A stretch of DNA of 64,000 nt from Candidatus Aenigmatarchaeota archaeon. GTDB taxonomy: Archaea; Aenigmatarchaeota; Aenigmatarchaeia; CG10238-14; SCSR01. Shown here in pieces: positions 1 through 64,000 of this stretch. The stretch spans positions 335,492-399,491 of the forward strand of contig JAUWZS010000001.1 of NCBI GenBank assembly GCA_030615205.1, written 5' to 3'. Under the pieces are notes generated by a model that saw only the letters and a list, made by a program, of their open reading frames with translations, made no database searches and was not told the DNA's origin. The translations under genes were made by a program, and so were the position numbers. The stretch's first letter is position 1; the number at the start of each line of letters is the position of its first letter.

Positions 1-612
1 CTTCTTTCTTGCTCTAATGGCGCTTTTAATTCTGAGCATAATATAGCACAATGGTATTTGTTTTCTGGTAAGGGTTTGGTTGTTAAAGCACATTCTGTAC
101 CAATTCTGGCTATGAGTGTCGCCAGAGGACGTCTGTTATTACCAAACATGAGAACCTTGGCAGTGGGTGGTAGAATATACGAAGCATACCCGACTAAAAA
201 TTACCAAGCCTTATTAGGAGATCCCACTTTAAAAATTAAAAAAATAGATACTGCATGTAATTTGGTCTTTAGTAATGATTCTATCGACTTTGGTACTGAG
301 TCACTATCATATCCCTATGCTCCTAAAGGAATGAGAATACTTCAAATGAAGAACATAGGTAATGAGAAATGCACGATTAGTCTTGTTGAGAGTTATCCAA
401 GTACATATATACAAGGTTTATCTTGGCTTTCAAAAGAAATTTTACCTCAAGAAAGTGTAAATTTAAGTTTGTCTATCAGGGGTCTTAGTAGAAATGAGAT
501 AGAAAGCCCAAATAGAATTGCAGATCGTTCAGGTTATTTGAGAATAATTTCTAACGACCCTGAGAACATTGTTAAAATTTCTTTCCAAGGTAAAATAAAT
601 AGAATTGATTAA
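1..612 (+). CDS. C-terminal part of peptidase C25 (gingipain/caspase-fold)-like protein; truncated by the window start
   Basis: Frame is open from base 1 (LLSCSNGAFNSEHNIAQWYLFSGKGLVVKAHSVP...); CxNGxF resembles the gingipain catalytic Cys motif, with downstream LLGDPTLKI typical of C25 proteins. Listed ORF start (TTG, 58) is internal. Confidence 0.6.
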   Translation, partial: LLSCSNGAFNSEHNIAQWYLFSGKGLVVKAHSVPILAMSVARGRLLLPNMRTLAVGGRIYEAYPTKNYQALLGDPTLKIKKIDTACNLVFSNDSIDFGTESLSYPYAPKGMRILQMKNIGNEKCTISLVESYPSTYIQGLSWLSKEILPQESVNLSLSIRGLSRNEIESPNRIADRSGYLRIISNDPENIVKISFQGKINRID

Positions 613-613
613 A

Positions 614-1273
614 TTATTTCTTATTCTCCTCGCATCTTTCCTTGTATTCGCAGAATTTGCACATCCATTTCATGTCTTCAGTCTTTTTCGCCTCGGCCAC
701 AGGCAGCTTCTTCTCGATAAGATGCTTGTGCAGGCTCTCGAACCTCTTTATGATCTGGTTCCCGTTCTTCTCGTCGAACTTTATCTCGAACATCTTGGTC
801 TGCAGGTTAGTCTTGTCAATATATAGAATAACACCGTTGTATATCCCGCTTGCACGCATATAGAACTGCAGTTGCATCACATGCGCACGGTTCGCTTTTT
901 TAACAAAAGATACGTTCTTTGTGGATTTGACCTCCACCAGGACCAGTTTTCCCTCCATTTTCAAAAGAATAACATCGTCTATCCGTCCGGACACCACAAA
1001 CTTGGCATTTTCGAACCTCAGCGGCATCTCGACCTTCAGCAGCTCGACCTCAGGCGTCTTTTCGCTTTTCAGCACATCAGCGACAAAATCATGCATAAGA
1101 TTGCCGGCTTCGAATATCTTCAGCAGCTCAGGCTCGACCACATGCGGGTGGTTGTACGAGTACCATGTCTTTCTTATGCATCTTCCTATCTCGGAGGGGT
1201 AGTACCTCCCCACCTTCTTCGGCTTGCTCGCGCGTGCTATATGCTGATCTATTAGCTTATTGAAGTCTATCAT
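614..1273 (-). CDS. Cas4/RecB-like PD-(D/E)XK nuclease with Fe-S cysteines
   Basis: GRCIRKTWY, GRIDDV, LVEVKS, QLQFYM and C-terminal CKFCEYKERC motif. Confidence 0.75.
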   Translation of the reverse strand: MIDFNKLIDQHIARASKPKKVGRYYPSEIGRCIRKTWYSYNHPHVVEPELLKIFEAGNLMHDFVADVLKSEKTPEVELLKVEMPLRFENAKFVVSGRIDDVILLKMEGKLVLVEVKSTKNVSFVKKANRAHVMQLQFYMRASGIYNGVILYIDKTNLQTKMFEIKFDEKNGNQIIKRFESLHKHLIEKKLPVAEAKKTEDMKWMCKFCEYKERCEENKK

Positions 1274-1435
1274 TGTTAGTTACCAGATCAAAGTCGTTAA
1301 TTAAATTTAATATCCTTAAATTAAAAAATGCAAGAGAGGATGCTTCCGCTGTGGATTGATGTAAATTCTCATCGGAATTCTGGTCTATAGGAAAACAGTA
1401 TAATATTAAAATTAATAGATGAATTAAGTATTATT

Positions 1436-2401
1436 ATGACAGCCAAATTATTTGTTTTCACAGCAAGTGGAGCCGAAGCATTCAGGCATTACATTGATAC
1501 AATAGAAGAAGGATTTACTATAGATAGAATAAAGCGATTTCTGTCCGAAGATGATTTGAAAAATATAGAAGACATTTTTCCCGATAGAAAAATAAGAGCG
1601 TGGGGCGCAACACCCGGAAGCGGAAACATAAGAAATTGGAATAATCTAGAAATCGATGATAGAATTCTGATTTATAGAAAAGGAAATTATGAATACATTG
1701 CTACAATCGTACATAAGATACATAATCCTGAATTAGCTAAATTTTTATGGGGTACGGACTCATCCGGCCAAACTTGGGAATATATGTATCTTCTTGATAA
1801 TCTAAGAGAACTACCAGTTCCGGCATCAGATTTCAATAAGGTTGTAGGTTATGCACCAAATTATTTTCCACAAGGCTTTATGCAAATAAGTGGAGATAAA
1901 CTAAATTCACTGATAGAAAAATTTGGGTCGATAGACGAATTTTTGAATTATCTCGAAGAAGGTAGATGGGTTGAGGTAAAGGAAGATATTGGAGAAAATA
2001 TTAAAAAGGAAATAATAAAAGAAAAAGTCAGTAGACAGGTAGGCCACACAGAAATTCTTGAAAGAAATTTAGAGGATATTATAGAACAAAATATTCAGAA
2101 ACTAGACCCACATCTTAAGATAATTGCAAGACAAAAAGTCACTGATGTCGGGAGACTCGATTTATTATGTAGTAATGCGGATTATGTTGTTATTGAATTG
2201 AAAAAATCAAAGGCGGGTTCTTCGATAATAGATCAGATATCTAGGTACATGGGATGGGTAAAGAGACATATAGCTGAAAAAGAAGGTAAAGGAGTTAGAG
2301 GAATAATTGTTGTCGGTAAAAAAGATACTTATCTTGAATATGCTGCAGCAGCGAATCCGTTAATAGAAGTAAAAGTCTTTAACGTAACATTTTCTAGCTA
2401 A
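1436..2401 (+). CDS. EVE/PUA-like N-terminal domain fused to NucS-like PD-(D/E)XK nuclease domain
   Basis: N-term IRAWGATPGSGNIRNWNNLEIDDRILIYRKGNYEYIATI; C-term LERNLEDIIEQNIQKL..DVGRLDLLCSNADYVVIELKKSKAG.SIIDQISRYMGWV. Confidence 0.7.
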   Translation: MTAKLFVFTASGAEAFRHYIDTIEEGFTIDRIKRFLSEDDLKNIEDIFPDRKIRAWGATPGSGNIRNWNNLEIDDRILIYRKGNYEYIATIVHKIHNPELAKFLWGTDSSGQTWEYMYLLDNLRELPVPASDFNKVVGYAPNYFPQGFMQISGDKLNSLIEKFGSIDEFLNYLEEGRWVEVKEDIGENIKKEIIKEKVSRQVGHTEILERNLEDIIEQNIQKLDPHLKIIARQKVTDVGRLDLLCSNADYVVIELKKSKAGSSIIDQISRYMGWVKRHIAEKEGKGVRGIIVVGKKDTYLEYAAAANPLIEVKVFNVTFSS

Positions 2402-2454
2402 TTTAAGACACACAAAACGGGCAAGGTAATATTTCGTATTGATCTGGCATATAA

Positions 2455-2853
2455 TCAAACTAATTTAATTATTTTTTTTACAGCAGTATATGAGTCTTTT
2501 CTTATTTCATGTTCCCAGATTCTTATTATTTTCCAACCATTTGATTTAAGTTTTCTTGTTGACTCTTTATCTCTTTTTATGGTGTCTTCTATTTTTTTAG
2601 ACCAGAAATCTACCCTTGTCGAGGGCGCCTTAAAACATTTTGGGCATTTGTGCCAGAAGCAACCATGTATAAAAACCGCTATTTTGTGTTCTGAAATGAT
2701 TATATCTGGATTACCTTCGATTTTCGGATGCATTTTATGTTTAACTTTTCTTCCCTTCAGAATATTGTGTATTTTCCTTTCTGGCGAAGTCCACTTACTC
2801 CTTATTCTGGACATATTATAGCTTCTCTGTTCTTTTGTCATGACATCTGTCAT
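2455..2853 (-). CDS. vsr: Very short patch repair (Vsr) endonuclease
   Basis: MTDVMTKEQRSYNMSRIRSKWTSPE, IAVFIHGCFWHKCPKC, WKIIRIWEHEI; start placed at internal Met of ORF 2455..2895. Confidence 0.92.
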   Translation of the reverse strand: MTDVMTKEQRSYNMSRIRSKWTSPERKIHNILKGRKVKHKMHPKIEGNPDIIISEHKIAVFIHGCFWHKCPKCFKAPSTRVDFWSKKIEDTIKRDKESTRKLKSNGWKIIRIWEHEIRKDSYTAVKKIIKLV

Positions 2854-2863
2854 AAAGAAAAGA

Positions 2864-3802
2864 TCACATTCCGTACCTAAGTATTTTTTCTGCAAATGGC
2901 TGCACTGCTGGTGGTGGAACAGCGTTTCCTATGGCTTTATAATCGTTTTTGCTCTTCCCAAAAAGTTTCGGGTCAAGCCCTTGTACCTTTGCACATTCAC
3001 TCTCTGTGAGCATACGTATTTTATTTTCCGAGTATTTGATCAGCGCGTTTGCCCCATCTTTATAATATCTTGCCGGAATTGTATATGACGGCTGGTCCAT
3101 TTTTAAGAACTGCCATCTGAAACCTAGGCCGCGTTTCTTGTTTCTCTTTTCCCTCCGAACAAAACCTTCTATGCGTTTTTTTGAATAAAAATATTTTTTA
3201 TCGACTTGATTTTTATTTAATAATATCCTGTTTACTGGTTTCCATTTTCTTTTTGGCATTTTGAAGTCAAAATCAGCGCCTATACTGTTTCCCACAAGAA
3301 ATATCCTTTTCCGTTTCTGTGGTACACCGAAGTCTGCTGTGTTTATAATATAATGTCTGATTCTGAATTCAGGTGAGAACGCTTCATATAAAGAATCCAG
3401 TGCTCCTCTCCCGTCATTCATTTTTGCAGATATAAATCCCCTCACGTTTTCTATAAAAATCCATGAGGGTTTCAGTTCTTTTGCAATCCTTGCAAACTCA
3501 TAAAATAGGCTGTTTCTTTTGTCGCTCGGTTTTCTTCTGCCGGCTATGCTGAACCCCTGACATGGCGGGCCACCGACAAGAACGTCCACTTTTTTTCTCT
3601 TTATTTTTTTCAAAATGGTATCGGCTGTCAGATTTCTTATGTCGTCTACAATAATTTTCGACTCCGGAAAATGCTTTTTGAAAATACTGGCAACGTATTC
3701 GTCCGAATCTATACCAAGAATTATTTCAAATCCGGCGTCTCTGAACCCCCTGCTTATGCCTCCGGCACCGCAGAAAAGATCGACAACAGTCGGTTTTTGC
3801 AT
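2864..3802 (-). CDS. dcm: DNA (cytosine-5) methyltransferase
   Basis: DLFCGAGGISRGF, GGPPCQGFSIAGRR, ENVRGF, AIGNAVPP motifs. Confidence 0.95.
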   Translation of the reverse strand: MQKPTVVDLFCGAGGISRGFRDAGFEIILGIDSDEYVASIFKKHFPESKIIVDDIRNLTADTILKKIKRKKVDVLVGGPPCQGFSIAGRRKPSDKRNSLFYEFARIAKELKPSWIFIENVRGFISAKMNDGRGALDSLYEAFSPEFRIRHYIINTADFGVPQKRKRIFLVGNSIGADFDFKMPKRKWKPVNRILLNKNQVDKKYFYSKKRIEGFVRREKRNKKRGLGFRWQFLKMDQPSYTIPARYYKDGANALIKYSENKIRMLTESECAKVQGLDPKLFGKSKNDYKAIGNAVPPPAVQPFAEKILRYGM

Positions 3803-3833
3803 ATTTAATAATTAGAAGTGTTTATTAAAAAGT

Positions 3834-5510
3834 ATGGAGCCAAAAGAAAAGCCGACTGGGTATCTATCATTTGATAGTGAAGCAAGATTGTTCGATCTGA
3901 TTGGTAGACAATCTATTTCAGATCCAATAATAGCGTTATTAGAAGTTATAAAAAATGCTTATGATGCTGACGCGACAAAGATTGTTATTTCATTTAAAAA
4001 AATGAAAACGGATGGAAAAATCATTATACATGACAACGGATGTGGAATGTCGCTTGATGATATCAAAAACAAATGGATGAAGATTGGAACAACCGATAAA
4101 TTGGATAATCCAATTACTAGAAGAGGGCGGCGCAAAATAGGTGAAAAGGGAATAGGGAGATTTGCTCTTCAAAAACTAGCAAAAAGACTTACCTTAACAA
4201 CAAAAGTTAAAGGAGAAAAATATGGTTTTAATTTGGAGATAAATTGGAATAATTTTAATGAAAGAGTCCCAGCTAGTTCCGTATGGATTCCATTTCAAAG
4301 AATTAAATTTCCAGTGAGAAATTATGGAACTCAGATAGTATTAAGCAATCTTAGAGAAAAATGGACAGGAGATATGATAAAAAAAGTTTATGAAGAAATT
4401 AGAATTTTGCATTTAAAACTTGGTAAAGATAAATTTGACATCGAAATTCATGCTCCAGAATTTCCTAAATACACGGGAAAACCAAAAATTACTCTTCTCA
4501 ATTTTGCTGTTTACCGATTTAGTGCTAAGCTCGCAAAAAACGGCAAAATAAAATATGAAATGAAAAGAAAAGCGAAAAAGAGCTTAGTATGGAAAGATAA
4601 AAATACTCGATTAACGTGCGGGCCACTAGAATTTGTCTTTTACTTTTTCTATAGAAACCGACGAAGATATGAACTGCACGCAAATCTCGAATTAACAATG
4701 AAACAGTTAAAAGAGATTAGAGGATTTCTTGACAAATGGGGAGGCGTTAAACTTTATAGAGATAAATTTAGAGTAAAACCATTCGGAGATATAGGTAACG
4801 ATTGGATACTTCTTGATAAGAGACGGGTGCAGAAACCAGGTTTCAATCCGGGAAACGACCAGATATGGGGTTACATTAAAATAACAAGGGACGAAAATCC
4901 TGGCATAGTAGATATTACAACAAGGGAAGGTATTTTAAAAGAAAAACCATACAGAGATATGTTTGAATTTATTCAACAAGCAATTAGAGTCTTCGTCAAC
5001 TGGAGAGTATTGAGCGAACCTGAGAAAAAGAAAAGGAGAAAAAAAGCAAAAACCGTGAAGGATGCCGTTTTAGAAGCGAAAAAAAAGAAAATACAAGAAA
5101 AACCAGAACTAATTTTTGATTTTGATATTAAAAAAGTGGCAGAGGAATTAAAACCAGAACTACTGAAGGATATTGAGGATCTGGAGAGATGTTTTTCCGC
5201 TGAAGTTTATAGAGGTTGTATGATGTTCGCAGCCAGAATTCTAGAATTGTTGCTATCTCGTAAGTATTTTGACAGGACTTCGGTAGATCCTGTAGAAAAT
5301 AGATGGGGATTAGAAAAAATCATAGGAAAATGCAAGGAAGAAGAAGTTTTCAAAGAACCCGGATTGGCAGAAATGATGCGTCTGATTAACGAAACTAGAG
5401 TTCCTTCGGTACATAAGAAAAAACAGTTTTATGTTCCAACTCCAGAAGAAACTGAAGGAATTGTTAAATTACTGAATTCGTCAATTAAGAAGATACTAAG
5501 AACGTCCTAA
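3834..5510 (+). CDS. GHKL ATPase (MutL/MORC-like) with DUF4145-like C-terminal domain
   Basis: ALLEVIKNAYDADAT (N box), IHDNGCGMS (G1), RRKIGEKGIGRFALQKLA; C-terminal helical ERCFSAEVYRGCMMFAARILELLLSRKYF.. Confidence 0.8.
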   Translation: MEPKEKPTGYLSFDSEARLFDLIGRQSISDPIIALLEVIKNAYDADATKIVISFKKMKTDGKIIIHDNGCGMSLDDIKNKWMKIGTTDKLDNPITRRGRRKIGEKGIGRFALQKLAKRLTLTTKVKGEKYGFNLEINWNNFNERVPASSVWIPFQRIKFPVRNYGTQIVLSNLREKWTGDMIKKVYEEIRILHLKLGKDKFDIEIHAPEFPKYTGKPKITLLNFAVYRFSAKLAKNGKIKYEMKRKAKKSLVWKDKNTRLTCGPLEFVFYFFYRNRRRYELHANLELTMKQLKEIRGFLDKWGGVKLYRDKFRVKPFGDIGNDWILLDKRRVQKPGFNPGNDQIWGYIKITRDENPGIVDITTREGILKEKPYRDMFEFIQQAIRVFVNWRVLSEPEKKKRRKKAKTVKDAVLEAKKKKIQEKPELIFDFDIKKVAEELKPELLKDIEDLERCFSAEVYRGCMMFAARILELLLSRKYFDRTSVDPVENRWGLEKIIGKCKEEEVFKEPGLAEMMRLINETRVPSVHKKKQFYVPTPEETEGIVKLLNSSIKKILRTS

Positions 5511-5565
5511 CTTTTTATAAAATTCAGATATACCAACGATAGAAATACTGAAATTAAAAGAAGAA

Positions 5566-5964
5566 ATGAAAAGAGAAAGAGACCAAAGTGTTTTAATGAA
5601 AGATAACAATTTAGATGACATCAGGATTAAATCAGTAAGAGTTTTTATTAAATATAACTATCTAACGGATTCGGACTTGTGGTGGATTTTTAATGAGTAT
5701 AAAAAAATTCTCAGAGAGGAATTAAGTAAAAAATTTGATATGAAATATAAAAAGTTACCGCTGAAAATTGTGAAGATAAAATCTGAAAGTCCATTGGATA
5801 TTGAATTTGCGCTTAAATTAACTTCTTATTTATATCAGATAATTGGGGTAGTGGTAACTCTCTATAAATTCTACGAAATCTTGAACAAAGTAAATAATAA
5901 GTTTAGAGAAAAAGAAGAAGCCTTTAGGAAAAAGCCAAATATTATTGAAGCAAAATTTGGATAA
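5566..5964 (+). CDS. Hypothetical protein with a hydrophobic segment, downstream of the GHKL ATPase
   Basis: 132-aa ORF, LTSYLYQIIGVVVTLYKFYEIL hydrophobic stretch. Confidence 0.55.
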   Translation: MKRERDQSVLMKDNNLDDIRIKSVRVFIKYNYLTDSDLWWIFNEYKKILREELSKKFDMKYKKLPLKIVKIKSESPLDIEFALKLTSYLYQIIGVVVTLYKFYEILNKVNNKFREKEEAFRKKPNIIEAKFG

Positions 5965-6185
5965 GTGATTTAAGAGAAAAGCGGTGTTAATTACAACTTC
6001 ACTAATATCTATCTTTTCTTCCTCAACTTCTTATAAATCTCACTATTCCACAATTTCTCCGCTGAAATAGGCCAGCATAAAGGTCCATACGTATTAGACG
6101 AATGTTATATATATGGTTATCCAGCCGACCGCTCTCACTATGGATTTTTACAGAATTAAAGCGTTTTCTTTTAACTGTATTAACT

Positions 6186-6533
6186 TCAGCTCATGCGCTT
6201 ATTTTTTTTATGACTACGAGTCATAGGAGTGTCTGCCCAAATATCGCCTTCTACAAGACATATTGGTGATCTGACATAACCGTTTTCTCTCATTCTTTCG
6301 AGGACAGCCTTTACATGAGATTGAATAATATTATGTGCTGGGCGTCCGCCTTTTCCATACGCAATGTATGCCATAGCAGCAGAATGACTATTACCTTCAT
6401 GCATTACATTCCTATATATATTCTCACCTGGCTTTGGAATGTATACTAATTTCGGTTTCGGTTCTTGAAATGGTATTGATTCAGATAAAAGTCTTTCGCC
6501 GTCTGCTCCACCAGGATTATTATCTGCACCCAT
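6186..6533 (-). CDS. Hypothetical protein
   Basis: 115-aa ORF. Confidence 0.45.
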   Translation of the reverse strand: MGADNNPGGADGERLLSESIPFQEPKPKLVYIPKPGENIYRNVMHEGNSHSAAMAYIAYGKGGRPAHNIIQSHVKAVLERMRENGYVRSPICLVEGDIWADTPMTRSHKKNKRMS

Positions 6534-6628
6534 AAAATCATCTTAGAAAATCTTTAGCAGTTAAATATTTAAGGTTTAATAAAGTTTGGAAACATATTTA
6601 AGCTTTATTTTTAATTCGTCGAAAGAAA

Positions 6629-6925
6629 CTAGCCACATTTATTTACATCACAATAACATTTATCATAATCAAGAATATCGCTTTTAACATTTCTTTCTAT
6701 TTTGAATTTTGTAGTTTCCATCTCAGAATAGCATAAAGACTTGCAGCTGTCGTCTGTCAATTCTGTGTCATATCCATCTGATGGCTGTTCGTGAGCAAGA
6801 ACCCAATCAGATTCGCAAACTAAATTACCACCAAAAATTCTTCCAGTGATCGTGCCGAGCATCCCGGTGTAGGCAGAAACGAAGAACAGACCGATTATAA
6901 TTATCCCAATTATCCATTTCTTCAT
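6629..6925 (-). CDS. Small Cys-containing membrane-anchored/secreted protein
   Basis: N-terminal MKKWIIGIIIIGLFFVSAYTG followed by Cys-rich ectodomain. Confidence 0.6.
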   Translation of the reverse strand: MKKWIIGIIIIGLFFVSAYTGMLGTITGRIFGGNLVCESDWVLAHEQPSDGYDTELTDDSCKSLCYSEMETTKFKIERNVKSDILDYDKCYCDVNKCG

Positions 6926-6942
6926 AGTTCAAACCTCTTTAA

Positions 6943-7422
6943 TTAACCTGGACAATATATTGTTCCTGTGTCAGTATTTGACGGACCACTTACTACTATT
7001 GTATTAGTACCAGCTGTGCCTATGAGTGTGGACGTGCATTGTGTTGCAACAGCGCCAGGGTGCAATGATGTCGTGCCTAGACCGCATGTTTTGCCTACCA
7101 TCGGATTATCTTCTACATCCCTACCTGAAAGAATTACCTGAGCTGCATTTGTTGATATATCTCCAGTATTTTTCACATATACATTTATCGTAGTTCCTGA
7201 ACAACTGGTTGCGGTCTCATCGATTTCAATAACTACTGTTCCTAATATTGTAGTTGTTGGCGTGGGTATCGTTGTTGTTGTGGTTGTAGGCTGAATAGTT
7301 GTTGTCGTAGTTGTAAGTTGAATAGTTATTCTATCCGACAAAATAAAAACAGAAATAATAACAGCAATAGCGATAATACCAACACTGATTAAAATTGTTT
7401 GGTCTTTTACCATAATTAACAC
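6943..7422 (-). CDS. Membrane-anchored protein with poly-Thr linker and CARDB-like ectodomain
   Basis: N-terminal TM, TTTTTTIQPTTTTTTIPTPTTT linker, INVYVKNTGDISTNAAQV. Confidence 0.6.
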   Translation of the reverse strand: MLIMVKDQTILISVGIIAIAVIISVFILSDRITIQLTTTTTTIQPTTTTTTIPTPTTTILGTVVIEIDETATSCSGTTINVYVKNTGDISTNAAQVILSGRDVEDNPMVGKTCGLGTTSLHPGAVATQCTSTLIGTAGTNTIVVSGPSNTDTGTIYCPG

Positions 7423-7433
7423 ATATTTTTTAT

Positions 7434-7458
7434 AAATTAAAGCGTTTCGTGGAGAAGC
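7434..7458 (+). repeat. 25-nt direct repeat, copy 1 (aaattaaagcgtttcgtggagaagc)
   Basis: 24/25 identity with 7604..7628. Confidence 0.75.
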
Positions 7459-7603
7459 GGAGTTTTAAGGCCTTTTACGTATAATAACTTCGTTTTCTTT
7501 TTCTATCCCTTAAGGCTGCTTTTTTCTTTCTCAGCATAATCCTTTCTTTAAATTTTATGAGGGTCTTTTTTGGATTCGGCATAATTAAATTCACATTTCA
7601 TTC

Positions 7604-7628
7604 AAATTAAAGCGTTTCCTGGAGAAGC
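7604..7628 (+). repeat. 25-nt direct repeat, copy 2 (aaattaaagcgtttcctggagaagc)
   Basis: 24/25 identity with 7434..7458. Confidence 0.75.
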
Positions 7629-7680
7629 TACTTTTACCCAAATAAACAGATACTTATAATTTTATCCCATAAATATACTT

Positions 7681-7962
7681 ATGTTGAAATTGTGGAAAGA
7701 AGTCCAAGAGAATGTCGACGCATCTGGAGCTTTACTTCTACTGCACCTACAGATCAAAGGCACAAGTGGATCTAAGGTTATGTGTGATAAGCTATACAGA
7801 CTAAATCAAATAGAAAAGGATAAAGCGCAGGGGATAATAGATGGACTACATAGAAAGGGTTATATAGCAAGAAGGGGCGATGTGTATTCCCTAACAAATA
7901 AGGGAGAAGACGCCCGTTTACTGTATTTCATGTTCCTGCTAGGACAGCTTAAGGGTAAGTAA
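7681..7962 (+). CDS. Winged-helix DNA-binding protein
   Basis: QGIIDGLHRKGYIARRGDVYSLTNKGEDA wing/recognition pattern. Confidence 0.6.
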   Translation: MLKLWKEVQENVDASGALLLLHLQIKGTSGSKVMCDKLYRLNQIEKDKAQGIIDGLHRKGYIARRGDVYSLTNKGEDARLLYFMFLLGQLKGK

Positions 7963-8007
7963 AAAGTAAATTATAGGAACAAAAATCTTATATGATTCTA
8001 TTTTAAC

Positions 8008-8361
8008 CTATTCTGTAATGTAAAAATGTAATTTCTCTAAAAGTCTTCTAACTTCCTCTTTTCTTTCGGGTAGGGTTATTACAACATCACGAAAATACTT
8101 ACCTTTTCCCTGCGTTCCTCTTTCAACGTTGAAGGTTGCAAATCTATCAGAATGATCCAAATACCTATCAATATAATCTTTAATAGACTCGTCTACACCA
8201 ACATGAGATACTAAATCCTTAATATCACTGCTAATACCATCTTCCAGAAGCGGTTTCAACATCTTTTTCTCATGGGCGCTGAAGAAAAAATATCGTTTAT
8301 CATTTAAGACCTCGGCAACATATTCTTCGATTCTTTTGTGGATTAAATTAACTACAGCCAT
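8008..8361 (-). CDS. Hypothetical protein
   Basis: 117-aa ORF with protein-like composition. Confidence 0.5.
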   Translation of the reverse strand: MAVVNLIHKRIEEYVAEVLNDKRYFFFSAHEKKMLKPLLEDGISSDIKDLVSHVGVDESIKDYIDRYLDHSDRFATFNVERGTQGKGKYFRDVVITLPERKEEVRRLLEKLHFYITE

Positions 8362-8476
8362 GTGACCACGATACTAAAGAAGTGGATAATAAAACTTAAA
8401 TCCCTATTGCACGAGCCTCGGAATTGCATCTAACTGAGAACAAAAATTTCTCTGATAGTAATTCGCGTCCTTTATG

Positions 8477-9241
8477 CTAATCACTTTTCTTTATGATTTC
8501 AAGGATTTTGTTATGGATTTTACCATTGGAGAAAACAGCATCGCTTCTTACAGGCTTCCAGGCCTTTCCTTTAAAATCTGTGACTTTCCCGCCAGCTTCT
8601 GAAACTAGCATGGCCCCGGCAGTAGCATCCCAAGGTTCGACTTGTGTAACAATAAAAGCATCAGCACGGCCGCAGGCGACCCACGCACACTCTAATGACC
8701 CAGCACCTAATTTACGCAAGTCCTTTATTTTCGGTTGTATGTTTGCATTGATCCTGCTCATCCGCAGGTTGCCGCCAGTAGCCTCGCACCACACAACATA
8801 ACTTTTCTCTAAGCTCGCAACATCGGACACATGTACGGCTTTTCCATTCAACAGCGCGCCGCTCCCTTCTTCAGCTACGAAAAGTTCTTTGAGAAACGGC
8901 GCATAAGCAACACCAAGTATCGGTTTGTTATGATGCACCAGAGCAATAGATACAGCAAAGAACGGGTTGCCAACAGCGAAATTGCTGCTGCCGTCCAATG
9001 AATCAACTATCCAAGTAAAATCTGACTTTTTATCCTTGAGACCGCTTTCCTCAGCCAGTATGTTGTAATCAGGGAACTTTTTGCTCAGGCTGTCAACAAG
9101 CATCTTGTCTGACATCTTGTCGTATTTTGTGACAATCTCTTTTGTCGTGCCTCTTAATCTAAAAAGATCAGAATCCTTGCGGAAATTTTCAAGCAGGAAC
9201 TTTCCGGCTTTTTCGGAAAGTTCAATTATGAATTTTTTCAT
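8477..9241 (-). CDS. suhB: Inositol-1-monophosphatase family (archaeal IMPase/FBPase)
   Basis: EESG, WIVDSLDGSSNFAVGNPFF, EPWDATAGAMLVSEAGG; start at MKKFIIELS. Confidence 0.92.
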   Translation of the reverse strand: MKKFIIELSEKAGKFLLENFRKDSDLFRLRGTTKEIVTKYDKMSDKMLVDSLSKKFPDYNILAEESGLKDKKSDFTWIVDSLDGSSNFAVGNPFFAVSIALVHHNKPILGVAYAPFLKELFVAEEGSGALLNGKAVHVSDVASLEKSYVVWCEATGGNLRMSRINANIQPKIKDLRKLGAGSLECAWVACGRADAFIVTQVEPWDATAGAMLVSEAGGKVTDFKGKAWKPVRSDAVFSNGKIHNKILEIIKKSD

Positions 9242-9275
9242 ATTATAATCTTGCTGTAATGCAGATATAAAAAGA

Positions 9276-10043
9276 TTAATAACCACTTTCTGTCATGTTG
9301 ACTAATTCGGCAACAGCTGCAGCATGGCCTTCTTCTGAAATATTCAAAGCTGGCTGAATGTCCTGTTCAACCTCAGGTGTTTTAGTGACCATATTCTCTA
9401 AGATCGCTGTATGTTTTGCTGTGGACTCACTGAGGATTTCCAATGTCGGGATTATGTATTCTTTATTTTGCTTTGCTATCTCAATTTCTTTTTTCGCTTG
9501 AGTTATCTCAGCTTCATAATCATCCATTATATCTTTTACACGACCAATTTCTTCCCTCTCGACAATAGTTTTCGCCTCTTCTAATCTCTCTTCTGCATAT
9601 TGGATGTGTAATTTCGCCTTTTCCAGATTGTTTGTGGTTACGTGCAATTGGAATGCTTCTAGACTTCGATCCAATCCGTACAACCAATGGCCAGGATAAG
9701 CATCAACAGAAAACAGATACCAACTGCTTACAAAAGCGAAGAAGGCAACTGCAAACACAAAAACAAATCTGTAAGATGTCGGATGAACTATCCTTTTTCC
9801 AGGTTTTGTTAACCTGTAATATATCCATTTTTTCCCAGGTCTTTCAACCCTTTCAACCAGTTCTGATTTCTTTAGAACGTTTAGATGTTCGGAGACTGTT
9901 GTCACGTGTTTACCTAATTTACGTGATAGTTCAGAAGCGGTCATAGGCCTGTTTCCAAGATTTTTAAGGATATCAGTTCTCGTGTCTACTGTGAGAGTCT
10001 TCAATAATTTCTTGGATATCTTTAAATTCTCCTCGTCTTCCAT
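9276..10043 (-). CDS. Membrane-anchored ArsR-like winged-helix regulator with DUF5667-like extracellular helical domain
   Basis: TRTDILKNLGNRPMTASELSRKLGKHVTTVSEHLNVLKKSELVERVERPGKKWIYYRLT, then TM, then LDRSLEAFQLHVTTNNLEKAKLHIQYAEERLEEAK. Confidence 0.75.
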   Translation of the reverse strand: MEDEENLKISKKLLKTLTVDTRTDILKNLGNRPMTASELSRKLGKHVTTVSEHLNVLKKSELVERVERPGKKWIYYRLTKPGKRIVHPTSYRFVFVFAVAFFAFVSSWYLFSVDAYPGHWLYGLDRSLEAFQLHVTTNNLEKAKLHIQYAEERLEEAKTIVEREEIGRVKDIMDDYEAEITQAKKEIEIAKQNKEYIIPTLEILSESTAKHTAILENMVTKTPEVEQDIQPALNISEEGHAAAVAELVNMTESGY

Positions 10044-10156
10044 GATTATCAGTTATTTAGCATAAATTTATAAGCTTTCAAAGATTTAGGGCGGCGACCA
10101 TAAATTTTCCTACCAATTAAAAACTGTTGACTCCTCAGTTTTTTTCAGGTGATGAA

Positions 10157-10963
10157 ATGAATAAGAAAATAATAGCAATAGCAATGGCTATTCTGCTTAG
10201 TGGTACAGGACTAGCAACAATAGCATTGGCACAGCAACAAGAAGGATATACAGGAAGTGGATGGTTTATACCTGACATTTGGCCTGAGCCTCCTGTAAGA
10301 CCAATATACCCAGAAATTACACTCGCTTACGGAGTCGGTCTAAATAAACTTAGCATGGAAACAGAACCAATTGGTTTTATCGAACTAAGATATGGTGACG
10401 TAACAACCATTGAGATTCTGCCTGGGGATGTAGACAGGGATTGTGATGTGGACAATGACGATCTTAGACTATTCCAAGCATCCTATGGAAAATCTAGAGG
10501 ACAATCAGGTTACAACACAAATGCTGATTTCAACGGAGATGGTAAGGTAAACTATGAAGACCTCTTAATCTTGGCGAAAAACTACGGAAAAACTTGCCCT
10601 ACTCCCGTCCCACCTATGCCGGCAACAATAAGCTACTTGATTGTGGGTAACGACGTTTACAAGATGACAAAGATATACGAGAGATATGATTGGGATACTA
10701 GAACGAAAATATATCAGTACAAGGCTGAGAACGGAATTGTAATGACAGCTATAGTACAACATAATCTAGAAGGGACTGTGAGTATTTCCGCTGAGTTTGG
10801 GGAGTATTTAATAACATTCCAACCTATGTACAAGCACGGCCCTAGGATTGCGGCAGAAGAAGAACCCGTAATAGCATCAGGACTAATGAAAACACTAGGT
10901 GAAGAAATAGACATAGACATACAGGGTATACCGTCAGGACAAATAACAGAATGGCTTGAATAA
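10157..10963 (+). CDS. Secreted protein with type I dockerin-like domain
   Basis: Signal peptide MNKKIIAIAMAILLSGTGLATIALA; GDVDRDCDVDNDDLRLFQASYGK...NADFNGDGKVNYEDLLILAKNYGK. Confidence 0.8.
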   Translation: MNKKIIAIAMAILLSGTGLATIALAQQQEGYTGSGWFIPDIWPEPPVRPIYPEITLAYGVGLNKLSMETEPIGFIELRYGDVTTIEILPGDVDRDCDVDNDDLRLFQASYGKSRGQSGYNTNADFNGDGKVNYEDLLILAKNYGKTCPTPVPPMPATISYLIVGNDVYKMTKIYERYDWDTRTKIYQYKAENGIVMTAIVQHNLEGTVSISAEFGEYLITFQPMYKHGPRIAAEEEPVIASGLMKTLGEEIDIDIQGIPSGQITEWLE

Positions 10964-11065
10964 AGCCATTTCCTTTTTTCTTTCTTTTTTTTGCTTACGC
11001 GATCTTCATTGTGGCAGAGATATAAAAATAAAAATAATAAAAGCTTCTAAAAAAGTAAAAAGAAT

Positions 11066-11836
11066 ATGGCAATCAAATTCATAACTGATTATCCGGCTCT
11101 GCTTATCTCAGATAGAAAACATGGAAAGATTTTGGTAATTGCAGATTTACATCTAGGCATAGAGCACCAGTTGTATCAAGAAGGTATAACAATCGCACCG
11201 CAAGCCGAGCGGTTCAAAAAAACAATTGGCGAACTGCTAAAGATGACAAAAGCGAAGAAGCTCGTGATACTCGGGGATTTGAAGCACAAGGTGCCTGGAA
11301 TAAGCTTTCGTGAATTGAAAGAACTTCCTAAGTTGGTTGACTACTTGACAAAAAAAGTGCATGTTGTGCTAACAAAAGGAAACCATGATGTAGAATTAAA
11401 GGAAATCTCTGAAAGCATAGAAGTTCATGGAAGCCACGGCTTTTCAATCGGCTCGTATGGATTTTTCCACGGGCACGCATGGCCGAGCGAAGAATTGCTG
11501 GGCTGCGATCATCTATTTACAGCACACATACATCCGACTGTTGAGTTTGTGGACGATTTTGGCTTTCGCATTGTTGAAAAAGTTTGGGTGAAAGGACAGC
11601 TTGACGAAAAAGTCGTAAGGAAAAAATATAAAATTAAAAATAAAAAAGAAAAAATTGGAAAAATGGAAACGATAATATTCCCTTCTTTTAATCCGATAAT
11701 CAGCGGTGTGCCGTTGAATTCCAAGAGGAAAAAATACATCGGACCTATTCTTACTTCTGGTGCATTGAATTTGAACAAATCAGAAGCGTATATGCTCGAT
11801 GGGACGAGATTGGGAAAAATAAAAAAGATTAAATAA
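11066..11836 (+). CDS. Calcineurin-like metallophosphoesterase (archaeal MJ0037-type)
   Basis: VIADLHLGIEHQ, LGDLKHKV, KGNHDVEL, FFHGHAWP, TAHIHPTV. Confidence 0.85.
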   Translation: MAIKFITDYPALLISDRKHGKILVIADLHLGIEHQLYQEGITIAPQAERFKKTIGELLKMTKAKKLVILGDLKHKVPGISFRELKELPKLVDYLTKKVHVVLTKGNHDVELKEISESIEVHGSHGFSIGSYGFFHGHAWPSEELLGCDHLFTAHIHPTVEFVDDFGFRIVEKVWVKGQLDEKVVRKKYKIKNKKEKIGKMETIIFPSFNPIISGVPLNSKRKKYIGPILTSGALNLNKSEAYMLDGTRLGKIKKIK

Positions 11837-11842
11837 AAACTT

Positions 11843-13576
11843 CTAAATTTCTTCCAATAATTCTTTTTCATCAGCGTTTAACTTTTCCTGGATTTCCTTC
11901 AGCAGAGCTTTATCGTTTGCTGTTAGATGCGAGATGAGTATGTCATTTTCGAATATATGTCTGCCTGCTATCGGTTCGTTCATGCTTATTGCGATTTTGT
12001 CTTTTGTTGTTGCGCTGTCGATGCCTTTTCCTTCGCGCTGTATTTCTTTTACTTCTCCGATGATTTTGTTGTCTTTTTTCAGTCGCACGCCTTTTTTCAA
12101 ATAGCCGGCCATCACTTCTACACCTACTATACAGGGTTTGCTCGCGCGGAATATGCAACCTTTCAATAACTTCAGTTTAACCGGCCGCACAGCACGATCG
12201 AGCTTTTCTTGCAGCTCGCGTTCTTTGCGTTCGTATCTCCATTCCTTGTAGCCTTCAATTATTTTATAAATTATTTTGCTGTGGAAGATTGTGATTTTCA
12301 GGTCTTTTGCAAGCTCTTCCGCATCTGAAAGTGTGCGTACGTTGAACGCAAGAATTATTTTTTTCAGGTCGTCTTTGACGTTCTGCGCTTCGATGACATC
12401 TTGCTTGTTCACGTGACCGACTTCTGCTTTTCTTATCGGTATTGCCTCTTCTGTAAGCATCTTTATCATTGCCTCAAGCCCGCCGAGCGTATCTGCTTTG
12501 ACAATAATGCCATCTATACCCTTGACGAATTCCACTTGCTCAACGTCTTTTTGCACTTCTGCTTTTGCTGCGTCGATTGCGGCTTCGTCGCACACAGCTA
12601 TTATCGGCGATCCTGCGATTACTTGCTCTAAGTCAGGCGCAGCGATTTTTATTCCGGCAGCTGCACGCACCTCGCGCACAGAATCGAACTGTTTTTCCAC
12701 TCGCAATTCTTTTAACGGTTTTGGTCTGAGCAATGCCTTAACTTTTCTGATGATGGGCTCTTTGCCGCCAATAACTATGTAATCCCCTTTCCTAACAGTT
12801 CCGTCATATACAATTACATCAATAGTTGTCCCAAATCCGCGTGCATCTTTTACTTCAAGAACAGTGCCTTTGCACATATCTGAGAGCTGTAATTTATCTT
12901 TCAAGAATTGTTGAGCCAATCCTGCCAAAACCATAAGTAAGTCAGCTAGTCCTTCACCACTTATGCCCGATGTCGGTACTATAGCCACTCGCTTTGTAAA
13001 ATCCTCAGCTTTTTCAAAACGGTCGTAACGGTCAGCATCAAATCCTCGTTCAGCCAATTGTCCAGCGATGTTGTAAATTTTAGTTTCCACATCTTTTTTT
13101 ACATCATCTCGTTGTTCAGCAAAGCTCTCCAGAAAACTTTTGTTTTCATTCGGTCTCCACCCAGGAACTCTGTCGATCTTAGTAGCTGCAACTACAAACG
13201 GTGTTTTAAACTGTTTTAAGATTGTCAAAGACTCATCAGTCTGGACTTGGAACCCTTCATTAATATCAATAACAAGAATAACGATATCTGCTACTGCACC
13301 GCCTCTTTTTCTTAATGTTATGAACGCAGCATGACCAGGCGAATCGATTATCAAAAATCCAGGGATTGTAAGTTTAATTTTCATTTTATCCAAAAGGCTA
13401 CCGCATATTTTTTTGACAGTTCCGATTGGTATATTGGTGGCTCCAATCGACTGGGTAATCCCTCCAGCTTCGGCTAACTGAACAGCACTACCTCTAATTT
13501 TATCCAACAGCGTGGTCTTGCCCGAGTCTATATGCCCTAGCACAGCTATTATTGGGGAGCGGATTTTTTCTTTCAT
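11843..13576 (-). CDS. infB: Translation initiation factor aIF5B/IF-2
   Basis: PIIAVLGHIDSGKTTLLDKIRG, AGGITQSIGATNIP, IDSPGHAAF, ATKIDRVPGW. Confidence 0.95.
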   Translation of the reverse strand: MKEKIRSPIIAVLGHIDSGKTTLLDKIRGSAVQLAEAGGITQSIGATNIPIGTVKKICGSLLDKMKIKLTIPGFLIIDSPGHAAFITLRKRGGAVADIVILVIDINEGFQVQTDESLTILKQFKTPFVVAATKIDRVPGWRPNENKSFLESFAEQRDDVKKDVETKIYNIAGQLAERGFDADRYDRFEKAEDFTKRVAIVPTSGISGEGLADLLMVLAGLAQQFLKDKLQLSDMCKGTVLEVKDARGFGTTIDVIVYDGTVRKGDYIVIGGKEPIIRKVKALLRPKPLKELRVEKQFDSVREVRAAAGIKIAAPDLEQVIAGSPIIAVCDEAAIDAAKAEVQKDVEQVEFVKGIDGIIVKADTLGGLEAMIKMLTEEAIPIRKAEVGHVNKQDVIEAQNVKDDLKKIILAFNVRTLSDAEELAKDLKITIFHSKIIYKIIEGYKEWRYERKERELQEKLDRAVRPVKLKLLKGCIFRASKPCIVGVEVMAGYLKKGVRLKKDNKIIGEVKEIQREGKGIDSATTKDKIAISMNEPIAGRHIFENDILISHLTANDKALLKEIQEKLNADEKELLEEI

Positions 13577-13652
13577 ATTAAACACCAAGCGACCTTGATC
13601 ACTATACGATAAAGTAATCAATTTTAAGTATTATAAATCATTACTGATAATT

Positions 13653-14075
13653 ATGATAACGATGCAAGAAATAGAACCTATTGCGGTTTGTTTGGCGACT
13701 CAGCAGCTTTTTGACAAGCGTTTCAGGTCCAATTTCGGCGATAACCTACTTTTGCGCGACAGGGATGTAAAACTCGAGCCGGCTTTGGTAAAAATAAAGC
13801 GTGAGCTTAATTCAAGCATGACCGAGCAAAGATACCTGCAGGGCCATAAAATGAACATAATCAACAACATAGACAGGATATTGGCGCTTGCAACAAGATA
13901 CGCTTCTATGGATCTGCGAGTGGTAGAGTCGATAGTGACAAGCGGGAAAGAAATTATAAAAAAAGTGATTGCAGCTGGGAGCTTTGATGAAATTGGAAAT
14001 ATGGAAGGGATGTTCAAAAGCCAGATAACACTTCCGGTTTATGAGCTTTTTACAGAAAAATCAAAACGAAAGTAA
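13653..14075 (+). CDS. Hypothetical protein
   Basis: 140-aa ORF immediately divergent from infB. Confidence 0.5.
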   Translation: MITMQEIEPIAVCLATQQLFDKRFRSNFGDNLLLRDRDVKLEPALVKIKRELNSSMTEQRYLQGHKMNIINNIDRILALATRYASMDLRVVESIVTSGKEIIKKVIAAGSFDEIGNMEGMFKSQITLPVYELFTEKSKRK

Positions 14076-14127
14076 TAGGAAAATAATAGTATAGTAGTAT
14101 AGTTGTTGGAAAAAAGGGTTGTTGAAA

Positions 14128-14298
14128 ATGAGGGCTGAAGATATAGAAGAAGAAGTGGAAAAATTAAAGTCGAGAAAGGTAGAGCTTACCAATAGAATGA
14201 ATATGACCACAAGTTTTGATGATAAAGAAGAGTTAAAGCAGGATATAGGCAGGATAACAGCGCAGATAGATTTGCTTGAGAAACTAAAGGCGAAGTGA
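14128..14298 (+). CDS. Small coiled-coil protein (56 aa)
   Basis: ATG-initiated frame MRAEDIEEEVEKLKSRKVELTNRMNMTTSFDDKEELKQDIGRITAQIDLLEKLKAK, not in the ORF track. Confidence 0.5.
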   Translation: MRAEDIEEEVEKLKSRKVELTNRMNMTTSFDDKEELKQDIGRITAQIDLLEKLKAK

Positions 14299-14366
14299 CG
14301 AATTATTGCTGATAACAAGATAAACCAATAAGAATTTAAGTTTTAATTCTGATTTCATTTGATAAA

Positions 14367-15014
14367 GTGAATCAAATGACAGTCATACAACAGCAAGAAT
14401 TAACAGAAGAATTACTCGAAAAAGTGAGAATTTTTGTTGATAGTGACGCACTTGCTTTTTTTGATGTGCCAAGAAAACCTTTTTTCAGAAGAGCAACAGA
14501 TGTTGCGAAATTAGAAAACAACTACTTTCATACAGTTCTTGATAGGTGGTCTTATGCTCAAAAAGTCAATTTTTCGGTTGAGAAGTATAAAGTTCATTAT
14601 TTTACAATTGGTGATTACGCAAGTCCTTTTTGTACCGTGTCTGTTACTGGTCCATGTATTGTATATTGTGCATATACGACTGGAGAAGATGGAGGAATTA
14701 AGTCTTCTGGAGTTTATCACGCTTTTGTAACGCCTTCAGAAGAAGCTTTCCAGAAAAACTATTTCAAACTAATTGATACTGTTAGATCAAGACCTGGTGA
14801 AATAATTACAGTCAAAGTAGCTGGGCGTGAGTATAGTAGAGAATATTGCGAAGAAACCAAAAATAAGTTAATAAAACTTTTAGCTGTAAAAGATGTAAAA
14901 ATAAAACTTGAAAACATTTCACTTGGTGGACCAATCAGAATAATCGAATTTTATCCACAAACCGGTCAATTAGCCACCCGCTATTACAATGAGAAACAAA
15001 AAACTATAATTTAA
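14367..15014 (+). CDS. Hypothetical protein
   Basis: 215-aa ORF. Confidence 0.5.
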   Translation: MNQMTVIQQQELTEELLEKVRIFVDSDALAFFDVPRKPFFRRATDVAKLENNYFHTVLDRWSYAQKVNFSVEKYKVHYFTIGDYASPFCTVSVTGPCIVYCAYTTGEDGGIKSSGVYHAFVTPSEEAFQKNYFKLIDTVRSRPGEIITVKVAGREYSREYCEETKNKLIKLLAVKDVKIKLENISLGGPIRIIEFYPQTGQLATRYYNEKQKTII

Positions 15015-15090
15015 TTTTTTTACTGGATATTGCCGATACCAAAATCTTTTTATTCTTCAATTTTGTATTAATTTGAAGTGAGTAAGATGG

Positions 15091-15414
15091 GTGAACGAGA
15101 AAAGCTTGCAATTGCAAAGAGCACAAGCTTCACAGCGGATATTAGAAGCTCTTTCTAGTCCTAGGTCTATACAACAGCTGCTGGAGCAAACGCAACTTCC
15201 ACAAAGAACTTTGCGATATCATTTGGCTATTCTAAGAAAACAGAACGTGATTAGCGAGAGATATACATTTTCTGACAGAAGAAGAAAAATAATTTTCATT
15301 AATAATGGTTCTAAGAAACGTCTTCTTGATAAGCTCGGTGTTGCTTCATCAGCTTTATCTGATTCTGGGTCCGTAAGGAGTGCATTGTTGTTCCCGGAAT
15401 GCTCAGCATGGTAG
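15091..15414 (+). CDS. ArsR-like winged-helix regulator; 3' end overlaps tRNA-Lys
   Basis: SQRILEALSSPRSIQQLLEQTQLPQRTLRYHLAILRKQNVISERYTFSDRRRKIIFI; GTG start. Confidence 0.7.
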   Translation: MNEKSLQLQRAQASQRILEALSSPRSIQQLLEQTQLPQRTLRYHLAILRKQNVISERYTFSDRRRKIIFINNGSKKRLLDKLGVASSALSDSGSVRSALLFPECSAW

Positions 15415-15522
15415 AGCAGGTGGCTTTTACAAATTGCCTGAAGCTCTTAACCGTGGAGAACAGAGGCGTGGAAATAACCTGGAGAAACCACTTGGTCACG
15501 GGTTCGAATCCCGTCGGACCCA
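15367..15522 (+). tRNA. tRNA-Lys(TTT) with two introns (15376..15400 and 15430..15486)
   Basis: Acceptor GGGTCCG/CGGACCC, D arm GCTCAGCATGGTAGAGC, anticodon stem GGTGG/CCACT, anticodon TTT, T arm ACGGGTTCGAATCCCGT, discriminator A. Confidence 0.88.
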
Positions 15523-15600
15523 TCAAAAAACAAAAGGAGATGAGAAAAATGAGAAGAGGTGAATTAGAAAAGATTTGATGGCGATAACATTGAAAGGTTT

Positions 15601-15966
15601 TTGTTAGAGCATAGAATATGTAGATTTGCCACTGCAAATGCTAGAGGTCAACCACACATTGTCCCAGTGTGGTATGTGTATGATGGTGAAAGTTTTTATA
15701 TCATTACAAACTATGGTACAAAAAAATATAGAAATCTGTTAGAAAATAATAGAGTAGCTCTTGCAATCGATGATTATCCGAGAAATGGTGATATTGAAGG
15801 GGTGTGTATTGTAGGAAGTTCTGAAATACTAGAAAGAGGTGATATATACAGATATGCACAAGGGCTTATACAAGAAAAATACTCAAACTGGAACAAATAT
15901 CAGCCATGGGGTGAAGGAAAAGTACCAATAATAAGAATAAAACCGAATGGATACTCAAGTTGGTAA
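15601..15966 (+). CDS. Pyridoxamine 5'-phosphate oxidase-like flavin-binding family protein (N-terminus uncertain)
   Basis: ICRFATANARGQPHIVPVWYVYDGESFYIITNYGTKKYRNLLENNRVALAID. Confidence 0.75.
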   Translation: MLEHRICRFATANARGQPHIVPVWYVYDGESFYIITNYGTKKYRNLLENNRVALAIDDYPRNGDIEGVCIVGSSEILERGDIYRYAQGLIQEKYSNWNKYQPWGEGKVPIIRIKPNGYSSW

Positions 15967-16019
15967 TTGAATGAAAAGTAAAAAATATCTTCATTAAAGT
16001 TAATTAATAAAGTGAGTGC

Positions 16020-17705
16020 ATGAAAGACAAAAAAAGGAAAACCGAATGGACATATTGGACTGACAAAGTAGCGAAAGAAGTAAAAGAAAGAGTTAGCAAG
16101 AATCCTATTTTGAAGAAGATAGTAAAAGAACGCGGTTACATAGTATACGACGAAAAAACGCCTTCTGGTAAAATCCACGTCGGCTCAGCGAGAGGTTGGA
16201 TAATACATGACTGCATTGCAAAAGCTATGCGCCAGCAAGGTATGAACGCTAAATTTATCTTAAGCAGTGATGATATTGACCCGTTCGACGGTTTACCAAA
16301 GGATATGGATGCAAAAAAGTTTAAACCATTTTTAGGTGTGCCGCTCAGGAATGTGCCATCACCTGTTACAGGCTACAGCAGCTTTGCAGATTATTTTTTC
16401 AGGCAGTGCGTGGAAAAATTTGATGAGTTTGGAATTGAGGCAGAGATAGAAAGCACAGGCAGCAGATATGATAATGGTGATTTTAATAAATGGACAAAAA
16501 TTGCTTTGGACAATGCTGATAAAATTCAAAAAATATATCAAAGAATTTACGGTGACACAGCAGCGTCTGAGAAACTTCCATTTCAGCCAATATGCGAAAA
16601 ATGCGGCAAAATAGGGACAACATTCGCTTATGAATGGGACCCGAAAAGAGAGGTTGTGAAATACACTTGTAAACCAGACATGGTTGAATGGGCGCAAGGA
16701 TGCGGTCACAAAGGAGAAGTATCGCCTTATGATGGAAACGGCAAACTTCCTTGGAAAGTAGAATGGGCAGCAAAATGGCCGGTTGTTGGAGTGACATATG
16801 AATCAGCTGGCAAAGACCATTTCACAAAAGGCGGTTCAAGAACTGTATCCGTGGCCATATCATGTGAAGTGTTCAAATTCCCACCACCGTACCCGTCCAC
16901 ATGCGAAAACATAGGAAAAGGATACGAGTTTTTCTTGGTCAGCGGAAAGAAAATGAGCACTTCTAAAGGTATAGGAGTGAGCTTTGTAGAAATGTCAGAA
17001 ATGATGCCGCCACAACTGCTTAGATTTTTAATGGTAAAGTCCAGGCCAGAGACAACTATAGACTTTAGCCCAGAAGGAGATACTATACCCTTTTTGTTCA
17101 ATGAGTTTGATAGAATTGAGAGAATCTACTTTGGGCTGAAGAAAGTCGATGAAAGAGGGAAGACTAATGCAAAAAGAATTTACGAATTGTCTGCGATAGC
17201 CGAACTACCAAAACAAAAACCATTCAGAATATCTTTTGATTTTGCATCCATGCTAGCGCAGGCTTTGCCGAAAGATCGTCGGCTAGAAAGATCTATACAA
17301 ATACTGAAAAGGACCGGACACTTGGACCGGGAATTAACAGATTTTGAAAGAGACGAATTGAAGAAAAGACTGGATTATGCAGAACTATGGGCAAAAGAGT
17401 TTGCGCCTGAGAACATGCGAGTCACGCTGTTAAAAGAAATACCAGATGCTGTAATGGGAAAATTATCTGACAAACAAAAGTCAGCGCTCAAAAATTTGGG
17501 CGAATTCTTGAAAGCAAGCAGAACAGACTCAGACATCTGGTCGATGGTAAGAGTGGTTGCTAAAAAAGAAGGGATAGATACAAAGGAAGTATTCCAAGCA
17601 GCTTATATTATGTTGCTCGGCAGACCTTACGGTCCGAGGTTAATTCCGTTTATCCAAAGTTTAGATGAGGATTTTGTGGCTAAAAGATTTTTATTAAAGA
17701 AGTAA
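16020..17705 (+). CDS. lysS: Lysyl-tRNA synthetase, class I
   Basis: PSGKIHVGSARGWIIHD (HIGH), SSDDIDPFDGLP, KKMSTSKG; class I LysRS layout. Confidence 0.95.
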   Translation: MKDKKRKTEWTYWTDKVAKEVKERVSKNPILKKIVKERGYIVYDEKTPSGKIHVGSARGWIIHDCIAKAMRQQGMNAKFILSSDDIDPFDGLPKDMDAKKFKPFLGVPLRNVPSPVTGYSSFADYFFRQCVEKFDEFGIEAEIESTGSRYDNGDFNKWTKIALDNADKIQKIYQRIYGDTAASEKLPFQPICEKCGKIGTTFAYEWDPKREVVKYTCKPDMVEWAQGCGHKGEVSPYDGNGKLPWKVEWAAKWPVVGVTYESAGKDHFTKGGSRTVSVAISCEVFKFPPPYPSTCENIGKGYEFFLVSGKKMSTSKGIGVSFVEMSEMMPPQLLRFLMVKSRPETTIDFSPEGDTIPFLFNEFDRIERIYFGLKKVDERGKTNAKRIYELSAIAELPKQKPFRISFDFASMLAQALPKDRRLERSIQILKRTGHLDRELTDFERDELKKRLDYAELWAKEFAPENMRVTLLKEIPDAVMGKLSDKQKSALKNLGEFLKASRTDSDIWSMVRVVAKKEGIDTKEVFQAAYIMLLGRPYGPRLIPFIQSLDEDFVAKRFLLKK

Positions 17706-17723
17706 ATTGTGGATTGTGGAAAA

Positions 17724-18401
17724 ATGGTAGATGCTATAATAGATGAAGAACTTAAAGAGGCATTTCCAGGTTTGAAAATAGCACATTTAGAGATTGATGG
17801 GATTGAAGTAAAAAGAAGTATGAAGAGCCTGAAGAAAGTTGTGAGGGCATCGAGAGAAGAAATAAAAAATAAATATTCTGGCGTAGAACTGGCCGAAGAC
17901 CCTAAGATAAAGGCATATCGTGATTTTATCAAGAAGTTCGATGTTTCTCCATCAAAACAAAAAGCAGCAAGTGAGGCACTGATTAGAATTGTGCTGACTA
18001 AGGGAAAATTATCTGATATTAACAATGTTGTTGATTGCATGAATATGGTATCAATGAGAACAGGTCTTACATTCAGTTCGTGGGACAAAGATAAAATCAA
18101 AGGAGATGTTGTTGTGCGGTATTCGAAAGAAGGCGAACGCTATACAGCAATCGGCGACGAGGAGATGATCCTTAAAGCCGGAGAGGTGATAGAGGCTGAT
18201 GATGAAAGAGTCTTATGTCTAATAAGATACAGGGATTGCCAATTTGCTATGGTGGACAACAACACTAAGAATATACTTATTCATATCCAAGGTGTGGAAG
18301 GGATAACAGAGGAAGAGACCAAAGCTGCAAAAGAAGAATTAAAAAAATTAGTCTTAGAATTTGCTGGCGGAAGCGTAATCAAAGAAGATTTTTTAAAGTA
18401 A
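17724..18401 (+). CDS. Free-standing B3/B4 (PheRS beta-like) domain protein
   Basis: AYRDFIKKFDVSPSKQKAASEALIRIVL..LSDINNVVDCMNMVSMRTGLTFSSWD. Confidence 0.8.
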   Translation: MVDAIIDEELKEAFPGLKIAHLEIDGIEVKRSMKSLKKVVRASREEIKNKYSGVELAEDPKIKAYRDFIKKFDVSPSKQKAASEALIRIVLTKGKLSDINNVVDCMNMVSMRTGLTFSSWDKDKIKGDVVVRYSKEGERYTAIGDEEMILKAGEVIEADDERVLCLIRYRDCQFAMVDNNTKNILIHIQGVEGITEEETKAAKEELKKLVLEFAGGSVIKEDFLK

Positions 18402-18413
18402 AAAGAGATTGAT

Positions 18414-19061
18414 ATGCCAACTAAAAAACTTTACTGGGAAGATCCGTACCAAAGGGAATTCGATGCAGTTGTTGGAAGCATAGATGGCAACAGAGTTATT
18501 CTTAATCAAACTTGTTTTTATGCTAAGTCGGGCGGACAGGTTGGAGACACTGGCGAACTGAACGGCGCACGCGTTGCAGATACAATAAAGGATGATGCTG
18601 GCAATGCTGTACATATTTTGGAAGAGCCAAACTTCAAGCTGGGCGATGTTATTCACGGAAAAATTGATTGGGAACGAAGATATAAAATCATGAAACTCCA
18701 TTCAGCCGCGCACATTGTATATAATTTTATGTCGAAGGTGTACCCAGGCGCGAAGATAGCATCCTCAGGCATAGTCGACGAACGCAAGGATAAGCAAGAT
18801 TATATTCTGCCGGACGGTTGGGACAAAGAAAAGCTTGTGATTGTTGAAAAATATGCGAATGATTTTATCGCTGCAGACAAAGAGATAAAATGCTGGACTG
18901 ATGCAGACGGCATAAGGCATTGGCTTGTTGCAGGCGTGCCTGATATGCACTGTGGCGGCATTCATGTCAAGCGCACTTCAGAGATAGGTCGCGTCTCTGT
19001 CAAGCGAGGCAAAAAGCCTGGCGCCGGCAAAGAAAGGATTGAAATATCTCTGATAGAATAA
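18414..19061 (+). CDS. AlaX-like alanyl-tRNA trans-editing protein
   Basis: FYAKSGGQVGDTGEL, KLHSAAHIVYNFM, DMHCGGIHVKRTSEIG. Confidence 0.88.
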   Translation: MPTKKLYWEDPYQREFDAVVGSIDGNRVILNQTCFYAKSGGQVGDTGELNGARVADTIKDDAGNAVHILEEPNFKLGDVIHGKIDWERRYKIMKLHSAAHIVYNFMSKVYPGAKIASSGIVDERKDKQDYILPDGWDKEKLVIVEKYANDFIAADKEIKCWTDADGIRHWLVAGVPDMHCGGIHVKRTSEIGRVSVKRGKKPGAGKERIEISLIE

Positions 19062-19068
19062 AATAAGT

Positions 19069-20142
19069 ATGGGAATATTTTCTAGCTCAGCTGGATTGGG
19101 CGAATCATCTGTTTTCAAGCGCGAAGAAGTTTTGTTGACTGAATATGTGCCGACGATGCTTCCGCACAGAGAAAACCAAATAAAACAAATTGCAAGAAAT
19201 CTTCTACCAGCTGCTAAAGGACGAAAGCCACAGAATACATTTCTTTATGGACCGCCGGGGATTGGCAAAACTGCTGTTGTGAAGCATATCTTCCGCGAGT
19301 TCGAGGAATATAGTGAGCATGTGCGGTGCGTCTATATAAACTGCTGGGATTTTAGAACAACTACAGCTTTGCTGACAGAGCTTGTGCTTGACCTCGGGCT
19401 TTTTGTTCAACGCCGAGGGTGGAGCAAAGATGAAATAATTGGAAAATTAACAGAAGCGATAAATAAGCGTGCGAAAGGGCTAATCGTATGCTTGGACGAA
19501 GTTGATCAGTTGGATTTGTCAGCTTTGTACGATTTGCTTAGAATAAATCAATATGTGATGTCACCTGTGGGTATAGTTTTTATTTCTAATAATCCGTATG
19601 TTTTTGCAAAAGCTGAGCCGCGGATAAGAAGCAGTCTGGGCTTGGATGAGATAGGGTTTAAGCCATACAACCTGAACGAGATGAAGGATATTTTGAAAGA
19701 ACGGGCAAAAGATGCTTTTCGTGCATTCGATGCAGCAGTGATAATGCTTTGTGCAAACCATGCTGTGAACAAAGGAGGTGATGTCCGCGTAGGTCTGCAG
19801 TGCTTGCTAAAAGCAGGCCGTTTAGCCGAGCGAGAGCACGATCAAAAAGTTCGTGTGGAACATGCAAAAGCCGTGCTTAAGAGTATAAAGGAAGCCAAGC
19901 CGCAGATATTGAAAGAGCGGATAAACGAGCATGAGAAAATAGTTCTGCGAGTTTTAAGAAGCAGCAAAAAATGGAGCGCTGGTAAATTGTATAAGAAATA
20001 TTGCGACACAGCAAAAAAAGACGGCATCAAACCAGTGAGCGATCGCGCGCTTCGGGAATTCGTAAACCATCTTCAGGCAATCGAACTTGTGAAAATAAGC
20101 GAAAAGAAAGTTGGGAAAAGCAGATTGATTTGGAGAGCTTAA
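19069..20142 (+). CDS. cdc6: Orc1/Cdc6-type replication initiator
   Basis: FLYGPPGIGKTAVVKHIF, LIVCLDEVDQL, C-terminal winged helix. Confidence 0.93.
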   Translation: MGIFSSSAGLGESSVFKREEVLLTEYVPTMLPHRENQIKQIARNLLPAAKGRKPQNTFLYGPPGIGKTAVVKHIFREFEEYSEHVRCVYINCWDFRTTTALLTELVLDLGLFVQRRGWSKDEIIGKLTEAINKRAKGLIVCLDEVDQLDLSALYDLLRINQYVMSPVGIVFISNNPYVFAKAEPRIRSSLGLDEIGFKPYNLNEMKDILKERAKDAFRAFDAAVIMLCANHAVNKGGDVRVGLQCLLKAGRLAEREHDQKVRVEHAKAVLKSIKEAKPQILKERINEHEKIVLRVLRSSKKWSAGKLYKKYCDTAKKDGIKPVSDRALREFVNHLQAIELVKISEKKVGKSRLIWRA

Positions 20143-20153
20143 GGCTTTCAGAA

Positions 20154-20270
20154 CTAACGTTTCCTTTTAATTTTCTTTCTGCAGTGTTTGCAGAGCATCA
20201 TAAACTTTACTTTGAAAAGCTTGCCAACAACCTTCACGGACTTTTTACAACCATCGCAAATTTTCTGCAT
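20154..20270 (-). CDS. Small zinc-ribbon-like protein (38 aa)
   Basis: MQKICDGCKKSVKVVGKLFKVKFMMLCKHCRKKIKRKR, two CxxC pairs; not in ORF track. Confidence 0.55.
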   Translation of the reverse strand: MQKICDGCKKSVKVVGKLFKVKFMMLCKHCRKKIKRKR

Positions 20271-20306
20271 TAGTTAAGAATTGGTTTTTCAATTATTAGT
20301 CTTTTC

Positions 20307-20492
20307 CTATTTTTTCTTTCGTAGCATCGGCAGACCTGTGCGCTCATTCTCGAATACTTCGTATTTTTCTTCAGGTAAGTCTATTGACCCTTCCGAGCTT
20401 TTGCTAAAGAAAAACAGCTTTGAGCCGCCTTTTCTCTCCATACAATGCAACCAATATGTTTTTCCCTTGCTGTTCGTGTGTGAATAAGCCAT
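20307..20492 (-). CDS. Small conserved hypothetical protein
   Basis: MAYSHTNSKGKTYWLHCMERKGGSKLFFFSK; start at internal Met. Confidence 0.6.
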   Translation of the reverse strand: MAYSHTNSKGKTYWLHCMERKGGSKLFFFSKSSEGSIDLPEEKYEVFENERTGLPMLRKKK

Positions 20493-20572
20493 ATATATCC
20501 CTCCTTTTTTTTTGGTTTTCACTTCTATATCTATATAATTACTTTATTTTAAAAACCAAATAATTAAATGGA

Positions 20573-21439
20573 TTGGATATGTCTAAAAAATCACGTAAAT
20601 CCAAAAATTTAAAATTGCTTCTGCTGCTTGCGTTTGCTCTTATTGTAGTTTTTGTAATTTTGTATAATTTTCCTTCTGAAACAGGGATTTTACTAACAAC
20701 ACCAACAACAACTACTACGCAGCCAACTACTACAACAACAGGGCCTGAAACAAATTGTACAGATACTGATGGTGGGATAAATTATTATGAAAGAGGGATG
20801 CTAGAGAATATCTGTGCTCCAGGCGCTGCGTGTGGAGTATGGGTAGACACTTGTTTAGATTCGGAAATACTTCTTGAATATTATTGCGATGATTTAAATG
20901 GCATACGATATGAATGCCCTTACGGGTGCGAAGCAGGCGCTTGTAAAAAAGCGAAAGGAACAGTAATAATTGCGTTTAAAGATGAGGACCAGAAAATACC
21001 AGGAGGTGCTGTTTTAAAAAGCATGAATTTTACAGTAACAGGAATAGGAGTTTATGACGAATTTGGCGAATGGGTGAGCGTACTCGACGGAGAGAAAACG
21101 GTGGATTTGCTGAAATATACGACAACTCTTGCAAAAATTAGCGAAAAGGGAATTGACGCAAGGAGCTATGGCAAAATAAAGCTGGGATTCTCTGAAGGCA
21201 GCATATCATTGACCAACACGCTTCTTTATATATACAGACCGAGGGTATACGACTTAATAGTCCCGAACGAAACGATTGTCGAGTATGAATTCAACATAAC
21301 TGATGGCGAAACATTGACATTGACTTTAGATTTTGACATATGGAACTCTGTCTCGCATATAGCTGAAGGTTACATAATGGATCCGGTGATAATTGTTTCT
21401 GAGCAATCTGGCAGTGCAACAAACATGAAAGAAATCTGA
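20573..21439 (+). CDS. Membrane-anchored protein with poly-Thr linker and DUF4382-like domain
   Basis: TM, TTPTTTTTQPTTTTTG, KGTVIIAFKDEDQKIPGGAVLKSMNFTVTGIGVYDEFGEWVSVLDGEKTVDLLKY. Confidence 0.7.
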   Translation: MDMSKKSRKSKNLKLLLLLAFALIVVFVILYNFPSETGILLTTPTTTTTQPTTTTTGPETNCTDTDGGINYYERGMLENICAPGAACGVWVDTCLDSEILLEYYCDDLNGIRYECPYGCEAGACKKAKGTVIIAFKDEDQKIPGGAVLKSMNFTVTGIGVYDEFGEWVSVLDGEKTVDLLKYTTTLAKISEKGIDARSYGKIKLGFSEGSISLTNTLLYIYRPRVYDLIVPNETIVEYEFNITDGETLTLTLDFDIWNSVSHIAEGYIMDPVIIVSEQSGSATNMKEI

Positions 21440-21450
21440 AGTTAAATTAA

Positions 21451-22326
21451 TTATTGCAGTATTATAGTTTCTTCTGCTTGTGCGACCAAGCCATCGGATT
21501 CTTCTCTTAAGATTGGATATTCGCGTATTGCTTCCACGTCTAGCAGTTGCTTCAAGGCCATGTCGATTTTCAACGCTGATATTGTTGGCTTTAGCTCTGT
21601 GAGCCAGCGCTTTGCGAACGGCAGGCTGTGGAAGTTCCTTTTAGCTGCTTCAAGTATTTGGCGGGCTTCTCGCAACCGGACAGGTTTGTCTTGCGCATAA
21701 CCAAAAATCAAAACAGGCCTGGATTCTTTCACCCATCCTGCGCCATCAGTTGCAAAGACTTCCATCGCTAGTGCTTGATCCGGCTTTATTTCGTCTTTTA
21801 TCTTGTTCCTTCCATTCGGAATTGAGAATCTCGCATGCTGGTTGTATCGATCCAATCCGTGTCCGCACAGGTTCCTCACAGGATTAAAGCCTGCGCTCTC
21901 TAACACGCTTTCAACGATTTCAGAAATTTCAAAAATTTTCGCGCCCGGTTTGATTGCTTTCATGGATTCTTCCAAAGCCTGCTCAGCAGCTTCTATGAGT
22001 GGATGCATCTTCTTGCCAATACATACGCTAAAAGCACGATCCCATATATAGCCGTCGATGTGCACACCTATGTCTATCTTTACTATATCGCCGGCTTTGA
22101 GCTTCAGAGCATCGTTTATATCCGGGGTGTAATGCGCAGCGTTTTCATTGATTGAGATGTTTATAGGAAAAGCCAGCTCGCCTCCAAGTTTTTTAATCCT
22201 GTTTTCTACTTTATTTGCAATATCAAGGGCAATAGCATTTTCTTTTAGTAACGGCTTTGTGAAAAGTACAATACTGTCCGATATAGACTTTGCTTTTTCA
22301 TATTTTTCAAAAATTTCTTTCTCCAT
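21451..22326 (-). CDS. map: Methionine aminopeptidase (type II)
   Basis: HYTPDINDALKLKAGDIVKIDIGVHIDGYIWDRAF, LCGHGLDRYNQHARFSIPN. Confidence 0.93.
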   Translation of the reverse strand: MEKEIFEKYEKAKSISDSIVLFTKPLLKENAIALDIANKVENRIKKLGGELAFPINISINENAAHYTPDINDALKLKAGDIVKIDIGVHIDGYIWDRAFSVCIGKKMHPLIEAAEQALEESMKAIKPGAKIFEISEIVESVLESAGFNPVRNLCGHGLDRYNQHARFSIPNGRNKIKDEIKPDQALAMEVFATDGAGWVKESRPVLIFGYAQDKPVRLREARQILEAAKRNFHSLPFAKRWLTELKPTISALKIDMALKQLLDVEAIREYPILREESDGLVAQAEETIILQ

Positions 22327-22412
22327 ATGTATAGAATAGTAGATAATAGTATTTAATAAAAATTAGAGGAATTCATCGAAAAGTTATCAAAAAAGCCATG
22401 CGCATCACACGC

Positions 22413-22463
22413 TTATCGCTTCTTCTTTTTTTTCTTCTTTTTCTTTTTCTTCCTTCTTGCCAT
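22413..22463 (-). CDS. 16-aa polybasic micro-ORF MARRKKKKKKKKKKKR
   Basis: ATG..TAA with upstream TATA-like ATTTATAT and GGAGG on the minus strand. Confidence 0.35.
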   Translation of the reverse strand: MARRKKKKKKKKKKKR

Positions 22464-22599
22464 TTTTATCTAAAATAGTTTTATTTTCCTCCGATATAAA
22501 TGTTTCTTATATTTTTTCTTAAATTTTTTTTATTGAAAATTAAACTAAAACAAACTAAACAAATTAAAACAAACAAAATAATCAAAATGTTTTAATAAA

Positions 22600-23817
22600 T
22601 CAAAAATGTTTTAGTAATTCCTCTGAACTATCTGGATGAGGTGAATATTTTCTAAATTTTTCTAAGAGCTTTGATGCAGATAATTTGATTTCATCTTTAC
22701 TCTTTGCATTTTGCAGTTCTCTAACAAGGCCGCCTATCCCAGTAAATCCTGGCGAGGTAGTAAAGAGCTTACTGGTTAATGATGTGTAATCGTTAAAAAC
22801 AGCCAGCGCCTTATCTCTTAATCTTCTAGGATTTTTATCTGTGCTTTCTATCAGTTCGCAAGTTTTTCTGAGTTTGAATGCGGATTTCAAGATTTTTTTC
22901 TGTATATTTTTTGGATAACCGAGAGCAAAGCATAATCCCATCTCAGCTTTTCTGATTACTGGTGGTATGAGCATCATGTTTTTGCTGGCTTCTGGTAGTG
23001 CTATAGAAACATCTGTTGGTAATTCAGCTGTAGCCACATTCCCTGTTAATATAAACGGATTTATGAAAGATTGGACCATGTGCACATCACCAGGTTCGTC
23101 GGATAAAACAACGTTTATGCCTTTTGTTGTACCAACAGTTTCTTTTAAACGATTTTCTACAGCCTCTTTCTTGTACTCGTAGAGCATTGGTCTTATTTCT
23201 ACGATAAAACCATCTTCATCAAACAAGTATTTAGTCCCAGTCACGCATTCCTCTGCAGTTTTCATATCAAACCCGGCCAACCCCATATTTTTTCCTACAA
23301 AATGTTTAACAGCCAACTCGGGCGATCCGCTAAAGAATTCAATATCATAATACATTCTTTTCATTTCCAGCAGACATTGAATCGAATTAGGTTGAAGTCC
23401 GATATGACGAGGGACCGCAGCGCATACCTGATGATGCTGTTTGCATGTAACATTAGATTCTATGAAATATTCTTCTATTTCTTCAACAGGCCCATCAACA
23501 TTTCCTGGACGCAGCTCTTTTGCACGTTCGAATATTTTACCTTGTCGCGCTTTGATGCCATCATTTAGTTCTGACAGCAGCTTGATGTAGACAGCGAATA
23601 TTTGTTGCGTATTCCAGACTCCGTCTACGTCTGAGAGTATCTTTTTAGCTTTGTGTTCGATTTCTGGCGGCAACGGGTATCCGAGGGCTGGGAATCCATA
23701 AAGAGTCAGGGCATATTCAGAAACAGGATAAAAATCATAAGCAACAGTACTTTTCATCAGCTCTGCAAAATATTCCATATTGATTTCTAAAGGTTCTATA
23801 TTGCTGTCTAAAGTCAT
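22600..23817 (-). CDS. Conserved-looking protein of unknown function (405 aa)
   Basis: Long ORF with protein-like composition; no family recognised. Confidence 0.7.
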   Translation of the reverse strand: MTLDSNIEPLEINMEYFAELMKSTVAYDFYPVSEYALTLYGFPALGYPLPPEIEHKAKKILSDVDGVWNTQQIFAVYIKLLSELNDGIKARQGKIFERAKELRPGNVDGPVEEIEEYFIESNVTCKQHHQVCAAVPRHIGLQPNSIQCLLEMKRMYYDIEFFSGSPELAVKHFVGKNMGLAGFDMKTAEECVTGTKYLFDEDGFIVEIRPMLYEYKKEAVENRLKETVGTTKGINVVLSDEPGDVHMVQSFINPFILTGNVATAELPTDVSIALPEASKNMMLIPPVIRKAEMGLCFALGYPKNIQKKILKSAFKLRKTCELIESTDKNPRRLRDKALAVFNDYTSLTSKLFTTSPGFTGIGGLVRELQNAKSKDEIKLSASKLLEKFRKYSPHPDSSEELLKHF

Positions 23818-23892
23818 ACGTCTTATTTTATTATAAAAATATTTGAGTTAGGTTTAGATCGGTTAGCGCTTATTAAAACATAAGAAAATAAT

Positions 23893-24024
23893 CTATCTTT
23901 TATCACCTAGGAAGACCTTGTAGTAAATCATTATAATAGTTATTATTACAAGTATAACGGCTGCTGCTAACCATATGCCAGGGTCTGCCCAGACTCCCGG
24001 AGAAGGTATACCTGCTTCTACCAT
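23893..24024 (-). CDS. Small single-TM protein (43 aa)
   Basis: MVEAGIPSPGVWADPGIWLAAAVILVIITIIMIYYKVFLGDKR; not in ORF track. Confidence 0.5.
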   Translation of the reverse strand: MVEAGIPSPGVWADPGIWLAAAVILVIITIIMIYYKVFLGDKR

Positions 24025-24170
24025 TAATAAGAGATTGAGCTTCAGTTGAAATAAACTTTATTTTTTATTTTTTATTTTGCGAGTGAGATGTTGGCATTCG
24101 GCAGTTATTTTTGGCAGGCTATTCTATAACAATGTTATATTTTTAAGTGTTGATGGCAATAGTTTAATCT

Positions 24171-24545
24171 ATGAAACCATTTTGTGAAATAATAGTGTCT
24201 GATGTGCTCCCGGCTATGCGGGCTGTATTGGCAAATGAGTTGTCGAAAACTTACGGGCTCAGCCAGGTGCAGATTTCTAAAAAACTGGGAATCACACAAC
24301 CAGCAATATCACAATACAGACGCGAGCTTAGGGGCCAACGGGCAAAGGTTATACTTTCGAATGAAAAAATAATGGATTTTATCAAGAAGATGGCGCATGA
24401 TGTAGCGCTCACTGAGATGGATTCCAAAGAGCTTCACATGCAGTTCTGTTTAATATGCAAAAAAATCCGCGAAGAAGGCCTTATATGCAAGTTGCACGGA
24501 GACGCGTGGCCTTTGATGGGACCTTGTAAAATATGTTTCAGTTAG
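24171..24545 (+). CDS. Archaeal HTH transcriptional regulator (COG2522-like)
   Basis: LSQVQISKKLGITQPAISQYRRELRG and C-terminal CLICKKIREEGLICKLHG. Confidence 0.82.
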   Translation: MKPFCEIIVSDVLPAMRAVLANELSKTYGLSQVQISKKLGITQPAISQYRRELRGQRAKVILSNEKIMDFIKKMAHDVALTEMDSKELHMQFCLICKKIREEGLICKLHGDAWPLMGPCKICFS

Positions 24546-24557
24546 GAGTACACGCCT

Positions 24558-27116
24558 TTACTTCAACTCAATTTCTTTATTTTCGCCTTTACGTTTTCTT
24601 TTGAAAAGATCTTTTATTTTCGAGAATTTTTTAGAAATAGCTTTTTGCGCTGTTTTGACTTTGACCTTGTCTATAGTGTATCTGCCTATTTTTGTTATAG
24701 GCTGTTTCACTTCGATGCCGGCCACTTTAACTGAAGGTTTCTTGAATGATGATTTGTATGCAGGCTTGGGCTTAGCTTTGGATATTTTATTAACTATTTT
24801 TTCCTTTGCTTCGGATATGACTCGTGCACCACGTTCTTTTGGTGTTTTGTAAGTATATCTACCAGTTTTTGGATTGTAACCTGGTTGCGGCCAAAGCAAG
24901 TATAGAAGGAGCCCACCAACGCCTATGCCAGTCCCGATGACCGCCCATATAGCCCAATCTGGCAAATGGACAATTCTATAAATTCCTCCTGTGGCTTCTA
25001 ATGCTGCATTTAACTCGGTCTCTGCAGTGCTTATAAGAGATTTTATACTGCCGAACAGCTGATATGCGCTGAAATAATCATTGTTGCTTATATAATTCTC
25101 AGCAAGTTCTATTTTTTCCTTGGCTTCTAGGATTTTCTGCTCAGCAACTGTCACATTTGCACTGGGTCTTTCAGCTTTAGTTCTGTTTATTGTAGCCCAG
25201 ATTGTTGTCATATTCGCACGGTGAAGAGCCAGTTCATTGCTTATATTGGGGTAGAAATCTTCGCTTGGCAACACCCGTAAAATAAAATCAGATGATATGC
25301 TCCTGTTTACAGTAGCTGATTCGTACACTCCAGCATAGTCTTTTATTTCTGCAGACGCAGGTACGCTGAAATTTACAAGGAATGCAGCTTTTTCGCCAAG
25401 ATTTATAGTAACGTCTGTTGCATTTAAACTGTACCAGCTTGATGTTATGTTTTCTATAGTAAAATTTACGGGCTGAGACGCATTGCCCACGTTCTCCACT
25501 ATTACTGTTGTAGAATTGCTTGAGTTCTGTGTAACAAATATCAGGCTCTCGGCCTGTACAAAAGAAATATCAGCTGCATAGCGCAGCACATTCAATATTT
25601 TTGCAGCTCTTGCAGAAGAATAGTTTGTCGAAGCTGTGTTGTTGCATACGTAAACATAAGCTCCTGTTCCAAGTGTCTGTATGTCCGGGTTTGAGACAAG
25701 AACATCATCTCTATATATATCTACTGAAACCTGGTTAGAAGTACAGTGGACAGAAGTTCGACTTCCTCTAAGTACGTTCCACGCTGGGTCAACGGTAAGA
25801 GAAATTGTGGGTGTTATTTTGCTTATTGTAACAGTTGTCAGGTTTGTCGCATTCCAAAGATTATACGAATTGTTTGCATAAGCTCGCCAGCTAAGGGCCA
25901 TTGGCTGTGTCAGATTGAGTTCGTAAGTGGATCTGTTCGTGCCAGTAATTCTGCTCATAGTATAGTTTGTAGCAGTGCCGGTGTGGTTCAGTTGTATAAA
26001 GGCTTTGCTGAATCCGTTCGCATCATTGTCATCGGTCCATGTTATATTGAAAAGTGCGAAAGCATTGTGGGCCCATGTTGAAGGTATAGATGTTGAGATG
26101 GAATATTTTGGCGGCGGAAGGGCAACAGTCAGATAACGAGTTGTTCCAACAGCATTTGCGGTATAGTTCCTGTTACCGCTTGAGTTCGCTTTGAACACAT
26201 AGTATCCCCTGGGAAGCACATCAATGAAAGGATTGGACACTGCAGTCTCATTTCTATATAAGGCTACATTACCTCCAATAGCAGTCACGTTTATTGTTTC
26301 ACCGTCATTAATCGTCAAACTGTGGGTTGCATTGCCGTTGAGATAGATAATAATAGGGTTGTCCGCTTTAGTCACATTAAAGACAAGAGTACCTGTTGAA
26401 TTTTCTGCTCCGTTAAGACTATCATTAGCATACCACTTGTAAGTATAGTTGTCTTGTGGAAGATCCAAAAGTGTTATGCTATATTTGCCAGAGCCAAGAC
26501 TCTCCACAGCTGGCGAGCTTGTATTGGTGTAGTTCGTTGTGCCATCCCATTCAAAATCCACATGATTCAGCGCGACATTATCAATCCAAGTGACATTAAA
26601 AATGTAACTCCTGTTGAGCACATAAGCTGTTGGAGAACTTGGAGAAGTCGAATTTTCGGACCAGATAGGCGCGCTTTGGTCGTCAACTGTCACAGATACA
26701 TTCGTAGAATTGAAGCCGCCGTCAGCATCAGTAGTCGTTACATTAAATTCAAAGCTTCTCGGAAATGCGCCTGTGGACGGTGTTGTTACTTTGAACCAGA
26801 ATTTTCCATCCCCACCATTCGCAATTATATCAGATGTAGTTTCATTATACCAACGAGGTGGAGTCGGCAAGAATGAACCATTGCTAGTAGTACCACGAAC
26901 AACACCATAATATGAAAATCCAGATGGTAGTGTAAAATTTACCTGCACTATAGCAACATCAGTGTTATTAACAGTGAAATTGACAAGTACGTTGCCGACA
27001 TCTATAGTGCTTGGCTCCACACTCGAATCAAAACTGGCCGCACGAGCAGATGTAGCTATAGCTAAAAAACAGATAACGCACGTTATGCACGTTTCAAAGA
27101 AAAGCTTGGCTCTCAT
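24558..27116 (-). CDS. Large secreted, membrane-anchored Ig-like surface protein
   Basis: N-terminal signal peptide, many Asn-Xaa-Ser/Thr sequons, C-terminal TM WAIWAVIGTGIGVGGLLLYLLW and basic tail. Confidence 0.75.
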   Translation of the reverse strand: MRAKLFFETCITCVICFLAIATSARAASFDSSVEPSTIDVGNVLVNFTVNNTDVAIVQVNFTLPSGFSYYGVVRGTTSNGSFLPTPPRWYNETTSDIIANGGDGKFWFKVTTPSTGAFPRSFEFNVTTTDADGGFNSTNVSVTVDDQSAPIWSENSTSPSSPTAYVLNRSYIFNVTWIDNVALNHVDFEWDGTTNYTNTSSPAVESLGSGKYSITLLDLPQDNYTYKWYANDSLNGAENSTGTLVFNVTKADNPIIIYLNGNATHSLTINDGETINVTAIGGNVALYRNETAVSNPFIDVLPRGYYVFKANSSGNRNYTANAVGTTRYLTVALPPPKYSISTSIPSTWAHNAFALFNITWTDDNDANGFSKAFIQLNHTGTATNYTMSRITGTNRSTYELNLTQPMALSWRAYANNSYNLWNATNLTTVTISKITPTISLTVDPAWNVLRGSRTSVHCTSNQVSVDIYRDDVLVSNPDIQTLGTGAYVYVCNNTASTNYSSARAAKILNVLRYAADISFVQAESLIFVTQNSSNSTTVIVENVGNASQPVNFTIENITSSWYSLNATDVTINLGEKAAFLVNFSVPASAEIKDYAGVYESATVNRSISSDFILRVLPSEDFYPNISNELALHRANMTTIWATINRTKAERPSANVTVAEQKILEAKEKIELAENYISNNDYFSAYQLFGSIKSLISTAETELNAALEATGGIYRIVHLPDWAIWAVIGTGIGVGGLLLYLLWPQPGYNPKTGRYTYKTPKERGARVISEAKEKIVNKISKAKPKPAYKSSFKKPSVKVAGIEVKQPITKIGRYTIDKVKVKTAQKAISKKFSKIKDLFKRKRKGENKEIELK

Positions 27117-27208
27117 AAATTATCCACTATATAATCTATGCAATTTTCCACCAAATATAATTTTGATAAAAAGTATACTCATACGCTCTTAGAAGACTTT
27201 TGTAAAAA

Positions 27209-27303
27209 CGGACCCGGAGGGATTTGAACCCTCGACCTTCAACTTACTCCGCAACTTGGCAACATAGGAGGTTGCTGCTCTATCCAAACTGAGCTACGGG
27301 TCC
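27209..27303 (-). tRNA. tRNA-Arg(CCT) with intron 27245..27264
   Basis: Acceptor GGACCCG/CGGGTCC, D arm, loop CTCCTA, T arm GAGGGTTCAAATCCCTC; CTCC:GGAG central helix of BHB-type motif. Confidence 0.85.
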
Positions 27304-27358
27304 ATGTAAAGTTTGATATAAGATTAATTTATTCTCTGAGAACTAATTTAATAAATGT

Positions 27359-28468
27359 ATGGTTTCTAAAAAAAAGATGCAGCGTGTTGCGAAGAACATA
27401 GTACGCGTGAATTTTGGAATAAGGCCGAAAGATGTTGTTGTAATATCTGCTGGTCCCACCTCGCTGAAGTTTGCAGAGACGCTTGCCTACGAGTGCGCGA
27501 TAATTGGTGCGCAGCCGAGTATAAGCTACAGCAGCGACGGGCTCGCTTTAAAAATATATAAAAAAATAAATCCTGAATTCCTAAGGCAAAAGCCAAAACT
27601 CGGTTATGCACATCTGAAAGTTGTAAACGCTGAGATGAACATAGACGATTCTAATCCGTTTTTGGCAAGGCAGCTGCCACAGTGGAAGATTGAGATTCGT
27701 AGAAAACGTGTAAAGCCCCTGCGAAGACTGAAAGAAAAAAAACTTGCGAGAAAGACGCTGAAATCCGCATTGATTGGGTTTCCGACAAAAGAGGATGCGC
27801 GGGCAATGCACATCTCGTTCAAAAGACTGGAGAAGATTTTCTGGGATACGATGGACGTTAATTTCAACAAACTGTACCGCTTTAACGAACGGTTGATGAA
27901 AAAGCTAAGAGGCGTGGATAAAATAAGAATAGTCGGAAAGCGTACAGACCTTGAGTTTTCAGTCAAAGGCAGGGAGTTCCTGAATGATTGCGGAATTGTC
28001 GCCAAAGAAAAGATGGGTTATATGAACCTTCCAGCTGGTGAGATATTTGTTGCGCCTGTTGAAACATCAGCAAACGGCAAGATCTTTTTTGACCTTCCGT
28101 GCATGTACCATTACGGCAAGCAGGTGGAAGGCGTTTGGTTCAGGTTCAAGAACGGTAAAGTAATCGAGTACAGAATCCGCAAAGGCCAGAAGAATTTTGA
28201 GGACATAATAAAGCATGCATCAGGAAAGAAAACAACAATCGCCGAGCTTGGCATAGGCACTAATCCAAAAGCAAGACCGACTGGCGGAATGATAATCGTC
28301 GACGAGAAACTCCTGGGCACTATCCATATGGCCATAGGCGATAATAAACTTTATGGCGGCACGAACGAATCGACAATACATTGGGATTTTTTCAAGACTA
28401 TGGGCAGAGGCAGCCGCATATATGCTGACGGAAAGCTCTTGATGGAAAACGGGAAATGGCTTCTTTAG
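27359..28468 (+). CDS. M29-like aminopeptidase
   Basis: NLPAGEIFVAPVETSANGKI, GIGTNPKARPTGGMIIVDEKLLGTIHMAIGDNKLYGGTNESTIHWD. Confidence 0.8.
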   Translation: MVSKKKMQRVAKNIVRVNFGIRPKDVVVISAGPTSLKFAETLAYECAIIGAQPSISYSSDGLALKIYKKINPEFLRQKPKLGYAHLKVVNAEMNIDDSNPFLARQLPQWKIEIRRKRVKPLRRLKEKKLARKTLKSALIGFPTKEDARAMHISFKRLEKIFWDTMDVNFNKLYRFNERLMKKLRGVDKIRIVGKRTDLEFSVKGREFLNDCGIVAKEKMGYMNLPAGEIFVAPVETSANGKIFFDLPCMYHYGKQVEGVWFRFKNGKVIEYRIRKGQKNFEDIIKHASGKKTTIAELGIGTNPKARPTGGMIIVDEKLLGTIHMAIGDNKLYGGTNESTIHWDFFKTMGRGSRIYADGKLLMENGKWLL

Positions 28469-28481
28469 ATTAGTTGATTTT

Positions 28482-29417
28482 ATGAAAGCTGTAGAAAATA
28501 CAGTTAAAAACGCAATTCTACTTAAACCGAAAGAAAAAGTGCTTATACTCTATGATAGACCAAAAATGGAAATTGCTAAAATTTTTGCCAAAGCCTGTAA
28601 GCGGCGAGGCGGAAAAGTTTCAATGGTAAAGGTAACAGGACTGATAGAAACAAAACGCGAACCGCCAAAATCTGTAGTAAGGCAGATGAAAAAATCTGAT
28701 GTTGTGCTTGGGATAACCTCAATTTCTCTCACACATACACAAGCTATACGTGATGTGATAAAGACTGGTACACGTGTTGCAACGATGCCTAGAATAACTA
28801 AAAAAATGTTTCCAGCTTTAGGTGTGAACTACAAAAAGCTGTTGTCACTATGTAAAAAAGTTAAGAAAAAGTTTGCATCTGCTCATTGTGCATCGATAAC
28901 AACTAAAACGGGAACAGATATTTCGCTTTGGTTCACTGGGAGAAAGATTAGTATGGACGATGGCCTCTTAGATAAGCCGGGTAGTTTGCACAATCTACCA
29001 GCCGGAGAAACAGGTGTTTCGCCTATTGAAACATCAGTTGATGGAAAAATAGTTGTCGATGTTTGTATGGTTGGTGTCGAGAAGATTAAAAACCCGATAA
29101 CAATCTTTGTGAAAAGAGGTAGAATCACAAAAATCTCTGGTAAAAAAGAAACTGAAAAATTGCGTAAAATATTCAGAAAAGCAGACAAAAACTCGAAAAC
29201 GATTGCAGAATTTTCGATAGGTACAAACAAAAAAGCAAGACTAATAGGTAAGGTACTGAATGATGAAAAAGCGTATGGCACTTGCCACTTCGCGTTTGGT
29301 GACAACATCTCTCTTGGTGGGAAAAACAAAAGCAACGTGCATTTGGACGGTGTGGTAAATAAACCAACAATCTATTTTGACGGAAAAATAATAATGAAGA
29401 ATGGTAAATTGTTATGA
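28482..29417 (+). CDS. M29-like aminopeptidase paralog
   Basis: NLPAGETGVSPIETSVDGKIV, IGTNKKARLIGKVLNDEKAYGTCHFAFGDN. Confidence 0.75.
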   Translation: MKAVENTVKNAILLKPKEKVLILYDRPKMEIAKIFAKACKRRGGKVSMVKVTGLIETKREPPKSVVRQMKKSDVVLGITSISLTHTQAIRDVIKTGTRVATMPRITKKMFPALGVNYKKLLSLCKKVKKKFASAHCASITTKTGTDISLWFTGRKISMDDGLLDKPGSLHNLPAGETGVSPIETSVDGKIVVDVCMVGVEKIKNPITIFVKRGRITKISGKKETEKLRKIFRKADKNSKTIAEFSIGTNKKARLIGKVLNDEKAYGTCHFAFGDNISLGGKNKSNVHLDGVVNKPTIYFDGKIIMKNGKLL

Positions 29418-30181
29418 AACATAAAAGGAAAAAATCCAAGCTCGACAAACAACTTGAGCGAATAATCAAAACTCCTAAAGAAATCAAGCTGCTCAAAAAA
29501 TCTGCGAAAATAAGCGACTCCTGCATAAAAGTAATAGAGCGTGCTTTGAAACGACCGAACATAACAGAAAAACAGCTGGCACGAGCAATTAACAGGAACA
29601 TAAAAAAACAAGGCGCGCAACTGGCATTTCCAACAATTGTCACATGCGGCAAACGATCAGTGTACATCCATGCTAAACCGACGAATAAAAGAATATGCGG
29701 TCTTGGATATGCAGATTTTGGAGCAAAGTACAAAAAATATCGCACAGATATAACAGTTCCATTTGTTAAAGGTAAAATTGGCAAAGAGGAGCAGCGGATT
29801 TTAGATACAACATTGCAGGCTTACAAACTAATGATAAAATCAATTAAACTGGGTATGCGCTGCTGGAAGCTGCATAATAAATTAGAGAAATTCCTGCGCG
29901 CACGTGGGTACAAAGTGCGGCATTCGTTAGGACATGGCATTGGACTTGATATACATGAGCTGCCAACAATAGGAAAACCAAAGCGTGGAAAAAAATACGG
30001 TCCGAGAAAACGGAAAAAATGGTTGCGCTTGAAGAAGTTACGCTTCGAGCCTGGCATGGTTTTTACGATCGAGCCTGGCATTTATGTGAGAGGAGTCGGC
30101 GGTTGCAGATTTGAAAACGATGTACGTATGACAAAGCATGGGGCGCAGGTGATTACGCATTCTAAAATGATAAAAATTTGA
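29414..30181 (+). CDS. M24 family metallopeptidase (Xaa-Pro/methionine aminopeptidase-like)
   Basis: YADFGAKYKKYRTDITVPF, VRHSLGHGIGLDIHELP, EPGMVFTIEPGIYVRGVGG. Confidence 0.9.
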   Translation: MKHKRKKSKLDKQLERIIKTPKEIKLLKKSAKISDSCIKVIERALKRPNITEKQLARAINRNIKKQGAQLAFPTIVTCGKRSVYIHAKPTNKRICGLGYADFGAKYKKYRTDITVPFVKGKIGKEEQRILDTTLQAYKLMIKSIKLGMRCWKLHNKLEKFLRARGYKVRHSLGHGIGLDIHELPTIGKPKRGKKYGPRKRKKWLRLKKLRFEPGMVFTIEPGIYVRGVGGCRFENDVRMTKHGAQVITHSKMIKI

Positions 30182-30255
30182 TAAAAATCCGAGAAAGATA
30201 AAAACTTAAATAAATGCTGATTTTAAACTAATTAAGTAATCAAACAAGTGATTCA

Positions 30256-30981
30256 ATGATCGGAAGAGCAAAAACTGCAGGTATGGACAACATGAACGTG
30301 CCTAATCATATAGCGTTTATTCTGGATGGAAATCGCAGATGGGCGCAGAAACACAGACTTAGTCTATTCGGTCATAAGCAGGGCGGGAAGAAGTTTGAAG
30401 ATGTATTGGACTGGTGCCTGAAGCTTGGTGTCCCGCATGTGTCAGCATATGTTCTGTCAACTGAAAATCTGAACAGGCCTAAAAAGGAGTTGGATGAGAT
30501 ATTTAAAGTGGCTTTCGATTTTCTAAAAAACTGGGAAAAAGAAAAAACAATTTTTGACAAGTATGAAGTAAACGTACGTTTTGTTGGCGACCTTGGTAAA
30601 TTACCTCCAAAACTCGTAAAGCTTATGGGAAGGATAATGCGAAGAACTGCAAAGTATCAGAAAAGGGCGCTAAATATACTTGTTGCATACGGCAGCAGGT
30701 TCGAGTTGACCAATGTTATGAGAAAGGTTGCAGAAAAAGCTATAAAGACTGGCCATATTGAGATAACTGAAAAAGAGATAAACAAGAATTTGCTTGTGCC
30801 CGTTCCTATCGACCTTTTGATACGGACAGGTGGTATGCAAAGACTTTCAAATTTTATGCTATGGCAGGCATCGTACGCTGAATTGATATTTCTTGATACT
30901 CTTTGGCCAGATTTTACAAAAAAAGATTTAATTTGGTGCATTAAAGAATATAATCGAAGACAACGTAAATTCGGCAAATGA
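30256..30981 (+). CDS. uppS: cis-prenyltransferase (undecaprenyl diphosphate synthase family)
   Basis: NHIAFILDGNRRWAQKHRLSLFGHKQGGKK, DLLIRTGGMQRLSNFMLWQASYAEL. Confidence 0.93.
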   Translation: MIGRAKTAGMDNMNVPNHIAFILDGNRRWAQKHRLSLFGHKQGGKKFEDVLDWCLKLGVPHVSAYVLSTENLNRPKKELDEIFKVAFDFLKNWEKEKTIFDKYEVNVRFVGDLGKLPPKLVKLMGRIMRRTAKYQKRALNILVAYGSRFELTNVMRKVAEKAIKTGHIEITEKEINKNLLVPVPIDLLIRTGGMQRLSNFMLWQASYAELIFLDTLWPDFTKKDLIWCIKEYNRRQRKFGK

Positions 30982-31012
30982 ATGATTTTTCCCAAATGCC
31001 AGGTGCTTTACA

Positions 31013-32098
31013 GTGTATGATGTTATTGTTGTCGGTGCAGGTGTAGCAGGCTGCAGAATAGCTGAACTGATTGCTAGAAAAGGGTTCAACGTTGCATTGA
31101 TTGAAGAGCATGCAGACATCGGCACGCCTGTACAATGCGCTGGTCTTGTGAGCCACAGATTGAAAGCCCTTTTGCCAGACTTACCGGACAGCGTTTTTTT
31201 AAATCAAGTAAATCGTGCAAAGTTTTTTTATTCATCCAACAGACCCATTTCAAAACCGAATTTCGAACTGAGATCCAAAAAACCAGTTCATGTAATCGAT
31301 CGTGCAGAACTTGATAAATCACTTTTCGAGAAAGCCAGAGCTTCTGGTGCAAAAACAAAACGTTCAACAAAGTTTACGAGTTACAGAATAAAAGAAGATA
31401 AAATTGTAATTTCTACAAACAAAGGAAAGATTGAATCTGGGCTGCTAGTGGGCGCTGATGGACCAAACTCACTTGTTGCAAAAAAAGCAATGCTTGAACC
31501 ACCAGAAAACTACTTGGCTGGCGTGCAGGCCACTATTGATGCTGCAACTGCTAGCAATGAATTCGATGCAGACGCAGTAGAACTTTGGTTCGGTTCAGAC
31601 ATAACACCAGATTTTTTTGGATGGTTAATCCCCCTGAGCCCGACAAAGGCAAGAATCGGATTGGCAACTAGGCAAGGAGCTTTAAATTATTTCAAAAATT
31701 TCTTGAAAAAAAGAATAGGCACAACAGTTAAACCAGATGTGGGCGGCAGGATAAATTTTGGTTTGATGGAGAATACGGCGGCTGAACGTGTTATGGTTGT
31801 AGGTGATGCTGCTTGTCATGTTAAACCACTCAGCGGAGGCGGAGTGATTTACGGGTTGATTGGTGCTGCGTATTGTGCAAATGCTTGTGTGAAAGCTCTT
31901 CGGGCTGGCGATTTCAGTGCTGGGTTTTTGAAGCAGGAATATGATGAAAAATGGAAACGTCAGCTGCAAAAGCCTATAGGACGTGGTTTGAGGTATAGAA
32001 AAATCTTGCTGGGTTCTGGCAATAGGATGAATTTACTTTTTAACATCGCTGGAAAACTAAGATTTATTTTGGAATCTTTTGATATGGATCTGCTGTAA
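31013..32098 (+). CDS. Geranylgeranyl reductase family FAD-dependent protein
   Basis: DVIVVGAGVAGCRIAELIARKGFNVALIEEH, VGADGPNSLVAK, VVGDAACHVKPLSGGGVIYGL. Confidence 0.9.
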   Translation: MYDVIVVGAGVAGCRIAELIARKGFNVALIEEHADIGTPVQCAGLVSHRLKALLPDLPDSVFLNQVNRAKFFYSSNRPISKPNFELRSKKPVHVIDRAELDKSLFEKARASGAKTKRSTKFTSYRIKEDKIVISTNKGKIESGLLVGADGPNSLVAKKAMLEPPENYLAGVQATIDAATASNEFDADAVELWFGSDITPDFFGWLIPLSPTKARIGLATRQGALNYFKNFLKKRIGTTVKPDVGGRINFGLMENTAAERVMVVGDAACHVKPLSGGGVIYGLIGAAYCANACVKALRAGDFSAGFLKQEYDEKWKRQLQKPIGRGLRYRKILLGSGNRMNLLFNIAGKLRFILESFDMDLL

Positions 32099-32135
32099 GT
32101 TGAAATATTTAAGTTTAATATGAATTTTATATTTT

Positions 32136-32714
32136 ATGGTGCACCCACTATACTTACAACCACCGACATTAGGGGAATTTATCTGGGCAAGTTACGCTCC
32201 CATAGAAAGTCCACGAGAGGCATTCGCGCTTATACAAAAATCTTATAATAACAACTCCACACGTTCTATTATAAGGAGAAAATTTGAGCCACCAGAGGGA
32301 CTCACTCTTCATAATGATTTTATTTTGAATATGGTTTTACGAACTATGCATACTAATGATGAATATTGTGATGAAATAACTGAACCAAATGAGATGACTG
32401 ATCACGAGTCTATTAATAGATTTTATGAAATCCTAAAACCACAAGCTACCTTCGACCGATATGGAGGAGATTGCAAGTCTTTCGCTATTTTTGCTGTTGT
32501 CTTTAAAAGAAAGATGGGACAACCTACTAGATTTTGTGCTAAACCAACATCTGATCATGTGGTTATAGAGGAGTGTAGTGAAACTGGATTTTGGCAGAGA
32601 CGTGATCCAAAACAATTCCCCATAAAAAGATCATTTTCGGGGATCACACCAGAATATGATTATACATATGAAAAGATATTGGAATTGCTTAATACTCCAC
32701 CTCTAAGCGTTTAA
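32136..32714 (+). CDS. Transglutaminase-like cysteine protease fold protein
   Basis: RYGGDCKSFAIFAVVFKRKMGQPTRFCAKPTSDHVVIEE (Cys/His arrangement). Confidence 0.55.
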   Translation: MVHPLYLQPPTLGEFIWASYAPIESPREAFALIQKSYNNNSTRSIIRRKFEPPEGLTLHNDFILNMVLRTMHTNDEYCDEITEPNEMTDHESINRFYEILKPQATFDRYGGDCKSFAIFAVVFKRKMGQPTRFCAKPTSDHVVIEECSETGFWQRRDPKQFPIKRSFSGITPEYDYTYEKILELLNTPPLSV

Positions 32715-34519
32715 ACCAATACTTTAATTTTTTTATTTCCAATGAACGCTTTCACAAGTTCTTTGCCGATTTCTGAGCGCTTCGTGACTTTTATTTTTCC
32801 CTTTTTGCCGACAATTGCGGAGAAGAGGAAATCATTTTCTATGTATATGTTCGCAGATTTTCCGATAAGCCTTTTATTGAATTTAAGTTCTATTGTATTT
32901 CCTGATTCGCGTAGGTTGTATGTGACTTCTTTGCCGAGTGCGGTGATTTTTGGCTCGATATCTAGGTGTATCCCTAAGCGGTCTTGAATTTTGTTTACTG
33001 TTGACCCTTCTTTGCCGATAAGCCTGGCTATTACTTTGTTATCCACTCGTACACGCGCTTTGTTCTCATCTATTATTTCTATTTCTGCTCGAGGATCGAA
33101 TTTGGCTATTTCGTCCATTATTCTCTCGGCTGCTAGTCGCTTGGCTGCAGATGGTTTGCTAGTTCTTACAGGTATTACTATGGTCTCTTCACCGAACGTG
33201 TATATCTCATATTCGAGCTTTCCTGTTTCAAAATCCTTTATTTCCACGACTGGTCTTGAAAGGTCTGATTCAGTCATCCCACTCGGCACTTTTACGATCA
33301 TAGAAAGTTCGTAGACCTTTTCCACTCGCCCAGCATCAACGAATATTATTGTATCGATGACATGAGGTATCATTCCAAGCTCAATCTTTCCAATGAACCG
33401 CTGTATTGCATCAATTGCCTTGCTTGCATGGATTACGCCCACAAGGCCAATCCCAGCTAATCGTAGGTCAGCAAAAACACTAAAATCCCTGTCTTTTCTC
33501 ATTTCATCGAATATGGAATAGTCTGGCCTGACAAGAAGCAGTATGTCAGCTGTTTTTTCGAAGCTACCTTCTAATGGTGCATACTGTGTTATCTCAGGTC
33601 CGACTTGCAGATCTCTTGGCGATTCAAGTGTTTTGACGATTTTTTCTTTTTTCATGTAAAATTCTGCAAGACCACTTGCAAGTGTTGTCTTACCGCTTCC
33701 GGGTGGTCCGGCGATAATAATACCTTCTGCGCGTTCGCTGAGTCTAGCCATCAACTTGTCGGACAAATTGTATTCTTCAAGTTTCATTTTGATGATTGGT
33801 CTTACAATTGTTACTTCTACGCCGTCTGCAAATGGCGGCCTTGCAATTGCTATTCTGTATTCTCCGAGCTGGATTACAAGCGCGCCGCGCCTACTTATCT
33901 CAACCGAGCCCTCCTCGCTCATCCGAGTAGCATCGCTTATTTCAGTTATAATGCTTTCTATGTCTTCTGTTGTCAGAGGCTTGTCACTGATTTCCACGAG
34001 CTTGAACTGTCCAGGTTTGCCACGTTTCGCCAGCGGCTTGACTTTTTCTTTCAAATGCACGCTTATCGTGTCGTCTGTGAAGAATTTCTCAAATTTCAAC
34101 CCAGTTGTTTTTACTTCAGCTCGGATATAGCGTGTTTTCACGCCTTCAGCCTCGCCCACGAGCGCTTGCACATAATCTGCTGTAAAAAATTCTGCACTTT
34201 CATCTTTTGCAACGTCACGTATAATTGCGTCCATCCTGCCTGCTTTAGAAAGCTGTATATCTTCCAAGCTAGGTCTTTTGCCTGTGAAGCGCAGCTTTAG
34301 CCCTTTCTCTTTTGCCAACTCGCGCAGATTCTTCAATTCATTCAATCCTATGAAGCCTATCTCCCGGCCGTGTGATGCTTGCGCTTGCAGCTCATCCAAA
34401 ACAGCAGCAGGAATAACAATTTCCACATCTTTCAATTTATTCTGTTTGATAAGCTCAGATAACTTTTTATCGATTATTATAGACGTATCTGGGACTATTC
34501 TTTTTATTTTTTTTATCAT
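32711..34519 (-). CDS. PIN domain-VirB11/PilT-like ATPase-KH domain protein (COG1855/PINA-type)
   Basis: VPDTSIIIDKKLSELI (PIN), IIAGPPGSGKTTLASGLAEF (Walker A), IARLIGKEGSTVNKIQDRLGIHLDIEP (KH). Confidence 0.93.
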   Translation of the reverse strand: MIKKIKRIVPDTSIIIDKKLSELIKQNKLKDVEIVIPAAVLDELQAQASHGREIGFIGLNELKNLRELAKEKGLKLRFTGKRPSLEDIQLSKAGRMDAIIRDVAKDESAEFFTADYVQALVGEAEGVKTRYIRAEVKTTGLKFEKFFTDDTISVHLKEKVKPLAKRGKPGQFKLVEISDKPLTTEDIESIITEISDATRMSEEGSVEISRRGALVIQLGEYRIAIARPPFADGVEVTIVRPIIKMKLEEYNLSDKLMARLSERAEGIIIAGPPGSGKTTLASGLAEFYMKKEKIVKTLESPRDLQVGPEITQYAPLEGSFEKTADILLLVRPDYSIFDEMRKDRDFSVFADLRLAGIGLVGVIHASKAIDAIQRFIGKIELGMIPHVIDTIIFVDAGRVEKVYELSMIVKVPSGMTESDLSRPVVEIKDFETGKLEYEIYTFGEETIVIPVRTSKPSAAKRLAAERIMDEIAKFDPRAEIEIIDENKARVRVDNKVIARLIGKEGSTVNKIQDRLGIHLDIEPKITALGKEVTYNLRESGNTIELKFNKRLIGKSANIYIENDFLFSAIVGKKGKIKVTKRSEIGKELVKAFIGNKKIKVLV

Positions 34520-34565
34520 TATAATCAACTCCTTTCTTTTATTTTTCAATTATTCTTAACTAATT

Positions 34566-34599
34566 TTCGATTCGACGACAAACAATCGCACGAATCGAA
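34566..34599. other. Perfect 9-bp inverted repeat, 16-nt loop
   Basis: TTCGATTCG / CGAATCGAA between divergent genes. Confidence 0.5.
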
Positions 34600-34877
34600 T
34601 CGTTAAAAGTAGCTCTTGCTTTTTTCTTTCTTTCTTGACTAAATTACTTGTTTTTTTCGCCTTAAAAATGCATCGGTTGCCCTTACTTGTTGGTAGTTTC
34701 GAGCAGTTGCTTTCACCGCTCGGCTATGACACAATACAACATAGATTTTTTTAACGCTTTTTTCTGTCGCAAGTTTTCTGGTATGAAGATTGGATAACAA
34801 ATTTTGAAACACAGAAAAGACTTTTAAAGCCATTGTACTTTGTTTAATTAGATAGTAGATGAGCGTAGGTGAGCCGG

Positions 34878-35003
34878 ATGAAAAACTGTCCAGAATGCGG
34901 TAGCAATAAAGTAATGCAAAAGACCGAAGGAAAAATCTGTGGCAAATGTGGCTTGATTGTAGAAGAAGGAGGATACTTCTCCGGCCGAAAGCTACTGATA
35001 TAA
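34878..35003 (+). CDS. Small zinc-ribbon protein (41 aa)
   Basis: MKNCPECGSNKVMQKTEGKICGKCGLIVEEGGYFSGRKLLI, TFIIB-type ribbon; not in ORF track. Confidence 0.65.
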   Translation: MKNCPECGSNKVMQKTEGKICGKCGLIVEEGGYFSGRKLLI

Positions 35004-35028
35004 AAAAATGAATAGAAGCGACAAACAG

Positions 35029-36348
35029 TTAGTTCTTCTTACTTTTATCCATCGACTTTTGTGATTTCTTAAATTTCTTAATAATCTCGCCGATTTTTAA
35101 CCGGTCTTCTAATTTCATTTTCATATCCTTCAAAACATACTTGCCTTCTTTCAATTCTTTCTGCCCGACAATAATAACATAATCTACTCCTAGGCTGTCT
35201 GCATATTCAAGCTGCTTTGTGAGATTGCGATCCATCAGGTCTGTCTGGCACAGCACACCTTTGGCTTTGTTTCTGAGTCTTTTCGAGACTTTTATCGCTT
35301 CTGGCAGCAATTTTTTGTCCACATTTGCAATAAAAACCCGAGTTGTGTTGCTTGGCAGGCTCTCGAACATTTTATTGTTTTTCATAACTTCGAATATCCT
35401 GCTGATGCCCATGGATATTCCAGTAGCTGCTATATCCGGGCCACCGATATCCTTTACCAAATTATCATATCTGCCACCACCACCACAGCTTACACCCCCG
35501 CCAAGTTCAACTTCAAATACACATCCAGTATAATAATCGAGTCCGCGAACAAGTGACAGATCGATTTTAAGCCGTTTTGCCATACCAAACTTTTTTGCAA
35601 ACTTCAGCAGATCTTCAAGCTCTGTCAAGCCGTCAACTTGTCCATATTTTTTCCCCAATTTTATGATTATTGAGTTGTTGCTGCCAGAGATTTTCAAAAA
35701 CTTCATTATTTTTGTTATGGTTTTCGAATCAATCGCTTTTTCTTCCAGTTCGGCTTTCACACCATCATCGCCGATTTTGCCAAGTTTGTCTATTGAGCGG
35801 AACGCCTCTCTTATGTTATTCATCCCTATGGATTTTTCGAAAATAGATTGGACGATCTTTCTATTGTTTATTCGAATAAAGAAATCTTGGAATCCGAGTC
35901 GCTCCAAGCTCTCGCACGTAGCTGCTATACATTCAACATCTGCGATAATCGAACTGCTGCCAACAACATCAACATCAGCCTGCCAGAATTCCCTGTAGCG
36001 CATTGCCTGCGGTTGGTCGTAGCGCCAGACGCGGCTGATTGCATAGCGTTTGAACGGCTTTGGTATTTGTGGGTTTGAGGCAATCACGCGAACGAGCGGC
36101 ATTGTAAGGTCAAATCTAAGCCCCAATTCGCGGTCAGCTTTGTCTTTAAAATAATAAATCTCGTTTTTTACAGCTTCGCCTAGTCCGCCTTTTGCCGAGA
36201 GCAGGCCAAAATCTTCAAACATCGGCGTAAAGATAGGCGCAAACCCATACTTTTCAAAAACCGACCGAACTATATCTAACACTTTCTGCAGCTTAGCTGC
36301 TTCTTCGGGCATAAAGTCGCGCGTGCCCTTTGGTGTTTGGAATTTCAT
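35029..36348 (-). CDS. hisS: Histidyl-tRNA synthetase
   Basis: TPKGTRDFMPEEA, RFDLTMPLVRVIA, LVRGLDYYTGCVFEVE, GGGGRYDNLV. Confidence 0.96.
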   Translation of the reverse strand: MKFQTPKGTRDFMPEEAAKLQKVLDIVRSVFEKYGFAPIFTPMFEDFGLLSAKGGLGEAVKNEIYYFKDKADRELGLRFDLTMPLVRVIASNPQIPKPFKRYAISRVWRYDQPQAMRYREFWQADVDVVGSSSIIADVECIAATCESLERLGFQDFFIRINNRKIVQSIFEKSIGMNNIREAFRSIDKLGKIGDDGVKAELEEKAIDSKTITKIMKFLKISGSNNSIIIKLGKKYGQVDGLTELEDLLKFAKKFGMAKRLKIDLSLVRGLDYYTGCVFEVELGGGVSCGGGGRYDNLVKDIGGPDIAATGISMGISRIFEVMKNNKMFESLPSNTTRVFIANVDKKLLPEAIKVSKRLRNKAKGVLCQTDLMDRNLTKQLEYADSLGVDYVIIVGQKELKEGKYVLKDMKMKLEDRLKIGEIIKKFKKSQKSMDKSKKN

Positions 36349-36428
36349 ATTATCTACCTATACTGTGGTATTACTATCTAATACTTTGGTGTTTCTAAAT
36401 TTATTTCATTCTGTGGCCAGTAATCTTT

Positions 36429-36653
36429 TTAGTGCGGAGCATATATCATACATCTAGAAGATACCTTCACTATATATTTTTCTTTATATTTTGTTGGTTT
36501 TAGTAAGATACAATCTTGAGTTGGTAGTTTGTCTTCTTGTATCTGTTCTATATCTGAATCGCTCGTTACTTGTATTATACTATCAATTCCTTTCTTAGTG
36601 GACCATAGGTATTCAAGTAATTTTGATAAACTTGTGTAAGGTTTCTCTCTCAT
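36429..36653 (-). CDS. Hypothetical protein (74 aa)
   Basis: ORF start overlaps (ATGA) the end of an AbrB-like frame. Confidence 0.45.
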   Translation of the reverse strand: MREKPYTSLSKLLEYLWSTKKGIDSIIQVTSDSDIEQIQEDKLPTQDCILLKPTKYKEKYIVKVSSRCMIYAPH

Positions 36654-36916
36654 TCAATCACCCTTTTCTTTCTATTTTTCTTAGGGCCAGAGCCGAGACT
36701 CGAACCCGGTCTTAATGCTTCACAGGCATTCGTGCGAACCGTTACACCACTCTGGCCATTGTTTGGTAAAAGAATCAGTTTTTTATTTTTGAGAATAATC
36801 TTTACACTATCACCTTCTACTAATCTTAACTTCCATCTAATGCCAATAGGAATTGAAATTCTTCCTTTCGAGTCAATCTTGGAAATAGAAACAGCACTAA
36901 ACTTTTCTTTGGTGAA
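36650..36916 (-). CDS. SpoVT/AbrB-like DNA-binding domain frame lacking a canonical start codon; reads through tRNA-His
   Basis: VSISKIDSKGRISIPIGIRWKLRLVEGDSVKIILKNKKLILLPNN; stop-to-stop frame. Confidence 0.55.
   Translation of the reverse strand, partial: FTKEKFSAVSISKIDSKGRISIPIGIRWKLRLVEGDSVKIILKNKKLILLPNNGQSGVTVRTNACEALRPGSSLGSGPKKNRKKRVIE
36685..36757 (-). tRNA. tRNA-His(GTG)
   Basis: Encoded G-1 and C73, acceptor GCCAGAG/CTCTGGC, anticodon stem AATGC/GCATT with loop CTGTGAA, T arm CCGGGTTCGAGTCTCGG. Confidence 0.93.
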
Positions 36917-36954
36917 CTACGTCACCTTTTGCACCTTTGATGAACTGATTCACC
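36911..36954. promoter_or_regulatory. Two operator-like sites (ggtgaactacgtcacc, gatgaactgattcacc) upstream of the AbrB-like frame
   Basis: GGTGA-N6-TCACC palindrome at 36911..36926 and related copy at 36939..36954, between AbrB frame and TATA-like TATTTAAATA (36993). Confidence 0.45.
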
Positions 36955-37133
36955 TTTCATCTTTTTCACCTGCTCAATTAGATAACTTTGAGTATTTAAA
37001 TATTTTAAGGTGGGACGAGCTTTGTTGAAAAGTCCTATAACTTCAGCGAGGACTATAATTCTCCCTTAGTTTTTCAACACAGATTACAACTCCTCAGAAA
37101 AGATTAATAAACTCTTCTCCATAACTTCAAACT

Positions 37134-37409
37134 ATGAAAAGAAATACTAAAATTATCGTAATTGCGTTTATGTTGATTTTGTTCCTATTAGCTTGGGCAC
37201 CTTGGATGGATAAGCAAGCTATTCATGATCAAGTTTTTCAGGAAAAAGCACATAAGGATGGAACAATGTGGTGGGTAATACTACCAAATGGAACAAAAGA
37301 ATACACATTAATTTGTGATTACAATGTGATGTGGTTTCCGTTTGGAAGATATGTTGCAAGTTGTGAAGGCGGCTATTTTGTAACATTTTATGGTAAGATA
37401 TTACTATAA
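37134..37409 (+). CDS. Small membrane-anchored hypothetical protein
   Basis: N-terminal hydrophobic MKRNTKIIVIAFMLILFLLAWAPW. Confidence 0.55.
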   Translation: MKRNTKIIVIAFMLILFLLAWAPWMDKQAIHDQVFQEKAHKDGTMWWVILPNGTKEYTLICDYNVMWFPFGRYVASCEGGYFVTFYGKILL

Positions 37410-37589
37410 ATGAAAATACAGACTTTTTCAACAGAAACCACTTATTCAACAAAGCTGGTGAGACGGGCTCCATAAAAAAATAAACAGTCTGCGCAAAAAG
37501 TCTAAATAATCTAATAGTAGTTATATCCAATCAGCCCTCCTACCTCGGAAATGAGAAGTTTAATAAATATCTTATCTTAACTTAATACT

Positions 37590-38180
37590 ATGGCAGAAAT
37601 CAAAATCTTAATTGAAGGTTATGCAAAAGAAGAAGATGGCAGTGAATTTGCATCATCAACCACTACACTAATTCGAGAAAATGGATTAAATATAATTGTT
37701 GACCCAGGGATGAATAGAAAACTATTGTTTGAGTCTTTAAAAAAAGAAGGCTTATCCACGCCTGATATAAACTATGTAATTTTAACTCACTATCATTTAG
37801 ACCATTCTCTTTTGGCAGGAGTTTTTGAAAATGCTAAAATTCTTGACGATGGTGAAATTTATTCATGGGATGGAAAAATTGAAAGTCATGGGGGTAAAGT
37901 TCCTGGAACTGCTATTGAAATAATAAAAACTCTTGGACATGCTATGTTCCATTGTTCGGTTTTAGTTGAAACAGAGAAATTTGGAAAAGTAGTGATATCT
38001 GGTGATGTTTTTTGGTGGAGAAATGGAGAAGAACAAAAAACAGATAAGGAGAGCTTAATGAAACACGAAGATCCTTACGTTAAAAATAAAGAACAGCTTA
38101 TGGAGAGTAGAAGAAAAATTCTTGAAATTGCAGATTATATAGTTCCAGGTCATGGTAAAATGTTTAAAATTGAGAAGTAA
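37590..38180 (+). CDS. Metallo-beta-lactamase fold hydrolase
   Basis: VILTHYHLDHSLLAG, VVISGDVFWW, YIVPGHGKMF. Confidence 0.9.
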   Translation: MAEIKILIEGYAKEEDGSEFASSTTTLIRENGLNIIVDPGMNRKLLFESLKKEGLSTPDINYVILTHYHLDHSLLAGVFENAKILDDGEIYSWDGKIESHGGKVPGTAIEIIKTLGHAMFHCSVLVETEKFGKVVISGDVFWWRNGEEQKTDKESLMKHEDPYVKNKEQLMESRRKILEIADYIVPGHGKMFKIEK

Positions 38181-38287
38181 TTTTCGGCTCGCGTAGTTAT
38201 CCGTTTTTTAAAGGAAAGGAATAAATCTTTTGATGTTTATTTTAAAAAGTGATTTTGTTGAGAAAAAAAGTAAATAGAAAAAAATTA

Positions 38288-38668
38288 TCATTTTAAATAA
38301 CTTGAAAGATGGTCATCATTTAGAACTTCAGTTTTTAAGTTTTGGTAGTCTTCTTTCCCCCAAGTATCAAACCCTATATGTATCCATAGACATCCATCAG
38401 TATATCCATCTTTGTGATGCCTTATATGATAAATTAACAATTGCTTCTGGAGATGTTTAGCAACTTCTTCACCATATATTTTTTGTACAAATTTGTAATG
38501 TGGTTTCCAGAAGTGTTCAAATTCTCCAATTAATTCATCTATTTTAGTTCTCATTTTTACATGATCAATTCCTCGACTAGTTTCTACGGCATGTATTTTA
38601 TCAATTATTAATTGTAAGACTTTAGTCATGTAAGTAAAGGGAATTTCACCTTCGGATATTTTTTCCAT
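38288..38668 (-). CDS. Hypothetical protein
   Basis: 126-aa ORF. Confidence 0.5.
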   Translation of the reverse strand: MEKISEGEIPFTYMTKVLQLIIDKIHAVETSRGIDHVKMRTKIDELIGEFEHFWKPHYKFVQKIYGEEVAKHLQKQLLIYHIRHHKDGYTDGCLWIHIGFDTWGKEDYQNLKTEVLNDDHLSSYLK

Positions 38669-38760
38669 ATGAATTTAAAGGATAATTAAAGATTTATTCC
38701 TTTTGGATAAAAATTTCCGGTTCGCGAAAAATCTGCGTTACACAACTTCATCATATTTGT

Positions 38761-39903
38761 CTAGAGACGCTTTATAAGATTCTTGAACTCACGATTAATC
38801 TTCTTAACACCTTCTAGGTCTGCTTCTATGTCTTCTGTTAGAAACATTCGACCTCTGGTCTTATCACCTTTAAGAAACCTCTGTAATGTTTTCAATCCTG
38901 ATGTCAGTTCATCAGAGGTCTTACATTGGTTTATGGTGTTTATAACAGGGATCAATTGTCTCATATTCGGGATTGCCATATTGATATCTGATGAAAGCAA
39001 TGCTTCTTTGTTTGTGCAATTGACCGATATTCCAAGCCCAGCATAATCTAAAGGATCAGCGTCAACTATACCATCACCAACATAGACCAAATCTACTCTT
39101 TCAACCCCTTCCTTATTTTGAATTTCTTCCAAAACTTGTCTTTTTCTATGAGCTCCCATGATTCCATCTTCTTTGTACAAAAGATGCCCTATTGCCGCCG
39201 CAAGCGCTGGAGATTCTTTTTCAACAACTTCAAGAAGATTGAATTGTTTTTTGCCGAGTTTTGTAAGGGTTATTTCGTCTGAATCTGATTTTAGATATTC
39301 TATTCTCATTTCCTCACAAACATTAAGATAAGCATCTAGAAACTCAGTCAATAGTCTGCGCTCAGGCTCTATATCCCCAAATCCAGTGAACGGGAATCTT
39401 CTATTAACCTCTTGAGATAAAGGTTTCGTTCCTGCTTTGCGCATCCCATCAAAATAAGCCTTATCCTCATCTGATAGTCCCTTTCCCATTGTGTAAACAT
39501 TTGAGGATGGTACATCTCTCCTGTAAGCTTCTATCAAAGGAACAAAAGGGGCCGAGCTTGTTATGAAATACAGTGGTATGTTATTTGCCTTCAGATAATT
39601 AATGACATTTGCTGCACCAGGCGTCTCTATAGCATATTTTTTTGCAGCTCTTAGAAGCTCCTCGTTGGTCAGTCCTGCTAAAACCGCAATCAAAGCTGAT
39701 ATAACAGGAGTTGTCCCAGTAGAGTGCCCAGCGAATGGCCTTTCATGTATCCATCTTAAATCGTCATACTCATCAAATAACTTAACGCGTTCGATGTATT
39801 TGGATCTCAGACCTTTTGGTATTAGTTTTTCTAAAATTAGCCATGCAAAATCTATATTTTTGACAGGACCCTCAACATCAGTTGCATAAACAAGTTTTCC
39901 CAT
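38761..39903 (-). CDS. HAD-like archaeal protein (COG4030-like)
   Basis: VYATDVEGPVKN, LYFITSSAPFVP, YVGDGIVDADPL. Confidence 0.7.
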   Translation of the reverse strand: MGKLVYATDVEGPVKNIDFAWLILEKLIPKGLRSKYIERVKLFDEYDDLRWIHERPFAGHSTGTTPVISALIAVLAGLTNEELLRAAKKYAIETPGAANVINYLKANNIPLYFITSSAPFVPLIEAYRRDVPSSNVYTMGKGLSDEDKAYFDGMRKAGTKPLSQEVNRRFPFTGFGDIEPERRLLTEFLDAYLNVCEEMRIEYLKSDSDEITLTKLGKKQFNLLEVVEKESPALAAAIGHLLYKEDGIMGAHRKRQVLEEIQNKEGVERVDLVYVGDGIVDADPLDYAGLGISVNCTNKEALLSSDINMAIPNMRQLIPVINTINQCKTSDELTSGLKTLQRFLKGDKTRGRMFLTEDIEADLEGVKKINREFKNLIKRL

Positions 39904-39995
39904 TGCATACCTCCTGTTGAATTATTGTTTGATATATAGCTGAGAAAAAATAAGAATGCCTATGCGTTAGATTTAAAAAGATTCTATATCTCTCT

Positions 39996-40388
39996 CTAGA
40001 CTTTATACTTCTCCTTCAATCTTATCTCAAGAAACCGCTCTATTTTTCTTGCCAGCATATCATCTGGCGCCATAGTCTGGCCTTCAACCCTTTTTATAAC
40101 AGATTCTCTTTCGTTTATTGCTTGTGCGAATTCCGCGCGGGTCAGAGTTCTTGCTTCACGAGCCTTTTTCACGCGGGTGCCATAATCTACAGCGAGCTCT
40201 GTATTATTCTCTGCAAGTTTTGTGAGCTGAAGCTTTTTGGTCATTGGTTTGTATAATTTTGTTTCAACAGCTCGTCCGAATTTTACACAACTGTCGCATA
40301 CTTCTACAATCGTTCCTTCAAGCTCAACTCTATTCAGCGCGTCCACGTTCTTTCCGCATAGCGTACATTCGGACAATTCAAACACCAA
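39996..40388 (-). CDS. Multiprotein bridging factor 1 (MBF1)-like: zinc ribbon plus XRE HTH
   Basis: CTLCGKNV..VCDSCVKFG; YGTRVKKAREARTLTRAEFAQAINERESVIKRVEG. Confidence 0.85.
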   Translation of the reverse strand: MVFELSECTLCGKNVDALNRVELEGTIVEVCDSCVKFGRAVETKLYKPMTKKLQLTKLAENNTELAVDYGTRVKKAREARTLTRAEFAQAINERESVIKRVEGQTMAPDDMLARKIERFLEIRLKEKYKV

Positions 40389-40632
40389 GGGCAGATAAAA
40401 TAACCAGACAGCTGATTGAACACTGATTAAAAAGTCATTTTCAGAGCATTTAAATACTTCGGCATAAAAAATAGTTAAAGTGATTTTGTGAAAGGCGATG
40501 CACGGATCTTTGCATAAACTTCTTTTTCTCAGTTCTGAGTATTCCGGTTCTGATTATCTTGGCTTTAATAATTCTAAACCCAAATTTTTATTTAATGTTG
40601 GTAAAGTGAAGCGTGATTTAAAGAGTGATTAG

Positions 40633-43542
40633 ATGAATGAGAAACCAAAAGACAAAGAAGACGAAATATCCGAGTTTTGGAACAAGAGCAAGATATACGA
40701 AAAAGCAAAACTCAACCGAAAAAAGGCGAAAAAGTTCTATTTTCTGGACGGCCCGCCGTATGCAACTGGTACTGTGCATGTAGGGATTGCGATGAACAAA
40801 GTATTGAAAGACTTTTGGCTACGGTTTTTCCGGATGTCTGGATTTAATGTCTGGGACCAGCCAGGATTTGACACGCATGGTGTGCCGATTGAGCATAAAG
40901 TCGAAAAGCTGCTGGGGTTCAAAGCAAAAGGCGATATAGAAAAATTCGGGGTTGAGAATTTTATTAAAAAATGTGAGGAATTTGCAACAAAGTTCATAGA
41001 TGTTATGGCTGATCAATTTAAAAATCTAGGAGTTTGGATGGACTGGGACAATCCGTATACGACGCTAACGAACGAGTACATAGAAGGTGCTTGGTATACT
41101 TTCAAAAAGGCATTTGAGAAAGGCTTCCTTTATCGTGATGTTTATGCTGTGCATGTTTGCCCACGCTGTGAGACAGCTGTTGCGTATAACGAGATTGAGT
41201 ATAAAGAGATTGATGACAATTCGATTTATGTAAAGTTTAAAGTTCGCGGCAAAAAGAAGGAATATCTTATAATTTGGACGACTACGCCTTGGACACTTCC
41301 ATCGAATACAGGTATGATGGCAAATCCGAAAGCTGAATATGTGCGTGTGGATGTTGACGGCGAAATTTTGATTGTTGGCAAGTCATTGCTTGAAGCCCTG
41401 ATGAAAAAGTTCGGAGCAGAGAACTATAAAGTTCTTGAAACTTTCAAAGGCAAGCGGCTCGAAGGTCTGAAATATGAACATCCGCTCGCAGACATATTTG
41501 AATTTCAACGCGGGCTGAAAAATGCGCATCGGGTTGTACTCTCCGATCAGTTTGTAAGTTTGGATGAAGGTACTGGGCTTGTGCATACAGCACCAGGCCA
41601 TGGGCAAGAAGACTATAAAGTTGGAAAAGAAACCGGCTTGCCTGTTATAAATCCGCTAAGAATGGATGGCACGTTCAACGAGCGTTCTGGCAAATATGCT
41701 GGTGTGTTCGCAAAAGATGCTGACAAGATGGTAACAGACGAGCTTAAACATCGCGGTCTTATTTTGGCCGAGGAGCGCATAAGACACGATTATCCGATGT
41801 GTTGGCGTTGTGAATCGCCGTTGCTGATGATGGCTGTGCCGCAGTGGTTCTTTAAAGTAACAAAAATACGTGATGATTTGCTGAAGGAGAATGAAAAGAT
41901 AAACTGGACGCCTGAGTGGGCTAGTCAGCGATTCAAAAACTGGCTTGAAAGCTTGGGCGACTGGCCGATTTCTAGGCAACGTTATTGGGGCATACCACTT
42001 CCGATTTGGATTTGCGAGAATGAAAAATGCGGAAAGATAAAGGTTATTGGCTCGCGAAAAGAACTTCCTAAAATTCCAAAAGATTTTCACAAACCATACA
42101 TAGATCAAATTGTTTTGCGCTGCAAATGCGGCGGGGTTATGAAACGCGTGCCGGATGTTCTTGATGTTTGGTTTGACTCAGGTGTTGCTGCGTGGGCTTC
42201 GCTTGGTTATCCGAGCAACAAAAAACTCTTCAAAAAATTATGGCCAGTAGATTTTGTGCTTGAGGGGGCGGACCAGATGCGCGGATGGTGGAATTCGATG
42301 ATGATAACAAATATTATGACGTTCGGGCGTAAGCCTTTTGATAATGTTCTCTTTCACGGATTTGTTCTGGATGCGCATGGTGCAAAGATGAGCAAGAGCA
42401 GAGGCAACATTGTAACAACAGAAGAAGCGATTGAAAAATACGGACGTGATGTGCTTAGATTTTATTATCTCGCTCGGCCGGTTTGGGACGATATGTATTT
42501 CAAGCTTGACGATTTAGATGAACTTGCAAAATCTTTTATAGTCGTGCGAAATACGTTCAATTTTGTAAAAACATATGTTCCAAAAATACCAAAAACAAAA
42601 CCGAAAAATTTGAAGAAAGAAGACAAATGGTTTTTGTCAAGACTTAACACCATAGTCTCAAACTCAACAGACTACTGCAGGGATTTCATATCACACAAAG
42701 CAGCAAATGAGATTCTTGATTTTGTGTTGAATGACTTCTCGCGATGGTACATAAAGTTAGTGCGCGATCGTGTTTGGCCTGAATATAAAAAGAAAGACAG
42801 AGAAGCTGCTTTTTACACACTGTTCACAACAACTGAAACGCTTGCCCGGCTGCTTGCACCATTCTGTCCATATCTTGCCGAGAGCATATACCAAGAAATA
42901 ATAAAACCTTTGAAAGCATCGAAGAAGACAAAAGAATCTGTTCATATAGAAGACTGGCCGAAAGCAGACAAGGCAATGATAAATGAAAAACTGGAAAAAG
43001 AAATGGAAATAGTGAAGCAGCTTGTTGAACTTTCGTATGCCGCGCGCCACAAAGCTGGTATAAAATTGAGATGGCCTGTGGGGTCTGTGGTAATAGTTGC
43101 GAAAGGTGCGAAAAATAAAGAGCTCTCGTCTGCAGTAAAAGATTTGAAGGATGTTCTGCTGAGAATGTGCAATACTAAAAATATAAAAACAGCTTCTAAG
43201 CCACCGGAAAATAAAGAAGATTTTGTGGGAACAGAATCAGCAGTGGCAGATGTTTTTGTTGAAAAGAAAATGGACGAGCGACTGATAAATGAAGCGCTCT
43301 TCCGCGAGCTTGTAAGAGAAATACAAAGTATGAGGAAGAAAAATAAGTTCCAAGTGACTGATAGAATAATTCTGACGCTTTCATCTGACGATAACACGAG
43401 CAAATTTTTAGGCCGCAAGAAAAAAGAATTGATGAAAGAAGTTGGCGCAGCGAAAGTTGTGATTGGCAAACTGGCCGGCCACTGCAAAGGAAAACTGAAA
43501 TTCAAAAACACAGAGATAGAAATCGCATTCGAAAAGAAATAA
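40633..43542 (+). CDS. ileS: Isoleucyl-tRNA synthetase
   Basis: FLDGPPYATGTVHVGIAMNKVLKD, DTHGVPIEHKVEKLLG, AKMSKSRGN. Confidence 0.96.
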   Translation: MNEKPKDKEDEISEFWNKSKIYEKAKLNRKKAKKFYFLDGPPYATGTVHVGIAMNKVLKDFWLRFFRMSGFNVWDQPGFDTHGVPIEHKVEKLLGFKAKGDIEKFGVENFIKKCEEFATKFIDVMADQFKNLGVWMDWDNPYTTLTNEYIEGAWYTFKKAFEKGFLYRDVYAVHVCPRCETAVAYNEIEYKEIDDNSIYVKFKVRGKKKEYLIIWTTTPWTLPSNTGMMANPKAEYVRVDVDGEILIVGKSLLEALMKKFGAENYKVLETFKGKRLEGLKYEHPLADIFEFQRGLKNAHRVVLSDQFVSLDEGTGLVHTAPGHGQEDYKVGKETGLPVINPLRMDGTFNERSGKYAGVFAKDADKMVTDELKHRGLILAEERIRHDYPMCWRCESPLLMMAVPQWFFKVTKIRDDLLKENEKINWTPEWASQRFKNWLESLGDWPISRQRYWGIPLPIWICENEKCGKIKVIGSRKELPKIPKDFHKPYIDQIVLRCKCGGVMKRVPDVLDVWFDSGVAAWASLGYPSNKKLFKKLWPVDFVLEGADQMRGWWNSMMITNIMTFGRKPFDNVLFHGFVLDAHGAKMSKSRGNIVTTEEAIEKYGRDVLRFYYLARPVWDDMYFKLDDLDELAKSFIVVRNTFNFVKTYVPKIPKTKPKNLKKEDKWFLSRLNTIVSNSTDYCRDFISHKAANEILDFVLNDFSRWYIKLVRDRVWPEYKKKDREAAFYTLFTTTETLARLLAPFCPYLAESIYQEIIKPLKASKKTKESVHIEDWPKADKAMINEKLEKEMEIVKQLVELSYAARHKAGIKLRWPVGSVVIVAKGAKNKELSSAVKDLKDVLLRMCNTKNIKTASKPPENKEDFVGTESAVADVFVEKKMDERLINEALFRELVREIQSMRKKNKFQVTDRIILTLSSDDNTSKFLGRKKKELMKEVGAAKVVIGKLAGHCKGKLKFKNTEIEIAFEKK

Positions 43543-43583
43543 CGAAAATTAAAATAAATTAATATCTTTTCCTTATTCTAATT

Positions 43584-43940
43584 ATGGGTGTGTGGATAAG
43601 TTCTGCAAAGTACGGTTCGATAACAATAAGTGGTAAAAAATACAAGCATGATGTAATTGTGACATGGGAAGGAAAAGTCAGAGCAGCACAAACTGAAGGC
43701 TGGCATCTGTTTGACCAAAAAGAATTAGTTCAGCTTCTTCTTGAACGTCCGGAAATAATCGTGATGGGTCTTGGTCTTGGCAAAAGCACATTAATGAAAA
43801 TCTCGCCTGAAATTGTTAAATTTGCGGATGAAAAGAAATTGAAAATTGTGGAAAAGCCGACACCATTGGCAATAAAGGAATTCAATGAACTTGTCCGCGA
43901 AGGAAAGAAAGTTGTTGCGTATATGCATGTAACGTGCTAG
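43584..43940 (+). CDS. Mth938-like (DUF498) domain protein
   Basis: YGSITISGKKYKHDVIVTWEGKV..PEIIVMGLGLGKSTLMKISPEIVKFA. Confidence 0.82.
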   Translation: MGVWISSAKYGSITISGKKYKHDVIVTWEGKVRAAQTEGWHLFDQKELVQLLLERPEIIVMGLGLGKSTLMKISPEIVKFADEKKLKIVEKPTPLAIKEFNELVREGKKVVAYMHVTC

Positions 43941-43997
43941 TAATTCATCACAATATGGCGAGGAAGTTTTTTATATTGTCCTATCATAACTAATGAT

Positions 43998-44555
43998 ATG
44001 AAGATCACAAAGACACAAATGAATCAGATTAAAAAATTCGCTTACAATTATTACAAAAGATTAGATCAAACACATGGAGTTGAGCATCTAGAGAGAACAG
44101 TAAAATTAGCAATTTACTTGGCTAAAAAGGAAAAAGCAAATATACAAATTGTCAAGTTGGGCGCGATGCTCCATCAGTTTCATAAGAGAGGACCTATAAA
44201 AAGATTTCTTGAAAAAATTAAAGTTGATAAAAATCTGATTAATCAGATTATCCATTGTGTTGATTGCTCAAGTATGAAAAATATTCATAAAGCGAAGAGC
44301 ATTGAAGCAAAAGTAGTATATGATGCAGATAAATTACAAGTTGTTGGGCCATTCGGAATTATGAGAGAAATAAGTTGCGATATGGTACCAAGAAATATGA
44401 AATTCAGAGAAGCATTAAAACATACAAGAACGATTGAACAAAAATGTTTTGCAACACTTCAAACCAAGACTGCTAAGAAATTGGCAAAGCAACCACATGA
44501 TTACGTTGTCAAATTCTGGAAAATATTAGATAAATGGGATAAGATTACATTTTAA
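43998..44555 (+). CDS. HD-domain phosphohydrolase
   Basis: THGVEHLERTVKLA, LGAMLHQFHKRG, KVVYDADKLQVVGPFG. Confidence 0.82.
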   Translation: MKITKTQMNQIKKFAYNYYKRLDQTHGVEHLERTVKLAIYLAKKEKANIQIVKLGAMLHQFHKRGPIKRFLEKIKVDKNLINQIIHCVDCSSMKNIHKAKSIEAKVVYDADKLQVVGPFGIMREISCDMVPRNMKFREALKHTRTIEQKCFATLQTKTAKKLAKQPHDYVVKFWKILDKWDKITF

Positions 44556-44649
44556 TCGAGCCTCCCGGCGCACTTTGCTAAGAGAAGAGAAATTTAACCA
44601 CTAAAAGTTGTTCCAATCGTTTTTGTCAGAATTTTAACTGAATTTAACT

Positions 44650-45063
44650 ATGAAGATTAAGAAACATGCATTGATCTATGTATGCCTGGCTGCATCGATT
44701 GCCGGTCTGGTACTAATTTACATAGCAGCGATAAGCATACAAGCAGCACCTATGCCTATAGCTGAAATAAATTTTGATATGGTAGGCCGGTCTGTAAAAA
44801 CTGCCGGCTTTATAAGCTACCGTTCGAACCATCCGAGTGGCCACATATTCCTCACAATAACAGACGGCGATGATTCGATAATACAAGTGCCGTTGTTCGC
44901 TGGTTTTGTGAGTTCATTCGAGCGCGATAACAGACAGCATGCTACAACAGACGAATTGAGGCGCGGGGCTTTGATTGAAGTAGAAGGACTTGTCGGCGAG
45001 TATCGTGGTCAGCTGCAAATCGTGCCAAGAAAACCAGACGATTTGAAAATTTTATACGACTGA
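44650..45063 (+). CDS. Membrane-anchored OB-fold nucleic-acid-binding-like protein
   Basis: VGRSVKTAGFISYRSNHPSGHIFLTITDGDDSIIQVPLF..LIEVEGLVGEYRGQLQIVP. Confidence 0.65.
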   Translation: MKIKKHALIYVCLAASIAGLVLIYIAAISIQAAPMPIAEINFDMVGRSVKTAGFISYRSNHPSGHIFLTITDGDDSIIQVPLFAGFVSSFERDNRQHATTDELRRGALIEVEGLVGEYRGQLQIVPRKPDDLKILYD

Positions 45064-45076
45064 TATTGCTTTTGCA

Positions 45077-46333
45077 GTGGTTGGTTTTATGTTGCTAGAA
45101 ACTTTTTTGTTTATTTTTCTTGGAGTTGCAATCGGCATATTTGCTGGGCTTTGTCCCGGCATTCATATAAACACAACTATACCTCTTTTGTTGTCGCTTT
45201 CGATTTTTATACAAGATCCGATAAGCATAGCAGTCCTTATAATTTCGGTGTCAGTAACAGAAATGTTCATAGATCAAGTTCCTGCAATTTTTATCGGTAT
45301 GCCTGATGCAGATACAGCTCTATGCGTTTTGCCAGGCCATCGTTTGCTTTTTGAAGGCCGTGGATATGAAGCGATTAAGTTGACAGTAGTCGGTGGTTTG
45401 GGTGCGTTATTGCTGAGTTTGGTTTTTATAGCAGTAGCAGCGGATGCCTTCAATTTTCTTTACGAGCTGTCAAGACCGTACATACATTTTGTCATTATCG
45501 GCGTTGTCGTGTTTATGATATTATCAGAAAAGGTGCCGAGAAAGATTGCATACGCAGCTTTGATAATTTCTTTGTCGGGCCTGCTTGGTATACTTACACT
45601 TAATTCCTCGATCGTGCGTCAGCAGAATGTTTTATTTCCAGTGCTTACAGGTTTGTTTGGACTAAGCAGCATGATAATAAGTTTCTCTGAAAGTTCTGTT
45701 ATCCCAGAACAGGGCACGAACAACAAATTGAAAATTTCTAAAAAAGATATGATGAAAGCAATCGCACTTGCTTCTTTCGCTGGTATAATGGTTGGGTTCT
45801 TGCCGGCTGTAGGCATATCCGAAGCTGCAGTAATGACTCAATATTTGGGCGGTTCAGGTTCAACATCTCGCGGGTTTTTAATGACAACTGCGGGAATAAA
45901 TGTTGCAAACGATGCTTTTTCTCTCATAAGCCTTTATCTTGTTGGTAATCCACGCTCTGGCGCAAGTGTGGCTATACAGCAGGTTGTTGGCGAGCCTACG
46001 TTCTTCGAAACAGTGTTTTTAATCGGCATAATACTTTTCACATCGGGAATCGCAGCAGTGCTTACGCTCTTTCTTGGAAAGAAAATTCCAAAGTTTCTCG
46101 CGAGAGTTAATTACAGATTGCTGACATCGGTTGTTATGTGTTTTATTGTCAGCCTTGTTTTCATTATAACTGGATTTTACGGGCTGCTTATACTTTTTGC
46201 TTCCACATCAGTTGGCCTGCTGTGCGCATTCTTAGAAATTCGCCGGTCGCATTGTATGGGCATCTTGTTGATACAGACAATTCTTTTCTTTACAGGACTA
46301 AACCCTTTAGTTATTTCAATTCTAAATATTTAG
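45077..46333 (+). CDS. TctA/DUF112 family membrane protein
   Basis: LLETFLFIFLGVAIGIFAGLCPGIHINTTIPLLLSLS; multi-TM. Confidence 0.8.
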   Translation: MVGFMLLETFLFIFLGVAIGIFAGLCPGIHINTTIPLLLSLSIFIQDPISIAVLIISVSVTEMFIDQVPAIFIGMPDADTALCVLPGHRLLFEGRGYEAIKLTVVGGLGALLLSLVFIAVAADAFNFLYELSRPYIHFVIIGVVVFMILSEKVPRKIAYAALIISLSGLLGILTLNSSIVRQQNVLFPVLTGLFGLSSMIISFSESSVIPEQGTNNKLKISKKDMMKAIALASFAGIMVGFLPAVGISEAAVMTQYLGGSGSTSRGFLMTTAGINVANDAFSLISLYLVGNPRSGASVAIQQVVGEPTFFETVFLIGIILFTSGIAAVLTLFLGKKIPKFLARVNYRLLTSVVMCFIVSLVFIITGFYGLLILFASTSVGLLCAFLEIRRSHCMGILLIQTILFFTGLNPLVISILNI

Positions 46334-46345
46334 TAAAGCCGGTGA

Positions 46346-46948
46346 GTGAGAATGAAAATAAGTTTGGCAGATTTGAAAATAGTGGTAATTTTTGCCCTGT
46401 TCGTATATTCGATAGTGATACTTTCGTTCTATTTCAATTATTATCTTTTTGGGATGATCATTCTCAGCATACTGATGCTCATGTTCTTAGTACCGTATTT
46501 TTATGGTGCGCCGTGGTTCCCAAGCGAACGAGCAGTTGTGAAAAAGATGGTTGATATGGCAAAGATAAGAAGCAGCGATGCTGTGTATGACCTGGGCTCT
46601 GGTGATGCTAGGATTCTTATTGAAGCAGCGAGACGAAATAAAAAAATCGCGAAACTCATTGGTGTTGAGATAAACCCTTTTGCGATTATGATTTCAAAAA
46701 TATTTCTCAAGATTTCTGGCTTTGAGAGTAGGATAGAAATAAGGAGGCAGAACCTTTTTAAAACGGATTTGAAAGATGCAGATGTGATATTCGTGTTCTT
46801 GTTGCAAAAAACAAACAACAGACTAGAGAAAAAATTAAGGAAGGGGCTGAAGAAAGGCACGCGCGTGGTATCGCACTTGTGGAAATTCGAGAATATGAAA
46901 CTCGTCAGGGCAGATGAACGGCTGAAAGTCTATTTGTATAGGGCTTAA
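46346..46948 (+). CDS. Membrane-anchored class I SAM-dependent methyltransferase
   Basis: N-terminal TMs; AVYDLGSGDARILIEAARRNKKIAKLIGVEINPFAI. Confidence 0.82.
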   Translation: MRMKISLADLKIVVIFALFVYSIVILSFYFNYYLFGMIILSILMLMFLVPYFYGAPWFPSERAVVKKMVDMAKIRSSDAVYDLGSGDARILIEAARRNKKIAKLIGVEINPFAIMISKIFLKISGFESRIEIRRQNLFKTDLKDADVIFVFLLQKTNNRLEKKLRKGLKKGTRVVSHLWKFENMKLVRADERLKVYLYRA

Positions 46949-46990
46949 TTTATTTTTAATTCTAAATATTTAGTAGTGAATGTGTCAATT

Positions 46991-49357
46991 ATGGCTCTTG
47001 ATAAAAAAGAATTACGCAAGAAGTTTGCTAAAGACTGGAAAAAGTATTACAAGCTTGACTTTTTGGTAGAGACTGGTTTCGTGCGCAAGATCTGCAAAAA
47101 ATGCGGCAGGGGATTTTGGTCGCTTGACGAAAGCCGCGAAGTGTGTCCAGATCAACCGTGTCAGTATTACGAATTCCTCGGCAATCCGCCAACCACGCGT
47201 AAGCTCAGCTACACAGAGACTTGGAAACACATCGAGAACTTTTTCGTGCATCGAGGCCATACAAGCATCCGCAGATACCCGGTTGTGTGTAGGTGGTTCC
47301 CTACGCTGTTCTTTAACAATGCTTCTATAGTTGATTTTTATCGCACTGAAAACGGCAATGTGGTTTTTGATTTTCCGGCGAATCCGCTGATTGTTCCGCA
47401 GTTTTGTTTGCGGTTCAATGATATACCGAACATCGGCGCAACAGGCAGGCATTACAGCTGCTTTGTGATGATTGGACAGCATAGTTTGTACAATCCGAAA
47501 AAGAAAATCGGTTATTGGAAAGACAAATGCACAGAGCTGAACTTTGAGCTGTTGAAAAGTTTTGGGATTGATGCAAAGGAAATAATTTTTGTTGAAGGCA
47601 TTTGGCTCGGACCAGGTGCGTTTGGTTCTACGCTTGAATATTTTGTGCGCGGGCTTGAGATTGGGAACGAGGTGTTTACAGAATTTTTGATTACAAACAA
47701 CGGCCCAAAAGAAATGAAAGAAAAAGTAATAGATATGGGTGCTGGACTCGCGCGTTTTGCATGGCTCACTCAGGGAACACCTACAAGCTATGATGTAACT
47801 TTCAAGCCTGTTTTGGATGCGCTAAAAAAGGAGATAACATTGGAGTACGATGAAAAACTTTTCTTAGAATACTCAAAGCTTGCGGGCGCGCTAAATTTCG
47901 ATGAAGTGGAAAATCTGGAAAAAACCAAAAAGATAGTTGCAGAAAAGCTTGGGATATCAGTTGATGAGCTGAAGAGGAAGATAGAACAGATGCAAGCACT
48001 TTATTCGATATGCGACCATACACGGGCGCTTGCATTCGCGATTACAGACGGAGCAATACCTTCGAATGTTGGCGGTGGATACAACCTGCGTGTGATTCTG
48101 CGTCGCGCGTTGGGCTTTATAGATAAATTCAGATGGAAAATAGACTTGCCGACTGTTTGCGAACTGCATGCAAAGCAACTGAGAAAAATGGCACCTGAAC
48201 TGGCTGAGCATACGGGTGATATAAGAAAGATTCTGGACATTGAGAAGCGCAGATACAAGGATGCGAAAGTGCGAACAAAAAGAATTGTTGAGAAGATTGT
48301 GGCTGCTGGAGAAAAAATCGATGAGAATAAGATGATCAAGCTCTATGACTCGGAAGGCATAACACCGGAGATGCTCACTGAGACCGGTTTGAGCGTCAAA
48401 GTCCCTATAGACTTTTATGTAAAAGTAACAGAGCGGCACATGGGCCAGGAAAAAGAAAAAGAGAAGCAACCGTTTGATATTTCTGGCCTTTCAAAAACAA
48501 AAATCCTTTACTACAAAAAGCCAGAAGTCTTCAGCTTCAATGCCAAGATTTTAAAAATCTTTGACAATAGCAACATAGTGCTTGATCAGACTGCATTCTA
48601 CCCAACAAGCGGTGGACAGGTGCATGATATCGGAAGCATTGGCAAAGCGGACGTTGTTGATGTTAACAAATACGGCGATATTATTGTGCATAAATTGAGT
48701 TCAGTCGCGGGCTTGAAAAAAGGCAGTGCTGTAAAATGTGAGGTTGACAAAAGCCGCAGGCAGATATTGAAACAGCACCATACAGGCAATCATATATTGA
48801 ACCTTTCGTCCAGGAGCATACTTGGTTCGCATGTGTGGCAGCATTCTGCGCTTAAGGATATAGACAAAGCAAAACTCGAAATAACTCATTACGATGCGTT
48901 GTCAGATGAGGAAACGAAGAAAATAGAAGATTATGCGAATGTGGTCGTGAAGAAAAATATACCTGTTAAGACCGAAGTGCTGCCAAGGGCTGAAGCTGAG
49001 CAGAAATACGGGTTTAGGATTTATCAGGGCAGTCAGGGCGTTCCGAGCAAAGAAGTGCGCATAGTATCAATCGGCGATTTGGACCACGCTGCTTGCGGTG
49101 GCACTCATTGCAACAGCACAGGTGAAGTAGGTTTTATCACAATCCTACGAACAAAGCGCGTGCAGGATGGTGTTGTGCGAATTGAATATGTATCTGGGAA
49201 TATTGCTGTTAAGCGGCTTGAAGAAAAAGAACGGCTGCTCAAAGAAACGGCCAAAGTACTGGGCGTGGCAGAGGAAAAAGTCCCGAATGCTGTGAGGAAG
49301 CTGTTCGAAGAATGGAAAGAAAAAAGAAAATTATTGAAAAAAATGAAAAAGAAGTGA
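46991..49357 (+). CDS. alaS: Alanyl-tRNA synthetase (archaeal type), apparently lacking C-Ala domain
   Basis: NNASIVDF, HYSCFVMIGQHS, DQTAFYPTSGGQVHDIG, QHHTGNHIL, ACGGTHC; ends in a short coiled coil. Confidence 0.95.
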   Translation: MALDKKELRKKFAKDWKKYYKLDFLVETGFVRKICKKCGRGFWSLDESREVCPDQPCQYYEFLGNPPTTRKLSYTETWKHIENFFVHRGHTSIRRYPVVCRWFPTLFFNNASIVDFYRTENGNVVFDFPANPLIVPQFCLRFNDIPNIGATGRHYSCFVMIGQHSLYNPKKKIGYWKDKCTELNFELLKSFGIDAKEIIFVEGIWLGPGAFGSTLEYFVRGLEIGNEVFTEFLITNNGPKEMKEKVIDMGAGLARFAWLTQGTPTSYDVTFKPVLDALKKEITLEYDEKLFLEYSKLAGALNFDEVENLEKTKKIVAEKLGISVDELKRKIEQMQALYSICDHTRALAFAITDGAIPSNVGGGYNLRVILRRALGFIDKFRWKIDLPTVCELHAKQLRKMAPELAEHTGDIRKILDIEKRRYKDAKVRTKRIVEKIVAAGEKIDENKMIKLYDSEGITPEMLTETGLSVKVPIDFYVKVTERHMGQEKEKEKQPFDISGLSKTKILYYKKPEVFSFNAKILKIFDNSNIVLDQTAFYPTSGGQVHDIGSIGKADVVDVNKYGDIIVHKLSSVAGLKKGSAVKCEVDKSRRQILKQHHTGNHILNLSSRSILGSHVWQHSALKDIDKAKLEITHYDALSDEETKKIEDYANVVVKKNIPVKTEVLPRAEAEQKYGFRIYQGSQGVPSKEVRIVSIGDLDHAACGGTHCNSTGEVGFITILRTKRVQDGVVRIEYVSGNIAVKRLEEKERLLKETAKVLGVAEEKVPNAVRKLFEEWKEKRKLLKKMKKK

Positions 49358-49361
49358 TTTT

Positions 49362-49517
49362 ATGCCGGTAGATGCGGAAAGATGGCGTGAGCTGAAGGAG
49401 AAAGAAGAAATTTTGAAAAAGGCAGCAACAGCAATACGTGTTCAGGAAAAGGATTTGGCACGCGTGGTGGCTAGGTTTAAGAGAGAGATAAAAGAGATGG
49501 ACGAAAAACTTAAATAG
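49362..49517 (+). CDS. Small coiled-coil protein (51 aa) directly downstream of alaS
   Basis: MPVDAERWRELKEKEEILKKAATAIRVQEKDLARVVARFKREIKEMDEKLK; not in ORF track. Confidence 0.55.
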   Translation: MPVDAERWRELKEKEEILKKAATAIRVQEKDLARVVARFKREIKEMDEKLK

Positions 49518-49562
49518 ATAAAGATGATTAAAATTTAAATTTTAATTTCAAATAATTCTTTA

Positions 49563-50171
49563 ATGGTAAAGAAAAAGTTTTCAGAAATACTTTTGGAAGA
49601 AGCGGATAAAATTGTAGAAACGATTGCTAAAGATGATGCTTATCTTACTATTTTGAGAGACCAAAAGGATAAAATAGATGAAATATGCAACTTAATAGAA
49701 AAAAGTAGAGCTATGCATTGTTACGGTAAGGGAAGATCCGGTAATCCACCTGTTGCATTAGCTTTAAGATTAAAAAATTTCGGTTATAAAGTCTGGTTTG
49801 GAGGCGACGTAATTAAAGAAAGGATATACTCTGGTGACATTGTTTTTCTCTTTTCTGGTTCTGGTGAAACAAACGAGACAGTAAATTTTGCAGACCAAGG
49901 TAAAAAGGCTGGGGCAAAGATTATAGGAATCACAACATATGAAAATAGCACTTTAGGCAAATTATCTGATGTTGTATTTTATCTTCCAGGTGGTCTAGAA
50001 AAAAGCAAGGGTTGGGAGTATATCAAAAGCCAACTTAGTGAGTCAGAGTTGTATGGTGGAGGGTTATTTGAACTGTTTGCTTATTTATTTCAAGAGACGC
50101 TTGTAACCGCAATAGGAAAATATAAGGGCATAAAGCCAAGTATAGTAGCCGAAACGCATGTAAGAGATTAG
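49563..50171 (+). CDS. hxlB: SIS-domain 6-phospho-3-hexuloisomerase
   Basis: MHCYGKGRSGNPPVALALRLKNFGYKVWFGGDV, FLFSGSGETNETVNFA. Confidence 0.85.
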   Translation: MVKKKFSEILLEEADKIVETIAKDDAYLTILRDQKDKIDEICNLIEKSRAMHCYGKGRSGNPPVALALRLKNFGYKVWFGGDVIKERIYSGDIVFLFSGSGETNETVNFADQGKKAGAKIIGITTYENSTLGKLSDVVFYLPGGLEKSKGWEYIKSQLSESELYGGGLFELFAYLFQETLVTAIGKYKGIKPSIVAETHVRD

Positions 50172-50201
50172 TCAGCCCACCGCTAATTCGTCATATTTAG
50201 T

Positions 50202-50672
50202 TCATATATTCCTTGTCGCACATCTGATAGGCGGTTGTAGCATTAATTCGCACAATGCATCAAATACTCTCTCGTTTGATGGGTTTGTGAGCATTTCGCT
50301 GCCGTAATAACTGGTTATTGATAATGTTGGGTTGTTGGCGGTGTTATCGATAAGCTCCTGCACAAATATCTGGTTTGGAAATTCACTGGCTGCTGCTTCT
50401 ATATACGCCTGCTGGTTTGCGCATTCTGTGCACCCTAGTTTATATCTATATTCTAGTATGGTTCTCCCGAGCTGTAGCATGTAGCTTCTTTGCTCAGCAG
50501 TAATCTCGTAATTGACAACATTGTTTTCAGGCAGGTCTGGCACTTGTGCACCGCCGTTCGGTTGGCTCCAACTTCTAAAAGCCTGAAGCACGCCATAGGC
50601 AAGTGTAGACCCAACCATAAGAAAAATCAAAATTAAGGATGCATATTTCTTTTTATCAAACCTAATTTTCAT
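50202..50672 (-). CDS. Membrane-anchored hypothetical protein, possibly thioredoxin-like
   Basis: N-terminal TM; LGCTECANQQAYIEAAASEF. Confidence 0.55.
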   Translation of the reverse strand: MKIRFDKKKYASLILIFLMVGSTLAYGVLQAFRSWSQPNGGAQVPDLPENNVVNYEITAEQRSYMLQLGRTILEYRYKLGCTECANQQAYIEAAASEFPNQIFVQELIDNTANNPTLSITSYYGSEMLTNPSNERVFDALCELMLQPPIRCATRNI

Positions 50673-50733
50673 AAATTTATTTCGGTTTTTACAATTTAAT
50701 TATATATTGTAGATGATGTAGATGGTGCTTTGA

Positions 50734-51516
50734 ATGGTGCTTGAGAGAATCATATCATTAAAAACAGCTGTAAGAAACCCTCTGGCAATGTTCGTTGTTG
50801 GCGGACTTGTATCAGTTTCATGCCTGGTAATATCTTTTCTTGTGTTTAACGAATCCGTAGGCATATTCACAACTTTTTTGATAACTATTGCAATGACACC
50901 TTTTATGGTAAATCTCTTACGTTGGGAAGAAGCTGAAACAGAGCAAGAAATAGCAAGGAAGAAGGAAAAATTCCTGTCCAGGCATAAAGATGTGCTTATG
51001 ATATATACAGCATTTTTCGTAGGTATGATACTTTCCCTGTCTATTGTTTTTATAATGCTCCCGGATGCGGTTGTGGAGCAGGTATTCAAGGATCAGATAA
51101 CTGAGATAAAGATTATTCGCGGCGATTTCTTATCACTGGATCTGCTCCAAAGGATAGTTTTGAATAATATAAGTGTGCTATTGATATCATTCCTATTTTC
51201 GTTCCTGTTCGGAGCTGGCGCTATTTTCATACTTTCATGGAATGCGACTGTTCTCGCTGCGGCAATCGGCCTGGCCGCTAAATCAATTGGCGGCATGCAT
51301 GGTCTACCTTTTGCTGTTTTGATATTTTTCCCGCATGGCAGTCTGGAGATACTTGCGTATTTTATCGGCGCAATAGCCGGCGGACTTGTTTCGGCAGCAG
51401 TTACAAAATCACACTCCAGATATTTCTGGCATATTGTGAGGAACAGTTTGATGCTTGTAGCGGTGGCTGTTGTCCTTCTTATAGTGGCTGGACTGGTGGA
51501 AACAGTACAGCTTTAG
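50734..51516 (+). CDS. SpoIIM/DUF95 family membrane protein
   Basis: Multi-TM with LLISFLFSFLFGAGAIFILSWNATVLAAAIG, FPHGSLEILAYFIGAIAGG. Confidence 0.85.
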   Translation: MVLERIISLKTAVRNPLAMFVVGGLVSVSCLVISFLVFNESVGIFTTFLITIAMTPFMVNLLRWEEAETEQEIARKKEKFLSRHKDVLMIYTAFFVGMILSLSIVFIMLPDAVVEQVFKDQITEIKIIRGDFLSLDLLQRIVLNNISVLLISFLFSFLFGAGAIFILSWNATVLAAAIGLAAKSIGGMHGLPFAVLIFFPHGSLEILAYFIGAIAGGLVSAAVTKSHSRYFWHIVRNSLMLVAVAVVLLIVAGLVETVQL

Positions 51517-51521
51517 AAAAT

Positions 51522-52859
51522 TTAGTAAGTTCTTAACTTCCTATAAAGTTGTATTATTTCTCTTGCTGCGATCATTCCTGAGGCTGCTGCACCAACTATA
51601 CCACGAGAGACACCAGCTCCGTCGCCAGCAACAAAAAGATTTGGAACATTTGTTTGCAATGTTTTATAACCACCTTTTTCAATTGTTATGATTCTTCTTG
51701 CATAAAATTTAATTTCGGGACCATACAAAAGAGTCGAATCTTCTGCAAGTCCAGGTATTACAGTGTTAAGTTTTTCTAGGCCCTCTAGAATATTTACGAG
51801 TATCCTATATGGATATGCCAATCCTAAGTCGCCTGGTGTAGCTTTATCTAAACTCAGCGTAGGTTCTACATGATTTTCCTCTATACTCTTTGGATCTGAT
51901 CTTCTATGTCTTTTGAAATCACCATATCTTTGAATTAGCGGTTTACCACCACCAAGCATGTTTGTAATACGAGCTATAGAACGTCCATATTCTGTTGTGT
52001 CATTGAGGGGTTCAGTCAATCCGACTGTAACCAAAAGGGCTAAGTTTGTGTTATCTGAGCGAGTGTCATAATTTGAATAACCGTTTACTCCAACTAGACC
52101 ATCTCCGTAAGACTCAATGTCTGCAAAGCCGTATGGACATACACAAAATGTTCTGACTTTATCATCAAATGTAGGAGTTCTAATGAGAAATTTTGCGTCC
52201 CAGCATCCATAATCTTCAACGATTTCTCTCATTAAGCTACTAGGGAACTCAACCCTAACTCCGATGTCTACTGGATTAAAAATACATTCAAGACCGAGTT
52301 TATCATACACGGGTTTAAGCCTTAATGAGCCAGTTCTCCCAGGAGCAGATATTACAAAATCACAAGGAAAATTTCCTTTTGATGTTTCTACTTCTGTTAT
52401 TTTCGTTCCATCGAGCTTAAAATCTTTGACTTTAGTTACAAAATTGAATTTTACACCTTTATTTTTTAAGTCTGTTTGAAACTTTTCATTAAGTTTATGC
52501 AGTCTATCTGAGCCTACGCGTTTTTGTCTAATTTTTATGAACTTCATTCCTGCTTGATCAGCTTTTGTACTTAATTTTTCCAATTGTTTTTCATCATAAG
52601 TACCTTGCTCCACACCATAGTTTTGGAATGTCTCATCAATTTTGTTAATTACACCTTCTGCTTTTTCTAACGGCATGAATTCAGTCAAGTCCCCACCGAT
52701 TTTTGGGTGCAGATTTAGTTTCCCATCAGAACCTAATCCTGATCCTCCAGCTCTAAGACGCTGTTCAAATACTGTTACATCATATAAGCCCGACTTTATT
52801 AATTCTTGAGCTGCAAACATCCCAGCAGGACCAGCACCAACTATGACTACTTTCTTCAA
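51522..52859 (-). CDS. FAD-dependent oxidoreductase (COG2509-like)
   Basis: KVVIVGAGPAGMFAAQEL, C-terminal LFVAGDGAGVSRGIVGAAASGMIAAREI. Confidence 0.85.
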   Translation of the reverse strand: MKKVVIVGAGPAGMFAAQELIKSGLYDVTVFEQRLRAGGSGLGSDGKLNLHPKIGGDLTEFMPLEKAEGVINKIDETFQNYGVEQGTYDEKQLEKLSTKADQAGMKFIKIRQKRVGSDRLHKLNEKFQTDLKNKGVKFNFVTKVKDFKLDGTKITEVETSKGNFPCDFVISAPGRTGSLRLKPVYDKLGLECIFNPVDIGVRVEFPSSLMREIVEDYGCWDAKFLIRTPTFDDKVRTFCVCPYGFADIESYGDGLVGVNGYSNYDTRSDNTNLALLVTVGLTEPLNDTTEYGRSIARITNMLGGGKPLIQRYGDFKRHRRSDPKSIEENHVEPTLSLDKATPGDLGLAYPYRILVNILEGLEKLNTVIPGLAEDSTLLYGPEIKFYARRIITIEKGGYKTLQTNVPNLFVAGDGAGVSRGIVGAAASGMIAAREIIQLYRKLRTY

Positions 52860-52923
52860 AAAATATCCTCCAATAATTAACTCACTTAAATTTAAATATT
52901 TGAAAAATCCGATTTACCCAAAC

Positions 52924-55653
52924 CTATTCTATAAATATCCCTGGTCTTCCGAATTTGGCGCGCTCTGCTTTGTCTTGAGGGTCGTATGCTTTTGGGTCAG
53001 TGGATTTGAAAACCGAGATCTTCTTGAATCCGAGCTTTTTTAGATTCTCCATCGAGGCTCGGAAATATTCCAGTTCTTCGTCAGTTGCAAAATAAAGACA
53101 AAGGTGGTTGTCGGCTTTAGCGAGTTTTGCAACTTGTTTTATGTCTTCTCTTGTTTTTTTGTAGGTATCTTCAAGCTGCATTATTTTTTTATTGATTTTT
53201 TCCACTTGGGCAACCGGCCATTTCTCGATTGATACGAATGACTTTTTGTTCATGCTCGCCCAAAGTTCTTCTGCAATATGAGGCATAAGCGGTGCTATAA
53301 GTTTTATAACAGCTTCCACAACTTGTGCAAGAATATTTTTGTTACAATTTGCGACTCCACCCATACGATCGATATATGCTTTAAGCTCATTTGTGAGTCC
53401 AAAAAGAGTGGATTGTGCTGCGCTTCTAAATTTCATTTGCTCGTACGAGTCTGTCACTGATTTGATAAGTTCTTGCAGTCTGCTTTCCATATACATTTCT
53501 ATATTTCGGTTTTGTGCGGTCTTTCCTTCCCCTTCTTTTCTCCCCTTACCTTTTGCTTTTTTCAATTCCGAGGCCAGCTCGAACAAATAATTAATTCTTG
53601 AATTGTATGTTTGCACAGACTCGTCCCGCCAGTCTGCATCATCCATGTTTTCGTTTGAAGCAACAATGTTTATTCTAACCAGATCAGCTCCGTATTTTTT
53701 AACAAGATCGCGTAGCGGCCTGAAATTGCCTTTGCTTTTGCTCATCTTCTCTCCAGCCACATTCACGTAACCGTTTACGCCGATTGAGCGTGGCCAGCGC
53801 TCCTGGTCGTCCCACATCGCAATATGGTGGAAGATGAAAAAAGTAAGATGGTTTTGCACAAGGTCTTTGCCAGACGTGCGCATATCCACTGGATAAAAGT
53901 AGTCAAACTCATTGCGCAGCTCTTCTATGATTTTTTTATCCAATCTGCTGGATTTGGCGAGCTTGGCAGCATCGCCCTTGCCGAAAAATATATAATCAAA
54001 GACTTCATCTGTAAGCTGCTCGGCCTTTATCTTACCCTTTTTCTCGTTCAGCGTTTTTGCCAGTGTGTAATATGCCATGTAGATTGTAGAATCGCTGAGT
54101 GTTCCAACTATCCATTCTTTGTCCCAAGGCAGAGGCGTTCCCAGACCGGATCGTCGCGTGCATGCTTTATCGTGTAGCCAATCAACAGTACTATCAAATT
54201 GCTTGCGAGCATCTTCTGGATAAAACTTCATTTTTCTTATCCATTTTTTCGTTTGCTCTTTCCACTTTGGATCAGAGTATTTGAGGAACCATTGGTTCTC
54301 CAAGATTTTTATATGGCATTTTGTTTTGCATCTGCATACAACAGTAGCGGTGGTTTCCCAGAATTTATCCGCAATTCCTTCGTCTGTAAAATCTTCTACA
54401 AGGATTTCTTTAATTTCTGAGACTTTCATTCCAGCATAACGTCCGCAGTTCTTTTTGCAGGTGCCTGTGTGGAATTCTTTTTTATAAAGCGATTCGGTTG
54501 CTTTTTCAAGCTTGTCTGCGTCTTTCTGGGTTTTTATGCCGAGCTTTTCGCAAATTTCTTTTGCAGGGTGCTCTCCAAACCCTTCTGTTGCAATAATAGA
54601 TATCGGCTCAACAGCTCGTACAATTTTTTCAATATTATATTTTTTCTGCTGTGCTTTGTCTGCTTTCAATTCTTCAAGCCCAATCCAATCGTACGGCGCG
54701 TGTGACGGCACAGACACAACAATGCCAGTCGCGATTTCAGTGTCGCAGAACTTTGCTGGCAGTACTGGGATTTTTGTTTTTGTTACAGGATTTTCGCATG
54801 CTTTGCCAATCAGCTCCGACCCCTTTACTTTGTCGATAATTTTTATCTCCTTCAGCTGATCTTTCAATTTTTTCACAGCAGTTTTGCTTAATATCCACTT
54901 TTCTCCATTCACTTCAGCACGCACATACTCCACATCCGGGTCTATCCAAATGTTTGTAGCACCATACATTGTTTCTGGTCGTAGTGTCGCGCATGGCAGC
55001 ATCTCTCCAGATGTAAGCTTGAACTTGATGATAATATACTCTGTAGGAGATTCGCCTACGCCCTCTAACCGGTCATGATCACCTGTGGGGCTTCGGCATT
55101 TCGGGCACCAGACAACCGGATGCGTGCCTTGCGTCACATACCCACGGGCTTTAAGCGTGTTGTACTGCCATTCGACAAAGCGTGAGTAAGTCGGTGTCAT
55201 ACTTGTTGTAATGAACGTGCGTCGCCAGTCGATCGAAAGTCCGGTTGCTTGCAGATCCTCTATCCATCTTTTTTTCCAGAACTTTGCAACGAATTTCGGG
55301 CCTTTTTTTACAAAATCTTTGAGATTTTTTTCACTAGCACCATATATTTTGAACGCCTGCTCTTGAGACTTGTCGCCTTTTTCCAGCCGTTTCACTGCAC
55401 CAACTATAGGTTCGCCAGTTGCATGGAATGCTTGCGGAAAGAGCACATTAAAGCCTTGCATGCGTTTGAAGCGTGCATAAACATCTCCTCTGATAAATGT
55501 AAACCCGGCTCCAATATGCGGTGCGCCATTCACGTATGGATAAGGAACAGTAATGAAAAACTTCTTGCGCTTCGGGTCTATGTCTGCCTCGAAGATCTTG
55601 GCTTTTTCCCACTTCTTCTGCCATTTTTTATCTATCGCTTTGAGATCTACGAT
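52924..55653 (-). CDS. leuS: Leucyl-tRNA synthetase; N-terminus extended upstream of the ORF-track start, no canonical start codon in frame
   Basis: Upstream in-frame VDLKAIDKKWQKKWEKAKIFEADIDPKRKKFFITVPYPYVNGAPHIGAG; KMSKSKGN; archaeal LeuRS layout. Confidence 0.93.
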   Translation of the reverse strand: MVDLKAIDKKWQKKWEKAKIFEADIDPKRKKFFITVPYPYVNGAPHIGAGFTFIRGDVYARFKRMQGFNVLFPQAFHATGEPIVGAVKRLEKGDKSQEQAFKIYGASEKNLKDFVKKGPKFVAKFWKKRWIEDLQATGLSIDWRRTFITTSMTPTYSRFVEWQYNTLKARGYVTQGTHPVVWCPKCRSPTGDHDRLEGVGESPTEYIIIKFKLTSGEMLPCATLRPETMYGATNIWIDPDVEYVRAEVNGEKWILSKTAVKKLKDQLKEIKIIDKVKGSELIGKACENPVTKTKIPVLPAKFCDTEIATGIVVSVPSHAPYDWIGLEELKADKAQQKKYNIEKIVRAVEPISIIATEGFGEHPAKEICEKLGIKTQKDADKLEKATESLYKKEFHTGTCKKNCGRYAGMKVSEIKEILVEDFTDEGIADKFWETTATVVCRCKTKCHIKILENQWFLKYSDPKWKEQTKKWIRKMKFYPEDARKQFDSTVDWLHDKACTRRSGLGTPLPWDKEWIVGTLSDSTIYMAYYTLAKTLNEKKGKIKAEQLTDEVFDYIFFGKGDAAKLAKSSRLDKKIIEELRNEFDYFYPVDMRTSGKDLVQNHLTFFIFHHIAMWDDQERWPRSIGVNGYVNVAGEKMSKSKGNFRPLRDLVKKYGADLVRINIVASNENMDDADWRDESVQTYNSRINYLFELASELKKAKGKGRKEGEGKTAQNRNIEMYMESRLQELIKSVTDSYEQMKFRSAAQSTLFGLTNELKAYIDRMGGVANCNKNILAQVVEAVIKLIAPLMPHIAEELWASMNKKSFVSIEKWPVAQVEKINKKIMQLEDTYKKTREDIKQVAKLAKADNHLCLYFATDEELEYFRASMENLKKLGFKKISVFKSTDPKAYDPQDKAERAKFGRPGIFIE

Positions 55654-55759
55654 ACAACCACCTATGCTGCACCTACCTATATATCTTTTTCATTCTATAC
55701 CTAAAATTTAACTTATTTTTATATTTTCACTTAAAAATTTAACTCTACTATATTTTGGT

Positions 55760-56350
55760 ATGGGAACACAGAAAAGAAAATGGAGAGAAAACTACTCCCA
55801 ACGAGACCCTAGGCAAAGACACGCAAATCGACTAGCTCGAAGTATGGCTTTAAAACGAATTCGACGACCCACTCGGATAGTTACAGCAACTTCCAGTAGG
55901 ATACTCGCTGAGAGAATACATACGATTGTATCTGAAGACCTTCTCGACCTCGAGGAATGTAATAAAGTTTCGATGGCTTTATTATCTAGACTAAATATAT
56001 CCAGACCTCATATACCACTTGGAAAAATAAAGGATTTAAAAATACCTGTAAGGTATGTAAAGCCAGCACATCACTATAGCGATGTGGACATCGGGACTAA
56101 TTTTGATATACTTCTGTCACCATATCATTTTACGAATTATATAGTCGTGTTAGAAAGGAAAGGAACGTCTTTAGCTGTAATGATAACTAGAAAAAAAGAT
56201 ATTTTAGAAGGGGCTGTGAATTTCTTATCAATCAGGCACCAACGATTAGGCTATCTATCTTATTTATACGACTATCAAAAAATTGAATCACTATTTGAGA
56301 TTGAATGTATAAGACCCTTTGAGCCATCTCCTAATTACAAAGAAGTCTAG
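55760..56350 (+). CDS. Hypothetical protein with basic N-terminus
   Basis: 196-aa ORF. Confidence 0.55.
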   Translation: MGTQKRKWRENYSQRDPRQRHANRLARSMALKRIRRPTRIVTATSSRILAERIHTIVSEDLLDLEECNKVSMALLSRLNISRPHIPLGKIKDLKIPVRYVKPAHHYSDVDIGTNFDILLSPYHFTNYIVVLERKGTSLAVMITRKKDILEGAVNFLSIRHQRLGYLSYLYDYQKIESLFEIECIRPFEPSPNYKEV

Positions 56351-56362
56351 GAGATTCAGGAA

Positions 56363-58477
56363 TTAAACCATCGGATATACACGTGTGTCTGATTCATACG
56401 GTAGTTCTACGCTGTTGATTTCATTCAAGTTATCCAAGTCATTCATCTTTATCATTCTATTCGAGATTGTATAAAGCACATCGTCGATGTACAAGGATCT
56501 TCTTATCTGAGACGAATAATCGTATGTTGGCTCTCCGTCTGCAGTATCATTAATATCAGTGTGTGTTATTCTTCCTTTTAGTGTGAACCCGCTGCTTAAA
56601 TCGATATTAAATGCATAAGCCCCTTGCCATACATTCCATTTTCCGGATTCAGAGAGGCTGATTGGTATAACTAGAAGATTCTTTGACCTGTCGAATAAGA
56701 ATGCTTTGTGGTCTGTCAATGCTTCTGAATTTGTGCCGCGCTCACCGATCATGTATTTTGAAATCTCGGTCGGGTTTTCCACATCAGTTATATCGAAAAG
56801 GGACAGTTTCATGCCCAACATCCTACCTTCTTCTGTAGCGTCTCTGCCAATGCCGATAATGTGTGTTTCATCGTATGGATGCAGATAATCTGAGACTCCT
56901 GGTATTTTAAGATAGCCCAATACTTGAGGACTGCTTGGATTGCTCAGATCTATAACAAATAAAGGATCAATCTGCCTGAAAGTCACCATATAGCCTTTGT
57001 CTCCCAAGAATCTGGCAGAGTATATTCTTTCTCCTTCTGCAAGGTCTTCCACTTTGCCGATTATTTGAAGGTCGCTGTTGAGAACATACAAGTGATTCAC
57101 TGAGGATGACCTCCAATTCCCTGTTGTTGTTGCAATCCTGAAATAGCCGTTATGCTCATCCATTGAGAACTGGTTTAAGACGTAACCTGGCACCTCACCA
57201 GCTGTTTTGTATTCTATTTTTTCATTGTCAACAGATATCTTATGGACGATCGTCTTTTCCAGTTCTTTGCTGATCTCTATTTGCACATCCTCCATTCTCT
57301 GGTATATATCCATCATGAGGCTGGCTGCTTGTTCCGGATCCATGGATTCCACATAGTTTTGTAACGCCTCTGATACCTGCTGCATCTTCTCATAATCGCT
57401 GATGCCCGAGTTTCTTATATTATTTATTTCATTTTGAATATTTGACGGCACTACTGGGATGATCGCTTTTTTTATTATTCTATCATAAAAATGGGTCATG
57501 CTCAATCTTTTGGTGTACACAATGTAAATGTTGTCAGTTGAGGCGTACATACTGTGGCTATAACCCATAAGAAATGTTTTGCTGGACAGTTCTTCGTTTG
57601 CATCCTGCGTGTTCACGGCTACTATGGTTGTAAGGATGTATGATGAATCAGGGAAATCGAAATAGTATACCTCTGAAGCAGGTATTGCTATTGTTTTTTC
57701 AACAGAGCCAGTGCTAGAGCGGATTACTGGCAATGGCACTGGATGCGGTTCAACATAATATGTAGGCTGGTTTATTATAATGTACGCATAATCGCCTATC
57801 ATCCTTGAATCAAAATAACTGCCGTTTATTGAAACATCTTTTTCTATAATCGGGTTTTCCCTGTCTGATATATCATATACTTTGATGAACGTTTTTTGAC
57901 TGTAATATCTTGGAGCTATGCTGATTCCAATTTTAGAAGACTCATAACCGCCATAATCTCGGCCAAACACAACCAATTTGTCATCATTTATGAATATTTC
58001 ATAAAGACTTGCATCCAACTCTATTTCAGATAATATCTTGGCGTTTTCTGCTGGATACGCATCAACAATAACTACTTTCTCCCCAGAAATTACGTATATG
58101 TATCTCCCGTCATTCTTCACTATATCTGCTTCATCAACACCGGCCACTTGGATATTTGTTGTTGAATAATCCTCAGAACCTTTGTCAGCAATTCCGCTAA
58201 TTTCAGCAATAACATCTCCTTGTATAGTAGAACCCAGCGCCGGTGCTCCAAAAGTTCTACCAAATTCACCATAGTATGAATATGTTCCAGTGTTCTCCTC
58301 TAAAAAGTTTTTGAGTTCATTCTCAGAAGAAAACTTTTTCAATATTGCCTGATCAGAAATTGGCTCTTGAATAAAACTATTGATCAAAAGAAGTCCGAAA
58401 ACAAGACCTATAACTAATACTGCTAAAGTCCCACCCTGTCCTTTATCTGAATTTTTCATTTTCATTTTAATTTTCAT
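56363..58477 (-). CDS. Secreted beta-propeller domain protein (PF09826/COG4880-like)
   Basis: N-terminal TM; STTNIQVAGVDEADIVKNDGRYIYVISGEKVVIVDAYPAE. Confidence 0.88.
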   Translation of the reverse strand: MKIKMKMKNSDKGQGGTLAVLVIGLVFGLLLINSFIQEPISDQAILKKFSSENELKNFLEENTGTYSYYGEFGRTFGAPALGSTIQGDVIAEISGIADKGSEDYSTTNIQVAGVDEADIVKNDGRYIYVISGEKVVIVDAYPAENAKILSEIELDASLYEIFINDDKLVVFGRDYGGYESSKIGISIAPRYYSQKTFIKVYDISDRENPIIEKDVSINGSYFDSRMIGDYAYIIINQPTYYVEPHPVPLPVIRSSTGSVEKTIAIPASEVYYFDFPDSSYILTTIVAVNTQDANEELSSKTFLMGYSHSMYASTDNIYIVYTKRLSMTHFYDRIIKKAIIPVVPSNIQNEINNIRNSGISDYEKMQQVSEALQNYVESMDPEQAASLMMDIYQRMEDVQIEISKELEKTIVHKISVDNEKIEYKTAGEVPGYVLNQFSMDEHNGYFRIATTTGNWRSSSVNHLYVLNSDLQIIGKVEDLAEGERIYSARFLGDKGYMVTFRQIDPLFVIDLSNPSSPQVLGYLKIPGVSDYLHPYDETHIIGIGRDATEEGRMLGMKLSLFDITDVENPTEISKYMIGERGTNSEALTDHKAFLFDRSKNLLVIPISLSESGKWNVWQGAYAFNIDLSSGFTLKGRITHTDINDTADGEPTYDYSSQIRRSLYIDDVLYTISNRMIKMNDLDNLNEINSVELPYESDTRVYPMV

Positions 58478-59085
58478 ATAAATCTTCCCCCAAATTTTGA
58501 CTTTTTGTAAAAATAAAACCCAAAGCCAGCAAGTGAAATCGCCAGTAGAGTTATTGATGCATATAGAAAAACAGGTTGCTGCGTGAATGTAATGCTTAGA
58601 TTTTCAAATACTGTTGCAGGTTGTGACACTTTCTCAGAGTCATTAACTGCTATTCCTGCTGCTTCTTGAGGCGTTGCCATAAAGCCCCTAGCTCCAAAAG
58701 TGTCAAACATGTACAAATGACCAGCGAAAGTTCCGAAACTTGCCATTAAAACAATCAATGAAGTCGCGAGTATGATCACCAAGCGTCGTGATTTACTTGA
58801 GACTATGCCTGTGCCTCTTTCAGTAAGTGAGTAGAAAATAAACTTCTTTCCTGGTACTTCAAGTTTTTTCACCAAACCTACTTTTTCAAGTTTATTCAGA
58901 TGCTCGACAATTGTAGCATCACTCTTTTTTAGTTTTTTCGCCACAAAAGAAGGCGTCCTTCCACCTTCTGACAACATTTTCAAAATATCCATCCTGGTTT
59001 CTGCTGAGATAACCTTCAGCACATCCCGATCAACTATTGTGACTGGTTCGTCTTTCATAGTTCTTAATTGAAAAGTAAAGAACAA
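58474..59085 (-). CDS. Membrane-anchored ArsR-like winged-helix regulator
   Basis: ISAETRMDILKMLSEGGRTPSFVAKKLKKSDATIVEHLNKLEKVGLVKKLEVPGKKFIFYSLTERG plus two TMs; 4-nt overlap with beta-propeller CDS. Confidence 0.8.
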   Translation of the reverse strand: MFFTFQLRTMKDEPVTIVDRDVLKVISAETRMDILKMLSEGGRTPSFVAKKLKKSDATIVEHLNKLEKVGLVKKLEVPGKKFIFYSLTERGTGIVSSKSRRLVIILATSLIVLMASFGTFAGHLYMFDTFGARGFMATPQEAAGIAVNDSEKVSQPATVFENLSITFTQQPVFLYASITLLAISLAGFGFYFYKKSKFGGRFI

Positions 59086-59140
59086 AAGGCTGTCGATTTT
59101 ATTAGGCGAACGCCAAATTGAATTTTACGCTCCAGAATGA

Positions 59141-61723
59141 TCATGGTGTTTCTATAAATATACCATCTTCATATGTAAGTGTGCACGAAGTTTCCCCGTC
59201 TCCATCCTTCCCATTGAAATAAACATAGTACCCAACAAACGGCTCTAACGTATTCGCAGAGAAGAAATTACTATCACAATCTCCTACACTCCCTCCTAAC
59301 GGATCATAATAAACAAAATATCCATTATCATCATACAAACATCCAGGCTTACTAGAGCTTGCATAATGTGTGAAAATTTCATCTTTATCACCACACACCT
59401 CAGCAATATCATCCAAGCTCGTTTCTCCAGGTACACTGATGATATTTGTTCCCGGATATAGTATAACTTCCACTTCATCAGGCGTATCAAACGTTATCTC
59501 ACACCCATTCTCAGCATACAAATAATATCCAAAACCATCTTCCATAGTAGCCGCAGAGAAGAAATTACTATCACAATCGCCATCATTATCTCCTAAAGGA
59601 TTGTAATAAACAAAATACCCGTTATCATCGTACAAGCATCCAGCTTTACTACTACTTGCATAATATAACAATCCACAATCAAGATCGCTAAACTCATCTT
59701 CAGGCAAGCCAGGTACGCCTACGATATTTGTCCCTTCGTATATAGTTATAGACTCTTCTCCGTCGCTTAGAGTGGTAGTTGTTGTAGTGGTTGATGGACA
59801 GTCCCAAGTCTCTGTTTTGCAGTTATTCGTTTCGTCACTCTCGATTATTCTGTTTGTCCCATCAGCGCAAACCATTATAGTATCGCTTGCGCCAGAACAT
59901 GTCCACGTATAACTAGAGAAAGACTCCTCACTAAAAGCGCCAGCAGCTAAAGCATCAATGTAATCGGCGGTTTTAGTATAAGTGCCGTCCACGTATAAGT
60001 GTGAATAGCTATAGTACTCAGTGCTCCCACTCCCAACATTCTCTATTCTGTATAGAATCTCACTTCCGCTGACCGAGATATCTGTTATTTTTAAATTTGG
60101 TTCTCCTGTTGGAAGTGTAGTAGTTGTCGTGGTAGTGGCTGAAACGCAATCACTATCCTCAGCATCTATGTATCCATCACAATTATTATCGTAGTAGTCA
60201 TCGCACGCTGTTTCTGTATCCTCAGCAGAAGTCCCCCATACCCAAGAGCCAGCATTGCTTTTGTAGCATGTATAGCTTGTATCTGCGCAGGACACAATTC
60301 GGCAGGATTTTGTAAAGTCGCACCTCCAGCTTTCACATGTTTTTGTTCCGCTTATTGCGCAGTAATCCGGATTCGAATCTGAGCATATGTAATTATCCCC
60401 ACTTCTAGTCAGTATGTTTTTCCCAACTCCAGAGCAACTACTCGCCAAACCAGTGTCACAATCATAGAGATTACAGTTTTTTGTTGCATAGGTACAGCTA
60501 TCACCTGAACAATAATATTCTGTTAATATAGAGCCTGAGCATGAGTCTTGATGGCTTGTTGTATCTGTACATGTGCCGGCTATTAGTGGATAATTGCCAT
60601 TGTCTGAATCTGTGCATTCATCTGGAATAGTTGTTGTTGTGGTGGTGGATGCTACACATTTGAACTTTCCATACGGTGGTTCTCCTGAAGGGTCGATTAA
60701 ATAATAACCAGTAGTATCCTCAACGCATTTTAGTTCTTCCCCATCCATTTCCCCACATTTATAACTATATCCGTTCACACTTCCATCTGACTGTGAATAA
60801 CATCCTGTAGGAGACTCAGTATCGAATGAATAACAATATCCTCTCAAACCCCAACAACAATTGTCTATATCACAAGCAATACAGCAATAATCGTTTCCAC
60901 AACTGTAATCACCTGTAAGATCCTTAAACCAATTTGTATGGCTGTCATAATAACTTTCACTCACACAATAACCATTTATAACTTCTTCATCATCATAACA
61001 ATAAGTTCCTGCTGTATTACATGGTTCTCCTATACTAGTAGTAGTTGTTGTGGTTGGTACAGTAGTAGTTGTTCCAGGTGTTGCAAAAATAAAGCTCCCA
61101 GATACAGTTTCTGCTCCATCTATATAAGTTCCAGTCCCAGGAGGTCCTCCATCATATAGAGCAGCTGCAGTAATTGATACTGTTTTGCCTGTGCATACTG
61201 ATGGCACAGCCGGTATAGTCCAGACCCCATAAACATTTCCTGCAACTGTTATAATTGGATCAAATATGCCAGGCATATCTCCACCTATGTATTGTATATC
61301 ACATGTCCCATCAGCAGACATAGCATCTATCTGGAAGAAATCTGCTGCTGAGCAATCGCCTGTATAGCTACCTATCATTGTAATAATCTCTCCCTGTTCA
61401 CAATCTGTAGAGCTGCCACCAGCGCAGATTACTGAAACCAACGCAGTAATTAAATCACAAGGCTCGACTATGATTGTTGTTGTCGTTGTAGTCGCTGGAA
61501 TAGTAGTTGTAGTGGTCGTTTCTTCACAATAAGACATCGAGCACTCAACTAAAGTAGGATCGAAACATCTACTACCAAATATTTTAAAACAATCATTGCC
61601 GCAAGTTGATATACAACAGCAAGATTCAGTTACTGCAGTAGTATTGACTGATATTAGACCAGGATATATTAATAGAATGAACATTACTGCCAAAAAGGAT
61701 ACGAGCGCAAAAGTTTTATTCAT
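59141..61723 (-). CDS. Large secreted Cys- and Thr-rich multidomain surface protein
   Basis: Signal peptide, several poly-Thr linkers, CARDB-like segment, duplicated C-terminal domain. Confidence 0.75.
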   Translation of the reverse strand: MNKTFALVSFLAVMFILLIYPGLISVNTTAVTESCCCISTCGNDCFKIFGSRCFDPTLVECSMSYCEETTTTTTIPATTTTTTIIVEPCDLITALVSVICAGGSSTDCEQGEIITMIGSYTGDCSAADFFQIDAMSADGTCDIQYIGGDMPGIFDPIITVAGNVYGVWTIPAVPSVCTGKTVSITAAALYDGGPPGTGTYIDGAETVSGSFIFATPGTTTTVPTTTTTTSIGEPCNTAGTYCYDDEEVINGYCVSESYYDSHTNWFKDLTGDYSCGNDYCCIACDIDNCCWGLRGYCYSFDTESPTGCYSQSDGSVNGYSYKCGEMDGEELKCVEDTTGYYLIDPSGEPPYGKFKCVASTTTTTTIPDECTDSDNGNYPLIAGTCTDTTSHQDSCSGSILTEYYCSGDSCTYATKNCNLYDCDTGLASSCSGVGKNILTRSGDNYICSDSNPDYCAISGTKTCESWRCDFTKSCRIVSCADTSYTCYKSNAGSWVWGTSAEDTETACDDYYDNNCDGYIDAEDSDCVSATTTTTTTLPTGEPNLKITDISVSGSEILYRIENVGSGSTEYYSYSHLYVDGTYTKTADYIDALAAGAFSEESFSSYTWTCSGASDTIMVCADGTNRIIESDETNNCKTETWDCPSTTTTTTTLSDGEESITIYEGTNIVGVPGLPEDEFSDLDCGLLYYASSSKAGCLYDDNGYFVYYNPLGDNDGDCDSNFFSAATMEDGFGYYLYAENGCEITFDTPDEVEVILYPGTNIISVPGETSLDDIAEVCGDKDEIFTHYASSSKPGCLYDDNGYFVYYDPLGGSVGDCDSNFFSANTLEPFVGYYVYFNGKDGDGETSCTLTYEDGIFIETP
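59256..59367 (-). repeat. Intragenic repeat, copy 2 of C-terminal domain
   Basis: HYASSSKPGCLYDDNGYFVYYDPLGGSVGDCDSNFFSA matches 59553..59664 at DNA and protein level. Confidence 0.75.
59553..59664 (-). repeat. Intragenic repeat, copy 1 of C-terminal domain
   Basis: YYASSSKAGCLYDDNGYFVYYNPLGDNDGDCDSNFFSA. Confidence 0.75.
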
Positions 61724-61847
61724 ATTTTATTTTTGAATTTCAGAATATTTAATACTTGACTCTACTATAACTTTATAATAAATTTAAATAGGGAGAATAT
61801 TATTTTATTGCACATTGAATTAAACTTAATTAAATTAGACTAAACAA

Positions 61848-61935
61848 GCCCTCGTAGCTTAGCTTGGATAGAGCGGCGGACTTCTATCATAGTGGAGAAA
61901 TCCGAAGGTCGTGGGTTCAAATCCCACCGGGGGCA
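61848..61935 (+). tRNA. tRNA-Arg(TCT) with 13-nt intron 61887..61899
   Basis: Acceptor GCCCTCG/CGGGGGC, D arm GCTTAGCTTGGATAGAGC, loop CTTCTA, T arm GTGGGTTCAAATCCCAC; CTTC:GGAG central helix. Confidence 0.88.
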
Positions 61936-61979
61936 TAGAACTATAGGGTTTATATCCCTTCACTCATATACTTTACTTT

Positions 61980-63191
61980 ATGAGCGACAGTATTTATAAC
62001 TTAGAAGGCAGACTCACTTACTTCTCTAAACGGTTGGCGAACTCTAAAAAGATCTCTAACACCAACAAGAAATTAATCAACGACTTCTTAGGATACTGCG
62101 CTGCTCAAGGCTTATCAAAGCACAGGATTCTCAAATACCTCTACATGCTTACAAAGTTAACAGAGATGTTAGGCAAGAACTTGAAGACCGCTAACAAGCA
62201 TGACATACAGAAGTTGGTTGCGGAGATAGAAGGTATTGAACGCTACTCAGATTGGACGAAGAAGGATCTGAAGGTGAGCATCAAGAAGTTCTACAAGTGG
62301 CTCAACGGTGGCGAGGAGTATCCTGACAGTGTGAAGTGGTTGAAAGTTACGATGAAAAATAATCGCAAGATGTTACCCGAGAGCTTGCTGACAATAGAGC
62401 AAGTGCAAGCGTTAGCTAACGTAACTACAAACATGCGTGACAAAGCTTTGATCATGTGCCTGTATGAAAGCGGTGCAAGGATAGGCGAATTGCTTGGAAT
62501 GAAGATCAAGCACGTAGAGCCGAATGATTACGGTGTGAAGATAATGCTTCACGGAAAAACGGGTGGTCGTAGAATATTGTTGATAAACTCTGCTCCTTTG
62601 CTGAGCGAATGGTTAGAACTTCACCCGGATAAAAACAATCCGGAGGCGTGGGTTTGGATCGGTCTAGGACAGAGAAACATGGGTAAGCGTTTAAGATACC
62701 CGGCTGTGAAGAAAGTGATTAAAACCCTCTGCCAGAAAGCTAGTATCAAGACTCGTGTATACCCCCATCTTTTCAGACACAGCAGAGCTACCGAGCTTGC
62801 GAAATCGCTGACAGAGGCGCAGATGAATCAAGTCTTCGGCTGGGTGCAAGGCAGCAACATGCCAGCTACCTATGTGCATCTGAGCGGTAGGGATACAGAC
62901 GAAGCGGTGCTGAGAGCTGCTGGTGTCAAGAATATCAAAGCAGCAGAGAAAGGTAAGATACTGAGGACGTGCCCGAGATGCAGATCCGTTAATACATCTG
63001 AATCGCAGTTCTGTAAGGCTTGCGGTATGCCTATGGATTTGGAAACTATCGTAACGATGGAGAAGAAGCGCAGAGCTGGTGACATGATAGTTGAGCTACT
63101 GCTGAGTATTCCAAGCATCAGAAAGCAAGCAATAAAGCAAGCTAAGAAACAGGGGCTAACCAAAGAGATTGAAGAGTTGATAGAAGCATAG
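61980..63191 (+). CDS. Tyrosine recombinase/integrase (archaeal XerA-like) with C-terminal zinc ribbon
   Basis: YESGARIGELLGMKIKHV, PHLFRHSRATELAKSLTEAQMNQVFGWVQGSNMPATYVHLSG; CPRCRSVNTSESQFCKACG. Confidence 0.88.
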   Translation: MSDSIYNLEGRLTYFSKRLANSKKISNTNKKLINDFLGYCAAQGLSKHRILKYLYMLTKLTEMLGKNLKTANKHDIQKLVAEIEGIERYSDWTKKDLKVSIKKFYKWLNGGEEYPDSVKWLKVTMKNNRKMLPESLLTIEQVQALANVTTNMRDKALIMCLYESGARIGELLGMKIKHVEPNDYGVKIMLHGKTGGRRILLINSAPLLSEWLELHPDKNNPEAWVWIGLGQRNMGKRLRYPAVKKVIKTLCQKASIKTRVYPHLFRHSRATELAKSLTEAQMNQVFGWVQGSNMPATYVHLSGRDTDEAVLRAAGVKNIKAAEKGKILRTCPRCRSVNTSESQFCKACGMPMDLETIVTMEKKRRAGDMIVELLLSIPSIRKQAIKQAKKQGLTKEIEELIEA

Positions 63192-63196
63192 CTAAG

Positions 63197-63469
63197 TTAC
63201 AGCTTCTCTAGTTTTACAGCTTCGCTAAGTATCTTCTTGCCACGTTCTGTTAAGCGGTAATGGATAAAGGCTCTCTTCTCTACCTCGATAGAAATAGTTT
63301 CAATCAAGCCGGCTTTCTTCAATAACTTCAGTCTTATCGTCCTCGTTCCTTCGTTAGAGCACGCTTCAGACAAGTCACTGAATCTTTTTGGAGACTTTGA
63401 GAGCGAGGTCAGTATGTCTAGAATGTATTCTTGACCAAGCAGTGAGATGGTTTTGCGTTCTTCAGCCAT
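63197..63469 (-). CDS. Winged-helix regulator
   Basis: YILDILTSLSKSPKRFSDLSEACSNEGTRTIRLKLLKKAGLIETISIEVEKRAFIHYRLTERGKKIL. Confidence 0.75.
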   Translation of the reverse strand: MAEERKTISLLGQEYILDILTSLSKSPKRFSDLSEACSNEGTRTIRLKLLKKAGLIETISIEVEKRAFIHYRLTERGKKILSEAVKLEKL

Positions 63470-63566
63470 ACATATTAAACTATGAAGAATCGTAGATGAT
63501 ATTATCCGATGAGCATTTAAAGTTAACTACGATAAATTGTAGTATAGTAATGAGGGCTGTGATTCG

Positions 63567-64000
63567 ATGCAGAAGAGGAAAATCATCATCGGCTTGATAC
63601 TGAGCATAGTAGCGATAGCACTTGTTTCTGTGTATGCAAGTTATACAGGAAGAGCAACACAGAAGGCAACAGATCAAACTACGACTACACAGCCAGCAGA
63701 GCAAACCACGACAACTACTACCTCGACTACGATGCCAACAACTACAACAACTACTGAAATAAAGGAGATAGAGGGTTTAACTTCTATCGGCACAGCTTCA
63801 ACCATGTGGGATAATTGGGACGCTGATCCTGAAAACGATGGAATGTTAGTCGGTATCATGTTCTTAGACGGAGAAAGCAAGCCTATACACTTCGAGGATA
63901 TTCCTGTAAGCGTGAGGATTGAGCTCTACACGCAAACATGGGATCGGACAGGTATGCCTAAAGCTACTAAAGACAGGCTTGTATACGAAGGTGAGTTTAC
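63567..64000 (+). CDS. Membrane-anchored poly-Thr-linker protein, truncated by window end
   Basis: MQKRKIIIGLILSIVAIALVSVYASYTGRATQKATDQTTTTQPAEQTTTTTTSTTMPTTTTTTEIKEIEG...; open to base 64000. Confidence 0.65.
   Translation, partial: MQKRKIIIGLILSIVAIALVSVYASYTGRATQKATDQTTTTQPAEQTTTTTTSTTMPTTTTTTEIKEIEGLTSIGTASTMWDNWDADPENDGMLVGIMFLDGESKPIHFEDIPVSVRIELYTQTWDRTGMPKATKDRLVYEGEF

Follow-up and report, generated by a model that had tools for sequence, protein, structure and literature searches.

A compact archaeal paraMORC-type C5 restriction-modification locus with an adjoining YTH/EVE-NucS nuclease gene in an Aenigmatarchaeota genome

General features of the locus

Five adjacent genes in an Aenigmatarchaeota (DPANN) genome comprise a compact version, in an archaeon, of C5 restriction-modification of the paraMORC type, whose GHKL/methylase/Vsr core is already known, and a nuclease gene of a different kind. 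We lean towards two neighbouring defence modules: a paraMORC-type C5 restriction-modification (R-M) module and an independent YTH/EVE-NucS nuclease. In the first module, the methyltransferase would mark host sites with 5-methylcytosine (5mC) and Vsr would repair the T:G mismatches that follow 5mC deamination. The GHKL-S5 ATPase, with a 132-aa protein, would belong to the restriction arm, where the ATPase would dimerise on DNA under ATP control and either license or carry out the attack on unmarked DNA. In the second module, YTH/EVE-NucS would cut incoming DNA after reading a modified base in it (type IV-like). We infer restriction of DNA by the first module, as well as its cutter and the base that YTH/EVE-NucS reads.

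The genes lie in a window of 64,000 nucleotides (the whole stretch that was analysed) from a 1.17 Mb assembly, which is 88.5% complete and whose best-matching public relative bears the name Candidatus Aenigmatarchaeota. All five open reading frames (ORFs) that a sequence-only reading had placed here were confirmed; families were found for four products and none for the 132-aa protein. The YTH/EVE-NucS gene (1436..2401, plus strand) is convergent with the Vsr gene (2455..2853, minus strand) and not co-transcribed with it. Vsr and the C5-cytosine DNA methyltransferase gene (2864..3802, minus strand) form one unit, divergent from the GHKL-S5 ATPase gene (3834..5510, plus strand), and the gene of the 132-aa protein (5566..5964, plus strand) follows the ATPase gene 55 bp downstream in the same direction. 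The layout of the restriction-modification genes is compact, with two genes per strand; it includes no helicase, no histidine-kinase part and no receiver partner. Four proteins (methyltransferase, Vsr, NucS and GHKL domains) have intact catalytic motifs, and no classical restriction enzyme is visible in the locus as read, as had been noticed before.

The start codons of the methyltransferase and ATPase genes had been estimated to stand about 31 bp apart, and the distance is exactly 31 bp (3803..3833, ATTTAATAATTAGAAGTGTTTATTAAAAAGT). This A+T-rich stretch must contain both start regions, presumably with the promoters. The block had also been called AT-rich, which is true but modest: its G+C content is 34.0% against a contig mean of 38.3% for 4.5-kb stretches, at about the 5th percentile.

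A Cas4-like nuclease gene (614..1273, minus strand) adjoins the cluster and is not counted in the system. It was rejected as a part because it is widespread in the taxonomic family (8/16 family genomes), where it mostly lies apart from any such cluster; its gene tree was not resolved. The gene adjoins the GHKL cluster both here and in a relative of the same family (window 614-1273; L004 4063-4722; L077 1436-2095), and that relative has a second Cas4-like copy elsewhere in its genome; the spot may be an insertion hotspot. Empty-site comparison revealed no synteny beyond the Cas4-like gene. To the right of the cluster (window 6186-7422) there are three short minus-strand ORFs with no family matches, one of them threonine-rich with a hydrophobic start.

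C5 methyltransferase and Vsr

The methyltransferase (312 aa) matches PF00145 (E 9.3e-61) and has the full set of catalytic motifs, including DLFCGAGG, GGPPCQ, ENV, QKRKR and GNAVPP. Vsr matches TIGR00632 (E 3.4e-35) with 120.9 bits, exceeding the cut-off of 97.85; in its alignment with E. coli Vsr (1CW0, E 1.3e-23), PD and HGCFWH are retained. The longest Vsr ORF extends to 2895, but the conserved part begins at an internal ATG at base 2853, which is most likely the start; with this start, 10 bp separate the gene from the methyltransferase stop, whereas the longest ORF would overlap the methyltransferase gene by 32 bp.

Matches to Vsr were found in 13 of 158 genomes of the phylum. Nearly all of the loci inspected have an adjoining C5 methyltransferase, several carry recognisable restriction enzymes (PstI, HNH, HinP1I, EcoRII or SmaI type), and most are without a GHKL gene. 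Vsr in Aenigmatarchaeota is an accessory of restriction-modification.

Motif avoidance was tried as a guide to the recognition site and set aside. In 399 kb of this genome (G000 contig C29), GATC reaches 0.58 of its expected frequency, but it is under-represented in most of the sampled Aenigmatarchaeota genomes, hence uninformative.

GHKL-S5 ATPase and the 132-aa protein

The ATPase matches HATPase_c_3 (E 7.1e-22), and its ATP-binding motifs (EVIKNAYDA, DNGCGM, GEKGIGR) are kept across 32 sequences. Its predicted structure, confident to about residue 400, matches MORC3, MORC2 and TRAP1 and has an S5-fold domain after the GHKL domain, which is the MORC/MutL-like architecture. It is a compact paraMORC-type GHKL-S5 ATPase, with the diagnostic motifs of paraMORC families 1-5 compared by eye. 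The MORC signature GhXhhpXXRhl is absent from the S5 domain as a pattern, and the nearest segment, GVKLYRDKFRV, is shifted by one residue relative to it. The protein has 558 aa against about 700-850 aa for most relatives, and one ATPase domain where the longer relatives have two: only the N-terminal domain matches Pfam, the C-terminal histidine-kinase-like ATPase domain is absent, and no ORF for a receiver-like partner exists at the locus.

The C-terminus of the ATPase (about 430-558) is all-helical, with low model confidence. It matches DUF4145 (PF13643) over the whole profile with 15.4 bits (E 0.02), below the cut-off of 23.1 bits, and its RVPSVH fits Rx4H, within the Rx4-6H pattern looked for, though the family relative is without the arginine. 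Profile comparison with HEPN by hhalign gave a probability of 7%. We tentatively describe this part as HEPN/DUF4145-like; no relatives of it were found in plasmids. The 132-aa protein has no match in Pfam, PADLOC, NCBIfam or PHROGs, and no relatives in the 158 phylum genomes, viral contigs or plasmids.

The same genome holds a second island (L006; G000 contig C4, 1-16072) with another GHKL ATPase, which shows 33% identity to the window ATPase over residues 34-167. The island also holds several methyltransferase-like genes of N6/N4 type, along with a DUF7014-like and a HSDR_N/SeqA-like protein.

YTH/EVE-NucS protein

This protein consists of a reader domain (about 1-170) and a NucS-type PD-(D/E)XK nuclease domain (about 205-320). 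The latter matches NucS_C (E 1.3e-11), and its PD-(D/E)XK core is complete, with the D in GRLDLL (239-244), ExK (254-256) and Q 267. The NucS equivalog, which includes the N-terminal NucS domain, scores 45 bits against a cut-off of 216, and only the C-terminal nuclease domain is shared.

The label EVE, which the sequence-only reading had given to the N-terminal part, is valid at superfamily level. The Pfam EVE model does not match the reader domain, but an eight-sequence profile of it matches the N-domain of Thermococcus gammatolerans McrB (6P0F/6P0G, E 2e-6), which is reported to be a YTH/EVE-like reader of N6-methyladenine (m6A) in DNA (PMC7641849, PMC7897488). This likeness does not prove which base YTH/EVE-NucS reads. 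The mean pLDDT of the model is 66.8, and the reader part is largely weak.

In Peribacillus, Nocardiopsis and haloarchaea the reader domain is fused to HNH or Mrr-like nucleases (Mrr-like is our interpretation of proteins that carry the annotation restriction endonuclease). YTH/EVE-NucS, with a modified-base reader fused to a nuclease as in type IV enzymes, is probably a separate, modification-dependent (type IV-like) nuclease. The relatives inspected stand without GHKL or Vsr. A Peribacillus simplex plasmid (L151 2784-8419) carries a NucS-domain gene, a MazG-like gene, an EVE-HNH nuclease and two C5 methyltransferases consecutively, which is possibly a related arrangement of reader-nuclease and C5 methylation.

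Recurrence of the gene set

The association of C5 methyltransferase, Vsr and MutL/MORC-like GHKL recurs elsewhere as an R-M-type set, which supports this part of the sequence-only reading. The family relative combines a GHKL (34% identity) and a Vsr (49%) with two nucleases, whose genes encode a 131-aa PD-(D/E)XK-like protein (our own reading of the sequence, with no Pfam match) and a 196-aa DUF6998-like protein. For one of these nucleases, another genome (L072) encodes a relative (50%) next to a C5 methyltransferase and Vsr. In the family relative, Vsr is the last gene before the contig end, and the final 294 bases hold no recognisable methyltransferase. In the archaeal genome G129, GHKL, C5 methyltransferase and Vsr are consecutive on one strand, and plasmids of Hymenobacter, Burkholderia glumae and Agrobacterium also have the GHKL with a C5 methyltransferase and an annotated Vsr. 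The adjacency of genes in the cluster exceeds chance: GHKL with Vsr occurs in the relative, and GHKL with C5 methyltransferase and Vsr in others. At an archaeal locus (L076 1427-11504), the GHKL-C5 methyltransferase-Vsr run adjoins a SmaI-type enzyme, which has a C5 methyltransferase of its own, and a 1163-aa sacsin/NO VEIN-like protein.

At 76 of 83 loci with GHKL relatives, a DNA methyltransferase lies no more than 5 kb from the GHKL gene. A C5 enzyme is present in 34/83, N6/N4 methyltransferases (called by sequence motifs) in 50/83, and Vsr in at least 14/83, which is an undercount, as the simple gene caller overlooked the Vsr gene annotated in B. glumae. With the same queries, control loci of NucS-domain or Cas4-like relatives had no C5 methyltransferase (0/20) and no Vsr (0/20), giving Fisher p values of 1.3e-4 and 0.066, respectively; the 83 loci were picked by similarity and are not independent, so the counts and p values are a guide. 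Just one other compact GHKL of the window type was found, so the usual partners of the compact type rest on two loci. The neighbourhood is conserved in part: methyltransferase, Vsr and GHKL co-occur elsewhere, whereas YTH/EVE-NucS, which is in none of the 83 loci, and the 132-aa protein have so far never been found with them.

Alternative explanations

The sequence-only reading had suggested the EVE-NucS protein, together with the GHKL ATPase, as the ATP-dependent restriction arm of the cluster. All five genes would then make one restriction system, in which the methyltransferase protects host sites, the paraMORC ATPase clamps DNA that is unmethylated and switches on EVE-NucS as the restriction nuclease, and Vsr guards methylated sites from mutation. 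EVE-NucS is the sole nuclease besides Vsr in the block and keeps its catalytic core, and the family relative also has PD-(D/E)XK-like genes adjoining its GHKL. But relatives of EVE-NucS and of the GHKL co-occur nowhere in what was searched, the reader is of the modified-base type, and the nucleases of the family relative are unrelated to EVE-NucS, one of them being the nuclease with the relative at L072. These points count against EVE-NucS as the restriction arm, and we regard the five-gene system as possible but unlikely. A single ATP-dependent machine of a DPANN archaeon, in which a C5-methylation-checked paraMORC ATPase drives YTH/EVE-NucS with the orphan 132-aa protein as partner, seems to us rather improbable. 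We prefer two modules, with EVE-NucS separate, since none of the 83 GHKL loci carries EVE-NucS, its relatives stand without GHKL or Vsr, its reader matches the McrB m6A reader and shuffles among HNH, Mrr-like and NucS nucleases, and its gene is convergent, not co-transcribed, with Vsr. Against the two-module reading, no cutting enzyme is identified in the first module once EVE-NucS is taken away, and in Peribacillus the EVE-HNH and NucS-domain genes are close to two C5 methyltransferases.

The other proposal of that reading, a self-contained unit of 5mC methylation and deamination repair in which GHKL takes the place of MutL and NucS that of its nuclease, fared no better. Vsr is intact, and the assembly shows no MutS and no NucS besides EVE-NucS, which keeps the repair idea weakly alive, though this absence is that of an 88.5% complete assembly. 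However, Vsr beside a C5 methyltransferase occurs in the phylum mostly with type II enzymes and without GHKL, so Vsr needs none and a stand-in MutL is unlikely. Deamination repair would also be senseless for the N6/N4 methyltransferases at 50 of the 83 GHKL loci. Such a repair unit is thus very unlikely. No more plausible is the GHKL ATPase as a sensor that triggers an RNase-type HEPN C-terminus, an abortive response, when host DNA is unmarked, with the 132-aa protein as regulator. The helical C-terminus, the full-length DUF4145 match and the Rx4H motif agree with it, and HEPN/DUF4145 domains are known from R-M operons (PMC3710099); the sub-threshold score, the hhalign result, the low model confidence in this region and the missing arginine of the family relative speak against it.

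Comparison with known systems

MORC/paraMORC GHKL-S5 ATPases were described by Iyer, Abhiman and Aravind (2008) in R-M loci with cytosine methylases and Vsr-type endonucleases, with a patchy spread across bacteria and archaea (PMC2292703). The window shares the ATPase, the C5 methylase and the Vsr-type endonuclease with these loci, and its ATPase has the methylase/endonuclease/Vsr neighbour of the paraMORC type. It differs in lacking a superfamily II helicase, in its compact ATPase with another C-terminus and in the adjoining YTH/EVE-NucS. In 2021, HEF_HK relatives of paraMORC were reported whose neighbours are C5 methylases, Vsr and a receiver-like partner (PMC8011034). Prokaryotic MORC/paraMORC ATPases have been linked with R-M through their gene neighbourhoods, but their mechanism was termed poorly understood (PMC8011034). 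The homologous N-terminal GHKL-S5 (25-34% identity) and the C5 methyltransferase and Vsr neighbours are shared with these HEF_HK/Response_reg_2 loci, but the window protein has neither their additional, histidine-kinase-like ATPase domain nor a receiver-like partner. The compact system would be a small setting for testing what a paraMORC ATPase does.

The best NCBIfam match of the ATPase N-terminus is the BbrUII/HgiDII restriction enzyme family (NF050001, E 1.9e-25) of GTCGAC C5 systems, in which the enzymes are paired with C5 methyltransferases (PMC5867850). Unlike these enzymes, the window ATPase matches over residues 35-207 only, with 89.5 bits, and does not reach the equivalog cut-off of 550 bits. 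The Vsr-containing type II R-M loci of Aenigmatarchaeota (EcoRII, HinP1I, PstI and SmaI types) likewise have a C5 methyltransferase beside Vsr, but in them a restriction enzyme can be recognised and a GHKL gene is generally missing.

YTH/EVE-NucS shares with T. gammatolerans McrB and the EVE-HNH enzyme VcaM4I (PMC7897488, PMC7641849) a PUA-superfamily modified-base reader joined to a nuclease. Its nuclease is of NucS type, no GTPase is involved, and a methyltransferase lies nearby. The fusion adds a further nuclease type to those joined to modified-base readers, in archaea with very small genomes.
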